Of a stretch of DNA of 64,000 nt, positions 1 to 64,000 are shown piece after piece; the first letter of the stretch is position 1, and every line of letters starts with the position of its first letter. Origin of the DNA: Leptolyngbya sp. BC1307. Its GTDB lineage: Bacteria; Cyanobacteriota; Cyanobacteriia; Phormidesmidales; Phormidesmidaceae. The position numbers and the translations under genes were made by a program. The notes below the pieces were generated by a model, which searched no databases, was not told the origin of the DNA, and was given only the letters and a program-made list of their open reading frames with translations. The stretch spans positions 124,001 through 188,000 of the forward strand of contig NZ_NRTA01000001.1 of the NCBI RefSeq assembly GCF_002286735.1, in the 5' to 3' direction.

Positions 1-2
1 AA

Positions 3-326
3 TCAGAAGAAGCTGAGATGACGCTACGGCTAAGCCGAATGCGGCTGTTTCAAGACTCTACAGAGAGCTTAGAGCACATTCAAGACAGCCTGGTAAGTAG
101 ACTAAAAAAGTATGGCCCCCAAGCCCTGATCGAAAGTGCCAGAGCCGTGCTACCGCCCAGTTTGGCTCCGACTGCCTTTACGATCGCCGTCGATCTGGTC
201 TTTGCTGACGGCATTGTCTCCGCCGAAGAGCGAGCCTTTATAGATGACCTGCGTCATATTTTAGTCATTCCCGACGATTTGGCTCTGAAGATTGTCGAAG
301 TGATGACGATCAAAAATCAGGGCTAG
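3..326 (+). CDS. TerB-like tellurite-resistance-family protein (5' end outside window)
   Basis: The frame is open to the left edge, and the codons before the first ATG (18) read SEEAE, which fits the family's EE-rich stretch before the LSRM-LF helix, so the gene very probably starts upstream. The visible part is all-helical, with TDLVFADG-like (VDLVFADGIVSAEE) and IVEVMTIKN motifs typical of cyanobacterial TerB/DjlA-type domains, whose acidic residues are thought to bind divalent metal. The biochemical role is unknown. Its stop codon overlaps that of the convergent rsmG by four bases. Confidence 0.75.
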   Translation, partial: SEEAEMTLRLSRMRLFQDSTESLEHIQDSLVSRLKKYGPQALIESARAVLPPSLAPTAFTIAVDLVFADGIVSAEERAFIDDLRHILVIPDDLALKIVEVMTIKNQG

Positions 327-1186
327 GTCAGCGGATGCTTTCCTGGCACACCTACCGCCCGAGGGAAATCTGGAGGCGTGAGTCTGACCTTGTGGATAAA
401 CAGGCAGTGGCGGCTGCTTTGGGTCAGCGGCGTCTGCCAGCTTTGCAGATCGGTCAGCTCGCCGCCCAGCAGCTCAATCACCGGCAGCAGCGCCTCGGTG
501 TCATCGGTGCTCCACTGGCCGCGAAAGAGCACAGCTTGTCCGCCAGTCGTGAGCAGGGGCAGGGCGTACTCTGCGCAGGTTGCCGCAGAGCCGACAGCGC
601 GTACCAGCGCTAGATCGTAGCGGGCGCGGTGGGCTGACTGCTGACCTAGCGCTTCTGCCCTAGCCGCTATGCAGGTAGCCAGTAAGCCGAGCTGGTGGCA
701 CAGCGTTTTGAGAAACTGCACCTTTTTGCGGGTGGCATCGACCAAAGTAAGATCGATAGGGGCCAGCGGTGAGAGGGCGATCGCTGCTGGAATGCCTGGA
801 AAACCAGCGCCAGTACCAATGTCGATCATGCGAATCGGGGATTGATCAGAATCAACGTCAGCCTCCGCAGGCAGAGACGCTGCTGTATCTTCAGCAATCC
901 AAGGGGCTAAGCCGCTGAGAGAGTCCCAAAGATGCTTTTCCCAAAATTCATCAGGCCCGGTGATTCGAGTCAGGTTTAGCTGCTGATTGCCCGCCAAAAT
1001 CTGCGCGTAAAGCTGCTGAAATAGATCTTGCTGAGCCTCAGTAGGCTGCCAGCCCAGGCTTTGCTGCCATAAGTCTAGATGGGCGGGTAGAGGCTGCGAT
1101 AGGGGTTCTGCAGCTTGGAACCCTGACGCTGGGGACGGCGTTTGGCCCGTTAGCTGAGGTGAGTCTGAAGGAGGAGAGGGGGCCAT
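323..1186 (-). CDS. rsmG: 16S rRNA (guanine527-N7)-methyltransferase RsmG
   Basis: RsmG (GidB) uses S-adenosylmethionine to methylate N7 of G527 in the 530 loop of 16S rRNA. The Rossmann SAM motif GTGAGFPGIP is clear near residues 122-132, preceded by the NLTRIT segment and a WEKHLWDSL stretch conserved in the family. At 287 residues it is longer than usual because about 35 Pro/Ser-rich residues precede the conserved LWQQSLGWQPT start. No later in-frame Met exists before that block, so the upstream ATG is kept. It lies 71 bp downstream of an ABC ATPase gene on the same strand and may be co-transcribed with it. Confidence 0.95.
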   Translation of the reverse strand: MAPSPPSDSPQLTGQTPSPASGFQAAEPLSQPLPAHLDLWQQSLGWQPTEAQQDLFQQLYAQILAGNQQLNLTRITGPDEFWEKHLWDSLSGLAPWIAEDTAASLPAEADVDSDQSPIRMIDIGTGAGFPGIPAAIALSPLAPIDLTLVDATRKKVQFLKTLCHQLGLLATCIAARAEALGQQSAHRARYDLALVRAVGSAATCAEYALPLLTTGGQAVLFRGQWSTDDTEALLPVIELLGGELTDLQSWQTPLTQSSRHCLFIHKVRLTPPDFPRAVGVPGKHPLT

Positions 1187-1257
1187 AGGTGAAGCGGTAG
1201 ATCGCGCTATGAGTAGCTGAGATGAAAGATTTAGGTAAAAAGATTTAGGTAAATGGC

Positions 1258-1929
1258 TCAGGCAGCGGGCTGAGGCTGGCGGTGGCGCAAGCTGGCTGGC
1301 TGGACGCTGCTGAGCTGACCGTGGTTGATCGTCCAGCAGTGATCGGCGATGTCAACCAGGTCTTCGGCATCGTGCGAGACGATCAGCAGGCTCCACTCTT
1401 TTTTAAGCTCGGCCAGCAAGCTCACTAGCTGCTGTCGCATTGACCAGTCGAGGCCAGCAGTCGGTTCATCTAGCAGCAGCAGATAGGGCTGCCGAATCAG
1501 CTGCACTGCCAGGGCTAGCCGCCGCTGCTGACCGCCGCTGAGCTGCTGGGGCGAAGCCTGCAAAGACAGATGATCTAGCCCTACTGCCGCGAGGGCCTCC
1601 TGAACCCGATCTGAGCTGAGTTCGGGGGGGTGACCCAGGCGCAGTTCTTCAAAGACGGTATGGCCGCAGAAGTGCCGCTCAGGAAACTGAAAGACCAGTC
1701 CGCCTAGCTGCTGCAAAGCTTCGGGGAGCAGCGACTGCTCACGCCAGAACAGCTTGCCGCTAGTCGGCGTAGCGAGCCCGGCCAAAATTTCTAGCAGTGT
1801 GCTTTTTCCCGATCCGCTGGGGCCGACAATCAGCCCTAACTGCTTGGGGCCGAGATCAAATGAAATCTGCTTTAAGATGGGCAGAGCGCTGGCAGTGGGA
1901 TGGTAGCTGATATCTCGCAGGTGAAGCAT
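1258..1929 (-). CDS. Stand-alone ABC transporter ATP-binding protein (NAP14/ABCI11-like)
   Basis: A single nucleotide-binding domain of 223 residues with Walker A GPSGSGKST (about 37-45), Q-loop FQFPERHF, signature LSGGQQRR, Walker B LLLLDEPTAGLD and H-loop SHD. The FQFPER Q-loop resembles ECF-type ATPases and the plant plastid protein NAP14/ABCI11, which has been linked to transition-metal homeostasis. No membrane partner is adjacent, so it must work with a permease encoded elsewhere. The NBD identity is certain; the NAP14 assignment rests on remembered motif similarity. No clear Shine-Dalgarno is visible at the chosen ATG. Confidence 0.85.
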   Translation of the reverse strand: MLHLRDISYHPTASALPILKQISFDLGPKQLGLIVGPSGSGKSTLLEILAGLATPTSGKLFWREQSLLPEALQQLGGLVFQFPERHFCGHTVFEELRLGHPPELSSDRVQEALAAVGLDHLSLQASPQQLSGGQQRRLALAVQLIRQPYLLLLDEPTAGLDWSMRQQLVSLLAELKKEWSLLIVSHDAEDLVDIADHCWTINHGQLSSVQPASLRHRQPQPAA

Positions 1930-2024
1930 ACAGAAAGCGTCGGCTGATATCGGTCGATGGGCCTTTCAATTGTATAGTGCATATTAGGTAGTGTTCGTCT
2001 GTTTGTCTTCGGTGTGAGGTTTGT

Positions 2025-2471
2025 GTGCAAGTTCAGTTTCGTGAATGTGACTTTTTTAATCTGTGGATCTGGCTGGAGTTTGAGACGGTGCCTTCGGTGG
2101 CGGAGCAGCAGTATATAGAGGAGATTTTTAGCTCCTGGTTTTTTATTGGGAAGCTGGGCGGCTTTAATGCTGAAAACCTGCAGGTGCAGGAAACGGGCGT
2201 TGATATCAGCTATTTTGACTATGACGAAGATGAGTCGGCGCGATCGCTCCTCTCGCTCATGCACAACATGGCAGAAGTCGAATTTCAAGGGCTCTGGGCG
2301 CGCTGCTGGCTGGATCTGGGTACGACCGATGCGATCGCCCTCGACGTGCTGATCAACACCGTGCGTCAGTTCAGTCAGGACTATGTAGAGATTCGGCAGA
2401 TTATCGTTGGCGGTGAAAACGAAGACTGGCCGGTGCCTGAAGAAAATCCAGAAGCGGCCTTTCCTGACTAG
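2025..2471 (+). CDS. DUF3531 family protein
   Basis: A 148-residue soluble protein of the DUF3531 type found in cyanobacteria and plastid-bearing plants; function unknown. Diagnostic stretches are NLWIWLEFETVPS near the N terminus, SSWFFIGKLGGFNAENLQVQ, and WARCWLDLGTTDAIALDVLIN. The start is a GTG preceded by GAGG (2016-2019) at five bases spacing, which decides the start because no upstream ATG fits. It is divergent from the ABC ATPase and nine bases ahead of a NUDIX gene, suggesting a two-gene transcript. Confidence 0.85.
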   Translation: MQVQFRECDFFNLWIWLEFETVPSVAEQQYIEEIFSSWFFIGKLGGFNAENLQVQETGVDISYFDYDEDESARSLLSLMHNMAEVEFQGLWARCWLDLGTTDAIALDVLINTVRQFSQDYVEIRQIIVGGENEDWPVPEENPEAAFPD

Positions 2472-2479
2472 GCTTTGCG

Positions 2480-2923
2480 ATGGCTAAACGCATTCGACCG
2501 ATCTCGCTGGGCCTGATTGAGCACAGCGGTCATATTTTTGTTAGCCAGGGGCAAGACTGCCATACTCAGGAAACCTTTTATCGTTTTTTAGGAGGTGGCA
2601 TTGATTTTGGGGAAACCAGCCAGGCGGCGCTAGAGAGGGAATTCGTTGAGGAGATTCAGGCTGAGCTGACCGATATTGAATATTTGACCTGTCTGGACAA
2701 TATTTTTACGATCAACGGTAAAGCCAAGCATGAGCTCATTCAGTTATTTCGCTGCCGATTTGTCGATCCGGCTTTCTACCAGCTAGAAGAGACATTTGAG
2801 CTGATTGAGGGCGATCGCACCGAAAAAGCCTTCTGGCTAAATACCCAGCGCGTCTTCAGCGGAGAATGCCGACTGGTGCCGGTCAGCTGCTTACCCTATC
2901 TAAAAAAATCACTGAAAAACTGA
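2480..2923 (+). CDS. NUDIX hydrolase
   Basis: A 147-residue NUDIX-fold pyrophosphohydrolase. The NUDIX box lies near residues 40-62 (GGIDFGE, then REFVEE), and the Glu pair that binds Mg2+ is intact. The Gly usual after the second Glu of REUxEExGU is replaced by Gln, which is tolerated in some members. The substrate (a nucleoside diphosphate derivative) cannot be predicted. It follows DUF3531 by nine bases on the same strand and converges with moaE. Confidence 0.9.
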   Translation: MAKRIRPISLGLIEHSGHIFVSQGQDCHTQETFYRFLGGGIDFGETSQAALEREFVEEIQAELTDIEYLTCLDNIFTINGKAKHELIQLFRCRFVDPAFYQLEETFELIEGDRTEKAFWLNTQRVFSGECRLVPVSCLPYLKKSLKN

Positions 2924-2951
2924 CCCGTAAGGTCACGACTCCAAGTCTGAA

Positions 2952-3449
2952 CTATGCGGAATCTGACGGTTCTTCGCAGGCCCCAATGCTCACCCAGCTA
3001 GTCGAACCGTCTTGCCAGTGTTCTTTTTTCCAAATGGGAGCATTGTGCTTGAGGGTGTCAATCGCGTATTGACAGGCAGCAAAGGCTTCGCCCCGATGCG
3101 GGCTACCGACAGCGACCAGCACGCTAATTTCGCCCACGACTAGCTTGCCAGTGCGATGGTGAATGACGACGTGAGTAATATCGGCCCAGCGCTGACGAGT
3201 CTCAGCGGCGATTTTCTTAAATACCTGCATGGCCATTGGCTCGTATGCCTGGTACTCTAGCGCCACCACCGGCTGACCGTCGGTTTGATTGCGCACCATG
3301 CCGCTCATCAGCACAATCGCCCCGTTGGCCCCATCGTCGGCTAGCTGATAGGCCCGTTCTAGAGAGAGAGGGGCAAAGGCGATCGCAAAATCATCGGTTG
3401 GCTGATCGCTAATCTGAGTATTCAGGTCAAAGGGCAAGCCAACGGTCAT
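2952..3449 (-). CDS. moaE: Molybdopterin synthase catalytic subunit MoaE
   Basis: MoaE is the large subunit of molybdopterin synthase; with thiocarboxylated MoaD it inserts the dithiolene sulfurs into cyclic pyranopterin. The family signature HRTGKLVVGEISVLVAVGSPHR is present in the middle (seen as HRTGKL and SPHRGEAF), as is the catalytic lysine motif IWKKE near residue 140. Length (165) is normal with a short N-terminal extension. No other molybdenum cofactor gene is in the window, so moaD and moaA/C must lie elsewhere. Confidence 0.95.
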   Translation of the reverse strand: MTVGLPFDLNTQISDQPTDDFAIAFAPLSLERAYQLADDGANGAIVLMSGMVRNQTDGQPVVALEYQAYEPMAMQVFKKIAAETRQRWADITHVVIHHRTGKLVVGEISVLVAVGSPHRGEAFAACQYAIDTLKHNAPIWKKEHWQDGSTSWVSIGACEEPSDSA

Positions 3450-3491
3450 GATAGTGAGCGAAATATGGTAGGACTTTGAAAGCGAATTCTG

Positions 3492-4643
3492 CTAAGCGCC
3501 CTTAATGAGCGGATAGCTGCTTCTAGCTGGCATCGCCAGGGTGCAATAGAGCTGTTCTAGCAGGGTGATGTTTTGGCTTAGAGTATAGCGCTCCAGGACA
3601 CGCGATCGCGCCTTTTGCCCCAGCAGCGTCGTAATTTCAGAATGTTCACGAAACAGCGGCAGCACCGTTCTCAGCTGGCTGGAGACCTTTTGCGTATTGA
3701 GAATAACGCCTGCCCCCTGCGCCAAAACCTCGCCATCGGCCCCGGCATCAGTCGCTACGCAGGCGGCACCACAGGCCATCGCCTCTAACAGCGAGAGCGA
3801 AAGCCCCTCGACTAAAGACGGCAAAATGAAGCAATCGGCCCCTCGCAAAATTTCAATGCGACGATCTTCATTAGCCACAAAGCCGAGCCACACGATGTTG
3901 CTATCGGTGTAAAAAGCTCGGAGAGACGACTCTAAAGGCCCGCTGCCGACAATCGCGAGCTTGTTCTCTGCCCCCATGTTCGCCAGCTTCCATCCTTTTA
4001 GCAGCGACTCCACGTTTTTTTCTATCGCCAGTCTGCCCTGATACACATAGAGTTGCCGCGCATTGAGCTGCTTTTTAATGCTAGAAAACCCGGGGGCATA
4101 GCGATAAGTATCGACCCCGTTAGGAATGACGGCCATCCGCTCTGACGGCACGCCCAGTTTCACCAGCAAATTTTGCTGAATTTGTGAAAACACAATTACC
4201 CGGTCGTAATGGGCCAGGCAGGGCGCATAGAGCTGATAGGTAAAATGCTGGGTGCTAGAGGAGAGATTGCGGCGTTTGCGGTCAAAGGCAGGGTGAAACG
4301 TAGCGACCAGTGGAATGCCTAAGCTGCGGCAAATCTCGGGCAGCTTAAAATCTAACGGAGAAAGCGTTAGAGACGCATGAACTAGATCGGGATCTAACTT
4401 TTCTAGGGTATCGGCCAGCAGCCGGGCCGATCCTAACGCTGGAATCGTTAAAATTTGAGACTTAAAAATAAAGGGGAGAGAGACTTCTTCGTAGCTAGAG
4501 TGATCGTCTGTAACCTCGTCAGACTGGGCAAAATGTAGAAATGTGACCCGATGGCCCCGATCTAACAGGGCATTGGTAATTTCTCTGCCGTAGGTTACGT
4601 TGCCACAAAAGGGAGATTTTTTACCAAGCCACGCAATATGCAT
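3492..4643 (-). CDS. Family 4 glycosyltransferase
   Basis: A GT-B fold retaining glycosyltransferase of 383 residues. The N-terminal domain begins MHIAWLGKKSPFCGN and holds the acceptor-side region. The C-terminal Glycos_transf_1 domain shows VIPNGVDT, YQGRLAIEKN and an EX7E motif in LVEGLSLSLLEAMACG, which contacts the nucleotide-sugar. It may be a lipid glycosyltransferase, and similarity to cyanobacterial DgdA-type galactolipid synthases came to mind, but this was not verified. It stands 42 bp downstream of moaE's start on the same strand and has no obvious Shine-Dalgarno. Confidence 0.85.
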   Translation of the reverse strand: MHIAWLGKKSPFCGNVTYGREITNALLDRGHRVTFLHFAQSDEVTDDHSSYEEVSLPFIFKSQILTIPALGSARLLADTLEKLDPDLVHASLTLSPLDFKLPEICRSLGIPLVATFHPAFDRKRRNLSSSTQHFTYQLYAPCLAHYDRVIVFSQIQQNLLVKLGVPSERMAVIPNGVDTYRYAPGFSSIKKQLNARQLYVYQGRLAIEKNVESLLKGWKLANMGAENKLAIVGSGPLESSLRAFYTDSNIVWLGFVANEDRRIEILRGADCFILPSLVEGLSLSLLEAMACGAACVATDAGADGEVLAQGAGVILNTQKVSSQLRTVLPLFREHSEITTLLGQKARSRVLERYTLSQNITLLEQLYCTLAMPARSSYPLIKGA

Positions 4644-4984
4644 TTACCGGTCAAAACGCTGGTTATAGGAGGAAATTTTGCAGTTAATGGTTGCTATCAG
4701 AACTGTTTGCTTTAGCAGCTAGAAGCCGCTCCTTCAGACTTTATCAGAGTGGGTGGGGTGGGGCGATCGCTAGCGGTGAACTCTCTGATTCGGATGGCCC
4801 GTCACAAGTGAACCCTTTGGGTATCAAGATGACCAGACGCACCGTAATTTTCACCAGAGCCTTTGTTACTTCTGATACTGACAAGCATATTGGCTTAGTA
4901 TAAGCGCAGATGGTAGCCTTTACCGGGCGATCCCTCGGCCAGTGAAGGCAGAGAAAACTAGATGTAAATACTGAGATCAGATGA
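4644..4984. other. Intergenic stretch, no gene recognised
   Basis: This 341-bp spacer lies between the start of the GT4 gene and the stop of the MFS gene. It contains one HIP1 site (about 4763) and a short rightward open frame (4691-4903) with no family resemblance and no ribosome binding site. It probably holds the GT4 promoter. No terminator hairpin with a U tract was found. Confidence 0.5.
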
Positions 4985-6535
4985 CTACGCGGCGGTCTCG
5001 TCGACAGGCTCCCGCAGAGACGCCCGAACGAGCGACCAGGTAAAAAAACCGCCCATGGCCACCAGTATCGCCAGCAGGCCAAACACCGTTCGTAGGCCTA
5101 AAAAGGTTTCAGCAATGCCAGCTAGGGCTAGCGGTAGGCTCAAGGCGATATTGACCACGTTGTTTTGCAGACCAAACACTTTGCCCCGCATTTCTTCTGG
5201 CGTTTTTTCTTGAATGGTCGTCTGCATTGGGATGCCCACCATCGCGCCGAACAAACCCAGGCCGCCAATCAGCCCCAAGCTAGGCCACAGCTGTGCCGGT
5301 GCTAGTGAAAGTCCGGTCAGCATAGCCGCCATGCCCAGAGAGCCAGTGAGCCCTAGCTGAGGCCGAGAAAACCGCTGACCAAACTGGCCAATCGCTACTG
5401 CCCCAATCGCCAGACCGACCCCGCCCGCTGCCAGTAAAAAGCCAAACTGAGAAGAGCGAATCGTCGGAATCACTTCAGCTAATCTGACGGCCAGCACAGC
5501 TAGGGCCGCAAAGACAGAAAATAGGACGGTGAGCTGAATGAGGGCGCTGCGCACCTGCACCTGCTTTTGCAAGTAGGCTAGCCCGTCTTGAATGTCGCTC
5601 CAGACGTGGACCTGCTCAGGATTTTCAACTTTGGTTTCGTGGGTGGTCAGTAGCAGGAGTAAGATGCCTGCGATCGCATAGCTCACCCCCACCAGCACCG
5701 ACTTGCCCAGCCCCGAACCGTTATCGATCGGAGCTAGCCACCTATCGGCTAGGGCCAGCAGCGGCTCACCTACCGCAAAGCCGATAATCACCGAAGCCAT
5801 CATCGTCGTGGTGTAGAGCGAGTTAGCTGGCAGCAGATTACGCTCTCTGACAATCAGCGGAATTGCCGCCTGCTCAGCTGGTGCAAAAAATTGAGTCAGG
5901 GCAGAAACCAGAAAAGTAACGACTAGCAGAATGTAAAAGCCTACCGGCAGATCGAATACGTTCCAGCCAGCCGTCGCCCACAGCATCGCTGGCAGCAACG
6001 CCACCAGTAGACCGCGCAGCAGATTGGTAAGCACCAGCACAGGTTTTTTCTTCCACCTGTCTACATACACCCCTGCCAGGGAGCCAAAAAGTACAGCCGG
6101 AATTGTGAAGGCAATCATGATCGCCGATACCCAGCCGCTGATAGTCTGCTCTGGCGACTTGTAAGTGTCAGAGATGATGGCAATCATCAGCACCAAATAG
6201 ACTTTGTCCGCTATTTGGGAAAAAACTTGACCGCTCCACAGCGTTAAAAAGTTGCGATTGCGAAACACTGGCCACAGCCCCGCCTCACGAGACGATTCGA
6301 CTGTCTCAAGCTCACTTCCTTGAAAAGGGGTATCCGGCCCAATATCGCCAGTAGGTTCACCAGCAGACTGAGGCACGTTTTTGGGCTCTTTTGAAGCTGG
6401 CTCTAGCCCGTTATCTGCTGCTGCCCTTTTCTTCGCTTGTGCTGCTGGATCTTCAGGGCTGTTGCCCAGTGCTTTGGCGGCTTCGGCTTCTTCATTGTTT
6501 AGATGGTCAGTGTCAGATTCAGACTCGCGAAGCAT
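4985..6535 (-). CDS. MFS transporter with a long charged N-terminal extension
   Basis: A major facilitator superfamily protein with about twelve predicted membrane helices, of the EntS/MFS_3 type (LTLWSGQVFSQIADKVY at the first helix, a basic VDRWKKKP loop after helix 2). About 85 mainly acidic residues precede the first helix, which is unusual. I chose the second ATG (6535) because it cuts the overlap with recO from 74 to 17 bases; the first ATG at 6592 is possible. It is the last gene of a deoC-recO-MFS run. The substrate is unknown. Confidence 0.85.
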   Translation of the reverse strand: MLRESESDTDHLNNEEAEAAKALGNSPEDPAAQAKKRAAADNGLEPASKEPKNVPQSAGEPTGDIGPDTPFQGSELETVESSREAGLWPVFRNRNFLTLWSGQVFSQIADKVYLVLMIAIISDTYKSPEQTISGWVSAIMIAFTIPAVLFGSLAGVYVDRWKKKPVLVLTNLLRGLLVALLPAMLWATAGWNVFDLPVGFYILLVVTFLVSALTQFFAPAEQAAIPLIVRERNLLPANSLYTTTMMASVIIGFAVGEPLLALADRWLAPIDNGSGLGKSVLVGVSYAIAGILLLLLTTHETKVENPEQVHVWSDIQDGLAYLQKQVQVRSALIQLTVLFSVFAALAVLAVRLAEVIPTIRSSQFGFLLAAGGVGLAIGAVAIGQFGQRFSRPQLGLTGSLGMAAMLTGLSLAPAQLWPSLGLIGGLGLFGAMVGIPMQTTIQEKTPEEMRGKVFGLQNNVVNIALSLPLALAGIAETFLGLRTVFGLLAILVAMGGFFTWSLVRASLREPVDETAA

Positions 6536-7598
6536 GAGTTGAGGAGGTAAAGCAGGTGTCAATGAGCGTGGCGGAACGAATAGGCCGATCAAACTGATAT
6601 TGGGTGTACTGTCGCAAGATTTTTTCTATATGCCGCCACATGATGTGCGGTTCAGAGTGGTCTGCCATTTTTGCGGGCGTTCCGGCCTTTTCTATTGTGC
6701 CTGATCGGGCGGCTAATTTGGGGTTTGCAGAACTGGCGACGCTCAAAATCAGCTCAGGCTGGCTAAGCTGCTGCATCAGGGCCAGCTCAGCAGCGCTCAG
6801 ATAGCCCACGATGCCTAAGTTGGCAGTCAGCTCTTTTGAAACCACCGGTCTACGGCGCTGACCCGGTCGGGGAGGCTGAGTCGCAGATGGCTTGGCCAGA
6901 GATTGGGGTAGAGATTGGGGCAGATAGTCGGCGCTAGCGTCGTGGACAGCCAGAGACGGGGCAGACCGATTGAGCCGCTCTGAGCGGGCCTGCGCTATCT
7001 GCTTCAGGCGATCGCTCTCCATCCTCTGTAGTTCAGCCATATCGACAACCCCTCCTGAGGAAACGCTAAACCCAGCGTACCAGTCCGGGTTGCCCAGTTC
7101 AGGCACGAGCGGCGATCGCGACAGACAGCAGCGAAACACTTCAGGTGCAACCCCAGCTAACACCAGCAGGTGAAAGACAGCCTGAACCAGACAGGGTAAA
7201 ACATTCGCCCTGGTCGCCGCTTCTAACCGGCCCAAATGCTCAATGAGTAGATAGTACAGCTCTGCCTGAGGCTGATCAGTCAGCGCCTGAGAGAGAACGA
7301 TTTCTGCCAAATACTGACTGGCAGTGAGCTTAGCGAGATCTTTACTCAAGCCAGGAAAGGAGCGCAGGGTTTCCGCCTGCACCAGCTTGTCAATAGATTT
7401 TCCTTTGACAAACAGCAGATCGTTGACGACAAAGAGCCCAGAGCGTCCGCCCAGCTTGGACTTGTGTTTGCGGGCACCAGGAGCGATCGCCCTCACCAGC
7501 CCCTGCTCTTTGGTCAGCACCGTCACCAGCCGATCAGATTCGCCCATCGGCATCGCCTTCAAGTTGATGCCCATCGTTTTGTAGCTGCGTTGCGTCAT
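6519..7598 (-). CDS. recO: DNA repair protein RecO
   Basis: RecO is a recombination mediator that anneals SSB-coated DNA and loads RecA in the RecFOR pathway. The N-terminal OB fold is recognisable (YKTMGINLKAMPMGESDRLV, then LFVVNDLLFVKGKSIDKL), followed by the helical domain. At 359 residues it is far longer than the usual 240-280. The excess is a Pro/Ser/Arg-rich linker around residues 200-250, partly made of short repeats (SLPQSLPQSLAK). It starts three bases after deoC stops and overlaps the MFS gene, so translational coupling is likely. Confidence 0.93.
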   Translation of the reverse strand: MTQRSYKTMGINLKAMPMGESDRLVTVLTKEQGLVRAIAPGARKHKSKLGGRSGLFVVNDLLFVKGKSIDKLVQAETLRSFPGLSKDLAKLTASQYLAEIVLSQALTDQPQAELYYLLIEHLGRLEAATRANVLPCLVQAVFHLLVLAGVAPEVFRCCLSRSPLVPELGNPDWYAGFSVSSGGVVDMAELQRMESDRLKQIAQARSERLNRSAPSLAVHDASADYLPQSLPQSLAKPSATQPPRPGQRRRPVVSKELTANLGIVGYLSAAELALMQQLSQPELILSVASSANPKLAARSGTIEKAGTPAKMADHSEPHIMWRHIEKILRQYTQYQFDRPIRSATLIDTCFTSSTHASRV

Positions 7599-7601
7599 AT
7601 G

Positions 7602-8297
7602 CTAATTTGCGTCGGTGTCGGTATCGGCCTGAAGCTGTAAGATTTCGGGGCCGCGAGAGGTGCCCAGCCGGGTAGCCCCTGCTTCTATGAGCGCGATCGC
7701 CTGTTCGGGTGTGCGAATGCCGCCTGAGGCTTTGATGCCAATGCGTTCTCCGCCAATCTGACGCAGCATCTGGACATCTTCTACCGTAGCGCCGCCCTGC
7801 CAGCCTGTGCTGGTCTTCAGAAAGCTCACACCTGCATCCAGGCAGATTTCAGCAGCCAGTCGTTTTTCATCGCGGGTGAGCAAAGCCATTTCTAAAATCG
7901 CCTTGACCGGCTGGCCCGTCAGCTCTACAATCGCCGCTATCTCAGCGTGCAGCCGATTGGTCTCCCCCATTTTTAGCCAGCCCAGGTTAATGACTACGTC
8001 TAGCCCGGTAGCGCCATTTTCAACCGCTTCTTGGGCTTCATAAAGCTTCACCTTGGCGGTGGTCGCTCCGCTCGGAAAGCCAATAACTGTACAAACTTGA
8101 GGGCGCTTACCGTGCAGCCGCTCAACAGCTAAAGGCACATGCACCGGGTAGATACATACCGAGGCAAACCCATAGCGGTCAGCTTCGTCACACAGATGGG
8201 CAATTTGCTCCGAGGTCGCCGCCGGGGCGAGCAGCGTATGGTCAATCAGCGGGGCTAGATCGACAGTCCGAGCAGTGCGGGTACGGCCAGCATTCAT
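7602..8297 (-). CDS. deoC: Deoxyribose-phosphate aldolase DeoC
   Basis: DeoC cleaves 2-deoxyribose 5-phosphate to acetaldehyde and glyceraldehyde 3-phosphate in deoxynucleoside breakdown. The class I aldolase features are present: [21 protein letters not shown], the Schiff-base lysine in FLKTSTG (about residue 160), and KASGGIR with the second active lysine. The length of 231 is normal. It heads the deoC-recO run; only three bases separate the two genes. Confidence 0.96.
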
Positions 8298-8633
8298 AGG
8301 TAAGTAAGATGTTAAATTTATGTCGTTTTTACAGGAAATTACTGAACCTTGACGTTGGCAAAGGTCACCCGAGGCTCATATGAGCTTATATATGGACAGG
8401 CGCTGTGCTGAAACGCGCACTCAACCGAGGACGCCCAAGTAAAACTAAATCCATCGCTCTATTGTTTTTAGCCCCTCTGTTATTTTCGGCCCCTCTATTA
8501 TCTCTAACTTAGCGGGAAAGTGCCTATCACAAAGGGCAATCTTGATACATCCCGCCGTCATACCCTCCTGACCGTCGTCACTTTTCCCTGCCTGCCTCCT
8601 GTCTCCTGCTCACCCGCTCACCTACCATCCGCT

Positions 8634-9575
8634 ATGGCCGTACCGCTAATTTCAGCCATTATCTGTACCCACAACCGTGAACAGTATCTGGGCGCTGCTA
8701 TTGATAGCCTGCTGAGCCAAACGCTAGACAGCTATGAGGTGATCGTGGTGGACAATGCCTCTACCGATGGCACCGCCGCCGTCGCCAAAGCCCGGTTAGA
8801 TAGCCCGAAGGTGAGCTACGTCTATGAGCCAGCGCTAGGGCTATCGGTGGCTCGCAATACGGGCGCAGCGGCTGCTCAGGCACCGATTATCGCCTATCTA
8901 GATGACGATGCTGAGGCCAGTGCTGGCTGGCTTGCGGCACTACTAGCAGTGTTTGACCGCAATCAGAAGGTGGCGATCGCCGGCGGCAAAGTCACTTTAA
9001 TCTGGCCACCCAACGCGCAGCCCCCCCGCTGGCTCTCAGACGATCTATCCAGCGGCTTAGGCGCTTACGACTTGGGCAATGATCTGGTCTATATTCAGCA
9101 GCCTGCGCTTACCCCCCGGGGGCTCAATTACGCCGTACGCAAGCAGTTTTTAGACTCAGTTGGGGGCTTTGATACCCATCTGGGCCGGGTGGGTAAAAAT
9201 CTCCTCTCTAACGAAGAGCAGCAGATGACCCGCCTGGCGCTCGACCAGGGTTGGCAGGTGGCCTACGTGCCCGATGCGCTGGCAGCCCATAACGTCGCCC
9301 CGGCTCGGATGAAGCCTGCCTGGTTCCTCAGCCGCAGCTGGTGGCAGGGCATTAGCGAAAGCTACCGGGAGCAGGCTAGCGGCACTACTGGCCTCTGGCA
9401 GCTTCGCAGCGGCGGCGAACGCCTGGTGCGCGGCCTCTATAAAACGCTCAAATATATTCATCGGCCCGCTCAGCGATTTGAAAACTTTGCCTATGCCTAC
9501 GGTCAAATTGCCTATTTGGGCAGCGTTACCAACCATCTAATCCGCCATCGGGACAGGCCCCAAACTGTGGTTTAG
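8634..9575 (+). CDS. Family 2 glycosyltransferase
   Basis: An inverting GT-A glycosyltransferase with the N-terminal motif ISAIICTHNRE, the EVIVVDNASTDGT nucleotide-binding segment and a metal-binding DDD (AYLDDDAEAS). The frame is open from a GTG at 8520, but that part is a C/T-rich spacer carrying a dispersed repeat, and the family fold begins at MAVPLISAIIC, so the ATG at 8634 is taken. It opens a rightward group of sugar-transfer genes and probably adds a sugar to a surface polysaccharide. Donor and acceptor are unknown. Confidence 0.9.
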   Translation: MAVPLISAIICTHNREQYLGAAIDSLLSQTLDSYEVIVVDNASTDGTAAVAKARLDSPKVSYVYEPALGLSVARNTGAAAAQAPIIAYLDDDAEASAGWLAALLAVFDRNQKVAIAGGKVTLIWPPNAQPPRWLSDDLSSGLGAYDLGNDLVYIQQPALTPRGLNYAVRKQFLDSVGGFDTHLGRVGKNLLSNEEQQMTRLALDQGWQVAYVPDALAAHNVAPARMKPAWFLSRSWWQGISESYREQASGTTGLWQLRSGGERLVRGLYKTLKYIHRPAQRFENFAYAYGQIAYLGSVTNHLIRHRDRPQTVV

Positions 9576-9642
9576 CCGCCTGGTTCTAGCCTGCCGCCGC
9601 CCTCAATCTGACGACTTTAACTACTCCTTCGCCGCTAATATC

Positions 9643-10575
9643 ATGACTGCATCCATTCCAGTTTCTGTTCTCATTCCTGCTAAAAACGAAGAAGAAAATC
9701 TGCCCGCCTGTATTACTAGCCTGGCGCAGGCTGACGAAATTTTTGTCGTGGATTCTCAGAGTGAGGATAGCTCAGTTGAGATTGCAGAGCGCTTAGGCGC
9801 AAAGGTCGTCCAGTTTGACTTCAACGGTCGCTGGCCCAAGAAGAAGAACTGGTCGCTGGATAATCTGCCCTTTCGCAACGAGTGGGTGCTGATTGTTGAC
9901 TGCGATGAGCGCATTACGCCCGAATCTTGGGCCGAAATCGCTGAGAGGATCAAAAACCCCGATCTGGACGGTTACTACATCAACCGCCGGGTCTTTTTCT
10001 TAGGCAAATGGATTCGCCACGGCGGCAAATATCCTGACTGGAACCTGCGCCTCTTTCGCCATGCCAAGGGCCGCTACGAAAATCTCAACACTGAAGACAT
10101 TCGCAATACCGGCGACAACGAAGTGCATGAGCACGTCATGATTCCTCACGAAAAGGTGGGCTATCTCAAAGAAGACATGCTCCACGAAGATTTTCGCGAC
10201 CTTTACCATTGGCTAGCCCGGCACAACCGCTACTCCAACTGGGAAGCGCGGGTATATTACAACCTGCTCACCGGCATGGGTGATGACGGCACTATTGGCG
10301 GCAATCTGTTTGGTGATGCGGTGCAGCGTAAGCGCTTTCTCAAAAAAATCTGGGTGCGCTTGCCCTTTAAGCCGCTGCTGCGCTTTGTGCTGTTTTACTT
10401 CATTCAGCTGGGCTTTTTAGACGGATATGCAGGCTATGTGTATGGGCGGCTGCTCAGTCAGTATGAGTACCAGATTGGGGTGAAGCTGTACGAGCTAAAG
10501 TTTGGCGGTCGGCTAAATAAGCTGGAGCGCAGCAGTGAGCCTGCCCCAGTGCAGGCGAGTCCGGTCTCGAACTGA
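9643..10575 (+). CDS. Family 2 glycosyltransferase, WaaE/KdtX-like
   Basis: A 310-residue GT2 enzyme starting VSVLIPAKNEEENLPACI, with EIFVVDSQSEDSS and VDCDER as the nucleotide and metal sites. The middle part (GRWPKKKNWSLDNLPF, then GKYPDWNLRLFRH) matches the branch that includes LPS core beta-glucosyltransferase WaaE. A hydrophobic helix near residues 245-260 may tether it to the membrane. It lies 67 bp after the first GT2 and 11 bp before the acyltransferase, so the three are probably one transcript for surface polysaccharide or lipopolysaccharide assembly. Confidence 0.9.
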   Translation: MTASIPVSVLIPAKNEEENLPACITSLAQADEIFVVDSQSEDSSVEIAERLGAKVVQFDFNGRWPKKKNWSLDNLPFRNEWVLIVDCDERITPESWAEIAERIKNPDLDGYYINRRVFFLGKWIRHGGKYPDWNLRLFRHAKGRYENLNTEDIRNTGDNEVHEHVMIPHEKVGYLKEDMLHEDFRDLYHWLARHNRYSNWEARVYYNLLTGMGDDGTIGGNLFGDAVQRKRFLKKIWVRLPFKPLLRFVLFYFIQLGFLDGYAGYVYGRLLSQYEYQIGVKLYELKFGGRLNKLERSSEPAPVQASPVSN

Positions 10576-10586
10576 GGTTCCCCAGA

Positions 10587-11195
10587 GTGGATGTAAAGTC
10601 AGCTGCGGATGATTTTGGGACACCGCCGTTTGTCGATTTGAGCCGCTACCATCAGCCGGGCTACGAGGCGGGCGGCTCTAGGGTAAAAATGTTGGTGTGG
10701 TGGCTGGTGCAGGCGGTGATCTTCCCGCTGACCCCACATACGGCTCATGGCATTCGCTGCTGGCTGCTGCGGCTATTTGGTGCCAAAATCGGCCAGCAGG
10801 TGATGATTCGCCCCACTGCCCGGTTTACCTACCCGTGGAATGTTGAGATTGGCGACTGTAGCTGGGTCGGGGACGACGCTGTGCTTTATAGCCTCGCCCC
10901 GATTAGGCTGGGCCGTCACTGTGTGATTTCGCAAAAAAGCTATCTCTGTACGGGCAGTCATGACATCAGCGACCCCCGATTTGGGCTAATGACCGGCGAG
11001 ATTGTGATAGAAAACGGCGTTTGGGTAGCGACTGACTGCTTTGTGGGCCCCGCTGTGCGAATTGGTGCAAATGCGGTGATTGGCGCTCGTAGCACGGTAT
11101 TGCAGCCGATGCCGGGCGGACAGGTTTGCCTGGGCACGCCCTGTAAGCCGGTTAAGCCTAGACCGATGGATCAAGTAGCCGATGCCGGGCGATAG
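10587..11195 (+). CDS. WcaF-like left-handed beta-helix acyltransferase
   Basis: A hexapeptide-repeat acyltransferase of 202 residues with imperfect (I/V)GxxxxI turns (IGDCSWVGDDAVLY, IGANAVIGARSTVL) and the SHDISDPRF motif holding the catalytic His, as in colanic-acid O-acetyltransferase WcaF. It probably acetylates a sugar of the polymer made by the two GT2 genes upstream. The start is GTG with GAGG ten bases upstream inside the preceding stop region; a nearby ATG (10591) is out of frame. Its last 25 bases overlap the convergent GT8 gene. Confidence 0.87.
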   Translation: MDVKSAADDFGTPPFVDLSRYHQPGYEAGGSRVKMLVWWLVQAVIFPLTPHTAHGIRCWLLRLFGAKIGQQVMIRPTARFTYPWNVEIGDCSWVGDDAVLYSLAPIRLGRHCVISQKSYLCTGSHDISDPRFGLMTGEIVIENGVWVATDCFVGPAVRIGANAVIGARSTVLQPMPGGQVCLGTPCKPVKPRPMDQVADAGR

Positions 11196-12070
11196 CTGCG
11201 CCAGAGATCGGAATAAATGACGCGATCGCTCTGCCAGGGCTTATGGTGACCGCCACTCCAGTGGATAACGTTGACTTTATTCGGGTCGCGTCTGAGCAGC
11301 CGCGCTATCCAGTGGGGCTGCCCATAGCCGCAGCAGTTCCACCGCTTGTCTAGAGGGATATAGGTGTCTTTGAACATTAAGTTAAAGACGGTTTCATCGC
11401 CCAGGTGATAGAGGCGGTAGTCGTTTTTGGCATCCAAATCGAGATAGTGGTGCAGCAGATCGTAAGTTTGCTCCGTCCAAAAAGAGAGGTCGGTAAGCAA
11501 GACGCCGCTATTGAAACTGCTTTTGAATTTGCGCAGGTCACCCCACATTTTGAAGGGGTTGCTGAAGTAGAAAATCGCTGGAAAAAACTGAGGAACTGCG
11601 GCCAGATAGCGCTGTGGCGTCAGCTGCTCGCCCTGGGCAAAGAGCGATCGCACATCTCCTAGCACCAGCGTATCGCCATCGAAGTAAATTACCCGTTGCA
11701 CATCGGGAAAGAGATCCTTGAGAAACAGACGGGCGTACTGCATGTAGCGGGAGATTCGCCGCTCTGGTTTTTTCTCTTTAAACCGGCTGTCTAAGTAGTG
11801 CTTGAGATAGTCTGGTGGGGTGAATTCTCTGACTCTAAAGATCGCTGCCTCCGGACCATGGTCAGCGGCAAACGTGCTGTGCAGCAGATCAGTAAAAAAG
11901 GGGCGATCGCCCACCGGTACCGCAATATTAAACCGCAGCGGTAGGGTACTATTCCCTTCGCTTGCTGAGTAATTCTGCCTGTCACTGGCGTTGCGAAGAA
12001 TAGAGTTGATGACCACCAGCAGCGGGGTCTGAAGCGCACGGTTCAGTGAAAAGGCAATGTCAACGTACAT
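11171..12070 (-). CDS. Family 8 glycosyltransferase
   Basis: A retaining GT-A glycosyltransferase of the LgtC/glycogenin family. It has the start MYVDIAFSLNRAL, the DxD site in VIYFDGDTLVLGD (about residues 130-140), the SFNSGVLLTDL segment and the C-terminal HWSGGHHKPW signature that contacts the nucleotide-sugar. It probably transfers galactose or glucose to a surface glycan. It is convergent with the acyltransferase and has its own promoter, with no partner gene downstream on the same strand. Confidence 0.9.
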   Translation of the reverse strand: MYVDIAFSLNRALQTPLLVVINSILRNASDRQNYSASEGNSTLPLRFNIAVPVGDRPFFTDLLHSTFAADHGPEAAIFRVREFTPPDYLKHYLDSRFKEKKPERRISRYMQYARLFLKDLFPDVQRVIYFDGDTLVLGDVRSLFAQGEQLTPQRYLAAVPQFFPAIFYFSNPFKMWGDLRKFKSSFNSGVLLTDLSFWTEQTYDLLHHYLDLDAKNDYRLYHLGDETVFNLMFKDTYIPLDKRWNCCGYGQPHWIARLLRRDPNKVNVIHWSGGHHKPWQSDRVIYSDLWRSYRPASAT

Positions 12071-12163
12071 AAAAATCTCGCGTCGCGGGGCTGTAAGTCT
12101 AAAAGATGAGTCTAAAAGAGGGAAAACGGTACCAGGCCTAATACTCTACTGAAAAATCGCCGC

Positions 12164-13570
12164 CTAAGGCCAGGTGAAGTAAAACGTGGTGCCCTGACCG
12201 ACTTGAGAGGTGAGCCGGAGAATGCCGCCCCGATTTTCGACGATTTTTTTGACAATAGATAGCCCAATCCCGGTGCTGTCGGGATTATTAGCTGAGAGGG
12301 TCTGAAAGATTTTAAAAACCTGCTCATGATACTCAGGGTCTATCCCTGGCCCGTCGTCGGCTACGGCAAATTCGTAATGGCTAAAATTGTAGCGATCGCT
12401 GTGGCTAACCTGCTGAGCCGAAACGGTCACTTTGCCATCTTTGCGGGTGTGATGCTTGTAGCTGTTGCTAATTAAATTGCTAAAAATCTGCTGTAGCAGC
12501 AGTCGCTCGGTTTCTAGCGTGGGCAGTTCTCTAGCAATCTGCACGCCAAACTGAGGCGGTAGGTCCAGCGATTCAACGACCTCTTTCACGAGTTCTGCTA
12601 CATTGACAGTCTCAATCGGGTTTTCACCGCGATCCGCTCTAGAGTATTGCAGCAGCCCGTCAATCAGCGCATGCATTTTGGCTACTCGGGCCTGTAGCAG
12701 GGTGATTTGTTTGCCGATGGCGCTATCAGCAGAAACGTCTAGATCTTCCGCAATCCAGTCAGAGAGATTGTTAACCGCTCGCAGCGGCGCTTTGAGATCG
12801 TGAGAGACGATGTAGGTAAATTCGTTGAGGTCTTGATTGCGACGAGCGAGGGTAACGTTGAATTGACTGAGGGATTCGTTGGCGATCGCCAAATCCCGAT
12901 TGCGGTCCACAATCACCTGGTCGGCCTGACGATAGAGATAAAAGGCCACTGCATAGCTAATCAGGCTCAAAACGACCGTTGCCGCCAGCAGCCGATCAAC
13001 CAGCTGTTTGGTTCGCTGTAGCTGCTCTCGCCGACTCTGAAGGAGCTGCTGTTCCTCAGCTTTTAGACTGTCTAGCTCAGATCTGAGGGTATTCATTTCA
13101 GCTCCACCCTGGGCGATCAGGCTCTGCAGCTGGGCCGCAGACTCAGAGGATCGCTCAGGGGAGCGGCCCAACAGCTGACAAATATCTTCTAATAGGCTTA
13201 GATACGTCTTTATGTCAGCCTGAATAGCGGCTAGCCGCACTTGCTGATTGGCGCTGTTAGCCGTGAGCTGGGCGAGCATAGCCACGCGATCAGGAATGGC
13301 GCGTCGGGCGTGCTGATAGGGCTCTAAAAACTGAGGGTTTTGAGTCAGGCCGTAGCCGCGCACGCCGGTTTCTGCATCTACCAGCAGCGTTAGCAGCTGA
13401 TTGCTTTCTTTAAGCGTTTCTTCAGTGTGAATCACCCAGTTAGAGGCCAGTCGCTCTTGCTGCCGTGACCAGCTCCAGTTGATTAAGGACGACAAAGTGA
13501 AAATAGTGGGTACCAGCAAAATGAAAGCACCCCGCCGCGTGATCGAGAGTCCCAGCCAAAAGCGACGCAT
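12164..13570 (-). CDS. CHASE3-domain sensor histidine kinase
   Basis: A membrane kinase of 468 residues with a helix near residues 13-32, a periplasmic CHASE3 sensor (VDAETGVRGYGLTQNPQFLEPY), a second helix near 195-215, a coiled segment, a HisKA domain (FTYIVSHDLKAPLRAV, phospho-His about 260) and a HATPase domain (N box NLISNSYKHH, G1 DDGPGI, G2 GIGLSIV). The SHDLKAPL phosphoacceptor is typical of phytochrome-type kinases. No response regulator is adjacent, so the partner is unknown. The input signal cannot be predicted. Confidence 0.92.
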   Translation of the reverse strand: MRRFWLGLSITRRGAFILLVPTIFTLSSLINWSWSRQQERLASNWVIHTEETLKESNQLLTLLVDAETGVRGYGLTQNPQFLEPYQHARRAIPDRVAMLAQLTANSANQQVRLAAIQADIKTYLSLLEDICQLLGRSPERSSESAAQLQSLIAQGGAEMNTLRSELDSLKAEEQQLLQSRREQLQRTKQLVDRLLAATVVLSLISYAVAFYLYRQADQVIVDRNRDLAIANESLSQFNVTLARRNQDLNEFTYIVSHDLKAPLRAVNNLSDWIAEDLDVSADSAIGKQITLLQARVAKMHALIDGLLQYSRADRGENPIETVNVAELVKEVVESLDLPPQFGVQIARELPTLETERLLLQQIFSNLISNSYKHHTRKDGKVTVSAQQVSHSDRYNFSHYEFAVADDGPGIDPEYHEQVFKIFQTLSANNPDSTGIGLSIVKKIVENRGGILRLTSQVGQGTTFYFTWP

Positions 13571-13648
13571 AGGTCAACGCAGATAATGCTGATAACGTTC
13601 AGCCATGCTAGCACGGTTGATTTGCACTTAATCCTGAGGATGTCTTTG

Positions 13649-14515
13649 CTATTGACAGGGTTCAAAGTCCGGGCAACCGATTAGCTGCGGTAAAGGCGTC
13701 AATTCGCCTGTCAGCGGCCAGTTGTTTTGCTCAAATGTGTCTTCTATCCGGCGAATGCGGTCATCTGTGAGCGGATGAGTCTGCTGCCACTGCGCTACCT
13801 TTTTCAGCGCGCCCCAATCAAAGTCACGAGCCCGAGCCCGCTCAAAAAAGCCGAGGCTGTGTCCGCCGTGATGGTAGTGCGCCATCATCAGCGCGATCGC
13901 ATAGTCATCGGCGGCAATTTCCTGCTGACGGCTATAGCTGAGTTCGGCCAGGTTCACTGCGCCCGCAAGGCTCCTCGGCCCCAGCCCCAGCCCTAGCAGG
14001 CTATTGAGGGTGATGAAAACGAGCGATCGCCCCAGTGCCTGCAGCGGGTCACGGTGGTGCAAATGCCCCAGCTCGTGAGCCAGCACAAAAGCCAGCTCAT
14101 TTTCACTCTCTACCGCCGCCAGCAGCCCGTCGGTAACAAACAGATAGCTGCCCGCTGTGACCATGGCATTTTCTACGGGCATATCGAGAATGCTCACCTT
14201 TGGGGGTGGATACTGGGCGGGGCCGACGGTCTGGGCAGCGCCTGCCTGTAGCTTTTCTAATAGCTGGTTGAGATAGGTGACCCGGCGATCGCGCTGATCA
14301 GCCTCAAAGGGAAGAGAAGCCACCAGCGTCGCCCCGATTTTCTCCTCGGTTTGGCGGCTCATGCGCAGGGCCATCTGACTAGCTACCAAGCCCAAGCCAC
14401 CGTAGATCAGCGCCCCGACACAGGCCACCGTCGCTAGCAGATAGGCCACATTCACCAGCGGATGAACCGGCGTAACGTTTACTTCTTCTGTGATTTCTTT
14501 AGGAACGTAGGGCAT
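13649..14515 (-). CDS. M48 family zinc metalloprotease
   Basis: A membrane-anchored peptidase of 288 residues with one helix near residues 22-48 and the zinc motif HELGHLHHRDPL near residue 145. The third zinc ligand is probably the Glu in RQQEIAADDYAI. It belongs to the HtpX/Oma1-like M48 peptidases, which degrade damaged or misfolded proteins. It sits 78 bp before the CHASE3 kinase on the same strand. The substrate is unknown. Confidence 0.9.
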   Translation of the reverse strand: MPYVPKEITEEVNVTPVHPLVNVAYLLATVACVGALIYGGLGLVASQMALRMSRQTEEKIGATLVASLPFEADQRDRRVTYLNQLLEKLQAGAAQTVGPAQYPPPKVSILDMPVENAMVTAGSYLFVTDGLLAAVESENELAFVLAHELGHLHHRDPLQALGRSLVFITLNSLLGLGLGPRSLAGAVNLAELSYSRQQEIAADDYAIALMMAHYHHGGHSLGFFERARARDFDWGALKKVAQWQQTHPLTDDRIRRIEDTFEQNNWPLTGELTPLPQLIGCPDFEPCQ

Positions 14516-14554
14516 GGGGACGAAGGATCAAACTAGCTGCGGAGCGCAAATTGG

Positions 14555-14992
14555 CTAACGAATTGCCGTTCCGTAGGCCATAATCTCTACGGCTGCTAGC
14601 CCGCTACTCGACTGCCCCCCAATGCAAGACGTTTCAAAGCGCACGTTGACCACTTGAGAAGCGCCCCAAGCGATCGCATCTTCCTTCATCCGCAGCAGCG
14701 CTTCCCGGCGACCACGATCTATCAGGCTTTCGTACACCACCATGCGGCCTCCGACCAGATTGCGCAGTGCCCCCGAGAAGGTCTTGAAGTAGTCATTGGC
14801 GACAACGACACTGCCAACAAAGAGCTGGGTTTCGTGGGCATGGGGCAGGGCTTGCTTAGCCCCAAAGCTAACCACCGGCACATGCAGCGTCTGCTTTTCT
14901 CTAGCCCTGATCGATATATAGTGCTGCTGCTCAAAGTATTGTCCGGCAAAAAAGCCGACGCCAATCAAAATCAAAAAGACGATCAGTTCCAT
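14555..14992 (-). CDS. YbjQ-like (UPF0145) domain protein with N-terminal membrane anchor
   Basis: A YbjQ/heavy-metal-binding-type domain (GGRMVVYESLIDRGRREALLRMKEDAIAWGASQVVNVRFETS) preceded by one membrane helix (ELIVFLILIGVGFFAGQYF). The start at 14992 is chosen because AGGAG lies eight bases upstream and it leaves a ten-base gap after the stop of the sister gene; the longer frame to 15034 would overlap that gene. The pentameric YbjQ fold has no firmly known role. It is paired with the soluble copy immediately upstream. Confidence 0.85.
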   Translation of the reverse strand: MELIVFLILIGVGFFAGQYFEQQHYISIRAREKQTLHVPVVSFGAKQALPHAHETQLFVGSVVVANDYFKTFSGALRNLVGGRMVVYESLIDRGRREALLRMKEDAIAWGASQVVNVRFETSCIGGQSSSGLAAVEIMAYGTAIR

Positions 14993-15002
14993 GGCTGCAC
15001 TC

Positions 15003-15341
15003 CTATCGCACTTTAACGGCAGTACCATAGGCAAACAGCTCTGCCGCTCCCGGCGCTACCGAAGAGGTGGCAAAACGCACGTTTACCACTGCATTGGCAC
15101 CGAGCTGCTGAGCCTGCCTGACCATCCGCTCTACCGACTCTTTGCGGGCCTCCTGCAGCAGCTCGGTATAGCCCTTCAGCTCGCCGCCCACAATATTTTT
15201 GAATCCGGCCAGAATATCTTTGCCGATGTGCTTGGCCCGAATCGTGCTGCCCTGAACCAGTCCATAGTGCTCAACGATTTCCTTACCCGGCACTCCTTCC
15301 AAGGTCGTGAGAATCAGAGCTTTGCTAGAAAGTGCGCTCAT
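15003..15341 (-). CDS. YbjQ-like (UPF0145) protein, soluble
   Basis: A 112-residue YbjQ family protein (LTTLEGVPGKEIVEHYGLVQGSTI, KHIGKDILAGFKNIVGGELKGYTELL, GANAVVNVRFATS). The family forms ring-shaped pentamers; function unknown, sometimes labelled heavy-metal-binding. It is ten bases upstream of the membrane-anchored paralogue. The two are probably co-expressed and may form mixed rings at the membrane, which is inference only. Confidence 0.88.
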   Translation of the reverse strand: MSALSSKALILTTLEGVPGKEIVEHYGLVQGSTIRAKHIGKDILAGFKNIVGGELKGYTELLQEARKESVERMVRQAQQLGANAVVNVRFATSSVAPGAAELFAYGTAVKVR

Positions 15342-15528
15342 ACCAAGTTACTCCAGATCGCTTTAAGGACGCTTCAACACGAAAAGTCGCCATACCGGAT
15401 AAAATGCCCCTCTTTGACTGCAGCCTACCAACCAGTCCACTCGGTTAACTATCAGCAGTCTCCCCTTACTCCTTCTTCTTTTCCTTTCCCCCTTCCCCTC
15501 TTTCAGATCAATGTCAATTTAAACCTAC

Positions 15529-16446
15529 TCAGCCCGCCTGAAGATAGGTCGCAAAAAACGCAGTCGTCTTCTCCCAAGCATCTTCAGCCGCAGCGGCATC
15601 GTAATTTTGCCCAGAAGGATTAGCAAAGGCATGGCCAACGCCCGGATAGAGGTTAATACTGCCCGGATTGCCGAGCGCAGTCAGCCGAGATTCAAAAACT
15701 TTGACATCCTCAACTGCGATAGAGCTGTCGTCTTCGCCGAAAAAGCCAATTACGGGCATGTCTAGCCCGTCCAAGGCTTCAGGAGCCAAAATGAGCTGAC
15801 CGTAGTAGATCGCCATCGCGTCCAGGTCGGGCAGCAGTAGCCCGGTGCGCAAAGACCAGTTGCCGCCAAAGCACCAGCCAACAGAGCCGAGCTTGGGCGC
15901 AGCGTATTTGCCGGTCAAAAACTGAGCTGCCTGGTTGATATTGTCTTGAGCAGGGCCAGGAGAATCCATCACTGAACGCATTAGTTCGCGGGCCTGTGCC
16001 GGGTCAGTGGCGACTTCTCCGCCATAGAGATCGATAGCTAAAACGGTGTAGCCTTCTCCGGCGAGGCGGCGGGTCATAGCTTGAATATTGTCAGTAAGCC
16101 CCCACCATTCGTGAATGGTAATCAGGGCGGGTAGGGCCTCGCTCTCTGGATTTTCAGGCTGCGCGAGATAGCCGGTGACGGGCTGGCCTGCTACTGTGGC
16201 ATAAACAATTTCCTGGCCAGTGACAGGGACGCTGGGTTCGGCCATGGCTGCAGGTGTAGCGGTGGGCTGGTCGCCGCTGTGCTCTTCTGCCAGGGTCTCC
16301 ATGCTATCAGCGGGCTCGTTGCCCTGGCTGGCTGGCTCAGAGCTGGTGCTGCCACAGGCTTGAAACAATAGAGCCAGTGATAGGGCCAGAGCAAATAGTG
16401 TTCCCCCCAGCGATCGCCCAGAGTTCCCTTTAAAAAGACGCATCAA
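15529..16446 (-). CDS. Dienelactone hydrolase family lipoprotein
   Basis: An alpha/beta hydrolase of 305 residues with a lipoprotein signal (FALALSLALLFQAC, lipobox ending at Cys about 31) and a low-complexity linker to about residue 75. The nucleophile motif is GWCFGG with Cys, as in dienelactone hydrolase. The acid Asp (FFGEDDSS) and the His (YPGVGHAFANP) follow in order. An extracytoplasmic location is implied by the lipobox. The substrate, an ester or lactone, is unknown. No aromatic degradation genes surround it, so the classic DLH role is unlikely. Confidence 0.9.
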   Translation of the reverse strand: MMRLFKGNSGRSLGGTLFALALSLALLFQACGSTSSEPASQGNEPADSMETLAEEHSGDQPTATPAAMAEPSVPVTGQEIVYATVAGQPVTGYLAQPENPESEALPALITIHEWWGLTDNIQAMTRRLAGEGYTVLAIDLYGGEVATDPAQARELMRSVMDSPGPAQDNINQAAQFLTGKYAAPKLGSVGWCFGGNWSLRTGLLLPDLDAMAIYYGQLILAPEALDGLDMPVIGFFGEDDSSIAVEDVKVFESRLTALGNPGSINLYPGVGHAFANPSGQNYDAAAAEDAWEKTTAFFATYLQAG

Positions 16447-16507
16447 CTCCCTTTGTCTCCATAACTACTTATCCATCATGCTTTATCAATCACGCTCGGT
16501 AGCCGTC

Positions 16508-17212
16508 TCAAGCGAGCCAATTCTTTAAGAAAGTTTCTAACCAGCGATCCACCGCAGCACTGTAGCGGCGATGGTTTTGCAATTGCACCGGGCGAGTCTG
16601 CGTATCGGGCGCGCCAATCAGATCAGCGCCATGGGTGCTCCAAAAGTCCACCATCTCGGTCGTCATCTCGGGGTGAAACTGCAGGCCATAGGCGCGATCG
16701 CCCCACCGAAAAGCTTGATTGGCAAACGTATCGCCTCGGGCCAGCAGCACCGCTTCGTCTGGCAGCTCAAACCCTTCTTTGTGCCACTGGTAAATGTTCA
16801 TCTGAGGCGGAAATAGACCGGCACCCGCTGCCGTTGCATAGACCGAGTAATAGCCAATTTCTTCAAGCGCATCGTCGTGATGCGTGACCTTTGCACCCAG
16901 CACCTTAGCCAGCATCTGCGCGCCCAGGCAAATGCCCAGGTAGGGCAAACCAGCCGCGAGTACCTGCCGAATCCAGGCCAGCTCTTTATGCAGGTAGGGT
17001 TCGTCATCGTTAACGCTCATTGGCCCGCCAAACACCAGCGCCGCTGCATAATTTTCCAAGTCATCGGGTAGCGGCTCACCAAAAATAGGCGCACGAATAT
17101 CTAGCTGATATCCCTGGTCAATTAGCTTAGAACCCACCAACCCGGCAACAGAGGTCTCCTTGTGAATAATGGTCAGGATCTTGCTAGGGCTAGGGGCTGT
17201 TTTGGAGGCCAT
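16508..17212 (-). CDS. Class I glutamine amidotransferase (GMP-synthase-like)
   Basis: A stand-alone class I GATase domain of 234 residues. The oxyanion strand is LVFGGPMSVND, the catalytic Cys is in YLGICLGAQML (about residue 95), and the His-Glu pair is in GLQFHPEMT (about 180). Such free-standing GATases resemble YfeJ/GuaA N-domains and may act as gamma-glutamyl hydrolases or amidotransferases with an unidentified partner. It lies 61 bp upstream of the dienelactone hydrolase on the same strand. Confidence 0.9.
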   Translation of the reverse strand: MASKTAPSPSKILTIIHKETSVAGLVGSKLIDQGYQLDIRAPIFGEPLPDDLENYAAALVFGGPMSVNDDEPYLHKELAWIRQVLAAGLPYLGICLGAQMLAKVLGAKVTHHDDALEEIGYYSVYATAAGAGLFPPQMNIYQWHKEGFELPDEAVLLARGDTFANQAFRWGDRAYGLQFHPEMTTEMVDFWSTHGADLIGAPDTQTRPVQLQNHRRYSAAVDRWLETFLKNWLA

Positions 17213-17408
17213 GATACAGGGTTTTTAAGAGATGTCTGCAGGACTAATATAAGTAATACAGGGCTACTGGCTGGGGCGGAGTAGAATCCGATACCAACTT
17301 TCAGCATAGCCACTTACTCTAGCGCCGATCTCCGCAAGAGAAAAGCTCTACTAGCTTTATGCCAGCAGAGCCTCTGCCATTCATAGTGCCTGTTAAGAAG
17401 TGGGCCAG

Positions 17409-17696
17409 TCAGGTCTCTTCGCGACTGTCTTCGCTGCTGCCCGAAGAATCGTATAGCGCATCGAGCTGGTCTCTGGCATCTTCCATTGAGATAGAGCGCA
17501 TTACCAGCAGCGGTTCGTTAATCACATCGCCGCTGTCGTCTAGCAGTTCGGGATGAGAAACCGGGCGACGATCGCCTCGATTGGGCGACATGGGCTGACG
17601 CGACTGAGTACCCAGATTCACCAGGTTGCGAATCATATTAGAGACGGCCAAGACGGCTAAGACTGTAAAGGCGAGAACGTAAAGCAGGTGAAGCAT
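17409..17696 (-). CDS. DUF2973 family small membrane protein
   Basis: A 95-residue protein starting MLHLLYVLAFTVLAVLAVSNMIRNL, with one N-terminal membrane helix and an acidic C-terminal tail rich in Ser and Asp. The longer frame (to 17804) runs into the DUF2605 gene and has no family resemblance there, so the internal ATG at 17696 is used. DUF2973 is a cyanobacterial family of unknown function, here next to DUF2605, the same pairing I recall from other cyanobacteria. Confidence 0.8.
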   Translation of the reverse strand: MLHLLYVLAFTVLAVLAVSNMIRNLVNLGTQSRQPMSPNRGDRRPVSHPELLDDSGDVINEPLLVMRSISMEDARDQLDALYDSSGSSEDSREET

Positions 17697-17731
17697 AGGG
17701 ATAATCGGGATAGAGGAGGGCTTACGGACGG

Positions 17732-18106
17732 CTAGATTGACGGATGGCCAGATTGAGGGTTGCCTGGATTTTCTCGGCGCAGGCGTAGGGCAATGCCCCA
17801 ACATTCGTGAACAAGCTTATGCCAGGACATGACCACCGGCATATCAATACCTGCTTTGCCCTCGGTGGCGGCGGCTAGCGCTTGGGCCGCGCTGACTTGC
17901 TTTTGGGCTGAACGGACTTGCGATCGCAGCACTTGCTGCTGCTCTGGACTAAGAAAGTCAATAGATTGAGCCTCTAGCAGATCGGCACTCCGGCTAAACC
18001 AGTGCTGAAAGTCGTCGAGCAAAGGAGGCAGCACGGTCTGAAGCAGCCTGATGTCTTCTGGAACCTCTGGCGAGCTGTCTTCGGGTGGCGTGGGGTAAAA
18101 AGGCAT
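17732..18106 (-). CDS. DUF2605 family protein
   Basis: A 124-residue soluble helical protein, with LLQTVLPPLLDDFQHWFSRS near the N terminus, LSPEQQQVLRSQVRSAQKQVSAA in the middle and WHKLVHECWGIALRLR near the C terminus. These match DUF2605, known only from cyanobacteria and of unknown function. It starts the DUF2605-DUF2973 pair, with 35 bp between the genes. Confidence 0.85.
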   Translation of the reverse strand: MPFYPTPPEDSSPEVPEDIRLLQTVLPPLLDDFQHWFSRSADLLEAQSIDFLSPEQQQVLRSQVRSAQKQVSAAQALAAATEGKAGIDMPVVMSWHKLVHECWGIALRLRRENPGNPQSGHPSI

Positions 18107-18185
18107 ATTTTTGCTACCGACCTACCTATAGTTTAGTACGAACTTTCTGCTGGCGTGAGCAAATCAGGTCGGTCTCAGGCATTCT

Positions 18186-18479
18186 TCAGTCTAATGAGGG
18201 GTCAGCGGTCTGCTTTAGGTCCAGATCCAGGTCAAAGTCGGTAGCGATCGCCTGAATTTCATTTAGCGTCTGCCAGCCCGCTGCCCAGATCTGGCGATTT
18301 TTGAGAACCTTAGCATTTAGCCAAAACCGGGCCTGAGGGTCGCAAGCGGCCACCAGCTCGGCAAAGACCCAGCCGCCTTGATTTTTCCGATTGACGACGT
18401 GAAAATGCCGCCAGCCCAGAGTTTTCTGCTGAGCCGTCCATTTGGAGCCGACGAGATGAGGAAATTTGGGTTTGGCCAA
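18186..18479 (-). CDS. TIGR02450-type Trp-rich small protein
   Basis: A 97-residue protein with the family's LVGSKWTAQQKTLGWRHFHVV start, a WVFAEL strand, and RFWLNAKVLKNRQIWAAGW. The many tryptophans and the GSKWT-GWRHF block are characteristic of the TIGR02450 family, whose function is unknown. It is 79 bp upstream of DUF2605 on the same strand and may have its own promoter in the spacer to the right. Confidence 0.85.
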   Translation of the reverse strand: MAKPKFPHLVGSKWTAQQKTLGWRHFHVVNRKNQGGWVFAELVAACDPQARFWLNAKVLKNRQIWAAGWQTLNEIQAIATDFDLDLDLKQTADPSLD

Positions 18480-18754
18480 AGGACAGCGCTAGAGTGAAGG
18501 AGTTTAAATTTTGACAGTCAAGATTTTTAGACAGTCAAGATTCTTAATAGGCTTAGTGTAAACCAGCGCAGCGAGCAGCAGCAGTGCGGGTTACTTGGCT
18601 AACTGAAAGCGGACACTTTCCGGATCGGCTATTAAATGCCACATCGATCAAGCCTGTCAGTGCTAAGATGCGATGCCTTGATGTGCAAAAAGCTGCGCGC
18701 TAATCGTACCTAATCTTCTAAGGTTTTTTCGAGGCTCCTCTAGGGCTACGCACC

Positions 18755-19897
18755 ATGATTGAAGTTGACCAGCTCAGCAAAACTTACGGCTCCACGGCTG
18801 CTATTAAGGATGTGACCTTCAGGGTAGAGCCGGGCGAAATCCTCGGATTTTTAGGCCCTAATGGAGCCGGTAAAACGACGACCATGCGGATTTTGACTGG
18901 TTATCTACCCGCTAGCGCCGGGACAGCTCGGGTAGCCGGTAAAGATGTGCATACCGAGTCAATGGCGGTGCGACAGAGCATTGGCTATTTGCCAGAGACG
19001 CCGCCGCTTTACCCGGAGATGACGGTAGAGGGGTTTTTGCACTTTGTCGCGCGAATTAAAGGGGTGGCAGCGGGCGATCGCGCCACTCAAGTAGCGTCAG
19101 CAATCACGCGCTGCAACCTCCAAGAAAAGCAAAAGGTGATCATTCGTAAGCTGTCAAAAGGCTTTCGGCAGCGAGTTGGTATTGCGCAGGCGATCGTCCA
19201 CAATCCGCCGGTCATCATCCTCGATGAGCCCACAGTGGGCCTTGACCCTCGGCAGATTATTGAAGTGCGCAACCTGATCAAAAGCTTGGCCGGAGAGCAT
19301 ACGATCATTCTCTCGACGCACATTTTGCCGGAGGTGAGCATGACTTGCGATCGCATTGCCATTATCAGCCGGGGCGAAATTATCGCGACCGATAGCCCAG
19401 AGCATTTAGTGGCGCGGCTGACCGGCCAGGGCGGCTACTGGGTGGAGCTACGCGGTGAGGTCGCCCGCAGTCTGTCGGTGCTACGCTCGGTACCCGGTGT
19501 GGTCAAGGTCGATCCGGTGGTGACAGAGGGTTTGCCAGAGGAGCATTTTCGCTTTCAGGTGACGACGGCGGGGGGAGATTTGGGCAGTGCGATCGCAGCC
19601 CAAGTCGTCAGTCAGGATCTAGAGCTATTTGAGCTGAGCCGCAACCGCGCCAGCTTAGAAGATGTGTTTATTAACCTGACGATGCAGGAGTCTCAGTCGG
19701 GAGCTGACGAGCCGATAGATAAAGGGGACACGGATTTGTTAGAAGAGCAGGAGACAGGAGAGCAGGAAACAGGAGAGCAGGAGACAGCAGCATTGCTTTC
19801 AGAAACGGCTTCAGCTGAGGCTGTTCTGCCGGAGCCGCCAGAGCAAGCGGCAACAGACCGGTCAGACGATACGCCTGAGGAGAGCGAGCAGCGATGA
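18755..19897 (+). CDS. ABC transporter ATP-binding protein, GldA-like
   Basis: The nucleotide-binding subunit of a GldA/NatA-type ABC system: Walker A GPNGAGKTTT (about 34-43), Q-loop YLPETPPLY, signature LSKGFRQR, Walker B VIILDEPTVGLD, H-loop STH. After the NBD a DUF4162-like part follows, and then an acidic tail beyond residue 310 with three EQETG/A repeats that are encoded by a 15-bp DNA repeat. The stop overlaps the start of the permease gene (ATGA), so the two are translationally coupled. Transported or remodelled substrate unknown. Confidence 0.92.
   Translation: MIEVDQLSKTYGSTAAIKDVTFRVEPGEILGFLGPNGAGKTTTMRILTGYLPASAGTARVAGKDVHTESMAVRQSIGYLPETPPLYPEMTVEGFLHFVARIKGVAAGDRATQVASAITRCNLQEKQKVIIRKLSKGFRQRVGIAQAIVHNPPVIILDEPTVGLDPRQIIEVRNLIKSLAGEHTIILSTHILPEVSMTCDRIAIISRGEIIATDSPEHLVARLTGQGGYWVELRGEVARSLSVLRSVPGVVKVDPVVTEGLPEEHFRFQVTTAGGDLGSAIAAQVVSQDLELFELSRNRASLEDVFINLTMQESQSGADEPIDKGDTDLLEEQETGEQETGEQETAALLSETASAEAVLPEPPEQAATDRSDDTPEESEQR
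19745..19789 (+). repeat. 15-bp tandem repeat inside the ABC ATPase gene
   Basis: Three in-frame copies of GAGCAGGAGACAGGA (second copy with one A for G, third ending GCA) encode EQETG-EQETG-EQETA. The first 14 bases, GAGCAGGAGACAGG, recur at 44046-44059 and, as the reverse complement, at 8596-8611, so this is a dispersed element that has spread into coding sequence. Confidence 0.85.
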
Positions 19898-20694
19898 AAA
19901 CTTTGTTAAGCAATCTGATGGCGATCTACCGCCGAGAATTACAGAGCTATTTCACCTCGCCTTTTGCCTACATAATTGCGGCGGTGTTTTGGCTAATTGG
20001 CGGATTGTTTTTAGTGACGCTGCTGCTCTCTCCTAATGGCATCATCGCTCAGGTGAGTGCTGCCGATCAGCTGGGCGCAGGCGCGCAGGCCATTGATGCA
20101 CCTTACGAATTTCTTAAGATCTATCTCAATTTGCTGGGCTCTCTCTCCATGTTTGTGCTGCCCATGCTCTCGATGGGGCTGTACGCCGAAGAACGCAAGC
20201 AGGGCACGCTGGAGCTTTTGGCGACTTCCCCCGTAACCAATTGGGTGGTGGCGCTGGGCAAATTGCTGGGCGTGGTGACGTTTTACAGCGCGATGCTGCT
20301 GCCGCTGCTGATTGCTGAATCGGTGGCGTTCGCGTCGAGTGAACCGGCTTTTTCGCCAGCGGTTTTGCTGATGGGTCACTTTGGGCTGTTGCTGCTAGCG
20401 GCGGGAGTGCTCTCGCTTGGCATGTTTATCTCGTCGCTGTCAGAGAGTACGGTGCTGGCAGCGGTGATGACGTTTGGGCTGGTGCTGCTGCTGTGGGTGA
20501 TTGATGCGATCGCCGCCGACCTTCCTGGTGTAATTGGTGACGCGCTGAGCCATCTGTCGCTGCTCTCTCACTACACTGATTTTACTCAGGGCATCTTTGA
20601 TACCAGCGGCCTGATCTTGTTTGTTAGCTATGTTGTGCTCGGTCTGTTTCTTACCGCTCAGTCGATTGATACGCTACGGTTTCAGCGCTCCTAG
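19894..20694 (+). CDS. ABC-2 type permease, GldF-like
   Basis: A 266-residue membrane protein with about six helices and the family start YRRELQSYFTSPFAYIIAAVFWLI. The MLSMGLYAEERKQGTLELLATSPV segment is the classic coupling-helix region of ABC-2 permeases (GldF, NosY). It pairs with the overlapping GldA-like ATPase and the downstream GldG-like protein. In Flavobacterium such genes are tied to gliding; in cyanobacteria the role is unproven. Confidence 0.9.
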   Translation: MKTLLSNLMAIYRRELQSYFTSPFAYIIAAVFWLIGGLFLVTLLLSPNGIIAQVSAADQLGAGAQAIDAPYEFLKIYLNLLGSLSMFVLPMLSMGLYAEERKQGTLELLATSPVTNWVVALGKLLGVVTFYSAMLLPLLIAESVAFASSEPAFSPAVLLMGHFGLLLLAAGVLSLGMFISSLSESTVLAAVMTFGLVLLLWVIDAIAADLPGVIGDALSHLSLLSHYTDFTQGIFDTSGLILFVSYVVLGLFLTAQSIDTLRFQRS

Positions 20695-20730
20695 ATCCTT
20701 TCTAAAGCCCATGTTTTACCGGTGCAGCCA

Positions 20731-22371
20731 ATGAAGAATTTGCAGCCTATTTTGAAATATTTAATCTGGCCAGGGCTGGCGCTGGTGACCGCTGGCTTGG
20801 TCATTGGCATCCTCAACGGCTGGACGCTAGTGGCCGTGGCGCTGCTGGTGATCGGGCTGATGCTGATTGTCTCTAGCGTGGCGGCTAGCGATCTGCGTAG
20901 CTGGAGTGGTTTTTGGCAGCGGCGCTCGACTCAGGCAGGCACCAATGCGGCAGTGTCGGTAGTGGCCGTGCTGGTGATCTTAGGGCTGGTCAACTTTTTG
21001 GGTGCTCGCTACGACAGCCGCACCGATCTTACAGAAGGGCAATTGCTGACGCTTTCGCCAGCCTCTCAGGAGGTGGTCGAAAACCTGGAGCAGCCGACCG
21101 AAGTGCTGATTTTCAGCCCGGTTCCTGACCCTACTGATCAGCAGTTACTGGAAAACTATCGTCGCTACAACCCCGATTTTACCTACCGCTATGTAGACCC
21201 CTTTGCCGAGCCTCAGCTATCGCAGCAGTTAGGTGTAGAAACCGGTGGAGAAGTGTTTTTACGGGTGGAGAGTGAAAACGCTGACCAGCCGGTTCGCAAT
21301 CTGTTAGTCCAGCAGGTGAGCCCTCAAGAGCCGCTCGCAGAGCGCCAGCTCACTAACAAACTGGCGCAGCTCAGCCAGGAAAACATGGCGGTGGTGTACT
21401 TTTTGCAGGGGCACGAAGAGTACGCGATTGATGGTTCTCAGGCGGGCTTTGCTGAAGCCGCTAACCGTCTGCGAGATGAAAACTACACAGTAGCGCCGCT
21501 GAACCTGGCCGATACTGGCGGGGTGCCTGCCGATGCCGACGTGCTCGTGATTGCCGGGCCACAGCAAAAGCTATTCGATCAGGAAGTGGCGGCTGTTCAG
21601 GCCTATCTAGAAACGGGTGGCAGCGTATTTGTGCTAATTGACCCTCAAGTTGAAACTGGGCTAGAGGGGCTGCTGAGCCAGTGGGGAATTGTTGCTGAAG
21701 ATACGCTAGTGATTGATACTTCCGGGGGCGGTCAGCTAGTGGGTTTGGGACCTGCCGCGCCGCTGGTAACAGACTATGGCGACCATCCGATTACGGCTGC
21801 TTTTGGCAACGGTCGCTCCTTCTTTCCGGTGGCCCGGCCCTTACAAATAAAAGAAGTCAGCAACATCGAAGAAACGCCGCTGCTGTTTACCAACGAGAAC
21901 AGCCATGCTCAAACTATTACAGAAGGTGAATTATCAGTCGATCCTAATCAGGCTCCTGCGGGGCCATTTGCATTGGGAGTTGCCCTCGCCCGGCCAGCGC
22001 AGGTAGAAGGTAGCGCGGCTCCAGAATCGGCTGAACCAGAGGCTGTAGAGCCAGAGGCTGATGCGGCGGCTGAACCTGCTGATACCGAGCCGACTGATCC
22101 TGAGGAGAGCCGGATGGTGGTCATCGGCAACTCTAGTTTTGCTACTGACGGCCTGTTTGACCAACAGCTCAACGGAGACGTGTTTTTAAACTCGGTGAGC
22201 TGGTTGAGTAAGCAAGATAGTCTCACCCTCTCCATTCGCCCCAAAGAAGCGACCAATCGCCGTTTTAATATGACGGTGACTCAACAGATTTTGCTAACGC
22301 TGCTGGCGCTGGTAGTATTCCCACTGCTAGGGCTAATTGGGGCCGGTACTCTATGGGCGCGGCGGCGCTAA
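20731..22371 (+). CDS. GldG-like ABC accessory protein
   Basis: About 546 residues with two N-terminal helices, a large extracytoplasmic domain and a C-terminal helix (ILLTLLALVVFPLLGLIGAGTLWARRR). The extracytoplasmic part starts NFLGARYDSRTDLTEGQLLTLSPAS and contains VYFLQGHEEYAIDGS and DVLVIAGPQQKL, as in the GldG/ABC_transp_aux family. An acidic Glu-Pro-Ala linker (AEPEAVEPEADAAAEPAD) lies near residue 440. A GTG nine bases upstream could also start it. It is the third gene of the operon. Confidence 0.88.
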   Translation: MKNLQPILKYLIWPGLALVTAGLVIGILNGWTLVAVALLVIGLMLIVSSVAASDLRSWSGFWQRRSTQAGTNAAVSVVAVLVILGLVNFLGARYDSRTDLTEGQLLTLSPASQEVVENLEQPTEVLIFSPVPDPTDQQLLENYRRYNPDFTYRYVDPFAEPQLSQQLGVETGGEVFLRVESENADQPVRNLLVQQVSPQEPLAERQLTNKLAQLSQENMAVVYFLQGHEEYAIDGSQAGFAEAANRLRDENYTVAPLNLADTGGVPADADVLVIAGPQQKLFDQEVAAVQAYLETGGSVFVLIDPQVETGLEGLLSQWGIVAEDTLVIDTSGGGQLVGLGPAAPLVTDYGDHPITAAFGNGRSFFPVARPLQIKEVSNIEETPLLFTNENSHAQTITEGELSVDPNQAPAGPFALGVALARPAQVEGSAAPESAEPEAVEPEADAAAEPADTEPTDPEESRMVVIGNSSFATDGLFDQQLNGDVFLNSVSWLSKQDSLTLSIRPKEATNRRFNMTVTQQILLTLLALVVFPLLGLIGAGTLWARRR

Positions 22372-22385
22372 GGAAACCAGTCACT

Positions 22386-23111
22386 ATGTTAAAGCGTGGA
22401 ACGGTATGGCTATTGGTGGGGGCGATCGCCCTTGGCGGCGGCGTTCTCTTATTAGAAAGCCAGCGCGGTAAAAGCCAGGCCACTGGCGAGGCCGCAGATA
22501 GTCTGCAATCAGACAGTCCGCAATCAGACACTATGCAAGGTGAAGGCGAGATCCTCTTTCCCTTCGCCGAAGAAGACGTTGAGAGCCTGACGATCAAGCG
22601 GCCAGAAGGCGACATTGCCTTTACCAAAAGCGCCGACGGCACCTGGCAGATGGCCTCACCAACTGCGGCTCCGGCTGAAGCGGGGGCGATCGCCTTTCTA
22701 CTCAGCCAGCTCACTAGCCGCTCAACGCACACCCTGAGCGTAGAGCAAAGCACGCTAGCCGACTTCGGCCTGACTAACCCGACTGGCACCATAGCGTTAG
22801 TCGCCAACGGCAACCCTTACGAGCTTAAAGTGGGCAACGCCGACTTTACCGGCAACCAGCGCTATGTAGAGGCGACAGATACACCAACCGCAGAGACAGC
22901 AAAGAATAGCTCAGAAGCCGAACCCGGCAACTCAGTGAAAATTCACGTCGTTTCTGACAACATCGACAACGCCGTCAATCGGCCCACGCCCGAATGGCTT
23001 GCCCCAAATGAGGCAACTCCAGACCGCCAGCCAGAAGCCGTTCAGCCCGAGGAAGCCCCCTCTAATACAAATACTCCGAACTCTCCAGCAGAGTCACCCG
23101 GCACAGACTAG
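22386..23111 (+). CDS. DUF4340 domain protein
   Basis: About 241 residues with an N-terminal signal anchor (GTVWLLVGAIALGGGVLLL) and a beta-rich DUF4340 repeat (VESLTIKRPEGDIAFTKSADGTWQM, LADFGLTNPTGTIALV). The start at 22386 follows AAGGAAA in the spacer after the GldG stop; the open frame reaches into that gene. DUF4340 proteins often close GldA-F-G operons, and the product probably stands outside the membrane with GldG. The C-terminal 70 residues are Pro/Glu/Ala-rich and disordered. Confidence 0.85.
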   Translation: MLKRGTVWLLVGAIALGGGVLLLESQRGKSQATGEAADSLQSDSPQSDTMQGEGEILFPFAEEDVESLTIKRPEGDIAFTKSADGTWQMASPTAAPAEAGAIAFLLSQLTSRSTHTLSVEQSTLADFGLTNPTGTIALVANGNPYELKVGNADFTGNQRYVEATDTPTAETAKNSSEAEPGNSVKIHVVSDNIDNAVNRPTPEWLAPNEATPDRQPEAVQPEEAPSNTNTPNSPAESPGTD

Positions 23112-23196
23112 CCAACCCCCCCTTAGTCTTTGCGTACCTGTTAGTCTTTGCGTTCCTGCCTACTGCTTTCTGCCCACTAATTTCTAGCAACCTTCC

Positions 23197-23538
23197 CTAA
23201 CCGACCGACCGCGCAGGCAGTCCCAGGCCAAGCGGCTGCGAATTATTCTGCTGACGATTTTCCTCGCCATACAGAGAAATTGCCAGGATAGTCGCAATAA
23301 TCAGCATCAGAATAATCGCGCCCGGCCCCATCGCAGCGTCCCCGCCAGCTCTCGCCCGAGCGCTGCGGTCATTTACCCTTCTATCGTGCGCATCTTCAAA
23401 GAACTCATTACCGCAGTGCAAGCAGCGATAGTGCATAATTTCGTCAATTTTGGCAGTGCTGTTAGTCGTGAGCTTGTGCTCATTGCATATGGGGCAGGGC
23501 TTTTTGCTATTGATGTCTTGCAAAGTGGTATATACCAT
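23197..23538 (-). CDS. Zinc-ribbon protein with C-terminal membrane helix
   Basis: A 113-residue protein with two Cys pairs (CPIC near residue 15, CLHCG near 38) forming a treble-clef or ribbon zinc site, then a basic/Ala-rich linker and one hydrophobic helix (GAIILMLIIATILAISLY). I chose the second ATG because GGAG sits about 11 bases upstream, compared with two bases for the first ATG at 23547. No family name came to mind; function unknown. Confidence 0.7.
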   Translation of the reverse strand: MVYTTLQDINSKKPCPICNEHKLTTNSTAKIDEIMHYRCLHCGNEFFEDAHDRRVNDRSARARAGGDAAMGPGAIILMLIIATILAISLYGEENRQQNNSQPLGLGLPARSVG

Positions 23539-23744
23539 GACAGGCATTGCTCCAACGAAGAAAAAGAGAAGCGCAGCGGCTAATGAGTCTCAGTAGGCAC
23601 ACGCACAATCTGATGTATTTAATCTAACTGCCTGGTTGAAAATGATGAGTCTATCAAAGGCGCTCTCATAAAGACATCAGAAAACAAGGGAAGAATTACG
23701 CAGGAACTTTAAAGAACTTGAAAAACACCTGTGAAATATCGGCG

Positions 23745-24893
23745 CTATGTCCAGTACAGCAGTACAGCGCGAGGAAAATACTGGTCAATTTTGGTTTCGA
23801 TGAATCTACGTAAATCTTGAGCCGTCTCCTTGTCATATACGTATTTGATGCCGCCAAACTTGTTACGCTTCGTCGTGCGGCGCTCAGTCTCCATATCCAG
23901 CTTGCTGTTGGGATACCATTCTTCAAGAACTTCTTTAGACTTAGCGGTAAACCGATGGCTGATCAGCTCAAAGGCCAGGTCGCAGTCAAAATCTAGAGCA
24001 GCGGCAATTTGCTCAAACAGAGCTTCGTAGTGCTGCTGCCAGTCTGTAAATTCCATAATTGGCGCAATTACCAGCCCAACTGGGTAGCCGCCCCCGCCTT
24101 GGGCTTTGGGCAGCGCTAGTTTGCGCAGAGCCTGAAGGCGACTTTTCACATTTGCTGTTCCCCCTTCAAACGAATGCGACACCGGATCGGCGTTCACGCT
24201 CACCCGGCAGCGCGTGCGGCCATTGTGCGGGATATTTAGCAGCGGATCTACATTGTCAAACTTAGAGACCCAGCGCAGTTCCTTATTGGGTTGAGTGCCG
24301 AAGTAACGAATGCACTCGCCCAGACTGCCAGTCAAATGCTCTAGGCTCAGCGGATCGGTATAGCAGCTCACTTCAAAGCTAGTCGGGCGATCTGGGTCAA
24401 TCGGCTCGCCTTTCTTGTCTGTCCTTTTCAACGGCCTTGCCGGCGACAGATAGTTGTCTGTGTTTTCTAAAATGCTGGGCAAGTTGGCAAATACTCGAAC
24501 CACCGGCGGCCCTGAGAGGCTGCTGGCCAGATAGCAGTATTGGCAGTGGGCCGGACAGCCTTCCGCCAGGTGAAACTGCCAGTCAGCAGAAGGCGGAATG
24601 GGTTGCAGTTTAAAAGCGCTAGGCGGTGAAGTGACCACCGCCATCGTCTGCTTGGCTTTAGCGTAGGTTTCTCGTTCGCTGTCGCCCTTCATGCCAGTGA
24701 TGCGGTTTTGCGTCAGCTTGGTAATAGGCAAGCCCAGATCTTTGACCCGCTGATAAATTTGCTCTCCCCAGCTTTCTTCTAGCGCAGCGGGCGTAAATAG
24801 CACCTGCCGGGGCATCCACAGGCGCGTTGTTTTAACTTTTTCGGCAGGCTGCTGAGTAGAGGTGTTGACAGGTGAAATGCTGAGGGCTGACAT
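23745..24893 (-). CDS. Spore-photoproduct-lyase-like radical SAM protein
   Basis: A 382-residue radical SAM enzyme. The CxxxCxxC cluster is CPAHCQYCYLA near residue 115. The HLAEGCPAHCQYCYL context, the SCYTDPLSLEHLTGSL segment and the end PRAVLLYWT are those of the SplB (spore photoproduct lyase) family. SplB repairs the 5-thyminyl-dihydrothymine lesion in spores, which cyanobacteria lack, so the real substrate here is open. It is a single-gene unit, with the promoter probably in 24894-25018. Confidence 0.88.
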   Translation of the reverse strand: MSALSISPVNTSTQQPAEKVKTTRLWMPRQVLFTPAALEESWGEQIYQRVKDLGLPITKLTQNRITGMKGDSERETYAKAKQTMAVVTSPPSAFKLQPIPPSADWQFHLAEGCPAHCQYCYLASSLSGPPVVRVFANLPSILENTDNYLSPARPLKRTDKKGEPIDPDRPTSFEVSCYTDPLSLEHLTGSLGECIRYFGTQPNKELRWVSKFDNVDPLLNIPHNGRTRCRVSVNADPVSHSFEGGTANVKSRLQALRKLALPKAQGGGGYPVGLVIAPIMEFTDWQQHYEALFEQIAAALDFDCDLAFELISHRFTAKSKEVLEEWYPNSKLDMETERRTTKRNKFGGIKYVYDKETAQDLRRFIETKIDQYFPRAVLLYWT

Positions 24894-25018
24894 GAGCTAA
24901 GGAGGCAGAGAGCAATACGCACAGCACCGCCTTTACTCAAGGGAGCACCGCTGGCCCTCATAGCGTGACAAAACTACGCATGGCTCGCCCACTCTCTCAG
25001 GAACGATTTGCGGCTATG

Positions 25019-25345
25019 TCAATTTACAGGCACGGTTAGCCACAGCGTCGCCAAATTGATGACGCCCACAATAATCATCAGCCCCGCAGGCATAAACTTT
25101 CGCGTCTTTACCAACCGCACGATGAATACTATCAGCAGCAGCAGGCTAACCACTGCCGAAAGCAATGGCCCTAGCGCCGCACCGCCGAACAGCAAATACG
25201 CCCCAATTAATAGTAGTAGGCCGCTAACAAAGCCCGAAATCAGCGAGACCTGACTGCCAGCCTGTTTGTAGCCAATAGCTCCGCCGATAATGGACAAAAT
25301 GCCGTAGAGCAAGGTGACAAACGCTGCAATTGGAAGACCGGTCAT
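25019..25345 (-). CDS. TMEM14 / UPF0136 family small membrane protein
   Basis: A 108-residue protein of four hydrophobic helices with the family start MTGLPIAAFVTLLYGILSIIGGAIGY and Gly-rich helix 2. The family includes plant FAX fatty-acid exporters of the plastid envelope, so a role in fatty-acid or small hydrophobic molecule transport is possible but unproven. The start at 25345 has AGGAA six bases upstream; the longer frame (to 25438) lacks family similarity. Confidence 0.87.
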   Translation of the reverse strand: MTGLPIAAFVTLLYGILSIIGGAIGYKQAGSQVSLISGFVSGLLLLIGAYLLFGGAALGPLLSAVVSLLLLIVFIVRLVKTRKFMPAGLMIIVGVINLATLWLTVPVN

Positions 25346-25470
25346 CGTGATTCCTGCCGAACAAGGGGGACTGACCATCGGCCTTATCAGTAGGCCGGTT
25401 GGCTGTATAGGAAAAGATAATACGGTAAGAGAGGGCACTGCTACAGAGCGCAGAAAGATGACTTAACTTT

Positions 25471-25566
25471 TCACCACGTTGCTTCGTATGGCGCAATAAC
25501 AAGCGTTTTGAAAAGCAACATGACGACCAGTGAAAGGGCTGCAAGTAAGGGAACAGCAAAATTCAT
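25471..25566 (-). CDS. Possible 31-residue single-helix membrane peptide
   Basis: Reading leftward from an ATG at 25566 gives MNFAVPLLAALSLVVMLLFK followed by TLVIAPYEATW and a TGA. It is almost a single hydrophobic helix with a polar C terminus, which is the profile of small subunits of cyanobacterial membrane complexes. The ribosome site is weak (GAGA about eight bases upstream). It lies between TMEM14 and DUF815 in a region otherwise empty. Conservation has not been tested, so this is a candidate only. Confidence 0.35.
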   Translation of the reverse strand: MNFAVPLLAALSLVVMLLFKTLVIAPYEATW

Positions 25567-25621
25567 GATGTGTCTCGCGTCTGTATAGGATAGTGACTGA
25601 TGTCATAGAAAGGACTGGGTT

Positions 25622-26929
25622 ATGGGATTGGATGGTGAGGCGATCGCAAAAATTCAAAACTACCAGCAGCAGTCAGCCTCCCTATTGCTCTACCAGTCCG
25701 TACTCACCAGCGACATTGGCGAAGCCTTCTTAGCTTTATTGAAGGCGCTAGCCAAAGGCGAGAAAATTAACAGTTCCCTGGCCTACGGAAAATGGTTTTC
25801 CGCCTTAGCCACGCATCAGCAAAGCTGGCAGCAACATCTGGTAACGCAGATTTTGCTAGCAGACAACGCCTTTTCGCAGCAGGTCCAAACTGCTGCAATA
25901 GATACCCCTGCCGACCATCTCGCGCCCGGCATCGTCGCCGCCGCTCATCACGATTTGGCCATTTTTAAAGCTCTGTACCGCCTGCCTGCTGAGCAACTGA
26001 GCCACTGGATAGGGCAAGTCTGCGAGAGTAGCCCGCCACCTGCCATGCAGCTCAGCAGTGAGCCCAAGCTACCAGTCGCATTCCCTCATCAGCCAGATTG
26101 GACCTCGGCGCTGGTAGAGCTTGCCCAGTACTACTCCACTCACGGCGTCGGCATCTTCGGACAGTTCAGGGCATTTCGCTGGCAGTCTGGGCAAACCAAA
26201 GGACAACTTGTCGGCATCGCCACGCCTGATCCCATTCGGCTAGCGCAACTGATCGGCTACGACCACCCCAAACAGCAGCTCGTGCAAAATACTGAATCGC
26301 TCCTGCGCGGCTACACCGCCCAAAACGTATTGCTCTACGGCAGTCGAGGCGCGGGCAAATCTTCTCTGGTCAAGGCGCTGCTGAATGAATATAGCCACCT
26401 GGGTCTTCGCCTGATAGAAGTCCCTAAATCCGAGCTGCAAAACCTGCCTCAAATCGTCGAGCCGCTGCGCCGTACACCTCAAAAATTCATCATCTTTGTA
26501 GACGATCTCTCTTTTGAAGACGATGACGAAGCCTTTAAGTCGCTCAAGGTCGTGCTCGAAGGGGGCGTCACTGCCAGGCCGCAAAACGTGGTGGTATACG
26601 CCACCTCCAACCGTCGCCATCTGATTCGCGAATTTTATGACGAGCGGCCCCGACCTAAAGACGCTGAGGAAATTCACGCTTGGGATACGCTGCAGGAGAA
26701 GCTTTCGTTTAGCGATCGCTTTGGCCTCACCCTCACCTTCACGCCCGCCGATCAGCCCACCTACCTCACCATCGTTCGCGAACTTGCCCAGCAAGCCGGT
26801 CTCAACATAGATCCAGACAATCTCGACTGGCGCGCCCGGCAGTGGGCCACCCGCCATAACGGTCGCTCAGGCCGCACCGCCCGCCAATTTATAGACTTTT
26901 TAACCGCAGAGCAGGATGACCAATCTTGA
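25622..26929 (+). CDS. DUF815-type AAA ATPase
   Basis: A 435-residue protein. The first 200 residues are helical and variable. The C-terminal ATPase has Walker A GSRGAGKSS (about 238-246), Walker B FIIFVDDLSFE, sensor YATSNRRHLIREF and a conserved DTLQEKLSFSDRFGL segment, all typical of DUF815. The end (WATRHNGRSGRTARQFIDFL) is the family's lid helix. Function unknown; DUF815 proteins resemble DnaC/MoxR-like helper ATPases. It is followed 58 bp later by an aldo/keto reductase. Confidence 0.9.
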   Translation: MGLDGEAIAKIQNYQQQSASLLLYQSVLTSDIGEAFLALLKALAKGEKINSSLAYGKWFSALATHQQSWQQHLVTQILLADNAFSQQVQTAAIDTPADHLAPGIVAAAHHDLAIFKALYRLPAEQLSHWIGQVCESSPPPAMQLSSEPKLPVAFPHQPDWTSALVELAQYYSTHGVGIFGQFRAFRWQSGQTKGQLVGIATPDPIRLAQLIGYDHPKQQLVQNTESLLRGYTAQNVLLYGSRGAGKSSLVKALLNEYSHLGLRLIEVPKSELQNLPQIVEPLRRTPQKFIIFVDDLSFEDDDEAFKSLKVVLEGGVTARPQNVVVYATSNRRHLIREFYDERPRPKDAEEIHAWDTLQEKLSFSDRFGLTLTFTPADQPTYLTIVRELAQQAGLNIDPDNLDWRARQWATRHNGRSGRTARQFIDFLTAEQDDQS

Positions 26930-26987
26930 GCGAACCCGCTACCTTATGAGAAGCTAAAAGCCCAAGTAACTCCCTCCAGTCTTCTCT

Positions 26988-27956
26988 ATGGCAAGCCAAT
27001 CTGACCTGCAAACCACCACACTCGGTCCCAAAGGGCCAAAGGTTCCCGCGCTAGGCGTCGGCACCTGGTCGTGGGGAGACTCGCTATTTTGGCAATATGG
27101 CGGCGGCTATGGCGTCGATGAAGTCCGCGCTGCCTTTAATACCTCCATCGCAGCTGGGGTAAACTTTTTTGACACTGCCGAAGTCTATGGCTTGGGTGAG
27201 TCGGAAAAGCTGATCGGTCAATTTATGAAAGGCAGCGCTAGCCTGCCAATTGTCGCTACCAAATATATGCCCTTGCCCTGGCGTTTTTCAGCCAAAGCTG
27301 TCGCCGACGCCCTCACCGACAGCCTGCAACGACTCAAACTGCCCTCAGTGGATCTGTATCAGGTGCACTGGCCCTTTGATTTTTTCATGAGCCAAAAAAC
27401 GCTAATGAATGCGCTAGCAGACGAAGTCGATCAGGGGCGGATTAAAACCATCGGCGTCAGCAACTATTCAGCCAAACAAATGCGCGAAGCCCATACCTAT
27501 CTGTCGGCGCGGGGCATTCCCTTAGCCGTCAACCAGGTTCAGTACTCGCTGCTCCACCGCAATATAGAAACCAATGGCGTCTTAGAAGCCGCGCGAAATT
27601 TAGAAGTGACCATCCTGGCCTACAGTCCTCTAGCTCAGGGCTTGCTAACCGGTAAATACACCGTCGGCAGCGACCTTCAGCCTACGGGCGCACGCCGCTT
27701 AGATCCCAAATTTAGCAAGAAAGGTCTGCAAAAAATCGAGCCTGTTTTAGCTGCACTGCAATCTATCGGCGAAGCCCACGACAAAACAACAGTGCAAGTG
27801 GCACTGAACTGGCTGATTGGCAAAGGTAACATTGTGCCTATTCCCGGTGCAAAAAACGCCAAGCAAGCTCAGCAAAACTCAGGCGCACTGGGCTGGGAGA
27901 TGACTGACGTAGAACGCGAGCAGTTAGACAATGTATCTGCGCCCTGGTTGAAGTAA
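26988..27956 (+). CDS. Aldo/keto reductase
   Basis: A 322-residue NAD(P)H-dependent reductase with a TIM-barrel fold. The tetrad is visible: Asp and Tyr in NFFDTAEVYGLGESE (about 60-70), Lys in IVATKYMPL and His in LYQVHWP. The C-terminal IPIPGAKNAKQA-like block (IVPIPGAKNAKQAQQN) binds the nicotinamide cofactor phosphate. The VPALGVGTWSWGD start places it near plant plastid pyridoxal-reductase-like or general AKRs. The physiological carbonyl substrate is unknown. Confidence 0.93.
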   Translation: MASQSDLQTTTLGPKGPKVPALGVGTWSWGDSLFWQYGGGYGVDEVRAAFNTSIAAGVNFFDTAEVYGLGESEKLIGQFMKGSASLPIVATKYMPLPWRFSAKAVADALTDSLQRLKLPSVDLYQVHWPFDFFMSQKTLMNALADEVDQGRIKTIGVSNYSAKQMREAHTYLSARGIPLAVNQVQYSLLHRNIETNGVLEAARNLEVTILAYSPLAQGLLTGKYTVGSDLQPTGARRLDPKFSKKGLQKIEPVLAALQSIGEAHDKTTVQVALNWLIGKGNIVPIPGAKNAKQAQQNSGALGWEMTDVEREQLDNVSAPWLK

Positions 27957-28094
27957 TCTGACCTAGCACTCTGTCAAGACGTTAAGCTTTGACGCTGCAC
28001 TATTAAAATTTAGGCTGGTGCTGTTGCAGATACAGGGTGAGGCAATCTTAGCCTGCCAGCAGTAGCTTAAACGCAGTCCTCACCCCTTGGGCCT

Positions 28095-29288
28095 ATGGTC
28101 ACTCTACAAAACGTCCCTATCACCCCCACTGAAGACCAGCTTCAGCAGACCCGGCAGCGCATTGATGCGTACGTTCAAACCGTCGCTAGTAGCCCTGACC
28201 ACCGCGAGGGTGCGCTGCCATACATCCTTTTCCATGAGGGCAACACCCCAACTAAAGGAACCGTCCTGATGTTCCATGGGTTCAGCGCCAGACCACACCA
28301 AATGTCGCGACTGGCTGACTACCTATTCCGCAATGGCTTCAATGTGTACCAAGCCACACTAGCGGGCCATGCCTATCGCATTCCCGACCGGTACTGGCCC
28401 CAAGTTGACCTCAAGCCCGAAATCTTGATCCCTCTGCGAGAAAAAGTCAGCGCCGACCCAGTTCTGCAGGACTATCTCGCCAGTCTGGCTGCTACTAGCA
28501 GCGCAGGGGCAGTCTCTCTCTCCCCTGTGCAGATGGTTGGGCTAATGGCCCGCCTACGTCAGATAGAGCCTCGACTGAGTGACATCGTGGCCGCCATTGA
28601 GCGAGACAACGACCCCAACTTTGATCGCTATTTCGTCTCGTCGCATCTGGCCTATCTAAGCGATGCCCAAGCCCGGCTGGCCGAGCTAGCCGCCATGCCA
28701 GGGCCGATTTACACGGTGGGCCTATCGGTAGGGGGGGCGGTGGCCCTGGCTCTAGGTGCTCAGAACCCGCAGCGGGTGGCCAAGGTAGTTGCCTTTGCAC
28801 CGCTGCTAGAGGTATATGGCGAAACCCGCGAACGCTACGTTAACCTGGCTGGCCCGCTCGATATCCGAGAGGTCGGGTGGGATGAGTTGCAATTTCCGCT
28901 GGGCTGCTTTACCGCTGCCAATCAGTTTGGCGCGTTTGTACGGAACCGTGACAACGTCGCGGCCCTGCGCCCCAAACCAACCCTGATGATTTTGACCGAA
29001 AACGAAGACGCGGCTGATATTCAAACCAACCAAAGCTTTGCGCAGTCGCTAAGCCGTGCCTCGCTGTTTAAAAGGTACGACAATCACTACCTTTACACCT
29101 TTCCTAGCGCGGCCTTGGTGCCTCACCCCATGGTTGACCCCCTGGAGAAAAGCCAAAATATGAGCAACGGCTACTGGAAGCCTATGTATCAGGAGACGCT
29201 GCGCTTTTTGGCGCAAACCGAGTTTAGGAGCAGTAGCTTGGAGCAGATGGGCACCGTCTCAGAGCTGCCCCCAGTGCCACCGATTTAA
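28095..29288 (+). CDS. Alpha/beta hydrolase
   Basis: A 397-residue hydrolase. The oxyanion strand is VLMFHGFSARPHQM (about 57-70) and the nucleophile elbow is VGLSVGGAVAL (about 215-225). An inserted helical lid spans roughly residues 105-205. The acid is probably in ILTENEDAAD and the His in VPHPMVDPL. No signal peptide is seen. Substrate unknown; a lipase/esterase or acyl-transfer role is possible. It is a single gene, 138 bp after the aldo/keto reductase. Confidence 0.87.
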   Translation: MVTLQNVPITPTEDQLQQTRQRIDAYVQTVASSPDHREGALPYILFHEGNTPTKGTVLMFHGFSARPHQMSRLADYLFRNGFNVYQATLAGHAYRIPDRYWPQVDLKPEILIPLREKVSADPVLQDYLASLAATSSAGAVSLSPVQMVGLMARLRQIEPRLSDIVAAIERDNDPNFDRYFVSSHLAYLSDAQARLAELAAMPGPIYTVGLSVGGAVALALGAQNPQRVAKVVAFAPLLEVYGETRERYVNLAGPLDIREVGWDELQFPLGCFTAANQFGAFVRNRDNVAALRPKPTLMILTENEDAADIQTNQSFAQSLSRASLFKRYDNHYLYTFPSAALVPHPMVDPLEKSQNMSNGYWKPMYQETLRFLAQTEFRSSSLEQMGTVSELPPVPPI

Positions 29289-29373
29289 GCACTGATAGAA
29301 AAGTAGGCGAGTAAAGATGAAATCAACAAGCTCGCCATAGTGACCTTGATTACGCTTGGCGTCGCAGCTAGAT

Positions 29374-30459
29374 CTATACAGCTACAGACAACCAAGCGCC
29401 ATCTTGAGCCATCGAATTTGACAGTGCCACAAGCACAGCCACTAAGTTAGTCCCTAGCTCTCCTGAAGAAAAAGCTGAGCGCTCCTCTCCTCTTACACAC
29501 TCTACAAAATGATTGCATACATTTTTCAAAGGTTCTGAGGGCGGCACTTCAATAGACTGAGAGGCTATATTTTGCGGGGTAAACCAGCCGCGCTGCTCAA
29601 CAAAACTGCCGCGCTGCAAAGTCAGCGGACTTGCCTGATTCATTTCATCGAAGATGAGAGTGGCCTGGTCTCCTACCACACAAAGCCGCCGCTGCTTATC
29701 CGGATTTGCCCAACACAGATGGATCGTTGCCTGAAAGCCGTTCGAATACTGCAGTCGGCACCACACGACATCGGCAAGACCGCCAGGAGAAAGCGGGGTC
29801 TCTATATCAGGCTGGAGCCAGGTACTACCCTGCGCCTGCACCTGCATCGGGCTTTCGCCCAGCCAGTGGTTGAAGATAGAAATATCGTGAATGGCTAAGT
29901 CCCAAAGCGCATCGACATCGCGGCGGACGGGGCCGAGGTGGGTGCGGGTGGCGTAGCCGTAGCGAGGCGTGCCGATATCGGTAAGTGCCTGCTTGCCGGT
30001 GATGACGGCGCTGTGGAACAAGTAGGTGTGGTCAATCACAAGCTGACGCTGCTGCTTTTGAGCCAGGTCGCACAGGGCTTGAGAACTGGCGACATCTAAG
30101 GTCAGGGGTTTTTCGGCGAGGACGTGAAGACCTTTGGTCAGGGCGGTCTGAATCAGCTCATAGTGGGTGGCGGCGGGGGTGGCGATCGCACAAGCCTCTA
30201 ATCCCTCCAGTGCCATCGCCGCCCGCCAGTCAGTCATCAGTTCAACCGAATCGTCCAATTCGGGAGCCACCGCCGCGAGCCGCTCAGCCGACGCCTCGAC
30301 AACTGCCCGTAGCCGAATCTGCGGATGGGCCAGAAAGTTGCGCAGCAAATGGGTACCCCAGCGACCTACCCCAAATAGCGCCAGTTCAATGGGGGCCAGT
30401 TCAATCGGGGCTAAATCAATCGGATCAGCGGCCTGAGCCGTCAGATTTTCTCTCGTCAT
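29374..30459 (-). CDS. Gfo/Idh/MocA family oxidoreductase
   Basis: A 361-residue NAD(P)-dependent sugar dehydrogenase family protein with the Rossmann start ALFGVGRWGTHLLRNF (about 27-42) and the catalytic-lysine motif HVLAEKPLTLD (about 115). The C-terminal alpha/beta domain carries DLAIHDISIFNHWLG, matching the family's active His. Its first 35 bases overlap the end of rnc, so it is probably translated from the same messenger. The substrate is a sugar or cyclitol that cannot be named. Confidence 0.9.
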   Translation of the reverse strand: MTRENLTAQAADPIDLAPIELAPIELALFGVGRWGTHLLRNFLAHPQIRLRAVVEASAERLAAVAPELDDSVELMTDWRAAMALEGLEACAIATPAATHYELIQTALTKGLHVLAEKPLTLDVASSQALCDLAQKQQRQLVIDHTYLFHSAVITGKQALTDIGTPRYGYATRTHLGPVRRDVDALWDLAIHDISIFNHWLGESPMQVQAQGSTWLQPDIETPLSPGGLADVVWCRLQYSNGFQATIHLCWANPDKQRRLCVVGDQATLIFDEMNQASPLTLQRGSFVEQRGWFTPQNIASQSIEVPPSEPLKNVCNHFVECVRGEERSAFSSGELGTNLVAVLVALSNSMAQDGAWLSVAV

Positions 30460-31198
30460 TTAACTCACTGCGCTCAGGTTCGAGCGTGATCAGGGCAACT
30501 TTAGCGGCGGCCTGTTCTGCTAGCTTAATAGAGCGGCCTTTGCCCTCTCCTAACAGCCGCTCTTGAAACCAGGCTTCGGCGTGAAAGCGCTCGTCGTCGC
30601 CGTGAATTTGGCTGATTTGGGTAGCTTTGTAAATCGGCAGAGCTTTGTAGTGAGACTGCGTAAACTCCTGCAGCGCGGCTTTGTAGTTTTGGCGGGCCGG
30701 ATCGGCTTGCAGAATGCGAGTCAGACGCTCAAAGTGAGAATCTAACCACGGACGGATCAAGCTAAGGTCACCCACACTCAAATACAGCGCACCTAAAACG
30801 GCTTCAAAGGTGTCGGCCAAGCGAGAAGCGGCTCCGGCTTTGTCACCAACGGCGCTTTTAGACAAAATGAGATGTTGGCCCAGCTGATAGTGCTTAGCTA
30901 GACCCGCTAAAACCTGATCGCTGACTAGGTGCGATCGCACTGCCGACATCTCCCCTAGCGACATCTGGGGATAGGTCTCCATCAAAAATTCGCCCGCCGC
31001 TAACCGCAGGGCCGCATCTCCTAAAAACTCTAGCTTTTCGTTATTCTCATCGGCTGAGCTAGAGATATCGATAAAGGCTAAGCGCAGCAGGTCGCTTTTA
31101 ACAGCGGCAGCCGGAATATTAAGCTGGGCCACTAGCCGGTCTAAGTCTGAGCGAGGAGCAGCGGTGAAATCAGCGGTCATGGGCACGAGAATCGTCAA
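30425..31198 (-). CDS. rnc: Ribonuclease III
   Basis: Double-stranded RNA endonuclease for rRNA and mRNA processing. The catalytic block NEKLEFLGDAALRL (about 53-66) and the second acidic site LADTFEAVLGALYL (about 125-138) are intact. A dsRNA-binding domain follows (YKAALQEF, GEGKGRSIKLAEQAAAKVAL). A Ser/Lys-rich tail ends the 257 residues. Its end overlaps the Gfo/Idh gene by 35 bases. Two start codons are possible (31198 and 31180). It is close to the 3' end of rnpB, putting two RNA-processing genes side by side. Confidence 0.95.
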   Translation of the reverse strand: MTILVPMTADFTAAPRSDLDRLVAQLNIPAAAVKSDLLRLAFIDISSSADENNEKLEFLGDAALRLAAGEFLMETYPQMSLGEMSAVRSHLVSDQVLAGLAKHYQLGQHLILSKSAVGDKAGAASRLADTFEAVLGALYLSVGDLSLIRPWLDSHFERLTRILQADPARQNYKAALQEFTQSHYKALPIYKATQISQIHGDDERFHAEAWFQERLLGEGKGRSIKLAEQAAAKVALITLEPERSELNDERKSDGSGR

Positions 31199-31216
31199 AA
31201 TAGACTGGTAAAAGAG

Positions 31217-31680
31217 GGTAGAGCTGGACCTAAGCCGGGTTCTGTTCCTCCGGGGCGAGCCCGCAGGGTGGTTATCTATCTGGGACGCCTGTTACCAGAC
31301 GCCTCTAGCGGCGCGCTTTGTCAGAGCCGGTAAAAAGCCAACCGTCGCTCCTTTGGCCTTGCACCCAACCGGGGTTTACCTGGCCAGCACCTCTCGATGC
31401 TGCCGGTGCGCTCTTACCGCACCCTTGCACCCTTACTCGTAAAAGTCAGAAGTCAGAAGTCAGAAGTCAGAAGTAAAAAGGCAGGCTTTAAACTCATCGT
31501 TCATCGTTCATCGTTCATCCTTCCCGTTAGCGGTATGTTTCTGTGGCACTCTCCTCACGGTCACCCGTACTGGGCGTTACCCAGCAAGTTTGGCTTTTAG
31601 GGAGCCCGGACTTTCCTCAGAAATCCAGGTGGAGTTTTGAGGCTCTACCTGATTTCCGCAACCACTGAGCCAGCTCTATA
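31217..31680 (-). ncRNA. rnpB: RNase P RNA (rnpB)
   Basis: The catalytic RNA of RNase P, which matures tRNA 5' ends. On the minus strand the conserved 5' core AGGAAAGTCCGGGCTCCC (31601-31618) is followed by the cyanobacterial CTTGCTGGGTAACGCCCAG-type helix. The 3' end holds ACAGAACCCGGCTTA (31230-31244). Helix P1 is visible: AGAGCTGG at 31677-31670 pairs with CCAGCTCT at 31227-31220. The ends are estimated from P1. A repeat insertion lies in the middle at about 31441-31520. Confidence 0.93.
31441..31520 (-). repeat. Two heptanucleotide tandem repeats inside rnpB
   Basis: On the plus strand 31444-31475 is over four copies of AGTCAGA, and after a short spacer 31497-31519 is three copies of CATCGTT plus a fourth degenerate one. 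These are short tandemly repeated (STRR) heptamers of the type described in cyanobacterial rnpB. They fall within the variable P12-like arm and would be transcribed as part of the RNA. Confidence 0.85.
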
Positions 31681-31707
31681 GGCTCTAGTGTATCGCCATC
31701 GGGACGC

Positions 31708-32637
31708 TCATCGTCGCTGCCGCTGCTGTCTGCCCCAAAGTAAGCTCTCTAGCGGCCGGTTGCGACGGCCAAAGTGATGCAGCAGCCAGCGCAGGGGAGG
31801 CAGCGCAATCTGATCAGCCTCTATTTCTAAGGTGAAGCTAAAGGGTACGAGCAGGTTAATTAACTTACTGTCTGGTTCGGTAGTGCGCTTGAGGCCAATC
31901 ATCAGATCGAGGCCGTAGAGAGGCTGAATGTTTTTTTGGCTCGATGTGGGGTCGGTAAGCTGCGATCGCTCCACCCGCTCCTTCAGGTCAACCAGCGGCC
32001 TAGCCAGCTTTACCTGATTGGTGTCGGCATCACGCACGTAGTTTTTTTCAACGGTCACATCAGAGACCATCGACTGCCCCGGATTCACCATGCTAAAGAT
32101 CTGAGCCTGAGTCAGGTCTAGCGGCATATTAGGCGTAGCGCGAATAATCCGGTTGCCCTGGCCAAACATCTCTAGCGAGCTGCGATCCCAATTGATATAG
32201 ATCTGAGCATCAGCCGTTTCATTGACGATCAAAATTGATAGATAGGAAACGGGTCTCAGCGGCTGCCTGCCGGTGGGAGAAACCTGAATCGCGATATTTT
32301 TCCTCAGCAGCTCACGAATGCCCTCATCGTCCAGGCCCATGTCTCTCAGCTCATCGAGCTTAGGCGAGTCTAGCGGCAGCTCGTCATGGGGGTCAAACGC
32401 CAGGTTGACCACCGGGCGCATCGCTTTGCTGCCGCCAAATCCTCGCTGCTCAGTGCTCGCTGTGATATGTCTGGCATCGGCCTGAGTAGAGAGCTGAGCC
32501 TGAGTCTGCTCTGTTAAAAAAGCTTGGTCTACATGAATAATTACCTTATCTTCCAGGCGGTCTTCTAGAGACAGCGCCATTTGATAAAGGACATAGATCA
32601 CAACCAAAAAATAGACCGTCAGAAGAAGCGCTTCCAT
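31708..32637 (-). CDS. Conserved-looking protein with N-terminal membrane helix
   Basis: A 309-residue protein with one helix at residues 3-22 (LLLTVYFLVVIYVLYQMALSL) and a large soluble part with mixed strands. Notable stretches are YLSILIVNETADAQIYINWDRSSLEMFGQGNRII and LYGLDLMIGLKRT. I do not recognise a named family. It seems to be a membrane-tethered beta-rich domain. It starts a leftward unit just upstream of rnpB; whether rnpB uses a separate promoter within the 28-bp gap or inside this gene cannot be seen. Confidence 0.75.
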   Translation of the reverse strand: MEALLLTVYFLVVIYVLYQMALSLEDRLEDKVIIHVDQAFLTEQTQAQLSTQADARHITASTEQRGFGGSKAMRPVVNLAFDPHDELPLDSPKLDELRDMGLDDEGIRELLRKNIAIQVSPTGRQPLRPVSYLSILIVNETADAQIYINWDRSSLEMFGQGNRIIRATPNMPLDLTQAQIFSMVNPGQSMVSDVTVEKNYVRDADTNQVKLARPLVDLKERVERSQLTDPTSSQKNIQPLYGLDLMIGLKRTTEPDSKLINLLVPFSFTLEIEADQIALPPLRWLLHHFGRRNRPLESLLWGRQQRQRR

Positions 32638-33043
32638 AGCTGCTGCGAACTAGACCCCAAGGGCTCATCGATAATTGCCCATAGCTTACACCGATCTAGC
32701 CAAAACCGTCCCGACGATTTCATCTACCGCCTAAGTGATAAACCCAAGTAATAAAAATGGTTACTTAATATTGATTTTTAAGTTTACTTTTGCCCTGAGT
32801 TTTGAGCGCGAAAGCTATCAAGTTCCAAGGCTTAAAAGGGGGGTTATCCCTCCCTTTAGCTAGATATCTTTACTGCGCTCAAAGCGCTATAATCTAGTTA
32901 CATTGAATTCAGGAACAGACAGCTACAAAACATTTTTGACACTGTTAAAAGCTGTCGTTACTGGAGAAAACTTCGAAAAAATCGCTTTGCATAGAGGCTG
33001 TTTTTGCAGGAAGGAGAAAATTAGAGAAGAGGAAGAAGAGGTT
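32638..33043. promoter_or_regulatory. Spacer with divergent promoters and a long leader
   Basis: This 406-bp spacer separates two divergent genes. A consensus -10 box TATAAT lies at 32888-32893, with only a weak -35 (TATCTT, 17 bases upstream). It would give the pentapeptide gene a leader of about 140 bases. The short inverted repeat GCGCT-CAA-AGCGC at 32875-32887 abuts the -10 and could be an operator. Another hairpin, AAAGGG...CCCTTT type, spans 32835-32858. The open frame upstream of 33044 is not family-like. Confidence 0.45.
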
Positions 33044-33544
33044 ATGCAATCACTAACCCAGTCATTTGTTCAATCCGCCACGAGGCTATCAGAAACGGTC
33101 GCTTATGCCGCCGCGCTATCAATCGGTATTACAGGCTTAGCCGCTGTCATCGATCCGGCCCCAGCTCTCGCAGAAAATCCGGAACACGTCACTCAGCTAC
33201 TTGAAACCGGCATCTGTAATGCTTGTGACTTAACTAACGCCGATCTAACGGGCGCGCATCTTATTGGTGTGGATTTAAGAGATGCTGACCTCACCGATGC
33301 AACGTTGGCTTACGCCAACTTAGAGGGCGCAGACCTGACCGGTGCAATGCTAGTTAACACCGACTTGAATAACGCCTTTTTAACCAACGCATTGCTTGAC
33401 GATACGACTATTAGAAATGCAGATTTATCAGAGTCGACACTGTATTACACCAGTCTCGATGGCGCTAGTGTAGAGGGGGTAGATTTGGCAGGCGCTGACG
33501 TTCTCAATACACCGATCAGCATCGGCGGCAGCTACGACGAGTAA
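33044..33544 (+). CDS. Secreted pentapeptide-repeat protein
   Basis: A 166-residue protein. A signal peptide ends at PALA-EN (about residue 40), preceded by the hydrophobic ALSIGITGLAAVI. It is followed by about nineteen A(D/N)LxxA-type pentapeptides (CDLTNADLTGAHL, DLRDADLTDATL) that should form a right-handed square beta-helix. A Cys pair (CNAC) caps the helix. The ATG at 33044 has an AG-rich GAAGAGG just upstream and fits the signal peptide. Secreted pentapeptide proteins are common in cyanobacteria; role unknown. Confidence 0.88.
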   Translation: MQSLTQSFVQSATRLSETVAYAAALSIGITGLAAVIDPAPALAENPEHVTQLLETGICNACDLTNADLTGAHLIGVDLRDADLTDATLAYANLEGADLTGAMLVNTDLNNAFLTNALLDDTTIRNADLSESTLYYTSLDGASVEGVDLAGADVLNTPISIGGSYDE

Positions 33545-33548
33545 GTGG

Positions 33549-34427
33549 CTATGCGATGATTAGCACCTCAGTAATTTTGCCGCGCTTGCTAGCTTTGGAG
33601 TTGATAGATCGCGCTGCTGCAATGGTTTGAATCTCAAAAATGCTGGTGTCGCTGTACAGATCGCGGATGAACGGACAGTCAGAATTAGAGGCGAGAACCT
33701 GCACTCGGCGGCTAGCCAGCTGAGCGATCGCTTCCTTCAGCTCACCCTGATCCTCAGCGGCAAATTGACAGCGGCTATAGGCAGTAAACTTACTGGTGTC
33801 ACTGAGCGGATGGTAAGGCGGATCGAAGTAGACAAAGTCGCCGTGATCGCTGGCACAGTCTAAAACGGCGGTGAATGGCCGCTCTGTAATGTCAGCCATC
33901 TGCAGCGCGGCAGAAGCTGGGCGTAGCAAATCAGGTGCGCAGATCTTAGGCGACTTGTAGCGGCCCATCGGGACGTTAAACAAGCCTTTGGCATTTTCGC
34001 GATAGAGGCCGTTATAGCAGGTTTTATTCAGATAAATGAAGCGAGCGGCTCTATGGACAGGGTCAGTTGGAAGCTGCGATCGCACCGCATAGTATTGCTG
34101 TTCACTGTGACCGCACTGATAGACTGCTAGCTGCTCGATCAAGGGCTCTACCTGGTCGCGCACGCACCTATATACATTTACCAGCTCTGGATTGAGATCG
34201 CTCAAAAAAGCGCGTTTGCCCTGACGCCGAAGCTGCGATGCTAGATAAAAAAACAGTGCGCCGCCGCCCAAAAAGGGCTCGTGGTAGCGGTCAAACTCGC
34301 CGGGCAAAAAGGGCTTGTACTGTTCGAGCAGACGTGACTTTCCACCCGCCCACTTAATAAATGGACGAGCAGTAGCTACCAGCGTATCTTCAGCGCTGGC
34401 CTGAGTAAGCGATGGAGAGATAGTCAT
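33549..34427 (-). CDS. Dam-type DNA adenine-N6 methyltransferase (D12 class)
   Basis: A 292-residue alpha-type (D12) methylase with motif I FIKWAGGKSRLLEQY (about 23-37), the EPFLGGGALFFYL segment, the KTCYNGLYREN region and the catalytic DPPY (YFDPPYH, about residue 200). No restriction gene is adjacent, so it looks like a solitary enzyme. Dam-like solitary methylases of cyanobacteria modify GATC, the core of HIP1, which is abundant here. It is convergent with the pentapeptide gene and its expression may depend on a short-leader promoter. Confidence 0.93.
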   Translation of the reverse strand: MTISPSLTQASAEDTLVATARPFIKWAGGKSRLLEQYKPFLPGEFDRYHEPFLGGGALFFYLASQLRRQGKRAFLSDLNPELVNVYRCVRDQVEPLIEQLAVYQCGHSEQQYYAVRSQLPTDPVHRAARFIYLNKTCYNGLYRENAKGLFNVPMGRYKSPKICAPDLLRPASAALQMADITERPFTAVLDCASDHGDFVYFDPPYHPLSDTSKFTAYSRCQFAAEDQGELKEAIAQLASRRVQVLASNSDCPFIRDLYSDTSIFEIQTIAAARSINSKASKRGKITEVLIIA

Positions 34428-34438
34428 AGATCAACTGT

Positions 34439-34444
34439 ATTATA
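34439..34444 (-). promoter_or_regulatory. Candidate -10 box of the Dam-type gene
   Basis: TATAAT on the minus strand ends only 11 bases before the ATG. A transcript starting seven bases later would have a four- to five-base leader, which fits the absence of any Shine-Dalgarno. No convincing -35 was found. Confidence 0.35.
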
Positions 34445-34555
34445 CATTGACTGCCCGTACGCTAGAGTCCTAGCTTTCTTAAGACCTAGAATGGTGCGGT
34501 AGGATATATAGACGAGTTTGCCTTCGAAGACACCTGAAGACATCCATTAGGCACT

Positions 34556-34753
34556 ATGCAAGAATTCTTTGACAACGTTTCCCGCTATCCCCGCTATTTG
34601 ATTTCGGTTTCTTTTGGCATTTTCTACAACGCCATTGAGCCGTTAATTCCGCTGCTTAAGCGACCGTTGACGGCAATTCCCCTCATTGGCGCGGCGATTG
34701 CTGGCTTTGTCGGCCTAAGCTATATCCTGAGAGCGATGTTAGGCATTGCTTAG
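34556..34753 (+). CDS. DUF751 (Ycf33-type) small membrane protein
   Basis: A 65-residue protein starting MQEFFDNVSRYPRYLISVSFG with two hydrophobic stretches and the ending LRAMLGIA. The NVSRYPRYLI motif matches DUF751, which as I recall corresponds to plastid ycf33. Function unknown, with association to thylakoid complexes possible. It opens a DUF751-rbfA-nagZ run, 48 bp ahead of rbfA. Confidence 0.85.
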   Translation: MQEFFDNVSRYPRYLISVSFGIFYNAIEPLIPLLKRPLTAIPLIGAAIAGFVGLSYILRAMLGIA

Positions 34754-34801
34754 CGATGCCCTTGAGCTTCTCTCTTTGTTACTAAACACTTTCTAACCCT
34801 T

Positions 34802-35209
34802 ATGGCTACTAGCAGACGAGTTGCGCGGGTATCAGCCTCTATCAAGCGCGAAGTGAGCCAGATGCTGATCAACGGCATCAAAGACGACCGGGTCGGTTCA
34901 GGCATAGTCAGCATTACCGATGTAGACGTTGCTGGAGACCTGCAGCACGCCAAAATATTTGTCAGCATTTACGGCACCGATGAAGCTAAAGCCGAAACAA
35001 TGGCCGGTCTCAAGGCTGCTGAAGGCTACGTGCGCCATGAGCTAGGTCAGCGGATGAAGCTGCGTCGCACGCCCGAGGTTACCTTTAAAGAAGATCGCTC
35101 ATTTGACCTGGCTAGCAACGTCATCAACGTGCTCAATCAGATCAACGCTGAGCGCCAGACAGGCGACTCAATCGAGGCTCAAGAATTGGGCGATGTAGAA
35201 GAGTCATAA
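34802..35209 (+). CDS. rbfA: 30S ribosome-binding factor RbfA
   Basis: A 135-residue KH-fold factor needed for late 16S maturation and cold adaptation. Seen are [18 protein letters not shown] at the start, [27 protein letters not shown] in the core, and the [20 protein letters not shown] helix-kink-strand. The acidic C-terminal tail is usual. It is the middle gene of a rightward run and is followed after 61 bp by nagZ. Confidence 0.96.
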
Positions 35210-35270
35210 GGGTTTACCTAGACATTCATACAGACAATATCTAGCCTCGCTGCACCGCCGTTGGAGTTCA

Positions 35271-36959
35271 ATGCTAGCCTCTCGCTTACCTAGCCCCGAA
35301 ACCCTGAGCTTGGCCGAACAGGTGGCTCAAATGGTAGTCGTGCGCACGACCGGTCATCTCTTTGACCACGAGCTGGCCTATCCGCAGTGGGAAGCGACGA
35401 ATACCGAGCTAAAAGAATATTTAGCGATGGGCGTGGGTGGCGTGATTTTACTGGGTGGCAGCGCTGCTGAGGTAGGCGTGCGAACTCAGCAATTGCAGTC
35501 ACTGGCCAAGTATCCGCTGCTCATAGCCGCTGATATTGAAGAAGGGGTAGGGCAGCGCTTTAGCGGCGCGACCTGGTTTGCCCCGCCCATGGCGCTAGGG
35601 GAGATTGCCCGACGTGATTTGCCGCTAGCAACCCGGCTCTCTGAGCAGATGGGAGCAGCGATCGCCCAAGAAGCAGCGGCCATTGGCCTCAACTGGCTAC
35701 TGGGACCTGTCGTCGATGTGAATAATAACCCGGCGAATCCGGTGATTAACGTGCGGGCCTTTGGCGAAACGGCGGATACTGTCGCTCAGCTCACGAGCGC
35801 TTTTATCCGAGGGGCACAGGGCGCTGTTCTCACCACTGCCAAGCATTTTCCTGGTCACGGTGATACCGAGATTGACTCACACCTCACATTGCCGGTGGTC
35901 AATCACGATTTTGAACGGCTGCAGCAGCTAGAACTGGTGCCTTTTGAGCGGGCGATCGCCACTCAGGTAGACAGCATCATGACAGCTCATCTGCAGCTGC
36001 CGAAAATTGACGCCCAGCACCCGGCAACGCTGTCGAAGGTGACGCTGAGCGGGCTGCTGCGACAAGACTTAGGATTTGACGGACTGATTGTCACCGATGC
36101 CCTCGTAATGGGTGGCATTACGCAGCGATATGGCCCTTACGAAGCAGCGGTGCTGGCGGTTGAGGCGGGAGCCGATATTTTGCTGATGCCAGGCGATGTC
36201 GAAGGGGCGATCGCTGCCGTTTGCGAAGCGGTCAAAATCGGGCGAATTGCGCCTGAGGCCATTTTACGAACGGTGGAGCGGATCTGGCGAGCCAAGCACA
36301 AAATTGCCGACCTACTGGTGACCGATTCATCCTCTCGTCATGCCTGGCAGCAGCAGGCCGTGCCGCCAATTCAAGCTGAGCAGATTGCCACTGAGCCCAC
36401 CAGAGCCCTGGCCGCAGAGATTTTACAAACGTCTCAGCAGGTGAGCCACGCGCCCAGTCAGTCACTTGCGCAGGCGATTAGCGCGCCGCTGATCGCCGGT
36501 CAAAATCTTATTCTGGTTGACGATCTGCTGCACTGCCCCTTTCTTAGTCGCACGGCTCCAGCGGTGACGCTGCCTGCCCGTCAAGGCTACAGTCTGACGC
36601 TGATCGACAGCCGCAGCGCCGAGATGACGACCTTCAATTCGGCGGTGACGACGCTGGTGCAGCTATTTATTCGCGGCAATCCGTTTCGCAGTGGTCAGGA
36701 GTTGGAGGCGATCGCTACCCGCTACATCCAGTCACTCGGCGAAAACGTACAAGCTATCGTAATCTACGGCAGTCCCTACGTCTGGCAGCAAATCCAAAAG
36801 CTATTGCCTACCGGGACGCCCTGCGTATTTACCTACGGGCAAATGAAAGAGGCACAGGCGATCGCCCTTCAACCCCTATTAAATCCGGCAGGACCTCAGA
36901 CTGCTCAGACTATTGTTAGCCCAGTTCGCAGCAATCTAGACCGCGCTTTTACCGACTAG
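35271..36959 (+). CDS. nagZ: Glycoside hydrolase family 3 beta-N-acetylhexosaminidase (NagZ-type)
   Basis: A GH3 enzyme of 562 residues. The NagZ His-Asp dyad motif AKHFPGHGDTEIDSHL is near residue 195 and the catalytic nucleophile Asp is in DGLIVTDALVMGGI (about 270). NagZ removes GlcNAc from muropeptides in peptidoglycan recycling. A C-terminal domain of about 180 residues (PVRSNLDRAF end) makes it longer than proteobacterial NagZ, as is normal in cyanobacteria. No signal peptide, so cytoplasmic. It is convergent with fabI, with 13 bp between the stops. Confidence 0.92.
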   Translation: MLASRLPSPETLSLAEQVAQMVVVRTTGHLFDHELAYPQWEATNTELKEYLAMGVGGVILLGGSAAEVGVRTQQLQSLAKYPLLIAADIEEGVGQRFSGATWFAPPMALGEIARRDLPLATRLSEQMGAAIAQEAAAIGLNWLLGPVVDVNNNPANPVINVRAFGETADTVAQLTSAFIRGAQGAVLTTAKHFPGHGDTEIDSHLTLPVVNHDFERLQQLELVPFERAIATQVDSIMTAHLQLPKIDAQHPATLSKVTLSGLLRQDLGFDGLIVTDALVMGGITQRYGPYEAAVLAVEAGADILLMPGDVEGAIAAVCEAVKIGRIAPEAILRTVERIWRAKHKIADLLVTDSSSRHAWQQQAVPPIQAEQIATEPTRALAAEILQTSQQVSHAPSQSLAQAISAPLIAGQNLILVDDLLHCPFLSRTAPAVTLPARQGYSLTLIDSRSAEMTTFNSAVTTLVQLFIRGNPFRSGQELEAIATRYIQSLGENVQAIVIYGSPYVWQQIQKLLPTGTPCVFTYGQMKEAQAIALQPLLNPAGPQTAQTIVSPVRSNLDRAFTD

Positions 36960-36972
36960 CCTTCTTAGCAGA

Positions 36973-37749
36973 TCACATTCCCATAATCGCGTAGCCCGAA
37001 TCGACATAGATCACCTGACCAGTAATACCGCTAGCCAGCTCACTACACAAGAACGCGGCAGTATTGCCCACTTCCGTTTGGGTTACCGTACGGCGCAGCG
37101 GAGCCGTCTCTTCTACATGGTGGATCATATCGAGAATGCCGCCTACGGCTGAAGAGGCCAGCGTGCGAATCGGGCCAGCCGAAATGCCGTTGACACGAAT
37201 GTTTTGCGGCCCCAGGTCAGCGGCTAAATAGCGCACGTTCATCTCCAGTGCTGCCTTCGCTATCCCCATCACGTTGTAATTGGGTATTACCCGCGCTCCG
37301 CCCAGATAAGTGAGCGTGACAATATTGCCGCCGCTGGGCATCAGCGCTTTGGCCCCTTGCGCCAAACGTACTAGAGAGTAGGCACTGACGCTGAGCGCCA
37401 AGTCAAAGCCAGCGCGTGAGGTATCGCTAAAGTGACCCGTCAGATCATCACGGTTGGCAAACGCCAGACAGTGAATCAAGATATCAAAGCTGCCCCACTT
37501 GTCTTTAATCGTGCTGAACAGCGCGTCTACCTGGTCGTCGTCTTGTACGTTGCAGGGCAAAAACAGACTGGGCTGGAGCGATTCTGTGAGATCACGCACC
37601 TTCTTTTCAGCGCGGCCCTTTTCATCAGGCAGATAGGTCACCCCAATCTCTGAGCCCGCTGCGTGCAGCTGTTGAGCAATGCCCCAGGCAATCGAGCGAT
37701 TGTTGGCAATGCCTGTCACAAGGGCTTTTTTTCCGGTCAGGTCTAGCAT
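36973..37749 (-). CDS. fabI: Enoyl-[acyl-carrier-protein] reductase FabI
   Basis: The last step of each fatty-acid elongation cycle, reducing trans-2-enoyl-ACP with NADH. The signature VTGIANNRSIAWGIAQQLHAAG is at residues 9-30. The Tyr-x6-Lys dyad is in NYNVMGIAKAAL (Tyr about 157, Lys about 164), and the IRTLASSAVGG substrate loop follows. The length of 258 is standard. The 435-bp spacer upstream separates it from divergent ntcA. Confidence 0.97.
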   Translation of the reverse strand: MLDLTGKKALVTGIANNRSIAWGIAQQLHAAGSEIGVTYLPDEKGRAEKKVRDLTESLQPSLFLPCNVQDDDQVDALFSTIKDKWGSFDILIHCLAFANRDDLTGHFSDTSRAGFDLALSVSAYSLVRLAQGAKALMPSGGNIVTLTYLGGARVIPNYNVMGIAKAALEMNVRYLAADLGPQNIRVNGISAGPIRTLASSAVGGILDMIHHVEETAPLRRTVTQTEVGNTAAFLCSELASGITGQVIYVDSGYAIMGM

Positions 37750-37998
37750 GAATCTCTGGGTTAGTACATTTTGACGCGCTCTAGGAGCATACTGAAAAAT
37801 GGGGCCATCCTGCCGAGCGAGGCCGCTAAAGGCAGTAAGCTGTCGCTGGGCAAAACCGGCGCTGAGCCGACAGGTTGCAGAAAATACCCCGATGCTAATA
37901 CTTCTGCCTGCAGGTAGGGGGAAACTTTAGTTAAAATAGCGGTCAACCTAGCAAAGCCCCTAAAAATCTTGTCCGCTGACGGTTTCAACTGTACTTTG

Positions 37999-38012
37999 GT
38001 ATTAGGTAATAC
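37999..38012 (+). promoter_or_regulatory. NtcA box upstream of ntcA
   Basis: GTA-TTAGGTAA-TAC matches the consensus GTAN8TAC, 172 bp before the ntcA start and within the fabI-ntcA spacer. A TAN3T-type -10 (TAGGGT, 38031-38036) follows at 18 bases, shorter than the usual 22 or so. Autoactivation of ntcA through such a box is established in other cyanobacteria. The box could also influence divergent fabI. Confidence 0.7.
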
Positions 38013-38184
38013 AAAACGCTGTTCTGACCATAGGGTTTAGTAGTACTAGCCTGAATGAGCATCTCATGACATTCAGTACCTGATATGGGCAGTCTGCTTA
38101 GATATCAAGATAAATATCTATCTAGATAAACATTCCGCTTTAGACATCAGTGAGCCCATCGCCCCCACCTTTTCGGTTTTCAGT

Positions 38185-38856
38185 ATGGTCGCAACTTCTG
38201 CCACACCGCTTTCTAATATGTTCCGCTCGCTTGCTGGCGGCGGCTTTCCACCGGTAGTCGAATCTTACGAACGCAATAAGACTATTTTCTTTCCGGGTGA
38301 TCCGGCAGAACGGGTTTACTTTTTGACCAAAGGAGCCGTGAAGCTTTCACGGGTGTACGAGGCTGGCGAAGAAATCACCGTTGCCCTGCTGCGAGAAAAC
38401 AGTGTCTTTGGGGTGCTCTCTCTGATTACGGGCGACCGATCAGACAGGTTTTATCATGCGGTGGCCTTTACGCCAGTAGAGCTGCTGTCACTACAGGGCG
38501 ACCAGGTGGCTCAGGCGCTAGAAGAACACCCTGAGCTTTCTGCCTTAATGCTGCGCGGTCTGTCGTCACGAATTTTGCAAACAGAGATGATGATCGAGAC
38601 GCTGGCCCATCGAGATATGGGTTCGCGGCTGGTAAGCTTTTTACTGATCCTCTGCCGCGATTTTGGCGTACCCGGCTCAGCTGGCATCACGGTCGATCTC
38701 AAGCTTTCTCATCAGGCGATCGCCGAAGCTATCGGCTCCACTCGGGTAACGGTCACCCGGCTGCTGGGAGACCTGCGCGAAAAAGGCATGATCTCCATTC
38801 ACAAAAAGAAAATCACGGTTCACGACCCGGTGACGCTCTCGCAGCAGTTTACTTAA
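38185..38856 (+). CDS. ntcA: Global nitrogen regulator NtcA
   Basis: A CRP/FNR-family activator of nitrogen assimilation genes that senses 2-oxoglutarate. The cNMP-binding fold starts at [38 protein letters not shown], the 2-OG-binding [18 protein letters not shown] follows, and the helix-turn-helix [25 protein letters not shown] (recognition helix about 185-198) is identical in type to known NtcA. The length of 223 is exact for the family. An upstream NtcA box supports autoregulation. Confidence 0.98.
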
Positions 38857-38875
38857 GGGAAGGGGCAGTAGACAG

Positions 38876-38941
38876 GAGACAGAATGCAGTAGGCAGGAGC
38901 CAGGAGACGAAAAGTATCTACTGTCTACTGCATTCTGTCTC
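38876..38941. repeat. Perfect 17-bp inverted repeat after ntcA
   Basis: GAGACAGAATGCAGTAG (38876-38892) is exactly complementary to CTACTGCATTCTGTCTC (38925-38941), with a 32-base loop. The loop and flanks contain related CAGTAGACAG and GGAGACG pieces. No U tract follows, so it is more like a repeat element than a classical terminator, but it could end the ntcA transcript. Confidence 0.75.
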
Positions 38942-39058
38942 TCACAAAACTGACAGATTTGCCTGCCGTCTGGCTATCTTCTTTACCTCAGCCCCCATCT
39001 CAGTGCAGTACCCTGATACTTGTATTGCACGGCTATGGCAAGGCGTTCGCGGCAGCAC

Positions 39059-40534
39059 ATGACCACTGGATTTGTACTACTCTTTGCGGTTGCCTGTTTG
39101 GGGGGTGTGATTGCGACTGTTGGCGATCGCATTGGCATGAAGGTGGGCAAGTCTCGGCTTAGCCTGTTTAACCTGAGACCCCGGCAGACGGCAACGGTCG
39201 TGAGTGTCGCAACGGGTATGGTGGCGTCTTTTTCGACGCTGTTGCTGCTGATTGCGCTAGATGATCAGCTGCGCAAAGGGCTGTTTCAGCTCGACGATAT
39301 TCAGGCAGAGCTAGCCGATGCCCAGTCTGACTTAGAATCGACCCAGGCTGAAAAAGATGAGGTTGAAAGCACTCTGCAAGCATCGACTGAGCTGCAGGCA
39401 GAAGCCCAATCACGACTGCTCGAAACCAATGAGTCTTTGCAGACGGCGATCGCCCGTGAAAAAGAAACCCTCAGCCGGTTGCTCGATACCCAGTCTCAGC
39501 TCGACAGCGTCTCAGAGCAGGCAGACAGTCTCCGTGATGAAATTGGCGACCTGCGCTCAGAGCGAGAGGCGCTGATTGCTGAGCAAGCCAAAGTGCGGGC
39601 CCAAATTGCCGAGCGCGACCAGCAGATTGCCCAGCGGAATCAGCAGCTCTCTCAACGCAACCAGCAGCTTTCTCAGCGCGATCAGGAACTGCAGCGCCGT
39701 AACGCTGAACTGAGCGATCGCGACGCCCAAATCGCCCAGCGTGACCAGGATATCGCCGAGCGCGAAAGCCGTCTGGAAGTCTTGCAAACCCAGCAAGCCT
39801 TTCTCTCCGAAGAAATCGCCCGCCTCGAAAACGAATTTCAAGGATTGCGATTGGGTAATGTCGCCATTGGCCGTAACGAAACCCTGTCTTTTACCATCGC
39901 CCGCCCCGACTCAGAAACCGCTGCCCGCACAGCCGTCGAAGATGCCCTAGCTCAGGCCAATCGGTTTGTCGCCCGGACTATCTTGCCAGGCATAGAAGAA
40001 GAAGACATCGACAGCTTTGCCATTCGTTTTGATCCCGACACCGTTCAGCGAATTGTGGCGTCAATCGCCGATCAGCAAAACTATGTGATCAGAGTATCCT
40101 CAGCAGCCAACTACGTCGTTGGTGAGCCCTGCGTTAACGAAGCCCTCACCCAAAACGGTGACCCCTGTTTGCTCGTTAATGTAGAAGCTGCCATTAACGA
40201 AATTCTCTTTCAGCCGGGCGAAGTGTTAGCGGCTGTGCGTATAGAAAGCGACGACGTTAGCAACGAAACGCTGATCGAGCGCTTTACCCTGCTGCGAGCC
40301 ACCGCAGAATTTCAGGCGCGCAGAAATGGCATTATCCGCTACCAGCCCATTATTGCCAGCGGGCTCTCAGATCCGATCCTAGAGTTTTTGGGTCAGGTGC
40401 AGCGGTACGGTGAGCCGCTTGAAATTCAGGCTTTTGCCAGTCAGCCAATCTATACAACTGGCCCGGTTTACCTGGAGTTAGCTGCCGTACAAAACAACCA
40501 GGTACTCTTCCGCACCCGAGCGGATGCTCAGTAG
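39059..40534 (+). CDS. DUF3084 coiled-coil membrane protein
   Basis: A 491-residue protein with two N-terminal helices around a GDRIGMKVGKSRLSLFNLRPRQTA loop (DUF3084 signature), a coiled coil of about 200 residues and a C-terminal globular domain. Inside the coil, residues about 185-230 are seven-residue repeats (QQIAQRN, QQLSQRN, QQLSQRD). The open frame begins at a TTG (39020), but the family start MTTGFVLLFAV fits the ATG at 39059. Function unknown; such proteins are known from cyanobacteria and some Firmicutes. Confidence 0.88.
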   Translation: MTTGFVLLFAVACLGGVIATVGDRIGMKVGKSRLSLFNLRPRQTATVVSVATGMVASFSTLLLLIALDDQLRKGLFQLDDIQAELADAQSDLESTQAEKDEVESTLQASTELQAEAQSRLLETNESLQTAIAREKETLSRLLDTQSQLDSVSEQADSLRDEIGDLRSEREALIAEQAKVRAQIAERDQQIAQRNQQLSQRNQQLSQRDQELQRRNAELSDRDAQIAQRDQDIAERESRLEVLQTQQAFLSEEIARLENEFQGLRLGNVAIGRNETLSFTIARPDSETAARTAVEDALAQANRFVARTILPGIEEEDIDSFAIRFDPDTVQRIVASIADQQNYVIRVSSAANYVVGEPCVNEALTQNGDPCLLVNVEAAINEILFQPGEVLAAVRIESDDVSNETLIERFTLLRATAEFQARRNGIIRYQPIIASGLSDPILEFLGQVQRYGEPLEIQAFASQPIYTTGPVYLELAAVQNNQVLFRTRADAQ

Positions 40535-40990
40535 GCGAGTGTAAACAATGCTAACCGGGCTATGCAAAACAATCTGCAGCCAATCTCCATCTCAACAATT
40601 AGCAACTATTAGACATCATTAGAAACAAAGCTTTAACTATTGTAAGAAAGTGCCTTTGGTCTACTGATCTGGCCTGATAGGGCGGGTGCTGGCCTGGCTG
40701 CAAAGCATTGACACTCTGGCAAAACTGACAAAACTTTTCAGATAGTTACCAGATTTAAAAAAGATGAGTGGATCTATTATTTAGTGGCTAGAATGAATCA
40801 GCCGTTCTGACTCACGGGGTTGTCAATGAAATGGTCAATTAAGATTGCCTATCGGGCAACCCGCTATCGACTCTCAAAGCACGAGCAGTTCTGATTTGCA
40901 TCGGTTTGATTTGCATTCGCGATATTCAGCAAGTCGGTGGCTCCATCGCTAATCGCTGTTCCCTTACCCAAACGCTATCGGAGCTTCCTC
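40535..40990. other. Intergenic stretch, promoter region only
   Basis: This 456-bp spacer between DUF3084 and the PadR gene has AT-rich runs near 40720-40790 and a loose GGGTTG...CAACCC inverted repeat (40818-40862). No open frame with family similarity, tRNA or terminator with U tract was found. It may hold the PadR promoter or an undetected small RNA. Confidence 0.4.
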
Positions 40991-41395
40991 ATGAAGTTTG
41001 AAGATATCTATCAATTCTTTGAAGATCCGCCGCCGGTCTATCTCAATAAAGAGCTAGCCGTTTGCTATGTACTCTCAGTGCTGACTCGCCACGATTCCTA
41101 CGGCACAGAGCTAATTCATGCGATTGAGCAAGACTACCCTAACTACCGGCTCTCAGATACCGTTCTCTATAGCGCCCTCAAGTTTTTAGAAAACCAGGCG
41201 GCGATTATGGGCTACTGGAAAAAGGTAGAAGGTAGGGGCCGCCCGCGCCGTATGTATTGCCTTAGGCCCGACTGGCAAATGAAGGCACGCGAACTCGCCG
41301 CGCTGTGGCAGCGCTATATGGTAGGTCAGCAAAGCCGACCGCTGCATGCTTCGTCAGTGCCGATGGCCGCTGAAATCAAATATGCCGGTTCGTAG
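40991..41395 (+). CDS. PadR family transcriptional regulator
   Basis: A 134-residue winged-helix protein: KELAVCYVLSVLTRHDSYGTELI as the first helices, YRLSDTVLYSALKFLENQAAI as the recognition helix, and YWKKVEGRGRPRRMYCLRP as the wing. The ATG at 40991 with GGAG seven bases upstream is preferred over the GTG-type start 54 bases earlier. Members in cyanobacteria include the clock-related Pex, but the target of this one is not known. It has no co-directional partner within 190 bp. Confidence 0.9.
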   Translation: MKFEDIYQFFEDPPPVYLNKELAVCYVLSVLTRHDSYGTELIHAIEQDYPNYRLSDTVLYSALKFLENQAAIMGYWKKVEGRGRPRRMYCLRPDWQMKARELAALWQRYMVGQQSRPLHASSVPMAAEIKYAGS

Positions 41396-41589
41396 GGCTA
41401 ACCCAGCGTTAGCAGGGGGCTATTGGTCAACCGATTTAAAGCGCAGGCAGGACTGATAGACTGTTTATCGGGAGACCGTTTGCGATGGGCTGTCTAAACG
41501 GTAGATAGTCTGAGGGTGCTGTAGTAAAGCTGCTGCATCCAATCGCTGGCATCTGGTTTTCCTCTCAGCACATTCATCCCCTCAAAAAA

Positions 41590-42213
41590 TTGTTTTTTGC
41601 AGACCCCTCTCGGGCTTCTACGCTGCTGTTGACCAGCCTTATGGTGATTGGGCTTGGCTTTTTTATTCGCGCCTCTACCAAAGATCGCGTTGAGGTCATG
41701 CAGTTTGGATCGCAGCAGTCGCCTGAGGCTCTACAGCAGGCCGTTATCAAATACTTTCGGCTCAGAGCCTACCAGCCTATGGCTGAATCGGCAGATGCCA
41801 GCATCTCGGGTGAGACCGCTAAAGATCTGACTGCTACAGACCCGGCTACCTCGAACCCAACTACTTTAGTCGGCATGGTTAGCCCAAGCATTTTTATGGC
41901 TATCTTTTTATCGCTCTTAGCGGCTGTAGGCTTTGCCTGTCTATCGCTGATTGCGGCGACCTTGTTTCCGAGTTGGGGCGGGCGACTGATTGGGCTGGTG
42001 GCAGCTTCTCCCTTAGCGGGTGTGTTCTACTGGCGCAAGTCTAGTCGCCCTGAGGTAGTGACCCTGAAGGTAGAGCCAGAGGCTAGCCAGGGCTGTCTTT
42101 CTAAGCTGACGGTGAAGGGACATAGAGATGAGATTGCTGAGCTGCAGAGTGCCTTTACCCGACCCGAATTAAACGCATGGGCAGGGCTAAAAAAATGGGA
42201 AGGTGCCGAGTAG
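41590..42213 (+). CDS. Cofactor assembly of complex C subunit B (CCB2/CCB4-type)
   Basis: A 207-residue protein with helices near residues 13-27 and 100-150, the FFIRASTKDRVEVMQF start and a C-terminal HRDEIAELQSAF segment. This is the pattern of the CCB2/CCB4 family, which helps attach heme ci to cytochrome b6 on the stromal/cytoplasmic side. No in-frame ATG precedes the first helix; the frame is open back to 41509, and a TTG at 41590 is the best available start. Its stop lies in the loop of a terminator for the opposite strand. Confidence 0.75.
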   Translation: MFFADPSRASTLLLTSLMVIGLGFFIRASTKDRVEVMQFGSQQSPEALQQAVIKYFRLRAYQPMAESADASISGETAKDLTATDPATSNPTTLVGMVSPSIFMAIFLSLLAAVGFACLSLIAATLFPSWGGRLIGLVAASPLAGVFYWRKSSRPEVVTLKVEPEASQGCLSKLTVKGHRDEIAELQSAFTRPELNAWAGLKKWEGAE

Positions 42214-42230
42214 CTCAGCCCTTCCCATTT
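42189..42230 (-). terminator. Rho-independent terminator on the minus strand
   Basis: Perfect 11-bp stem AAATGGGAAGG (42193-42203) with CCTTCCCATTT (42220-42230), loop 16 bases. Read leftward it is followed by a run of U (seven in all). It suits the DUF3155 transcript, and its loop contains the stop codon of the convergent CCB2/CCB4 gene. Confidence 0.8.
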
Positions 42231-42340
42231 AGATGAATTTCTAAGCATCGCGTTACCTGGATGCATTCGGGTAATGCGAATCACTTGACCTGTTGTTATG
42301 CAAAGGTTTTGCCTGTGTTGCTGCATTCAAGCCAAGTGAC

Positions 42341-42424
42341 CAACGCTATAGAACCAACGCTATAGAACCAACGCTATAGAACCAACGCTATAGAACCAAC
42401 GCTATAGAACCAACGCTACAGATC
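42341..42424. repeat. 14-bp tandem repeat, five perfect copies plus one degenerate
   Basis: CAACGCTATAGAAC is repeated head to tail from 42341 to 42410, then a degraded copy (CAACGCTACAGATC). It lies in the spacer between the convergent CCB2/CCB4 and DUF3155 genes, inside the 3' untranslated part of the latter. There are no spacers, so it is not CRISPR. Confidence 0.95.
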
Positions 42425-42469
42425 CTAGCTCACCCTTGCTAACGCTTTCTTTTCAAAGCGGCTGGCAGC

Positions 42470-42781
42470 TTAGCTAGAAACTGCGAGTTCCTCTTCTTCT
42501 TCACTCATCAGAAGGCGGAGGCTAGGAAAGAGAAAGTGATTCTCTTCCACATACTGCGCGCCAAATAAGCCCTTTTCGGCCCAGAAGTAGCGATCAGTGG
42601 TATGCTCATTGCGCTTGACGAGCAGCAGTGCGGGCGGGCAAATGCCTTGAGCGTGAATGTAGTTGCGAGCAGCGGTGACGGGCTTTTCTTCCCCGCTCTC
42701 AATGCTGAACTGAGGAACTGCCTCTAGAATGCGACGTCCTTCTAAACGTCGTCGGCTCTTGCGCTTACGTCTTCGTGCCAA
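42470..42781 (-). CDS. DUF3155 family protein (TTG start)
   Basis: A 103-residue protein with a very basic N terminus (ARRRKRKSRRRLEGRRIL), a central KPVTAARNYIHAQGICPPALLLVKRNEHTTDRYFW and an acidic tail (SEEEEELAVSS). It matches the cyanobacterial DUF3155; function unknown, and the basic start suggests nucleic-acid contact. The start is TTG, since a strong AGGAGGT (42790-42796) lies eight bases upstream and the family begins MARRRKRK. The longer frame to 42946 has no support. Confidence 0.85.
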   Translation of the reverse strand: MARRRKRKSRRRLEGRRILEAVPQFSIESGEEKPVTAARNYIHAQGICPPALLLVKRNEHTTDRYFWAEKGLFGAQYVEENHFLFPSLRLLMSEEEEELAVSS

Positions 42782-42789
42782 ATTTCTTA

Positions 42790-42796
42790 CCTCCTG
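42790..42796 (-). promoter_or_regulatory. Strong Shine-Dalgarno deciding the DUF3155 start
   Basis: AGGAGGT on the minus strand, eight bases before the TTG at 42781. It is the best ribosome site seen in the window and argues against the upstream ATGs in the same frame. Confidence 0.85.
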
Positions 42797-43098
42797 TACC
42801 TGTTGGCCAGATGTAGCGATAGCTACAAAAAAGCCTAGACCTTGCAAAATATAGCAGGTATAACTTAAAATTTCAAGTTGGTTTAAAATCTTTGATAAGG
42901 TCGATAGAATCGCCTGCATACGAGCTATCGGACGGATTTTCAGCACTTTTGCGGTACTTTTCTCTCTGTGGTGGCATCCAAAAAGTTAAAACCTCTTAAC
43001 AAACTTAATACTACGGTCACACTATCGGCGTGTTGATTGAACCGAATCCGCCTTAATTTTTTTCTTTTTTGTTCCCTCTTTTGCGACAAAGGCTGCGC
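42797..43098. other. Divergent promoter region, no gene
   Basis: This 302-bp spacer lies between DUF3155 (leftward) and a histidine kinase (rightward). It is AT-richer than its neighbours, with T-runs at 43057-43070. An open frame to 42946 and a TTG at 43069 exist but are not family-like. No further feature recognised. Confidence 0.4.
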
Positions 43099-44670
43099 AT
43101 GACGGCGATCGCTAGTCCCGAATTTGTTTCACTCTGCCGGACTCAGCTACGGCTGCTCACTCAGCAAATGGCAGAGTCTTCAGCGGCTCTGTACATTGCT
43201 GATGTGGCAGATATGGCGGAGCAGGCGACCCAGCGGAATCAGTCCAATTTTGTCCCGGTGGCCAGCTATCCGGAGCCGGTCGATAGCTGGGTTGCTAACT
43301 TTACGCGGGCGACCCCTTGGGCTAATAGCAGCTACAGCGGCCCGTTGGCTCTACCTGCTGCCGCAGAGGCTCCTGCGGCCAGCGACCAATCAGCCACAGA
43401 GACTGAACGGGAGACCCATCCTGAGACTGATCCGTCCGCCGACAGTGCTGAAACTCACGGTGCTGAAACTCACGGTGCTGAAACTTCTAGAGCGACGCCA
43501 AACGGGTTTTGCTGGCCAGACATCTTGCATCCAGAGCAGCAGATGGTGGTGCCGCTGGTGTATACCGAAGTGGTCGTCGGTCTGCTGGTGACGGTGCGCC
43601 CAGATCGCGCCTGGCTAAATGAAGAGCGTCGCCACATTGAAATGGTGGCCGAATCGTTAGCAGCAGGCTGTGTGCTAGAGCGGCATAATCATTGGCTACA
43701 GCATCAGCTATCGAAGAAGCGTAGCCTTCAAAGTCGTCAGTCAGAGATTTTTCATAATTTGCTGCATCAGTTTCGTAATCCGCTGACAGCGGTGAGCACC
43801 TTTGGCCAGCTGTTAGTGCGGCGGCTAGCGACCGAAGATCCCAATCAGGTTGTAGCTACTGGCATTGTCCGCGAAAGCAAGCGGTTGCGAGAGCTAGTCA
43901 GCCATTTTGACCAGGCGGTGGCTATTGGCGATGCAGATTTAACGGTGGAAGGCGCGATGTCTGCGCTTTTGCCAGCGGCGCAGCGACTGTTGGCACCTGG
44001 ACGGTTAGTGCCTTCCGGCGCAGGGCAGGGCGAAGAAGGGCAGGAGAGCAGGAGACAGGCGGCAGGCGGCGAGATTGACGCTCAGCGGGCCGAGCAGACG
44101 GCGGCTGATCAGGTGATAGGTGGTGCTGGGCTAGGTCAGCCGCTGACGATGTCTGCTCAGTATCTGCCTGACATTGTGGAGCCTATTTTGGCGGTAGCTA
44201 ATATTGTCGCTACCGAAAAGGGCGTTGACTTGCAGGCTCAGGTGGCAGCAGATACGCCGCCTGTGTGGGGAGAAGAGGAGGCGCTAGGAGAGGTGGTGAG
44301 CAACCTCGTAGATAATGCCATTAAGTATTCACCAGCGGGGGCTCAGGTCTGGGTACAAACAGGGGTAAGCCGGGTCGGTGAGAGAGGCCACTATCAGGGC
44401 ATTGTGGTAGGCGACACAGGGCTGGGAATTCCGGCTAGTGACCAGGCGCATCTATTTGAACGGTATTATCGCGGCGTGCAGGCGCATAGTGATCTTCCGG
44501 GAACGGGGCTAGGGCTGGCGATCGCCCAGTCGCTAGTACAGGAGATGCAGGGCTTGATTGAGGTGATTAGCCCGGCTGTTGGCACGCCCTGGATGCCTAG
44601 AGACCGGCAGGAAAATCTTGGATTGGGGACGGTTTTTATTGTCTGGCTGCTGGAAGTAGATAGGCGGTAG
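43099..44670 (+). CDS. Soluble sensor histidine kinase
   Basis: About 523 residues. The first 210 residues contain a poorly conserved GAF-like input with an Ala/Glu/Thr-rich insert that includes AETHG repeats encoded by a 15-bp tandem repeat (43447-43484). The HisKA helix is IFHNLLHQFRNPLTAVSTFGQLL (phospho-His about 222). A low-complexity insert (GQGEEGQESRRQAAGG) follows near 315. The HATPase has VVSNLVDNAIKYSP, GDTGLGIP and GTGLGLAIA. The ATG at 43099 is preferred over a TTG 30 bases earlier. No regulator is adjacent. Confidence 0.88.
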   Translation: MTAIASPEFVSLCRTQLRLLTQQMAESSAALYIADVADMAEQATQRNQSNFVPVASYPEPVDSWVANFTRATPWANSSYSGPLALPAAAEAPAASDQSATETERETHPETDPSADSAETHGAETHGAETSRATPNGFCWPDILHPEQQMVVPLVYTEVVVGLLVTVRPDRAWLNEERRHIEMVAESLAAGCVLERHNHWLQHQLSKKRSLQSRQSEIFHNLLHQFRNPLTAVSTFGQLLVRRLATEDPNQVVATGIVRESKRLRELVSHFDQAVAIGDADLTVEGAMSALLPAAQRLLAPGRLVPSGAGQGEEGQESRRQAAGGEIDAQRAEQTAADQVIGGAGLGQPLTMSAQYLPDIVEPILAVANIVATEKGVDLQAQVAADTPPVWGEEEALGEVVSNLVDNAIKYSPAGAQVWVQTGVSRVGERGHYQGIVVGDTGLGIPASDQAHLFERYYRGVQAHSDLPGTGLGLAIAQSLVQEMQGLIEVISPAVGTPWMPRDRQENLGLGTVFIVWLLEVDRR

Positions 44671-44702
44671 ACAGATGAGATGGAATGGCAATTGAGAGGT
44701 GA

Positions 44703-46418
44703 TTATCCGCGCAGACTGCGATAGTGATTGGCACGAATTTTGGCCATCGTGATATCTAGGTGGTCATCGGTATCGCCGAGAGTGTTTAACAGGTGAGCGC
44801 TTAAGGCTAGGGCCGCTTCAAATTCTGGCTGGACAACTTCTTGGGCCCCGAGCTGACTGAGCAGATCGAGTTCTTGGGTGGTGTGGGCGCGGGCGATGAT
44901 GTCTAACTGGGGGGCGATCGCCCGCGCCCGCTGAAGCAATAGCCGGGTACTGATCGGGTCGGGCAGGGCAATCACTAGCGCCTTGGCTGCCGGTAGGGCC
45001 GCTTTGGCTAAGATCAGCTCTGAATCGGCGTCTCCTAGCACGTATGGAATTTTCTCGCGCCGCAGTGACTGAGCGGCTGCTTCGCTATTTTCGAGCACTA
45101 AGACGGGGTAGCCACGCGATCGCAGCAAGTTCACAATCACCCTTCCCACCCGACCAAAGCCCGCTATCACCACATGATTATCCATGTCTTCATGGCCGCC
45201 CTGCCGCTGGGGAGACTCTCGCCGCCGCAAAATCGCCGCTAGCCTGGGCTGCTGATATAGCCACGCTGCCAAAGGATCTGCCAGCTCAAAAGACAGCGGC
45301 GTCAGCACCAGCGTGATCGCAGTGGTACCCAGCAGGAGTAGATAGGTATCTTGAGAAATCAGATCATTCTCTAAACCCACAACGGCCAGCACAAACGAAA
45401 ATTCACCAATTTGATTAATACCGCAGCTCGTCAAGACGGCCGTTTTCAGCGAATAGCCAAACCACAGCACAATCGGCAGCACAATCAGCGCCTTCCCCAC
45501 CATCACCAAACTCACCAGCCCTAGAATGCGATCAAAGTTGTCAATCAGCACTCGTGGGTCAATCAGCATACCAATAGAGACAAAAAACAGGCTGGCAAAG
45601 GTATCGCGCAGCGGCAGCACTTTTGCTAGCGCATGGTCGGCATAATCGATTTCGGAGATCATCAGCCCAGCCACAAAGGCCCCAATTTCAATCGACAGGC
45701 CCAGCCTCGCTGTCACCAGCGCTACGCCCAAACACAGCGAGATCAGCGTCAGCAAAAACAGCTCACTGCTCTCAGTCAGCGCGACTTGACGAATAATCAC
45801 CGGAATCAGCCAGCGCCCAATTGCCAATGCCGCCAGCAAAAAGCCAATTACTTTTAGCAGGGCTAGCCCGATTACTTGCCAGAGCGGACCGGGCTGACCG
45901 ATAGCAGGCAGTATGGCCAGCATCAGCCCCAGCGCCAGATCCTGCGCGATCAGTATGGCCAGCATAATCTGGCCGTGACGGGTATTAATTTCGCCGCGTT
46001 CGGTGAGCATTTTGAGCACAACTGCTGTAGAAGAAAGAGACAGCAATGCCCCCCAGAAAACGCCCTGAGAAAGGCTATCTACCCAGCCAAAAGAGAAGGC
46101 GATCGCTGTCACCAGCCCTATCGTCAGGCCAATTTGCAACAGGCTGCCCTGCAAGGCTATGTTGCGCACCCGGTTGAGTTCTTCTAAAGAAAATTGCACG
46201 CCCAGCGCAAACAACAAAAAAGCGACGCCGAGTTCTGCTAGCGCTTGAATATTGCCGGTATCTGTAATCAGCCTTAGCCCCAGCGGGCCAATTACCAAAC
46301 CACTGGTCAGATAGCCGAGCAGCACCGGCTGCCGCAGCCGACTCACCGCATAGCCACCGATGGCAGCAGCCCCCAAAGCCAGCATTAGTTCAAACGTAAA
46401 CCCTGACTCTGAAGCCAT
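44703..46418 (-). CDS. KefB/CPA2-type cation:proton antiporter with RCK domain
   Basis: A 571-residue protein with about 12 membrane helices (start ELMLALGAAAIGGYAVSRLRQPVLLGYLTSGLVIGP) and the CPA2 core (GVAFLLFALGVQFSLEEL; LSLSSTAVVLKML). A TrkA-N/RCK Rossmann domain (VVIAGFGRVGRVIVNLL, about 420-535) follows. It probably exchanges K+ or Na+ for H+, gated by a nucleotide bound to RCK. It has no co-directional partner within its own unit. The end is convergent with the histidine kinase gene. Confidence 0.92.
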   Translation of the reverse strand: MASESGFTFELMLALGAAAIGGYAVSRLRQPVLLGYLTSGLVIGPLGLRLITDTGNIQALAELGVAFLLFALGVQFSLEELNRVRNIALQGSLLQIGLTIGLVTAIAFSFGWVDSLSQGVFWGALLSLSSTAVVLKMLTERGEINTRHGQIMLAILIAQDLALGLMLAILPAIGQPGPLWQVIGLALLKVIGFLLAALAIGRWLIPVIIRQVALTESSELFLLTLISLCLGVALVTARLGLSIEIGAFVAGLMISEIDYADHALAKVLPLRDTFASLFFVSIGMLIDPRVLIDNFDRILGLVSLVMVGKALIVLPIVLWFGYSLKTAVLTSCGINQIGEFSFVLAVVGLENDLISQDTYLLLLGTTAITLVLTPLSFELADPLAAWLYQQPRLAAILRRRESPQRQGGHEDMDNHVVIAGFGRVGRVIVNLLRSRGYPVLVLENSEAAAQSLRREKIPYVLGDADSELILAKAALPAAKALVIALPDPISTRLLLQRARAIAPQLDIIARAHTTQELDLLSQLGAQEVVQPEFEAALALSAHLLNTLGDTDDHLDITMAKIRANHYRSLRG

Positions 46419-46578
46419 ATTGGTAGCATCCCTTGCGCGCTATCCCTACCAAACTAGCGGATAGACAGCGCTAGAGCTAGTGCTCTACCACTCAAACGTC
46501 CTGCCTACAGACAGAGGATTTTCAACCGGCTTTGAAGTCTGATCTAAGATGAAAAATATGAATTCGAGCGATTAACCG

Positions 46579-47550
46579 ATGGGCTTACTGATCGATGGCG
46601 TCTGGCGTGACCAGTGGTACGACACCGAAGACAATAAAGGACACTTTAAGCGCGAGACCTCTAGCTTTCGCAATTGGATAACCGCCGATGGCAGCGCTGG
46701 CCCAGGAGAAAAGGACGGCTTTAAGGCAGAGCCGGGCCGCTATCATCTATATGTCTCTTACGCTTGTCCTTGGGCACACCGGGCGCTGATCTTCAGAGCG
46801 CTGAAGGGATTAGACGAGATGATTGATATCTCGGTTGTCAACTGGTTTATGGGTGAAAACGGCTGGAGCTTTGAGCCAGGGCCAGGAGTTGTTTCTGACC
46901 CGATTAATCATGTTGATTTTTTGCGTGAAATCTATACCAAAGTAGATCCGAGCTACACGGGCCGGGTGACTGTGCCGGTGCTGTGGGATAAAGCAACGCA
47001 TACGGTTGTCAACAACGAATCATCCGAGATTATCCGCATGTTCAACAGTGCTTTTGATCGGGTGGGTGCAGCGCCCGGAGACTACTACCCTGAGGGGCTG
47101 CGTGACCGGATCGATGAGATTAACGATCGCGTTTATCACACGGTTAATAACGGCGTTTACAAGGCGGGGTTTGCCACTACTCAGGCAGCTTACGAAGAAG
47201 CAGTTGTGCCTTTGTTTGAGAGCTTAGACTGGATTGAAGAGATTTTGGCAGATAACCGTTATTTGGCGGGCGATCGCGTTACCGAAGCCGACTGGCGCTT
47301 ATTTACGACTCTCATCCGCTTCGACCCAGTCTACAACGGCCATTTCAAGTGCAATATTCGCCGCATTGTTGACTACCCCAATCTGTGGGGCTACACCCGC
47401 GAACTCTATCAAATTCCCAAAGTGGCCGATACCGTTCACTTTGACCACATCAAAGGCCACTACTACCAAAGCCACGACATGGTGAACCCGACTCGGATCG
47501 TGCCAGTTGGCCCCCAGATAGACTTTAACCAGCCACACGGTCGCGGCTAG
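46579..47550 (+). CDS. Glutathionyl-hydroquinone reductase
   Basis: A 323-residue Xi-class GST (YqjG/ECM4). The catalytic Cys is in YACPWAHRALI (about residue 58), then VPVLWDKATHTVVNNESSEIIRMFN forms the glutathione site, and DWRLFTTLIRFDPVY and the C-terminal YYQSHDMVNPTRIVPVGP close the family pattern. It reduces glutathionyl-hydroquinones to hydroquinones with a second glutathione. This suggests handling of quinone or halogenated aromatic stress. It stands alone. Confidence 0.95.
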   Translation: MGLLIDGVWRDQWYDTEDNKGHFKRETSSFRNWITADGSAGPGEKDGFKAEPGRYHLYVSYACPWAHRALIFRALKGLDEMIDISVVNWFMGENGWSFEPGPGVVSDPINHVDFLREIYTKVDPSYTGRVTVPVLWDKATHTVVNNESSEIIRMFNSAFDRVGAAPGDYYPEGLRDRIDEINDRVYHTVNNGVYKAGFATTQAAYEEAVVPLFESLDWIEEILADNRYLAGDRVTEADWRLFTTLIRFDPVYNGHFKCNIRRIVDYPNLWGYTRELYQIPKVADTVHFDHIKGHYYQSHDMVNPTRIVPVGPQIDFNQPHGRG

Positions 47551-47665
47551 CGCTTTGCAATTGACTTTTGAGGCGATCAGAGAGGCCAAGAAGCCCTAGT
47601 CAAGAAAACTGAAACGGTGCTGGAAACGGTGCTGGACTTAGGGCTTGCCAGATAGAAAGATCGAA

Positions 47666-48187
47666 CTATTCGCAGCTGGTACCGCCGCCGTTCACACAAA
47701 AAGCAAACGCTAGGAAGCGGCTCCGGTCTTGAGCCGTTGCCTCAAGGATATTCTCCAGCTTGAAGAAAGTAGCGGCTACTTGCGACTGCTCTGCACTGGG
47801 CTTTTGCAAAAACCAGTCGCTGCTTGTCACAGTGGCAAAAGAAACGGCCTGACTGCGAGCGTGCTCCATGACCAACCAGGAGACCGTCTCTTTCTCCGAC
47901 GCGGACAAGTCTTCGTACCAGAGTTGATAGACCTGCAAGACCTGGCCTGTTTCATCTGATTCGCTGATATCTTCGCCATCGCCCAGGTTGAGGCCCAGGG
48001 TATTGCTCAAGCTATTGACGGTGTGAGCTGTGCCGTTAATCGTACGGTCGAGGTAGTTGACGGTGCTATTGACACGGTTGATCGTATTTAGGAAATCCCC
48101 AAAAGGATTTGCCGAAGCAGACATCTGAGTGGCTAGCACAACACAAGTTGCCGAAATTAAACCTGTGAGCCCTTTATTTAATCTCAT
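47666..48187 (-). CDS. Small secreted protein of unknown family
   Basis: About 173 residues with a signal peptide (MRLNKGLTGLISATCVVLATQMSASA, cleavage before NPFG). The mature part is alpha-helical, with an NTINRVNSTVNYLDRTINGTAHTVNSLSNTLG region like a Gly/Asn-rich linker and a C-terminal Cys pair (CVNGGGTSC). I chose the internal ATG because it gives a basic n-region; a start at 48223 adds 12 residues with two Asp. No family recognised. It is 138 bp upstream of nothing on the same strand except the amidohydrolase. Confidence 0.65.
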   Translation of the reverse strand: MRLNKGLTGLISATCVVLATQMSASANPFGDFLNTINRVNSTVNYLDRTINGTAHTVNSLSNTLGLNLGDGEDISESDETGQVLQVYQLWYEDLSASEKETVSWLVMEHARSQAVSFATVTSSDWFLQKPSAEQSQVAATFFKLENILEATAQDRSRFLAFAFCVNGGGTSCE

Positions 48188-48361
48188 ATCGTCGAAAAAG
48201 TTATGTTGACTGATTTTTGTCATGAGATGTTCACCCTAAGGGCATCAGAGTACAGTCTGCTCTTAGGGGGATGCAATAGGCTGCAACCCAGCTTCTTGCA
48301 AATCACATTTAAGGGCCAACAGGGGTGCGTTCTCATGAAGTTTGGGAGAAGCACTCAGAAT

Positions 48362-49720
48362 TTATCCGACTATGGCTGCAGCTTGCTGGTTGCAGTTCTC
48401 GATGAGCGGCTCCAGCTCTATCGTCATTAGATGGCCCTGGTCGATTACTTTTTTTCCATGAATAAAGCTGTAGTCTACTGACGGTGGCTGACAAAATATC
48501 AGCGCGGCGACTACGTCGTGATGACTGCCAACCAGCGCAGGCGTGTCGATATTAAACGCAATAAAATCTGCTGACATGCCGGGTGCCAGATAGCCGATGT
48601 CGTCTCGACCTAGTACTCTGGCTCCCCCCCGAGTTGCCACCTCTAACGCTTCACGGGCTGTCATCGCTGCTGCATCGCAGTCTCTCACCCGAGCCACTAA
48701 AAAAGCCGTGCGAGTCTCTTGCAGCAGATTAGAGGCGTCGTTAGAAGCCGCACCATCTACGCCGATGCCGACCGGGACACCTTGCGTGAGCATTTTGCGA
48801 ATAGGGGCAATGCCACTGGCCAGCCGCAGATTGCTACAGGGGCAGTGGGCCACACCAGTGCCGGTTTTAGCGAATTTTTGAATGGCGCGATCGCTGAGCT
48901 GTACGCAGTGGGCGTGCCAGACATCTTCACCCAGCCAACCAACCGATTCGGCGTAGTCGCCTGGCCGTAGACCAAACTTTTCCAGGCTATAGTCAACGTC
49001 GCTTTTGTTCTCTGCTAAATGGGTATGGAGCCGCACGCCCGAATAGGAGCGAGCCATTGCTGCTGACTCTCGCATCAGGTCGGGAGAGACGGTAAAAGGT
49101 GAGCAGGGCGCGAGGACGATGCGGGTCATGGCGTGGCGATCGCTGTCATGATATTGCTCAATCAATCGCAGCGAGTCTTTGAGAATATCCGGCTCTTTTT
49201 CTACCAGCGCATCCGGCGGCAACCCGCCTTGACTTTCCCCCATGCTCATACTGCCCCGGCTAGCGTGGAACCGCAGGCCAATGTCTTGCACAGCGCGAAT
49301 TTCATCGTCGAGAGTACAGTCGTTAGGAAAGAGATAGAGATGATCGCTAGCGGTGGTGCAGCCAGACAGCATGAGCTCGGCAGCGGCCATTTGAGCGCTC
49401 GCGTATATGCCCTCGCTGGTCAGGTTGCTCCAGATCGGGTAGAGCGCTTTTAGCCAGTTAAAGAGATCGCAGTTTTGAGCAGCGGGTACAGCGCGGGTAA
49501 GCGTCTGGAAAAAGTGATGATGGGTGTTGACCAAACCGGGTAAAACAACATGCCGCCCCTGTAAGTCTAAAATCTCATCGGCGGTCGCTGGCAAGGCATC
49601 GGTTGTCCCCACCTGCTCGATAACATGATCTCGAACAAAGAGTGCCCCGTTACCTATCTCTCTGCGTTCGTCATCCATGGTTATTAGCGTATGGATGTTT
49701 TTGACTAAAAGGGTACTCAT
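48362..49720 (-). CDS. 8-oxoguanine deaminase-like amidohydrolase
   Basis: A 452-residue metal-dependent amidohydrolase of the AtzB/TrzN branch. The N-terminal metal site is VNTHHHFFQTLTRAVP (about 64-80), followed by SGCTTASDHLYLFPND, the RGSMSMGESQGGLPPD loop, THLAEN, HCVQLSD and the Asp in GVDGAASNDASN. These match 8-oxoguanine deaminase, which gives urate and ammonia from 8-oxoguanine. Substrate assignment within this branch is difficult. It starts seven bases after the Rieske oxygenase stops, so the two are co-transcribed. Confidence 0.8.
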   Translation of the reverse strand: MSTLLVKNIHTLITMDDERREIGNGALFVRDHVIEQVGTTDALPATADEILDLQGRHVVLPGLVNTHHHFFQTLTRAVPAAQNCDLFNWLKALYPIWSNLTSEGIYASAQMAAAELMLSGCTTASDHLYLFPNDCTLDDEIRAVQDIGLRFHASRGSMSMGESQGGLPPDALVEKEPDILKDSLRLIEQYHDSDRHAMTRIVLAPCSPFTVSPDLMRESAAMARSYSGVRLHTHLAENKSDVDYSLEKFGLRPGDYAESVGWLGEDVWHAHCVQLSDRAIQKFAKTGTGVAHCPCSNLRLASGIAPIRKMLTQGVPVGIGVDGAASNDASNLLQETRTAFLVARVRDCDAAAMTAREALEVATRGGARVLGRDDIGYLAPGMSADFIAFNIDTPALVGSHHDVVAALIFCQPPSVDYSFIHGKKVIDQGHLMTIELEPLIENCNQQAAAIVG

Positions 49721-49727
49721 GGAATGC

Positions 49728-50795
49728 TCATGCTGTATACAGTTTGCTCAGGCCCAGCTCGGCTAACCCTTTGCGATAGGTGATAGAGGTTTGGTCTGCC
49801 TGAATATGAGTTTCTGCTCGCAGATCCAGTGGGAGATCTTCCGGGTATTGGGCTTCTACTATCTCTTTGTCTTCATTAAAAATCTGATAGTTAAATTCGT
49901 AGACAGGTTCTAGTGGTTGGTCTTTGTCAAAGTTGCGACAGAGGGGAGAGAAGACGCGGGTTTTGCGAGCAGAGATAGGAGAGGCGGCATTGAGAATGCA
50001 CAAACGACCTTCGTTGGGAAAACTGACTCTGAGTAACGCACTGAAAGGCAAAAAGACTTCAAACACGCGCAGCCATTCAAAATCATCCGGGGCGCGGTGC
50101 TGTAGCGCCTTGGGAAAGTTGCTGACAGTGCTGAGATAGTTTGCCCGCAGACCGCGCGGGGTAGGTTCAACGTCGTAGCGGGGGACGATGGGGTTGCTGC
50201 GATCGCCAAACGACTCGGCATGAATCCAGGCAAAATGAGCCACATCTAAAAAGCCTTCCATTTGCCGGCCCGCAGCGGCCTCTAGGCTAATGCTATCGGG
50301 CACAATCTGCTGATAGTCGGCGTCTGTCCATTCGGGGAAAAAGGGCAGAGCATCTTCGTCATCAGCGCTGCCTGCTAGCGTTGTCCAGACCAAACCGTAG
50401 GCTTCTTTAACCGGATAGGTTTTTAGACAGAGCTTGCTAGGAATACTGGCCTGCGGATTGGCCGGAATCAGGCTGCACTGGCCGGTGGCATCGTAGTGAA
50501 AGCCGTGGTATTTGCAGATGATCTGGTCGTCTTTGAGATGGCCCATGCTCAGCGGCACGCCCCGGTGCAGGCAGATGTCGTTAGCAACGGAGACACCAGC
50601 GGCGGTGCGCCAGATGACGAGTCGCTGATCGAGCAGGGTAGCGGCAACGGGCTGGTCTTTGACCTCGTGGCTAAAGGCAACCGGGTACCAGAAGGGCGCG
50701 ATCGCAGTCCAGTCAGTCGGAGAAAAGGTGCAGCCTTTGGGGTACACCGCGCTACCATTTTGATTTTTTCTATCTTGTGCGATCGCTGCTGACAT
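49728..50795 (-). CDS. Rieske-type mononuclear iron oxygenase
   Basis: A 355-residue oxygenase. The Rieske cluster is CLHRGVPLSMGHLKDDQIICKYHGFH (Cys-X-His and Cys-X2-His, about 72-100). The mononuclear iron site is DVAHFAWIHAESFGD (about 185-200), with the third Asp/Glu further on. Length and layout resemble single-component N- or O-demethylases rather than aromatic dioxygenases with a beta subunit; no beta subunit, ferredoxin or reductase is adjacent. It is the first gene of the operon with the deaminase and is divergent from the permease gene. Confidence 0.88.
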   Translation of the reverse strand: MSAAIAQDRKNQNGSAVYPKGCTFSPTDWTAIAPFWYPVAFSHEVKDQPVAATLLDQRLVIWRTAAGVSVANDICLHRGVPLSMGHLKDDQIICKYHGFHYDATGQCSLIPANPQASIPSKLCLKTYPVKEAYGLVWTTLAGSADDEDALPFFPEWTDADYQQIVPDSISLEAAAGRQMEGFLDVAHFAWIHAESFGDRSNPIVPRYDVEPTPRGLRANYLSTVSNFPKALQHRAPDDFEWLRVFEVFLPFSALLRVSFPNEGRLCILNAASPISARKTRVFSPLCRNFDKDQPLEPVYEFNYQIFNEDKEIVEAQYPEDLPLDLRAETHIQADQTSITYRKGLAELGLSKLYTA

Positions 50796-50842
50796 GCATT
50801 ACATCTCCATTAAAAAAACAATCATCCCAAAAGCGAGCTAAC

Positions 50843-50864
50843 CGTTTGCCTGCTCAGGCAAACG
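50843..50864. promoter_or_regulatory. Perfect 22-bp palindrome, candidate operator
   Basis: Half-sites CGTTTGCCTG and CAGGCAAACG flank a central CT, with no mismatch. It lies 48 bp upstream of the Rieske gene and 117 bp upstream of the permease gene in the shared spacer. No U tract follows on either strand, so a regulator site is more likely than a terminator. Confidence 0.75.
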
Positions 50865-50980
50865 TCATTTCATCGTGGCCGACCGGCTGCGCTTTGGCTG
50901 TTTCCTCTGTAACGCTTTTCTTAATTGCCTTTACCCAGACCGTTAGAATACGAGATAGCTGTGGCCGTAATGCCGCAGCC

Positions 50981-51955
50981 ATGCAAAAATTATCTCCCAA
51001 CATGACCTCAGATTCATCGCGATCGCCCACAGCTTCTGCAGAGCCACCTTCAGTACCCGATCAGTCTCTATTGCTAGGTGCCGGGCTGATTACGGTCGGC
51101 TTCTTAGCCAATACCATTCAAGGCGCACTGGGGAAAGTCGCGCAGGCGACCATTGGCCCGGGGCAGTTTTTGTGGCTGCTGCTGCTGCTGGCTTTGGGCG
51201 TATTGCTGCCGGTAGAAATCTGGCGGCGAGGTCGCGATTTGCAGGCGGGGCTCAATGCTCAGGTGCTGCCTTACTATTTGCTGCGAGCGGTGTTTGGGCT
51301 GAGCGGCTTTTATCTGTTTATCTGGGCGGCAGGGCTGGGCAGCCTCGTCAGTGCAAATGTGCTGCTGAATACAACGCCAATATTTATCCCAGTCATTGGC
51401 GTGATTGCCCTGAACAAGCAAATTTCGCTGAAGCTATGGGGAGCGATCGCCGTCGGATTTATTGGGCTACTGCTGGTGGTTCAGCCCAATGCTGACTTGC
51501 TGCGCAACCCGGCTAATTTGATTGGCCTCGGAGCCGGGCTCTCAGCCGCCGTCGAATTTCTCACCGTGCGCCGGATTAACCAAACTCAGTCGCCGCTAAG
51601 CCAGACGCTGTACTACTTGCTAATCGGCTCAGCTCTGATGGCACCCGTAGCGCTCTGGCAGTGGCAGCCGATTGATCGAGCGACTCTAGGCTATGTCGTC
51701 GCAGCGGCAGCGGCTTTTCTCACCTTTCAACTGCTGCTAGTGAAAGCCTATCGCTACGCTGAGCCCCATCAGATTGGCGTATTTCAGTACAGCAGCGTGA
51801 TTTTTTCAGCCGTGATCGGCTGGCTGTTTTTTGATGAGATACCGAACGGTGTTTCGCTGATTGGTATGGTATTGATCACGCTCGGGGGCGCGCTGGCGAT
51901 TTATCTGGAGCAAAAACCTCAGGCCGACTTTACCGAAGAACCGACAGGAACTTAA
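50981..51955 (+). CDS. EamA/DMT superfamily permease
   Basis: About 325 residues with ten predicted helices in two EamA repeats (first TVGFLANTIQGALGK, second about residue 180 with AVEFLTVRRINQTQSPL). The open frame begins far upstream, but the ATG at 50981 (or 51002) fits the family; upstream codons overlap the palindromic spacer. DMT proteins export or import small metabolites such as amino acids, purines or sugars. Its divergent location from the Rieske/deaminase operon suggests a related substrate. Confidence 0.88.
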   Translation: MQKLSPNMTSDSSRSPTASAEPPSVPDQSLLLGAGLITVGFLANTIQGALGKVAQATIGPGQFLWLLLLLALGVLLPVEIWRRGRDLQAGLNAQVLPYYLLRAVFGLSGFYLFIWAAGLGSLVSANVLLNTTPIFIPVIGVIALNKQISLKLWGAIAVGFIGLLLVVQPNADLLRNPANLIGLGAGLSAAVEFLTVRRINQTQSPLSQTLYYLLIGSALMAPVALWQWQPIDRATLGYVVAAAAAFLTFQLLLVKAYRYAEPHQIGVFQYSSVIFSAVIGWLFFDEIPNGVSLIGMVLITLGGALAIYLEQKPQADFTEEPTGT

Positions 51956-52207
51956 GCCCCCAGAGGCTTTGAGTGACACAGCATCGCAAGAAAAAACAAC
52001 GCTTGCTTGAGACATAGAAGATTGGGCAGGGTCAGCAGGCGGAACTGTTTCGGGCAATTGACGAGTACGGTGCGATCTGCGCCGATGACCCCCGGCAGGG
52101 ACTGGGCATAGAGCCGCGCCACAAAGCGACTAGCCTACAAAAGCAGGCTACAGAGGTAAACTACAGAGGCTCAGCTGATCAAAACCCTTCAATCGGGTTT
52201 GCTACCT
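51956..52207. other. Spacer with an open frame lacking a start
   Basis: A frame open from 52018 to 52219 reads like coding sequence (QQAELFRAIDEYG, then DPRQGLGIEPRHK) but has no start or ribosome site and is out of frame with the next gene. It could be a gene remnant. CTACAGAGG is present twice at about 52147 and 52162. No family was recognised. Confidence 0.35.
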
Positions 52208-53272
52208 ATGATGCCTTTTGACGCGGCGGCTACGCAAAAGCGGGTGGATAATTTTTGGCAGCTGCCTGCTAGCTTTGGCATGGAGCGCAACGCCTATCAC
52301 AATTATCTCAATGAGCTGGTCAGCGATCGCTATGCCCTGATCCACGGCTTACAGATCTTGCGAGACGAGCTGCAGTTTGCGGCCGCTAGCCCGACAGCGG
52401 TCAAGGCCTGTGGCGCAGATCTGAGTTTGCCCAGCGTGGTCACGACCCTGGGCTATACGAACTGCGGTGATCGCATCCACCAGGGCGAAGCGACCAAACG
52501 CTACCGAGACGTAGTCGCCTCTCGTTTTGCCACGCTTTCAGAAATTGGCGAACTCAAGCTAGAAGCTTTTTTCCCAGCCGGTGGCGGCACCGACAATGGG
52601 GCAACGCTGGCCCATGTCACCGTTGCCCACGAGCTAGACGAGCATCTCAAGCATCAACTCTATGCTGGCAACCCGCAGTCAATTTCCCTAGTTGCCATCG
52701 ATCTCAAAACTCACGTAGGACGACTACGCGAAGGCGGCAAGCATGTGATCTACGGCAAAACTCGTGAATCGCCGTGGCGCGAACCCCGAGCGGCCTGCGG
52801 TGCGATCGTCGGGGCGCTGACTGACTACCATCCCCAAAACTTAATTCACCGCCGCATTCGCGATGACCTGGGAGAAAAAAACTTTCGCTACCTTTCAACT
52901 AACCATATTCTCACCGATGAAGGCGTAGACATCACTATGGCCGTCGCTGCCGTGATTGTAGCGATTCGCGGCATTCGCCATACGGCTCTGGCGCTCTCGC
53001 AGGAGATGGACGAGCGCGGACTGGGCCACCTGACTGCCAGCACCACAGTCAATCGACCCTCCCGCGACGATCTGGTGATTTATCTAGCACGCGCTACTGT
53101 ATTTAATGGCAAAGTCCGTATCCAGAGCTTAGGCACTGGCGCAGAGCACTATGGCGGCAGGCTAGGAGAATACGCGGGAGAAAAGCGGTTGCAGCTCCGT
53201 TATGGCCACTGGGATAATGAGAACTTGCCGGTTGAAGAAATCGCCTACAAGGTTCGAGACTCAGGACTGTGA
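52208..53272 (+). CDS. Unrecognised 354-residue soluble protein
   Basis: I do not recognise this family. The protein has no signal peptide or membrane helix. It contains SVVTTLGYTNCGDRIHQGEA, a glycine-rich FFPAGGGTDNGATLAHVTVAHELDEHLKHQL stretch, a central EPRAACGAIVGALTDYHPQN and a C-terminal TVFNGKVRIQSLGTGAEHYGG. His- and Asp-rich spots and a lone Cys could form an enzyme site. The ATG at 52208 or 52211 is used; a TTG at 52199 is possible. It stands alone, convergent with the methyltransferase gene. Confidence 0.75.
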   Translation: MMPFDAAATQKRVDNFWQLPASFGMERNAYHNYLNELVSDRYALIHGLQILRDELQFAAASPTAVKACGADLSLPSVVTTLGYTNCGDRIHQGEATKRYRDVVASRFATLSEIGELKLEAFFPAGGGTDNGATLAHVTVAHELDEHLKHQLYAGNPQSISLVAIDLKTHVGRLREGGKHVIYGKTRESPWREPRAACGAIVGALTDYHPQNLIHRRIRDDLGEKNFRYLSTNHILTDEGVDITMAVAAVIVAIRGIRHTALALSQEMDERGLGHLTASTTVNRPSRDDLVIYLARATVFNGKVRIQSLGTGAEHYGGRLGEYAGEKRLQLRYGHWDNENLPVEEIAYKVRDSGL

Positions 53273-53284
53273 GCATTCAGCTGT

Positions 53285-53314
53285 AGTAACAGCAAGATAC
53301 AGTAACAGCAAGAT
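53285..53314. repeat. Two copies of a 14-bp direct repeat
   Basis: AGTAACAGCAAGAT occurs at 53285-53298 and 53301-53314, separated by two bases. It lies between the convergent stops of the unrecognised gene and the methyltransferase. It is probably slippage; no function is evident. Confidence 0.8.
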
Positions 53315-53387
53315 GACTTTGTTCTTGGTGGTCAAGCGATCGCATAGCCATCTTGCTGGCGCTAGTAGTGTGTTCTTCTAATACAGC

Positions 53388-54521
53388 TTAAGCGCGAGTT
53401 AGAAGGTACTGCCCATTCCCGTTATATTCACCGTCGCAGGTGGCAAAGATAGTGCCTAACAACAATAAGTAAAATCGCCATATACGTCGGAATTTAGCAT
53501 AGTCCATGCCGTAGTCAAGGGTCTTGACAGTCTCTTGAGAAGCGTCAAATCGCTCTAGCCAGGCGGTCAGCGTTTTGTGATAGTTCATGCCGTTCATGTA
53601 CCACCGATCTACTGTTTTCAGGTCGCGGTTATGGCTCGGCACTGCGTCGTGGTTCCAATAGCGACCGTGCGGAAAAATATATTTGTGCGTAAAGCCAGAC
53701 GACATGTTGTTGGGAATGCGCACAGTGATGATGTGAATAAAGACCTTGCCATCATCCTTTAAAAGAGAGGCCAGCTTCTGAAAGGCGTTGGTTAAGTTGC
53801 CAACATGACAAAAAACACCAATTGAGAGAATTTTATCGAACTTTTCGGTAAACTGAGCCTCGTTCAGATCGCCCTCGTGCAGGGTAAATCGCTCTGAGCT
53901 GAGATAGCTTTCTGGATCTTGCATTTTGCGGCGCATATATTCGCACTGCTGATGGCTCAGATTGAGCCCGGTAAACCGCACGTTAGGGAACTTAGACATA
54001 ATGTAGTTGGGCACGCAGCCCCAGCCACAGCCAAAATCCAAAATATTATCACCATCGACAATGCCCAACCGCTCAATCACCTGATCGATCATGTGCATTT
54101 GAGATTCTCTCAGGTCGGTTGCACCGCGCTCCCAAAATCCGGTGCTGTACTTAGGATAAATGACGGGCCAATCGCCTAACATCTGGTTGAGCAGCACTTG
54201 AGGCCGGTCGTACTGCACATCCATTAGCTCACGCGAAGATTCAGCGAGCTGATCAGACTCTTCGAGCACCCATTCATAGGGAGCCAACAAACCGGGAAAA
54301 TGCTGGAACAATACCGGCATAATCGTATGCAAGGCTGCCCGAAAAGCCGCGTCTGGTATCTCTAATCCGTTCACATAGGCTTCGGCTAAGGCCATTTGAG
54401 CTACGTTGAGCGTTTCGGCCATGAGCCGCGTTGCGCCATAGGCACCTGAACTTTTTAGGGACATATCTCCGATGCCGGGGAGATATCGGGAGAGGTTTGG
54501 GGATTGGGTTGTAGAAGTCAT
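53388..54521 (-). CDS. CFA-synthase-like SAM methyltransferase
   Basis: About 377 residues. SAM motif I is ILDFGCGWGCVPNYI (about 155-170). The LNLSHQQCEYMRRK helix and DKILSIGVFCHVG segment are like cyclopropane-fatty-acid synthases, but the Glu of the usual MFEHVG (bicarbonate site) is Cys here, so it may add a methyl to a different acceptor. The internal ATG at 54521 fits the family better than 54653. It lies 190 bp downstream of the desaturase on the same strand. Confidence 0.82.
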   Translation of the reverse strand: MTSTTQSPNLSRYLPGIGDMSLKSSGAYGATRLMAETLNVAQMALAEAYVNGLEIPDAAFRAALHTIMPVLFQHFPGLLAPYEWVLEESDQLAESSRELMDVQYDRPQVLLNQMLGDWPVIYPKYSTGFWERGATDLRESQMHMIDQVIERLGIVDGDNILDFGCGWGCVPNYIMSKFPNVRFTGLNLSHQQCEYMRRKMQDPESYLSSERFTLHEGDLNEAQFTEKFDKILSIGVFCHVGNLTNAFQKLASLLKDDGKVFIHIITVRIPNNMSSGFTHKYIFPHGRYWNHDAVPSHNRDLKTVDRWYMNGMNYHKTLTAWLERFDASQETVKTLDYGMDYAKFRRIWRFYLLLLGTIFATCDGEYNGNGQYLLTRA

Positions 54522-54711
54522 TTCGGTTTTTCTCAGCTCACGCCCGCTAAACCATATTCCGGTTGAAAACCAGAAGTTTTTCATAGAAAAACTACGCAGT
54601 TCTGAAGGTAGGCCAGGTTTATAGGCCAAGCAAAGAGATCTCCTTGCTATCAACTGTAATCTTTGAGATGACTCAGTGTAGCAAGTGTTTTAGTGGGTGA
54701 TGGTTAAGAAT

Positions 54712-55614
54712 TTACCGAGTGTTAAGGGCGGCTGACAGGTTTGTATGGGGTGAGCCTTGAGGTCGGGCGCGGCTCAGGAGTTCTGGTTCGGTGGGCATTC
54801 TCAGCTTTGAGGCCAGCTTGAGCGACTCCAGCATTTTTATGAAGATAAATGTGGGATCGACCAGGTAAACGACCCGGTTGTTACGAATAGTAATACCGTG
54901 CCGACTCGAAGACTGAAAAGCATGATGGAGATTATGCCAACCTTCGCCCAGAGTGAGAAAAGCAACGAGTCCACTGTTGCGGCTGTGGTCATCGGTGATA
55001 AATGGCTGCTCGCCGAAGAGATGAGCCAGGGAATTGACAGTTTGGACGCCGTGAAAAAGCAAAGTAGTGCTCAGGAAAAAAGCGCCGAGGTATTCTAAAC
55101 CGCCCATCGCGTATGACAAGGCTCCAAGCGCGATGGTGGGCACGAAGTGCAGGCGGTCAATGATTTGGAGAACGCGATCGCTCTCTACATCGGCAGGCAG
55201 CTTCTCTGGGAAAAACTGAGGCGCTAGCAGCCACCCGCCCTGCGACCAGTAAAACCCCTTCCAACCCTGAAACGGCGTATAGGGAGAATGCGGATCGAGG
55301 GGTTGCTCTACGTGGAGATGATGGGCCATGTGATGCGCTTTCCACCAGCTTGGCCCCATTTGCCCGGCTGATGCGCCAATGATGCAGCCGATCCATAGCA
55401 GGGGGGTAGGTGCCTGGTAGCTCTTGTGAGTGAGCAGTCGGTGATAGATGGCAGTGGTACCTAGCATCCGAATCAGGTACAGAAACACAATCCAGCTGAT
55501 AGCACCTACCGAGAGGCCGGTGATGAAAACGAGGAGTGAACCTAAGTGGCTAGCGATGATCAGCGCTGGCCCCATTAAGTAAAAAATAATCGTGATTAGA
55601 GAATATTGCTTCAT
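54712..55614 (-). CDS. Acyl-lipid/acyl-CoA desaturase (DesC-type fold)
   Basis: A 300-residue membrane di-iron desaturase. Histidine boxes: HRLLTH (about 58-63), HHMAHH in the second cluster (about 95-100) and HNLHH (about 222-226). Helices flank these. The second box departs from the usual HRxHH. The WSQGGWLLAP and DPHSPYTPF segments fit the delta-9 type. It probably puts a double bond in a fatty acyl chain. It leads the CFA-like methyltransferase in a probable operon. The Arg/Pro-rich tail has no homology I know. Confidence 0.9.
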   Translation of the reverse strand: MKQYSLITIIFYLMGPALIIASHLGSLLVFITGLSVGAISWIVFLYLIRMLGTTAIYHRLLTHKSYQAPTPLLWIGCIIGASAGQMGPSWWKAHHMAHHLHVEQPLDPHSPYTPFQGWKGFYWSQGGWLLAPQFFPEKLPADVESDRVLQIIDRLHFVPTIALGALSYAMGGLEYLGAFFLSTTLLFHGVQTVNSLAHLFGEQPFITDDHSRNSGLVAFLTLGEGWHNLHHAFQSSSRHGITIRNNRVVYLVDPTFIFIKMLESLKLASKLRMPTEPELLSRARPQGSPHTNLSAALNTR

Positions 55615-55741
55615 ATATGAAAACTTTCTTTCCTACGGGGGATGATAAGTGGGCGAGAAATAGCCTGCCTGAGCGCTGCAAATAGCGGCTCAGGGCCATA
55701 GCCAGTCCCCTGTTAGTTTAATCCAAACAGACGGGCGCTGC

Positions 55742-55770
55742 CGCCTGCTGATCAAAAAAGCGGGCAGGCG
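55742..55770. terminator. Hairpin behind the ndhH remnant
   Basis: CGCCTGC at 55742-55748 pairs with GCAGGCG at 55764-55770, with a 15-base loop containing an A run. It lies just downstream of the remnant stop when read leftward, and may be the original ndhH terminator carried with the fragment. The lack of a clear U tract leaves this open. Confidence 0.45.
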
Positions 55771-55797
55771 TTCCTATGGGCAAATTGCTCACCTCAC

Positions 55798-55920
55798 CTA
55801 GCGGTCAACCGATCCCATGATGATGTCGATGCTGCCGAGAATGACGATATCGGCAAATTTTATGCCTTTTAGTAGGTGGGGCAAAATCTGCAAATTATTG
55901 AAGTCAGCGGCGCGAGTTTT
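55798..55920 (-). pseudogene. 3' remnant of ndhH (NDH-1 subunit H)
   Basis: Read leftward, 40 codons encode [19 protein letters not shown] followed by [21 protein letters not shown] and a TAG. This is the highly conserved C terminus of NdhH, including the SIDIIMG-VDR end. A stop (TAG) at 55921-55923 precedes it and nothing upstream resembles ndhH, so only the tail is present. A full ndhH must exist elsewhere for NDH-1 function. The fragment marks a duplication or recombination scar upstream of the desaturase operon. Confidence 0.88.
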
Positions 55921-55996
55921 CTAGCGCTAGGGCCAGCGCCAGGGAAAGAAAAGATATGATCTTCGCCTGAAGGGGTGACCTATGCCATATGCCGCC

Positions 55997-56046
55997 AGTA
56001 GCGATCGCTCCCATTGTATCGAGTGATAGGGAGAGCGATCGCTACT
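55997..56046. repeat. 14-bp inverted repeat built on two HIP1 sites
   Basis: AGTAGCGATCGCTC (55997-56010) is exactly complementary to GAGCGATCGCTACT (56033-56046), with a 22-base loop; CC and GG add two more pairs across a bulge. Both arms contain a HIP1 octamer. The right arm overlaps the end of the PaiB-like gene, so it could serve as its terminator, though no U tract follows. Confidence 0.8.
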
Positions 56047-56671
56047 CTTCATTTATCTCACGCTGCTTCATTTCTTCTCCAATTGCCCGAGCAGCCAAGT
56101 CAGGGCTATGAAGCAATTGATCTGAAACCGTTTGCTGATCGGTCTGATTACGATTTTGACTGAGCTTAAATTGGCCTTCTAAGCGAGTGACGGTCATCTC
56201 AAACCCGACTATGCCGCTCATCATGCCTGCCCGGTAGCTATCAGACAAGCTATGCCACTGTGACTGATAATCGGCCTCGTAGGTATCTACCATGTCGTCA
56301 ATCATTTGATCCATACGCTCGGGCGAATCATCTGATGTGATGATTTTAGGGATGCCATAGGCATGAACAGCAATATAGTTCCAGGTGGGGACATTTTCGC
56401 GCTTTTCGTACAGGGTAGGAGAGATGTAGGCGTGTGCTCCAGTGAAGATAGCCAATGACTCAGCTGCTGAAAATGCCTGCCACTGAAGGTTTTGCTTAGC
56501 CAGATGGCCGGTCAGTTTGACGATGTCTCCTTGTTTTGTCACCACGAGGGGAATGTGTGAAGCGCAGGGCAACCCTTTCACCGTCGAGACTAAGGTGGCA
56601 AAACTGTTGGCTCTCATAAAAGCAATCAGCTTATCTGTGTCGTCTTCTCGAAAAGCGGCGGGCCTATACAT
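56042..56671 (-). CDS. PaiB-like FMN-binding protein
   Basis: A 209-residue split-barrel flavoprotein (FMN_bind_2): MYRPAAFREDDTDKLIAFMRANSFATLVS at the start, ASHIPLVV and LTGHLAKQN in the core, and VPTWNYIAVHAYG in the second half. PaiB of Bacillus influences sporulation and protease genes; here it may be a redox- or flavin-dependent enzyme or regulator. The ATG at 56671 fits the family. Single gene. Confidence 0.92.
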   Translation of the reverse strand: MYRPAAFREDDTDKLIAFMRANSFATLVSTVKGLPCASHIPLVVTKQGDIVKLTGHLAKQNLQWQAFSAAESLAIFTGAHAYISPTLYEKRENVPTWNYIAVHAYGIPKIITSDDSPERMDQMIDDMVDTYEADYQSQWHSLSDSYRAGMMSGIVGFEMTVTRLEGQFKLSQNRNQTDQQTVSDQLLHSPDLAARAIGEEMKQREINEE

Positions 56672-57079
56672 GGATTCTATAGCCTGTTTGCTGTCACACC
56701 TTTTGAAAAGTGTAAAACAGCTTCAAAGAAAATATTCACGTCTGAGCGGACTTTGGCAATTTTCGTTTCTGCGCGTCTTGCCGAGGTCTCAGCAGCGTAT
56801 CAATCTTTAGCTTGACGCTAGGGGAAAATACGCTTATCTTCAGATCCAGGGTGTCGATGCTGATCGCGCCTGTTCCACCAGAACTCGATTCTCTTAGCGC
56901 CATCGGCGGGTGTAAGCGCACCACACCGACGGCTCACCGCACAGGATTAACACGCAATCCCAGACGGCTAGGGTCACTTTAACCCTTAGCCACCCTGATT
57001 TGCACGTCATCTCTGCGGGTGGCTGAGCGTTATTGAGTTCTGGTTTCCTACCAAACCCGTTTGCGGAGACCAGACTCAC
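56672..57079. promoter_or_regulatory. Divergent spacer with a hairpin leader
   Basis: This 408-bp spacer contains the hairpin GGCTAGGGT (56966-56974) with ACCCTTAGCC (56982-56991), one base bulged, about 90 bases upstream of the next start. It could be part of a structured leader for the 57080 gene. CACC-rich segments flank it. No gene, tRNA or known riboswitch pattern was recognised. Confidence 0.4.
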
Positions 57080-57358
57080 ATGTTTACCCTTTCTACTCAG
57101 GGCGCTGCGGCGTCCACTGTGCCTGCTGCTGAGCCGATTGCTGAAATGGGGCGATCTCCCATTCCCCCAGCCGGACTAAAACCCGAACCAGGGCAGGTTC
57201 GCCATCTGCTGTTTGGTACCCCAAGCATTGTGCAATCGACGATTCAGCACTTGTACAGCCTTGGCTACGCGGAGCCCAACGACTGGAGCCGCCCCCTATC
57301 TACCGGCAGACCCGGCGAAGTCATGGCCATTTTGACCAAGCGAATAGGCCCTGCGTAA
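57080..57358 (+). CDS. Small cyanobacterial protein of unknown function
   Basis: A 92-residue soluble protein. The C-terminal half, VRHLLFGTPSIVQSTIQHLYSLGYAEPNDWSRPL followed by TGRPGEVMAILTKR, looks like a conserved module that I recall from other cyanobacterial genomes without a name. The N-terminal 40 residues are low complexity. No transmembrane segment. It may be expressed from a leader with a hairpin. Confidence 0.7.
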   Translation: MFTLSTQGAAASTVPAAEPIAEMGRSPIPPAGLKPEPGQVRHLLFGTPSIVQSTIQHLYSLGYAEPNDWSRPLSTGRPGEVMAILTKRIGPA

Positions 57359-57788
57359 GTGCTTCGCCCCCAATTGACTGACAAAAGTTGGGTCTAGCAG
57401 ACATTTAACGGCGATCACCCCGAAGTCAAGGCTGGTAGAGGGTCACGAGGGGCGGTAAAACCAACCTGTTGTATCAATTCCGAGCTAAAGGCACCGCTCG
57501 TCTCCGATGCACCACCACCAGCCGAGTCGGGCAATATTCTCCCAAAACAACGAGGTGTCTCAACTGAGATCAAGACTTTCTTCTTCCCAGGACGCTAACG
57601 CTGCCTGGATTAGGGGTTTGTATAGGCGGTGGTTGGCTGCTCTCTCAGTAATGTAGGAAGATGGCTTTGTGTAGCCTTGCTTTAGAGCACTTTTGGAGGA
57701 TGTGACTGCTGCTCCAAACCCTCTATAACTATAGACAGAGTATTAAGTATGGGCGGTGATTAGCCGTCTTTTTCATTTGCAAAGCACT
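57359..57788. other. Intergenic stretch, nothing recognised
   Basis: This 430-bp spacer before the acyltransferase has no protein-like frame, tRNA or clear terminator. A TATAACT-like -10 with weak surroundings at about 57724 may be the promoter for the next gene. The rest is not informative. Confidence 0.4.
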
Positions 57789-58505
57789 ATGCCGTTGACC
57801 AGTCCCCTTGAAGTTTCTCGCTGGATGTTGTTTTCCCTGGGCATTCAGATTAGAGTGCAGGGCGCAGAGAAACTGCCGCGATCGCCCTTTTTGATGATCG
57901 CTAACCATCGCAGCTTTCTCGATGCGCCACTGCTGATGGTGGCAGCAGCTAAGCCCGTTCACTTTGCCTGCCATCACTACATGGCTCAGGTACCCGTGAT
58001 GCGCAATGTGGTCAATGCGCTCGGCTGCTTTCCGCTCGATCTGCCCAATCAGCGAGGCCGCACCTTTTTTAAACAGGCGACTGGTTTTTTGCGATCGCAA
58101 GAGTCGATTGGCGTCTTTCCAGAAGGCACCGGCCCGATGATTGAAATTCCAGCGGCTAGTCAAGTCGGCCCCTTTCAGCGGGGCTTTGCGCACCTGGCTT
58201 TGCGGGCACCGGTCGAAGATTTGCAAGTCGTACCGGTAGCGGTGGTGGCGCTAGAAGAAGATCAGCAAAATACCGTGCCGTTTAAGTTGCTAAGCTGGTT
58301 TGACCCGAGCGAACCGCTGTTTCAGCAGTCGGGCCTGCACCCGGCAGTGATTTACCGGCGCGTGCAAGTCGTGATTGGCGAGCCGATTGCGACCGATGCC
58401 CTGCGAGCCGACTATCGGGGCAAACAGGCCAGCCAGACGGCGGCTGAACTCAGTGAAATTTGCCATGAAAAAGTTCAAACCCTGCTGCAAGCAGGCTGCT
58501 ATTAG
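57789..58505 (+). CDS. 1-acyl-glycerol-3-phosphate acyltransferase-type (PlsC) protein
   Basis: A 238-residue LPLAT protein. Motif NHRSFLDAPL (NHX4D, about 39-48) is the catalytic site and FPEGTGP (about 112-118) binds the acyl acceptor phosphate. It transfers an acyl group to lysophosphatidate or a similar alcohol at the membrane. The start at ATG 57789 is used; a GTG at 57756 is possible. It is two bases or so upstream of the open frame of the alpha/beta hydrolase, so the two are co-translated. Confidence 0.9.
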   Translation: MPLTSPLEVSRWMLFSLGIQIRVQGAEKLPRSPFLMIANHRSFLDAPLLMVAAAKPVHFACHHYMAQVPVMRNVVNALGCFPLDLPNQRGRTFFKQATGFLRSQESIGVFPEGTGPMIEIPAASQVGPFQRGFAHLALRAPVEDLQVVPVAVVALEEDQQNTVPFKLLSWFDPSEPLFQQSGLHPAVIYRRVQVVIGEPIATDALRADYRGKQASQTAAELSEICHEKVQTLLQAGCY

Positions 58506-58549
58506 TCGTGGTCAGCAACACCTCCTATCCCTCTACCAATCTCTCGGGT

Positions 58550-59323
58550 ATGAAGAGCCTGGTACGGTTTCTGACGCCGAGACCCGTTCAGCCCAAAAAG
58601 CCGCTGTTTATCTTCTTGCCCGGCATGGATGGTACCGGGACGCTGCTGCGTACTCAAATCGACCGCCTGGTGCCCTGGTTTGATCTGCGCTGCGTCGAGA
58701 TTTCGCCCAAAGACCTGTCTGAATGGCAGCCGCTGGCCCGCCAGGTGAGCCATTTGATCGCTCAAGAAGTGGGCGAACATCGCCGCCCTGTCTATCTCTG
58801 TGGCGAGTCGTTTGGCGGCTGCTTGGCCATGCAGGTGCTGACCGAGTCGCCCCATCTGTTTGACCGGCTGATTTTAGTCAACCCGGCCTCATCGTTTCGG
58901 CGGTTGCCCTGGATGCATCTGGGCTCATTGATTACCCGGCAGTTGCCTAGCCTGGCATATCGCTATAGCGCCTATGGGTTTGTGCCTTTTTTGATTGAGC
59001 CATTTCGGGTTAATCGGCGCGATCGCGAAGCGCTAGAAACCGCCATGAAGTCTGTCCCTGTTAAAACCGCTGCCTGGCGGATGGCGATGCTCAGTCGCTT
59101 TGAGGTAGAGCGCCTACCCTTAGAGCGAATGGCTCAACCGGTTTTGCTGATCGCCGGGGGCAATGATCGGCTGCTGCCCTCTACGCGAGAGGCCAAAAGT
59201 CTGCAAGATCGCTTTCCCGACGCGCAGCTGACAGTTTTGCCAGATAGCGGCCATGCCTGCCTGCTCGAAACCAGTACCAACCTGCAAAAAATACTGCGCC
59301 AGTACCAGTTTTTGGAGCCCTAG
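58550..59323 (+). CDS. Alpha/beta hydrolase next to the acyltransferase
   Basis: About 257 residues. The oxyanion segment is LFIFLPGMDGTGTLL, the nucleophile elbow is CGESFGGCLAM (Ser about 90), the acid Asp in AGGNDRLLPS and the His in DSGHACLLE. The open frame begins with a GTG at 58508, which overlaps the preceding stop region. The LPGMDGTG start resembles the hydrolase half of plant phytyl-ester synthases. Function unproven. Confidence 0.85.
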   Translation: MKSLVRFLTPRPVQPKKPLFIFLPGMDGTGTLLRTQIDRLVPWFDLRCVEISPKDLSEWQPLARQVSHLIAQEVGEHRRPVYLCGESFGGCLAMQVLTESPHLFDRLILVNPASSFRRLPWMHLGSLITRQLPSLAYRYSAYGFVPFLIEPFRVNRRDREALETAMKSVPVKTAAWRMAMLSRFEVERLPLERMAQPVLLIAGGNDRLLPSTREAKSLQDRFPDAQLTVLPDSGHACLLETSTNLQKILRQYQFLEP

Positions 59324-59403
59324 TGAGCGGCTTTCCGGTTTGCGCTGCGGCACCCTCCGATATCCCCTATTATTTAAACCAAGTTCTTATTCTCTCTAAG
59401 CCC

Positions 59404-60111
59404 ATGTCAAATCCTTTTGGCTGGTTTCGTCAGCTGCTGGCTGTACTGGCGATCGCCCTGCTCTCTATCCAGTTGTGGGCGGCCCCAGCGCTGGCTACCG
59501 GCCTTTACAGCATGCCGCAAACCGCCAGCAGCGACACCTGGATAGTTGACGATGCGTCTCAGGTCTCGCGGCTCAATGAAGGCAAAATCACAGAAGCCTT
59601 GCGTCAGCTCGCGCAAGAGACGGGCAATGAAGTCCGCTTTGTCACCATTCACCGGCTAGACTACGGCGAAACCGCCCAATCATTTGCTGACCAGCTCCTA
59701 GAAAAATGGTTTCCTACACCCGCAGATCAGGCTAACCAAACCCTGATTGTGCTAGACGATTTGACCAATACCATCGGCATCAGCGTCGGCGACGAAACCG
59801 CTAATCTGCTACCGGCTGAAACGGCTCAAAGCGTCATCGACGAAACTATGAAAGTACCGCTGCTGCGCGGCAATCAGTACAATCAATCGTTTTTAGATGC
59901 GACTGACCGTCTGGTGGCAGTGATTTCGGGTGAGCCTGACCCCGGCCCGCCAACGTACGACAATACGGTTGATACCGATAGAAACTTTGCCACCGCAGAA
60001 GAAACCGAAGAGGCTCGCGGCTCCTCGACTATCCTGGTAGTAGTCCTGCTGATTGCAGCTACTGCCATTCCGATGCTGACTTACTACTGGTATGTGTCGG
60101 CGGGCGGCTAA
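59404..60111 (+). CDS. TPM domain protein, Psb32-like
   Basis: About 235 residues. A signal peptide (LLAVLAIALLSIQLWAAPALA), then a TPM domain with WIVDDASQVSRLNEGKITEALRQLAQETGNEVRFVTIHRLDYG and TLIVLDDLTNTIGISVGDETANLLP, and a C-terminal helix. Psb32 assists photosystem II stability and repair in the thylakoid lumen. The ATG at 59404 gives the proper signal; the frame extends to 59323. It follows the hydrolase with an 80-bp gap. Confidence 0.88.
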   Translation: MSNPFGWFRQLLAVLAIALLSIQLWAAPALATGLYSMPQTASSDTWIVDDASQVSRLNEGKITEALRQLAQETGNEVRFVTIHRLDYGETAQSFADQLLEKWFPTPADQANQTLIVLDDLTNTIGISVGDETANLLPAETAQSVIDETMKVPLLRGNQYNQSFLDATDRLVAVISGEPDPGPPTYDNTVDTDRNFATAEETEEARGSSTILVVVLLIAATAIPMLTYYWYVSAGG

Positions 60112-60211
60112 TCCTTTAGTTTGTTCGCTAGGCTAGAGGTATGGGGCTAGGTTAGAAAAAATTTTACAAAAGCCCTATTGATGAAAAAAGCCCACTGAAC
60201 AACGAACGCTG

Positions 60212-61318
60212 ATGGATTGGTTTAATCGACTGCCGCGCTGGATAACATGGGGACTGGCGCTGCCTATTTTGGCGCTAAATGGCTGGGTGGCGCTGCAGAT
60301 TTTTGCCTATTTTCGCTCGCAGTTGACGATTTTTTTGACGGCGACGCTGCTATCTTTTCTTTTAAATTATCCGGTGCAGTGGCTGTCGCGCTTTCGGCTG
60401 CGGCGATCGCTGGCCATTCTGCTAGTGCTCTTAGGATCGATTTCGGTACTGGGCGTGATGGGCGTGCTGCTGGTACCGCCGCTAGTCGCGCAGATCAATG
60501 ACCTGACCGGGCGCTTGCCCTCCTGGCTAGATTCGGGCATGGCTCAGATGAATGCTTTGCAGACCTGGGCAGTTGAGCTGAACCTGCCGATAGATCTGGC
60601 GAGCCTGGCCACTCAGCTGCAGACCAAGCTGACGACGCAGCTGCAGAGCGTGAGCGCCAGCGTTTTGGGGCTGCTGCCCGATGCGATTGGGAGCGTGGTG
60701 GACCTGGGCCTGACGGTAGTGCTGACTTTTTACTTGCTGCTACATGGCGAGCGCCTGTGGGACGGCATCTTTCAATGGCTCCCTCAGGAATGGAACACGC
60801 ATGCCAGACCGCTAGTCCGGAAAAACTTTCAAAATTATTTTCTGGGGCAAATTACCGTAGCGCTGCTGATGGGCACGGCGATGACCCTGGCTTTTTTGCT
60901 GATTCGGGTGCCTTTTGGGCTGCTGTTTGGGATTGCGGTGGGCGTCATGGCGATTTTCCCCTTTGGCCCCGCTTTGAGCATCACCATCATTAGCTTTTTG
61001 ACGGCGCTGAAGAGTATTTGGTTGGGGGTGCGGGTAGTTACTGTGGCAGCAGTGATTGATCAGGTAGTAGAAAATGCGATCGCCCCGCAGCTAATTGGCG
61101 GCTTTGTCGGCTTGAATCCGGTATGGATTTTGGTATCTCTGCTGCTGGGGACTAAAATTGCCGGGTTCTTAGGGCTGATAGTCGCGGTGCCCGTCGCTAG
61201 CTCAGTTAAAAGCATTTTTGAAGATCTGAGAGTTCCGCCCTCGCCGCCGGAGGCTGAACCTGAAAGTGAATCCGAAGCCGAGAGTGTTCCAGACAGTACA
61301 ACGTTGGCCTCTGTCTGA
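60212..61318 (+). CDS. AI-2E family transporter (PerM/TqsA-like)
   Basis: A 368-residue membrane protein with seven or eight helices and the family pattern: LTIFLTATLLSFLLNYPVQWLSRFRLRRSLAILLVLL at the start, VVLTFYLLLHGERLWDGIFQWLP in the middle, and GLLFGIAVGVMAIFPFGPAL and a DQVVENAIAPQLIGG loop near the end. The acidic tail (EAEPESESEAES) is disordered. Members move autoinducer-2, Na+/H+ or isoprenoids; substrate here unknown. Confidence 0.9.
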   Translation: MDWFNRLPRWITWGLALPILALNGWVALQIFAYFRSQLTIFLTATLLSFLLNYPVQWLSRFRLRRSLAILLVLLGSISVLGVMGVLLVPPLVAQINDLTGRLPSWLDSGMAQMNALQTWAVELNLPIDLASLATQLQTKLTTQLQSVSASVLGLLPDAIGSVVDLGLTVVLTFYLLLHGERLWDGIFQWLPQEWNTHARPLVRKNFQNYFLGQITVALLMGTAMTLAFLLIRVPFGLLFGIAVGVMAIFPFGPALSITIISFLTALKSIWLGVRVVTVAAVIDQVVENAIAPQLIGGFVGLNPVWILVSLLLGTKIAGFLGLIVAVPVASSVKSIFEDLRVPPSPPEAEPESESEAESVPDSTTLASV

Positions 61319-61352
61319 AGCGAGCCCATCCTCTCAAACAGCGGACACCCCA

Positions 61353-62642
61353 TCACTCATCAGCATCGGCTTTTGAAGCAATCGGCAGCATCAAGATAAA
61401 CTCGGTGCCGCTGCTAGGCGTGGAGGCGACTTCAATTGTACCGCTGTGTTTCTCGACGATAATTTGATGCGTGATCGCCAGCCCGAGCCCGGTGCCTTTG
61501 CCAACGCCTTTGGTCGTAAACAAGTGGTCGAAGATGCGGGCTCTGACAGATTCGGGAATGCCAGGGCCATTGTCGGTGATCGCCACCTTTACCTGCTCGT
61601 TCTCAACGCGGGTGCGAAGGGTAATGCGACTAGGACTCGCCTCTCTCTCAGCCAGACTACGCCCCTGACTAGCGTCATCCAGCGCATCAATGGCATTCGC
61701 TAAAATATTCATAAACACCTGATTGAGCTGACCTGGAAAGCACTGAACCAGGGGCAGTTCGCCATAGTCAGTGACAATTTCTATATCGGGGCGGCTGCCA
61801 TTGGCTTTGAGCCGGTGACGCAAAATCAGCAGCGTACTGTCGAGTCCTTCGTGCAGGTCAAAAGGCTGCGGTATATCGGTATCAGCGCGCGAGAAGTTGC
61901 GCAGGCTGCGGCTGATGGTTTTGATGCGATCGCCCCCATCTCTCATGGCTGTGATCATTTTAGGCAGGTCGTCGCGGATATAGTCCAGATCGATCTCTTC
62001 TATGGCCGCTTCTATGGCGGGGCCAGGCTGAGGAAAAGCGGCACTGTAGAGATCGATAATTTGCAGCAGATCGTCGAAATATGTCTGCACTGCGCTGATA
62101 TTGCCGACCACACAGCCAACCGGATTGTTGATTTCGTGGGCAACGCCTGCCACAATCTCTCCTAACGCCGAAAGCTTCTCCCGCTGTACCAACTGTACCT
62201 GGGCCTGTTGTAGGGCCTGGGAGCGTTCGGCAACCTGCTGTTCGAGCGCTTCGGTAAGTTGCTTTAGCCGCCAGTGCACCCTCACTCGCGCGAGTACCTC
62301 CTCATATTCAAATGGCTTAGTGATGTAATCAACCGCGCCGAGAGAAAGTCCTTTCACTTTATTGCCAGCGTCAGAAAGGGCCGTCATAAAAATGACCGGA
62401 ATCCCTTCTGTCTCGGGGTTTGCCTGCAGGCGACGACAGGTTTCAAATCCGTCTATCTTGGGCATTTGCACGTCGAGCAAAATCAGCTCGGGGCGGGCGC
62501 GCGCTACCTGAGATAGGGCATCTTCGCCATCGACCGCCATCCGAATCTTATAGCCCGCTGTCTTTAAGGTTTGAGAGAGTACCGATAGGTTGTTGGGGTT
62601 ATCGTCTACCAGCAGTATGAAAGGTTGTAATGTACAGTACAT
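61353..62642 (-). CDS. Response regulator-histidine kinase hybrid
   Basis: About 429 residues: an N-terminal receiver (FILLVDDNPNNLSVL, phospho-Asp in LILLDVQMPKIDGFE about 55, Lys in ITKPFEYEE), a coiled linker, a HisKA-like block (LGEIVAGVAHEINNPVGCV, His about 168) and HATPase (DNGPGIPESVRARIF, GTGLGLAI). It relays a signal received from an upstream kinase. The ATG at 62642 with AGAAG five bases upstream is preferred over 62669, which overlaps the previous gene. Confidence 0.9.
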   Translation of the reverse strand: MYCTLQPFILLVDDNPNNLSVLSQTLKTAGYKIRMAVDGEDALSQVARARPELILLDVQMPKIDGFETCRRLQANPETEGIPVIFMTALSDAGNKVKGLSLGAVDYITKPFEYEEVLARVRVHWRLKQLTEALEQQVAERSQALQQAQVQLVQREKLSALGEIVAGVAHEINNPVGCVVGNISAVQTYFDDLLQIIDLYSAAFPQPGPAIEAAIEEIDLDYIRDDLPKMITAMRDGGDRIKTISRSLRNFSRADTDIPQPFDLHEGLDSTLLILRHRLKANGSRPDIEIVTDYGELPLVQCFPGQLNQVFMNILANAIDALDDASQGRSLAEREASPSRITLRTRVENEQVKVAITDNGPGIPESVRARIFDHLFTTKGVGKGTGLGLAITHQIIVEKHSGTIEVASTPSSGTEFILMLPIASKADADE

Positions 62643-62658
62643 GGCGCTTCTTTTAAGA

Positions 62659-64000
62659 CTAGTTAGCAAATTGCTGAATAAAGGCGCGGAGCTTCACGAC
62701 TTCGCAAGCCTCGGCAAGCCTTATGACTACTTGAGCAAAGCCTGCGGTGTTGCCTACTTGTAACTTTTGCGCAATGGCAACCATGTCATCTAGCTCACCG
62801 TCTTGGGCGAGTGCAGATAGCTGCTGCAAAATTTCCGGGTCAGGCGGTTCAACGGTAACGGGACCCTCATTGGAGGCAGAGGGCTGATAGATCCACTCAA
62901 GCGCTAGATGCTTTTGCATAATCTCTAAAAGCACATCAGCATGAACGGGCTTAGCTAAAAAGTCGTTGCCGCCCGCTTCGATACTCTTATGACGGTCAAT
63001 TTCAAAAACGCTGGCAGAAGAGACCACTACGCTACAGTGAGCGGTGCTAGGCTGCGATCGCAGCTTTTGCATAAATTCAAAGCCATCCATCACCGGCATC
63101 ATCAGGTCAGTAATAATCAGATCGGGATGGGTACTCACAGCTAGCTCAAAGCCTTCCGCGCCATTGCTAGCTTCAGCGATGGTAAAACCGATAGGCTCCA
63201 GCAAATTTTTCAGCACCGAGCGATTTTCCCAGCGATCGTCGATGACCAGTACTTGCTTACGCTCACCCTCGTAGCCAGTGATAGTCCCTTGACCCGTCGC
63301 TCTGGCCGTCTCGGCCCAGTTTTCGGCAGCAGGTAGCTCCACTTCAAAAGAAAACCGGCTGCCCTGCCCGGCGACGCTTTCGACTGCGACTTCACTCGCC
63401 ATCAGCGCCACGATTTTGTGAGTAATGGCCAGCCCTAAGCCAGTGCCCTCAGACTGCTTTTTGGTATCGCCGACCTGCTCAAAGGGCAAAAAGATTTTTT
63501 CAACCTGTTCGGGTGTCATGCCCACGCCGGTATCGATAATCTCAAAGCGTACTTTGTCGTCGACAGGTTCTATTTTGAGCGTGACGCCGCCACGCTCAGT
63601 AAACTTAATCGCATTGCCTAGCAAATTGATCAGCACCTGGCGTAGCCGCTTCTCATCGGCATAAACGCCCTCTGGGAGCGCAGTATCGGCCTGAAACTCA
63701 AAGGCAATCCCCTTCTGTTCGGCGCGAATACGGTTGATTTCAACGACGCTCTGTAAAAAGGAGGGCAGATGAAAGGGGGCTGGCTGCAGCTCTAGCTTAC
63801 GGGCTTCGATTTTTGAGAGATCGAGCACATCGTTGATCAAGGTCAGCAAGTGTGAGCCGCATTGCTGAATCACGTCTACACCCGTTCGGCCTGTGCTGGT
63901 AAGCGGTTCATTGCGCTGCAAAATCTGGGCATAGCCCAAAATGCCGTTGAGCGGCGTGCGCAATTCGTGGCTCATATTCGCCAAAAATTCGCTCTTGGCC
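62659..64000 (-). CDS. Hybrid histidine kinase, 5' end outside window
   Basis: The frame is open to the right edge and the codons before the first ATG read AKSEFLA, so the gene continues upstream. Visible parts are HisKA (NMSHELRTPLNGILGYAQIL), HATPase (LLGNAIKFTERGG, TGVGMTP, GTGLGLAITHKIV), a receiver (VLVIDDRWENRSVL, Asp in LIITDLMMPVMDGFE) and a C-terminal HPt-like helical segment. Input domains are not visible. It is followed at 16 bp by the hybrid regulator, so the pair probably forms a phosphorelay. Confidence 0.92.
   Translation of the reverse strand, partial: AKSEFLANMSHELRTPLNGILGYAQILQRNEPLTSTGRTGVDVIQQCGSHLLTLINDVLDLSKIEARKLELQPAPFHLPSFLQSVVEINRIRAEQKGIAFEFQADTALPEGVYADEKRLRQVLINLLGNAIKFTERGGVTLKIEPVDDKVRFEIIDTGVGMTPEQVEKIFLPFEQVGDTKKQSEGTGLGLAITHKIVALMASEVAVESVAGQGSRFSFEVELPAAENWAETARATGQGTITGYEGERKQVLVIDDRWENRSVLKNLLEPIGFTIAEASNGAEGFELAVSTHPDLIITDLMMPVMDGFEFMQKLRSQPSTAHCSVVVSSASVFEIDRHKSIEAGGNDFLAKPVHADVLLEIMQKHLALEWIYQPSASNEGPVTVEPPDPEILQQLSALAQDGELDDMVAIAQKLQVGNTAGFAQVVIRLAEACEVVKLRAFIQQFAN

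Follow-up and report, generated by a model that had tools for sequence, protein, structure and literature searches.

The stretch of DNA analysed here (the window, 64,000 nucleotides of Leptolyngbya sp. BC1307) holds two adjacent genes that we read, with a probability of roughly 70%, as a two-gene unit of urate-forming purine catabolism in which a Rieske oxygenase would act as an HpxD and convert xanthine into urate. This reading draws on the families to which the two proteins belong, on the urate-pathway genes present in the genome, on the lack of a match to a molybdenum hydroxylase there, and on the linkage of the two genes in some relatives. The kind of system is a known one; what is new is its cyanobacterial setting, its lack of an HpxE-like reductase and its 8-oxoguanine deaminase partner. 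Our literature search, which covered titles and the beginnings of abstracts, retrieved no description of a cyanobacterial HpxD, and we do not claim that none exists in print.

Table 1. Features of the gene pair and of its divergent neighbour, in window positions.
Feature	Position	Strand	Size	Assignment
HpxD-like Rieske oxygenase	49728..50795	(-)	355 aa	Pfam Rieske + VanA_C; would hydroxylate purines at C8 without molybdenum (xanthine to urate)
8-oxoguanine deaminase (amidohydrolase)	48362..49720	(-)	452 aa	Pfam Amidohydro_1, NF006055; proposed 8-oxoguanine to urate + NH3
Intergenic gap oxygenase/deaminase	49721..49727	(-)	7 bases	sequence
Inverted repeat, possible operator	50843..50864	.	10-bp arms, 2-base centre	in divergent spacer
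EamA-family permease, divergent neighbour	50981..51955	(+)	324 aa	Pfam EamA

Families of the oxygenase and the deaminase

That the first protein of the pair is a Rieske oxygenase is not in doubt. Both the CxH/CxxH motif (C75, H77, C94, H97) and the D-x2-H-x4-H motif (D184, H187, H192) are present, and these residues, which we take to be the ligand residues, are among the 82 invariant positions of an alignment of 32 rows (19 + 4 + 9). Compared with plasmid-encoded proteins annotated as "molybdenum cofactor-independent xanthine hydroxylase HpxD", the oxygenase shows, among the matches listed, 47–57% identity over 94–99% of the length, and sequence comparison thus places it as a cyanobacterial relative of HpxD, closest to HpxD rather than to NdmA/NdmB. 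As neither the window oxygenase nor Klebsiella HpxD matched any curated HpxD model of NCBIfam, no cut-off is applicable to this assignment. The preliminary description had asked for a tree, in which the window and HpxD-type rows do group together and split from six other Rieske oxygenases (branch support 71/92), most deep forks being open, the outgroup branches very long and NdmA and NdmB left out.

It is in its partners that the oxygenase departs from the system known in Klebsiella, whose hpxDE/hpxR/hpxO island (NZ_CP091979) has the order uraH-uraD-NCS2-hpxO-hpxR-hpxD-hpxE. The likeness consists of an HpxD-type Rieske oxygenase (49% identity) and of HpxO, HIU hydrolase, OHCU decarboxylase and an NCS2 permease, which the BC1307 genome encodes as well; however, the remaining urate genes of BC1307 lie on other contigs, the partner of the oxygenase is an 8-oxoguanine deaminase, and among the window genes beside it there is neither an HpxE-like reductase nor an HpxR-like regulator. 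Searched with Klebsiella HpxE, eight oxygenase genomes gave at best 55 bits and 27% identity (G386) and the BC1307 genome a partial match (E 3e-9), against 205–360 bits for the reductases adjoining hpxD-type genes in Pantoea, Paracoccus and Komagataeibacter. We therefore file the oxygenase as HpxD-like and not as an HpxDE system. HpxD-type oxygenases without an annotated adjoining reductase also occur on plasmids of Pseudomonas, Rhizobium and Acinetobacter.

The second protein, which the preliminary description had likened to 8-oxoguanine deaminases, exceeds the curated cut-off of that family (NF006055, 678.2 bits against 532, residues 2–451) and, besides this full-length match, scores 616 bits against PDB 3hpa and 601 bits against 7ww2, the former being recorded as an amidohydrolase and the latter as 8-oxoguanine deaminase by molecule name. 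According to PMC6186785, relatives act on 8-oxoguanine and also on guanine and isocytosine. Accordingly, the enzyme is predicted to turn 8-oxoguanine into urate and may accept guanine too. Unlike the cyanobacterial copies of L159, L161 and L084, which sit in clusters with HpxO and HIU hydrolase, the BC1307 gene lies behind the oxygenase. The two frames are indeed seven bases apart, as had been described; the identical gap is found in the relative L038. Such spacing is consistent with a single transcript, and we infer that the two genes are cotranscribed.

A proposed place for the oxygenase in urate metabolism

The preliminary description had remarked that no urate gene is adjacent, which is true in the window; nevertheless, an OHCU decarboxylase gene directly follows the deaminase in the relative L008, and the pathway is encoded elsewhere in the BC1307 genome. 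There, HpxO (604 bits), HIU hydrolase and a PbuX-type (xanthine-type) permease stand side by side, an OHCU decarboxylase is encoded, and a guanine deaminase (G000:C4, 594 bits) adjoins a purine permease. The molybdenum xanthine dehydrogenase XdhAB (TIGR02963/TIGR02965), a molybdenum-cofactor enzyme unrelated to the window oxygenase, would fill the same step from xanthine to urate; neither it nor any Mo-hydroxylase (PF02738) has a match in the BC1307 genome. Because the genes around this step are present and a Mo-hydroxylase match is absent, the oxygenase plausibly fills it.

In the scheme that we infer from sequence, as regards substrate, electron donor and physiological use, guanine would be deaminated to xanthine by the guanine deaminase encoded elsewhere, perhaps with a contribution from the neighbouring amidohydrolase. 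Xanthine would then be hydroxylated at C8 to urate by the Rieske oxygenase, which would use O2 and two electrons and stand in for the molybdenum xanthine dehydrogenase that the genome search did not find, while the adjacent deaminase would make urate, with release of ammonia, from 8-oxoguanine, that is, oxidised guanine. The successive action of HpxO, hydroxyisourate hydrolase and OHCU decarboxylase would carry urate on to allantoin, toward the release of nitrogen. Since no HpxE-like reductase was found, ferredoxin and a general reductase are the probable source of electrons; if the oxygenase does use ferredoxin, the recovery of purine nitrogen would depend on light and iron and not on molybdenum.

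Across 386 genomes of the phylum, HpxO was found in 7 of the 8 with the oxygenase and in 18 of the 378 without it (Fisher p 1.5e-8, unadjusted for kinship). Likewise, 13 of 23 genomes with 8-oxoguanine deaminase have HpxO, compared with 12 of 363 lacking the deaminase, which ties this enzyme to urate catabolism in the phylum. We dropped a general rule by which the absence of XDH would call for HpxD: in 11 of the 25 genomes with HpxO, both this oxygenase and an XDH over the cut-off are lacking, so that a missing XDH does not demand the oxygenase. Genome G404 has XDH about 6 kb from HpxO (L172). Further comparisons covered 52 genomes, namely 20 controls (oxygenase-negative rows of the 386-genome search, not matched for kinship) and 32 oxygenase genomes, the latter made up of 28 from the 37 related loci (L023 left out) and the 8 positives, less 3 duplicates recognised by identical match coordinates. 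Four of the 32 carry solely a more distant oxygenase (58–61%), a Mo-hydroxylase match is present in 17, and 4 are without both HpxO over the cut-off and OHCU decarboxylase. Leptolyngbya sp. PCC 7375 (L041/G410), a relative that can be cultured, shows no Mo-hydroxylase match. For cyanobacteria that have urate-degrading genes and no match to a molybdenum xanthine dehydrogenase, the oxygenase is a candidate enzyme for the step from xanthine to urate, and the generically named Rieske genes of Leptolyngbya-type cyanobacteria would gain a concrete, testable function.

Linkage in relatives and alternative routes

Of 37 related cyanobacterial loci, 9 pair the oxygenase with an adjacent purine deaminase, in several arrangements. 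In three of them this is the 8-oxoguanine deaminase, one copy being interrupted (L008), so that the linkage suggested by the preliminary description does recur in some other cyanobacteria; in six it is a guanine deaminase, over the cut-off in all six genomes. The other 28 loci, some of which end at contig edges, have no full deaminase next to the oxygenase, and the neighbour clusters that recur most often are made up of non-purine genes (F2 in 10 of the 37 loci, F3 in 8 and F4 in 7). Judged by eye, F4 is an MFS-like transporter. It is very unlikely that the two window genes are chance neighbours, with a deaminase that merely scavenges 8-oxoguanine damage and an oxygenase of unrelated role: the 28 loci speak for this idea, as do seven other window genes that we tested and that have zero matches in the 37 loci, but the pairing is repeated, differently arranged and made with two kinds of deaminase, and oxygenase and deaminase both co-occur with HpxO.

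Equally improbable is the proposal, made in the preliminary description, that methylated purines are N-demethylated as by NdmA/NdmB and then deaminated. These methylxanthine N-demethylases are Rieske enzymes of similar length that act on purines, and they are among the best solved-structure matches of the window oxygenase, yet at a mere 141 bits (NdmA) and 129 bits (NdmB), whereas HpxD relatives reach 346–405 bits (tblastn, among the 60 matches listed). The five top structures are shared by Klebsiella HpxD, which ranks them almost identically, and such a ranking is therefore what an HpxD shows; moreover, the neighbour genes in relatives belong to families for unmethylated purines. What stood of the earlier proposal is its purine chemistry and its oxidation step. 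As to which step, the sources on HpxD disagree: the record name is that of a xanthine hydroxylase, and PMC7373994 reports hpxDE of Klebsiella as acting from hypoxanthine to xanthine and from xanthine to urate. One may accordingly suppose that the window oxygenase makes xanthine from hypoxanthine (at C2), as in Klebsiella HpxDE, urate arising solely from 8-oxoguanine or import. We consider this quite unlikely; the deaminases adjoining the oxygenase in relatives are of guanine and 8-oxoguanine types, with xanthine and urate as products, and nothing known would consume the xanthine from guanine deaminase in a genome lacking a Mo-hydroxylase match.

In an unlikely alternative, the oxygenase would hydroxylate guanine itself at C8, the adjacent deaminase then making urate from the resulting 8-oxoguanine, and xanthine being skipped. 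In the window, L007, L008 and L038 the oxygenase gene comes immediately before the deaminase gene, and genome G411 combines the oxygenase with 8-oxoguanine deaminase, HpxO and OHCU decarboxylase while showing no match to guanine deaminase or Mo-hydroxylase; however, the G411 oxygenase is split across two frames, and BC1307 does have a guanine deaminase. Furthermore, the oxygenases paired with 8-oxoguanine deaminase (3 rows) and with guanine deaminase (6 rows) differ at one fixed position, V50 against I, a conservative difference for which we rejected a residue switch between the pairing types. In the tree, the guanine-deaminase-paired L009 shares a fork with the window, the other five such rows lying outside. 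Given the single fixed difference and the placement of L009, the substrate is probably the same in both pairing types. The same route with electrons from photosynthetic ferredoxin is a doubtful proposition; if true, it would make 8-oxoguanine a normal metabolic intermediate, more than a damage product, and purine oxidation both light-linked and molybdenum-free.

The divergent spacer and the permease

The preliminary description had included the EamA permease in an uptake module. Synteny gives this no support, as the permease is found in 0 of the 37 related loci (tblastn, E 1e-5); instead, a Xan_ur_permease-type gene occurs in 4 by clustering, one of which was Pfam-tested. The permease frame, which ends at 51955, has a possible GTG start at 50777 overlapping the start of the oxygenase, but ATG 50981 appears the likelier start and would leave a spacer of 185 bases. 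Within it, the sequence CGTTTGCCTGCTCAGGCAAACG had been called a perfect palindrome; its two 10-bp arms are perfect, and because they flank a 2-base centre it is near-perfect and not strictly so. Such a repeat is mildly unusual, 11 of 2000 Markov-resampled spacers having one with arms of at least 9 bp and a gap of at most 10. It may be an operator; six of the 37 relatives were compared (L007, L008, L009, L010, L012, L016) and gave no indication that it is conserved, the 260 bases that precede the oxygenase homology holding no inverted repeat with arms of at least 7 and a gap of at most 10. The motif TTTGCCT N2-6 AGGCAAA has a single occurrence in the window and is found in none of the three HpxO, OHCU-decarboxylase and guanine-deaminase stretches of the genome. 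On these grounds a shared purine operator was rejected. A xanthine riboswitch (NMT1 motif) was likewise discarded, Rfam giving RNase P alone at gathering scores in the window, L156, L191, L108, L107 and L089. Upstream of the OHCU decarboxylase gene we observed a different inverted repeat, with 8-bp arms.

An HpxD-like oxygenase next to an 8-oxoguanine deaminase

The two genes described here probably encode an HpxD-like, molybdenum-independent urate former and an 8-oxoguanine deaminase; enzyme pairs of this type are known, but the cyanobacterial setting is new. In other bacteria, hpxD-like dioxygenases and amidohydrolases similar to 8-hydroxyguanine/guanine deaminases are already mentioned, in PMC7373994, among the gene sets of one riboswitch class, and the novelty of the cyanobacterial pair is therefore moderate. 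The deaminase had been described preliminarily as 8-oxoguanine-deaminase-like; it passes the curated cut-off for this enzyme (678 versus 532 bits), and its alignments to PDB entries 3hpa (616 bits) and 7ww2 (601 bits) run from one end to the other. The proposed likeness of the oxygenase to NdmA fits a search of PDB sequences, where SxtDIOX, SxtT and NdmA were the best matches (141-144 bits), yet it gives way to a closer one: among the matches listed, plasmid proteins annotated as "molybdenum cofactor-independent xanthine hydroxylase subunit HpxD" share 47-57% of residues with the oxygenase along 94-99% of its length (57% for Paraburkholderia, 49% for Klebsiella and 47% for Pantoea). The Klebsiella gene lies in an island of uraH, uraD, an NCS2 permease, hpxO, hpxR, hpxD and hpxE.

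Our phylogeny of 38 Rieske proteins (the window protein, 18 close and four more distant cyanobacterial relatives, nine plasmid HpxD-type proteins and six other Rieske oxygenases) parts the last six from all the others by one branch (71/92), in a tree where deep forks are mostly open and outgroup branches long. Over the 32 HpxD-type rows 82 positions are invariant, among them the Rieske and mononuclear-iron motifs. Another amidohydrolase/HpxD-like pairing occurs in L108 (G011:C1:245000-264000). The oxygenase there, less closely related at 58% identity, comes after a set of ABC transporter genes judged by eye to be NMT1-like and an amidohydrolase of the cytosine-deaminase type (NF005759, 648 bits).

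Features of the window
Feature	Position	Strand	Remark
Amidohydrolase gene	48362-49720	minus	7 bases behind the Rieske oxygenase gene
Rieske oxygenase gene	49728-50795	minus	7 bases ahead of the amidohydrolase gene
Inverted repeat	50843-50864		two 10-bp arms, 2-base centre; spacer of oxygenase and EamA permease
EamA permease gene	likely 50981-51955	plus	divergent
Cyclopropane-fatty-acid-synthase-like methyltransferase and fatty acid desaturase	53388-55614		adjoining, same strand
RNase P RNA, bacterial class A (Rfam)	31216-31677		ordinary

Gene neighbourhoods in cyanobacterial relatives

The window's open reading frames bear out the closely spaced pair, and the palindrome reported in the spacer stands as regards its arms, though not as a perfect one. 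A comparable inverted repeat was found in 11 of 2000 resampled spacers. Since no such repeat was seen in the six relatives examined, and its pattern did not turn up in three further stretches of this genome that carry purine genes, a role as an operator is conjectural.

A single-protein scan yielded 37 cyanobacterial loci with oxygenases of 68-81% identity, several of them ending at contig ends. A purine deaminase adjoins the oxygenase in nine, in varying orders and orientations: 8-oxoguanine deaminase in L007, L008 and L038, and guanine deaminase in L009, L016, L027 (two frames), L032, L037 and L043, the latter enzyme scoring over its curated threshold in each of the six genomes. Four of these loci hold a Xan_ur_permease-type gene (by cluster; one tested). 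An OHCU decarboxylase stands directly behind the deaminase in L008 and, together with a phosphoribosyltransferase, on the oxygenase stretch of L032 (genome G403). The deaminase of L008 is interrupted (L008:5102-6313) and a match near the oxygenase of L025 covers only 116 residues (L025:7120-7467), which suggests deaminase loss or assembly errors and counts against the pair as a urate-forming unit. Of the three-gene module once proposed, the oxygenase/deaminase part recurs in some of these loci, while the EamA permease, like the rest of the seven other window genes tested, has no match in the 37 loci (tblastn, E 1e-5, 45 bits). The commonest recurring neighbours are non-purine clusters: F2 (10 loci), F3 (8) and F4 (7), the last MFS-like transporters by eye.

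Purine genes within and across genomes

Contig 5 of this genome carries HpxO (604 bits, cut-off 500) adjoining genes for a hydroxyisourate hydrolase and a permease of the PbuX type; contig 45 has an OHCU decarboxylase, and contig 4 a guanine deaminase (594 bits) adjoining a purine permease. With these genes, conversion of guanine to xanthine by the guanine deaminase and of urate to allantoin by HpxO, hydroxyisourate hydrolase and OHCU decarboxylase would be possible. Neither the Mo-hydroxylase domain PF02738 nor, at E 1e-60, XdhB has a match in this genome; as the assembly, in 222 contigs, is rated 99.99% complete, an overlooked xanthine dehydrogenase (XDH) is unlikely but possible. The step from xanthine to urate would then lack its usual enzyme, for which the HpxD-like protein is, judging from sequence, the obvious candidate. 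Near the OHCU decarboxylase of contig 45 (L074:5526-9990) are a LysR-type regulator and DUF1028-like and asparagine-synthase-like proteins, all named by eye.

Among 386 genomes of the phylum (oxygenase called at E 1e-60), eight have the oxygenase, 25 HpxO and seven both (Fisher p 1.5e-8, uncorrected for kinship); four of the eight carry just a 58-61% relative. HpxO is present in 13 of the 23 genomes with 8-oxoguanine deaminase versus 12 of the 363 others; within the class to which the window belongs, it is present in 13 of the 14 genomes that have the deaminase. The deaminase of other genomes lies inside clusters of HpxO and hydroxyisourate hydrolase in L159, L161 and, also with OHCU decarboxylase, L084; in L158 it adjoins guanine deaminase. 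We further compared a selected set of 32 distinct oxygenase genomes (28 from the 37 loci, less one and three duplicates, plus eight from the 386-genome scan) with 20 oxygenase-negative ones: OHCU decarboxylase and HpxO over cut-off each occur in 28/32 versus 4/20, 8-oxoguanine deaminase over cut-off in 20/32 versus 2/20, and PF02738 in 17/32 versus 8/20. Twelve of the 32, this genome among them, have HpxO with no PF02738 match.

Substrate, other routes to urate and electron supply

It is conceivable, though unlikely, that the oxygenase hydroxylates guanine directly at C8; uric acid is the product of 8-oxoguanine deamination according to PMC5270733 and PMC6186785, and the deaminase would then complete the route. 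The oxygenases adjoining 8-oxoguanine deaminase (three rows) and guanine deaminase (six rows) differ by one fixed, conservative residue, and the guanine-deaminase-linked L009 falls in the window's fork, the other five outside; this argues for one substrate for both groups, which would most likely be xanthine. PMC6186785 also reports guanine-to-xanthine conversion by two relatives of such deaminases, so that by analogy the window's amidohydrolase might feed the oxygenase additional xanthine.

Against xanthine oxidation by the HpxD-like enzyme, 11 of the 25 HpxO genomes have neither oxygenase nor XDH over cut-off, so urate is reachable by other ways, and XDH is over cut-off also in four of the seven HpxO genomes that have the oxygenase. 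Moreover, of the 32 genomes with the oxygenase, four have neither OHCU decarboxylase nor an HpxO that reaches the cut-off: G346, G389, G406 and G408, the last with its HpxO split over two frames. A Mo-hydroxylase of 302 bits, far under the XdhB cut-off, lies about 1.3 kb from an OHCU decarboxylase (G005:C78:44413-48425) and is possibly a non-standard xanthine-oxidising enzyme. NMT1-like transporter genes (by eye) adjoin OHCU decarboxylase and HpxO in L089 (G399:C42:18500-36500) and L086 (G402), and in L089 a gene for a 300-residue, 2-oxoglutarate-oxygenase-like protein (by eye), a putative alternative purine oxidase, lies amid these genes.

As to electrons, no HpxE relative stands beside the oxygenase gene, and Klebsiella HpxE reached at best 55 bits and 27% identity in eight genomes, its matches in this genome being partial and weak. 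It matches the reductases adjoining plasmid hpxD-type genes of Pantoea, Paracoccus and Komagataeibacter at 205-360 bits, whereas on Paraburkholderia (L176) and Caballeronia (L181) plasmids a rubredoxin and an FAD-dependent oxidoreductase follow in place of HpxE. For the oxygenase of the window, photosynthetic ferredoxin may be the donor.
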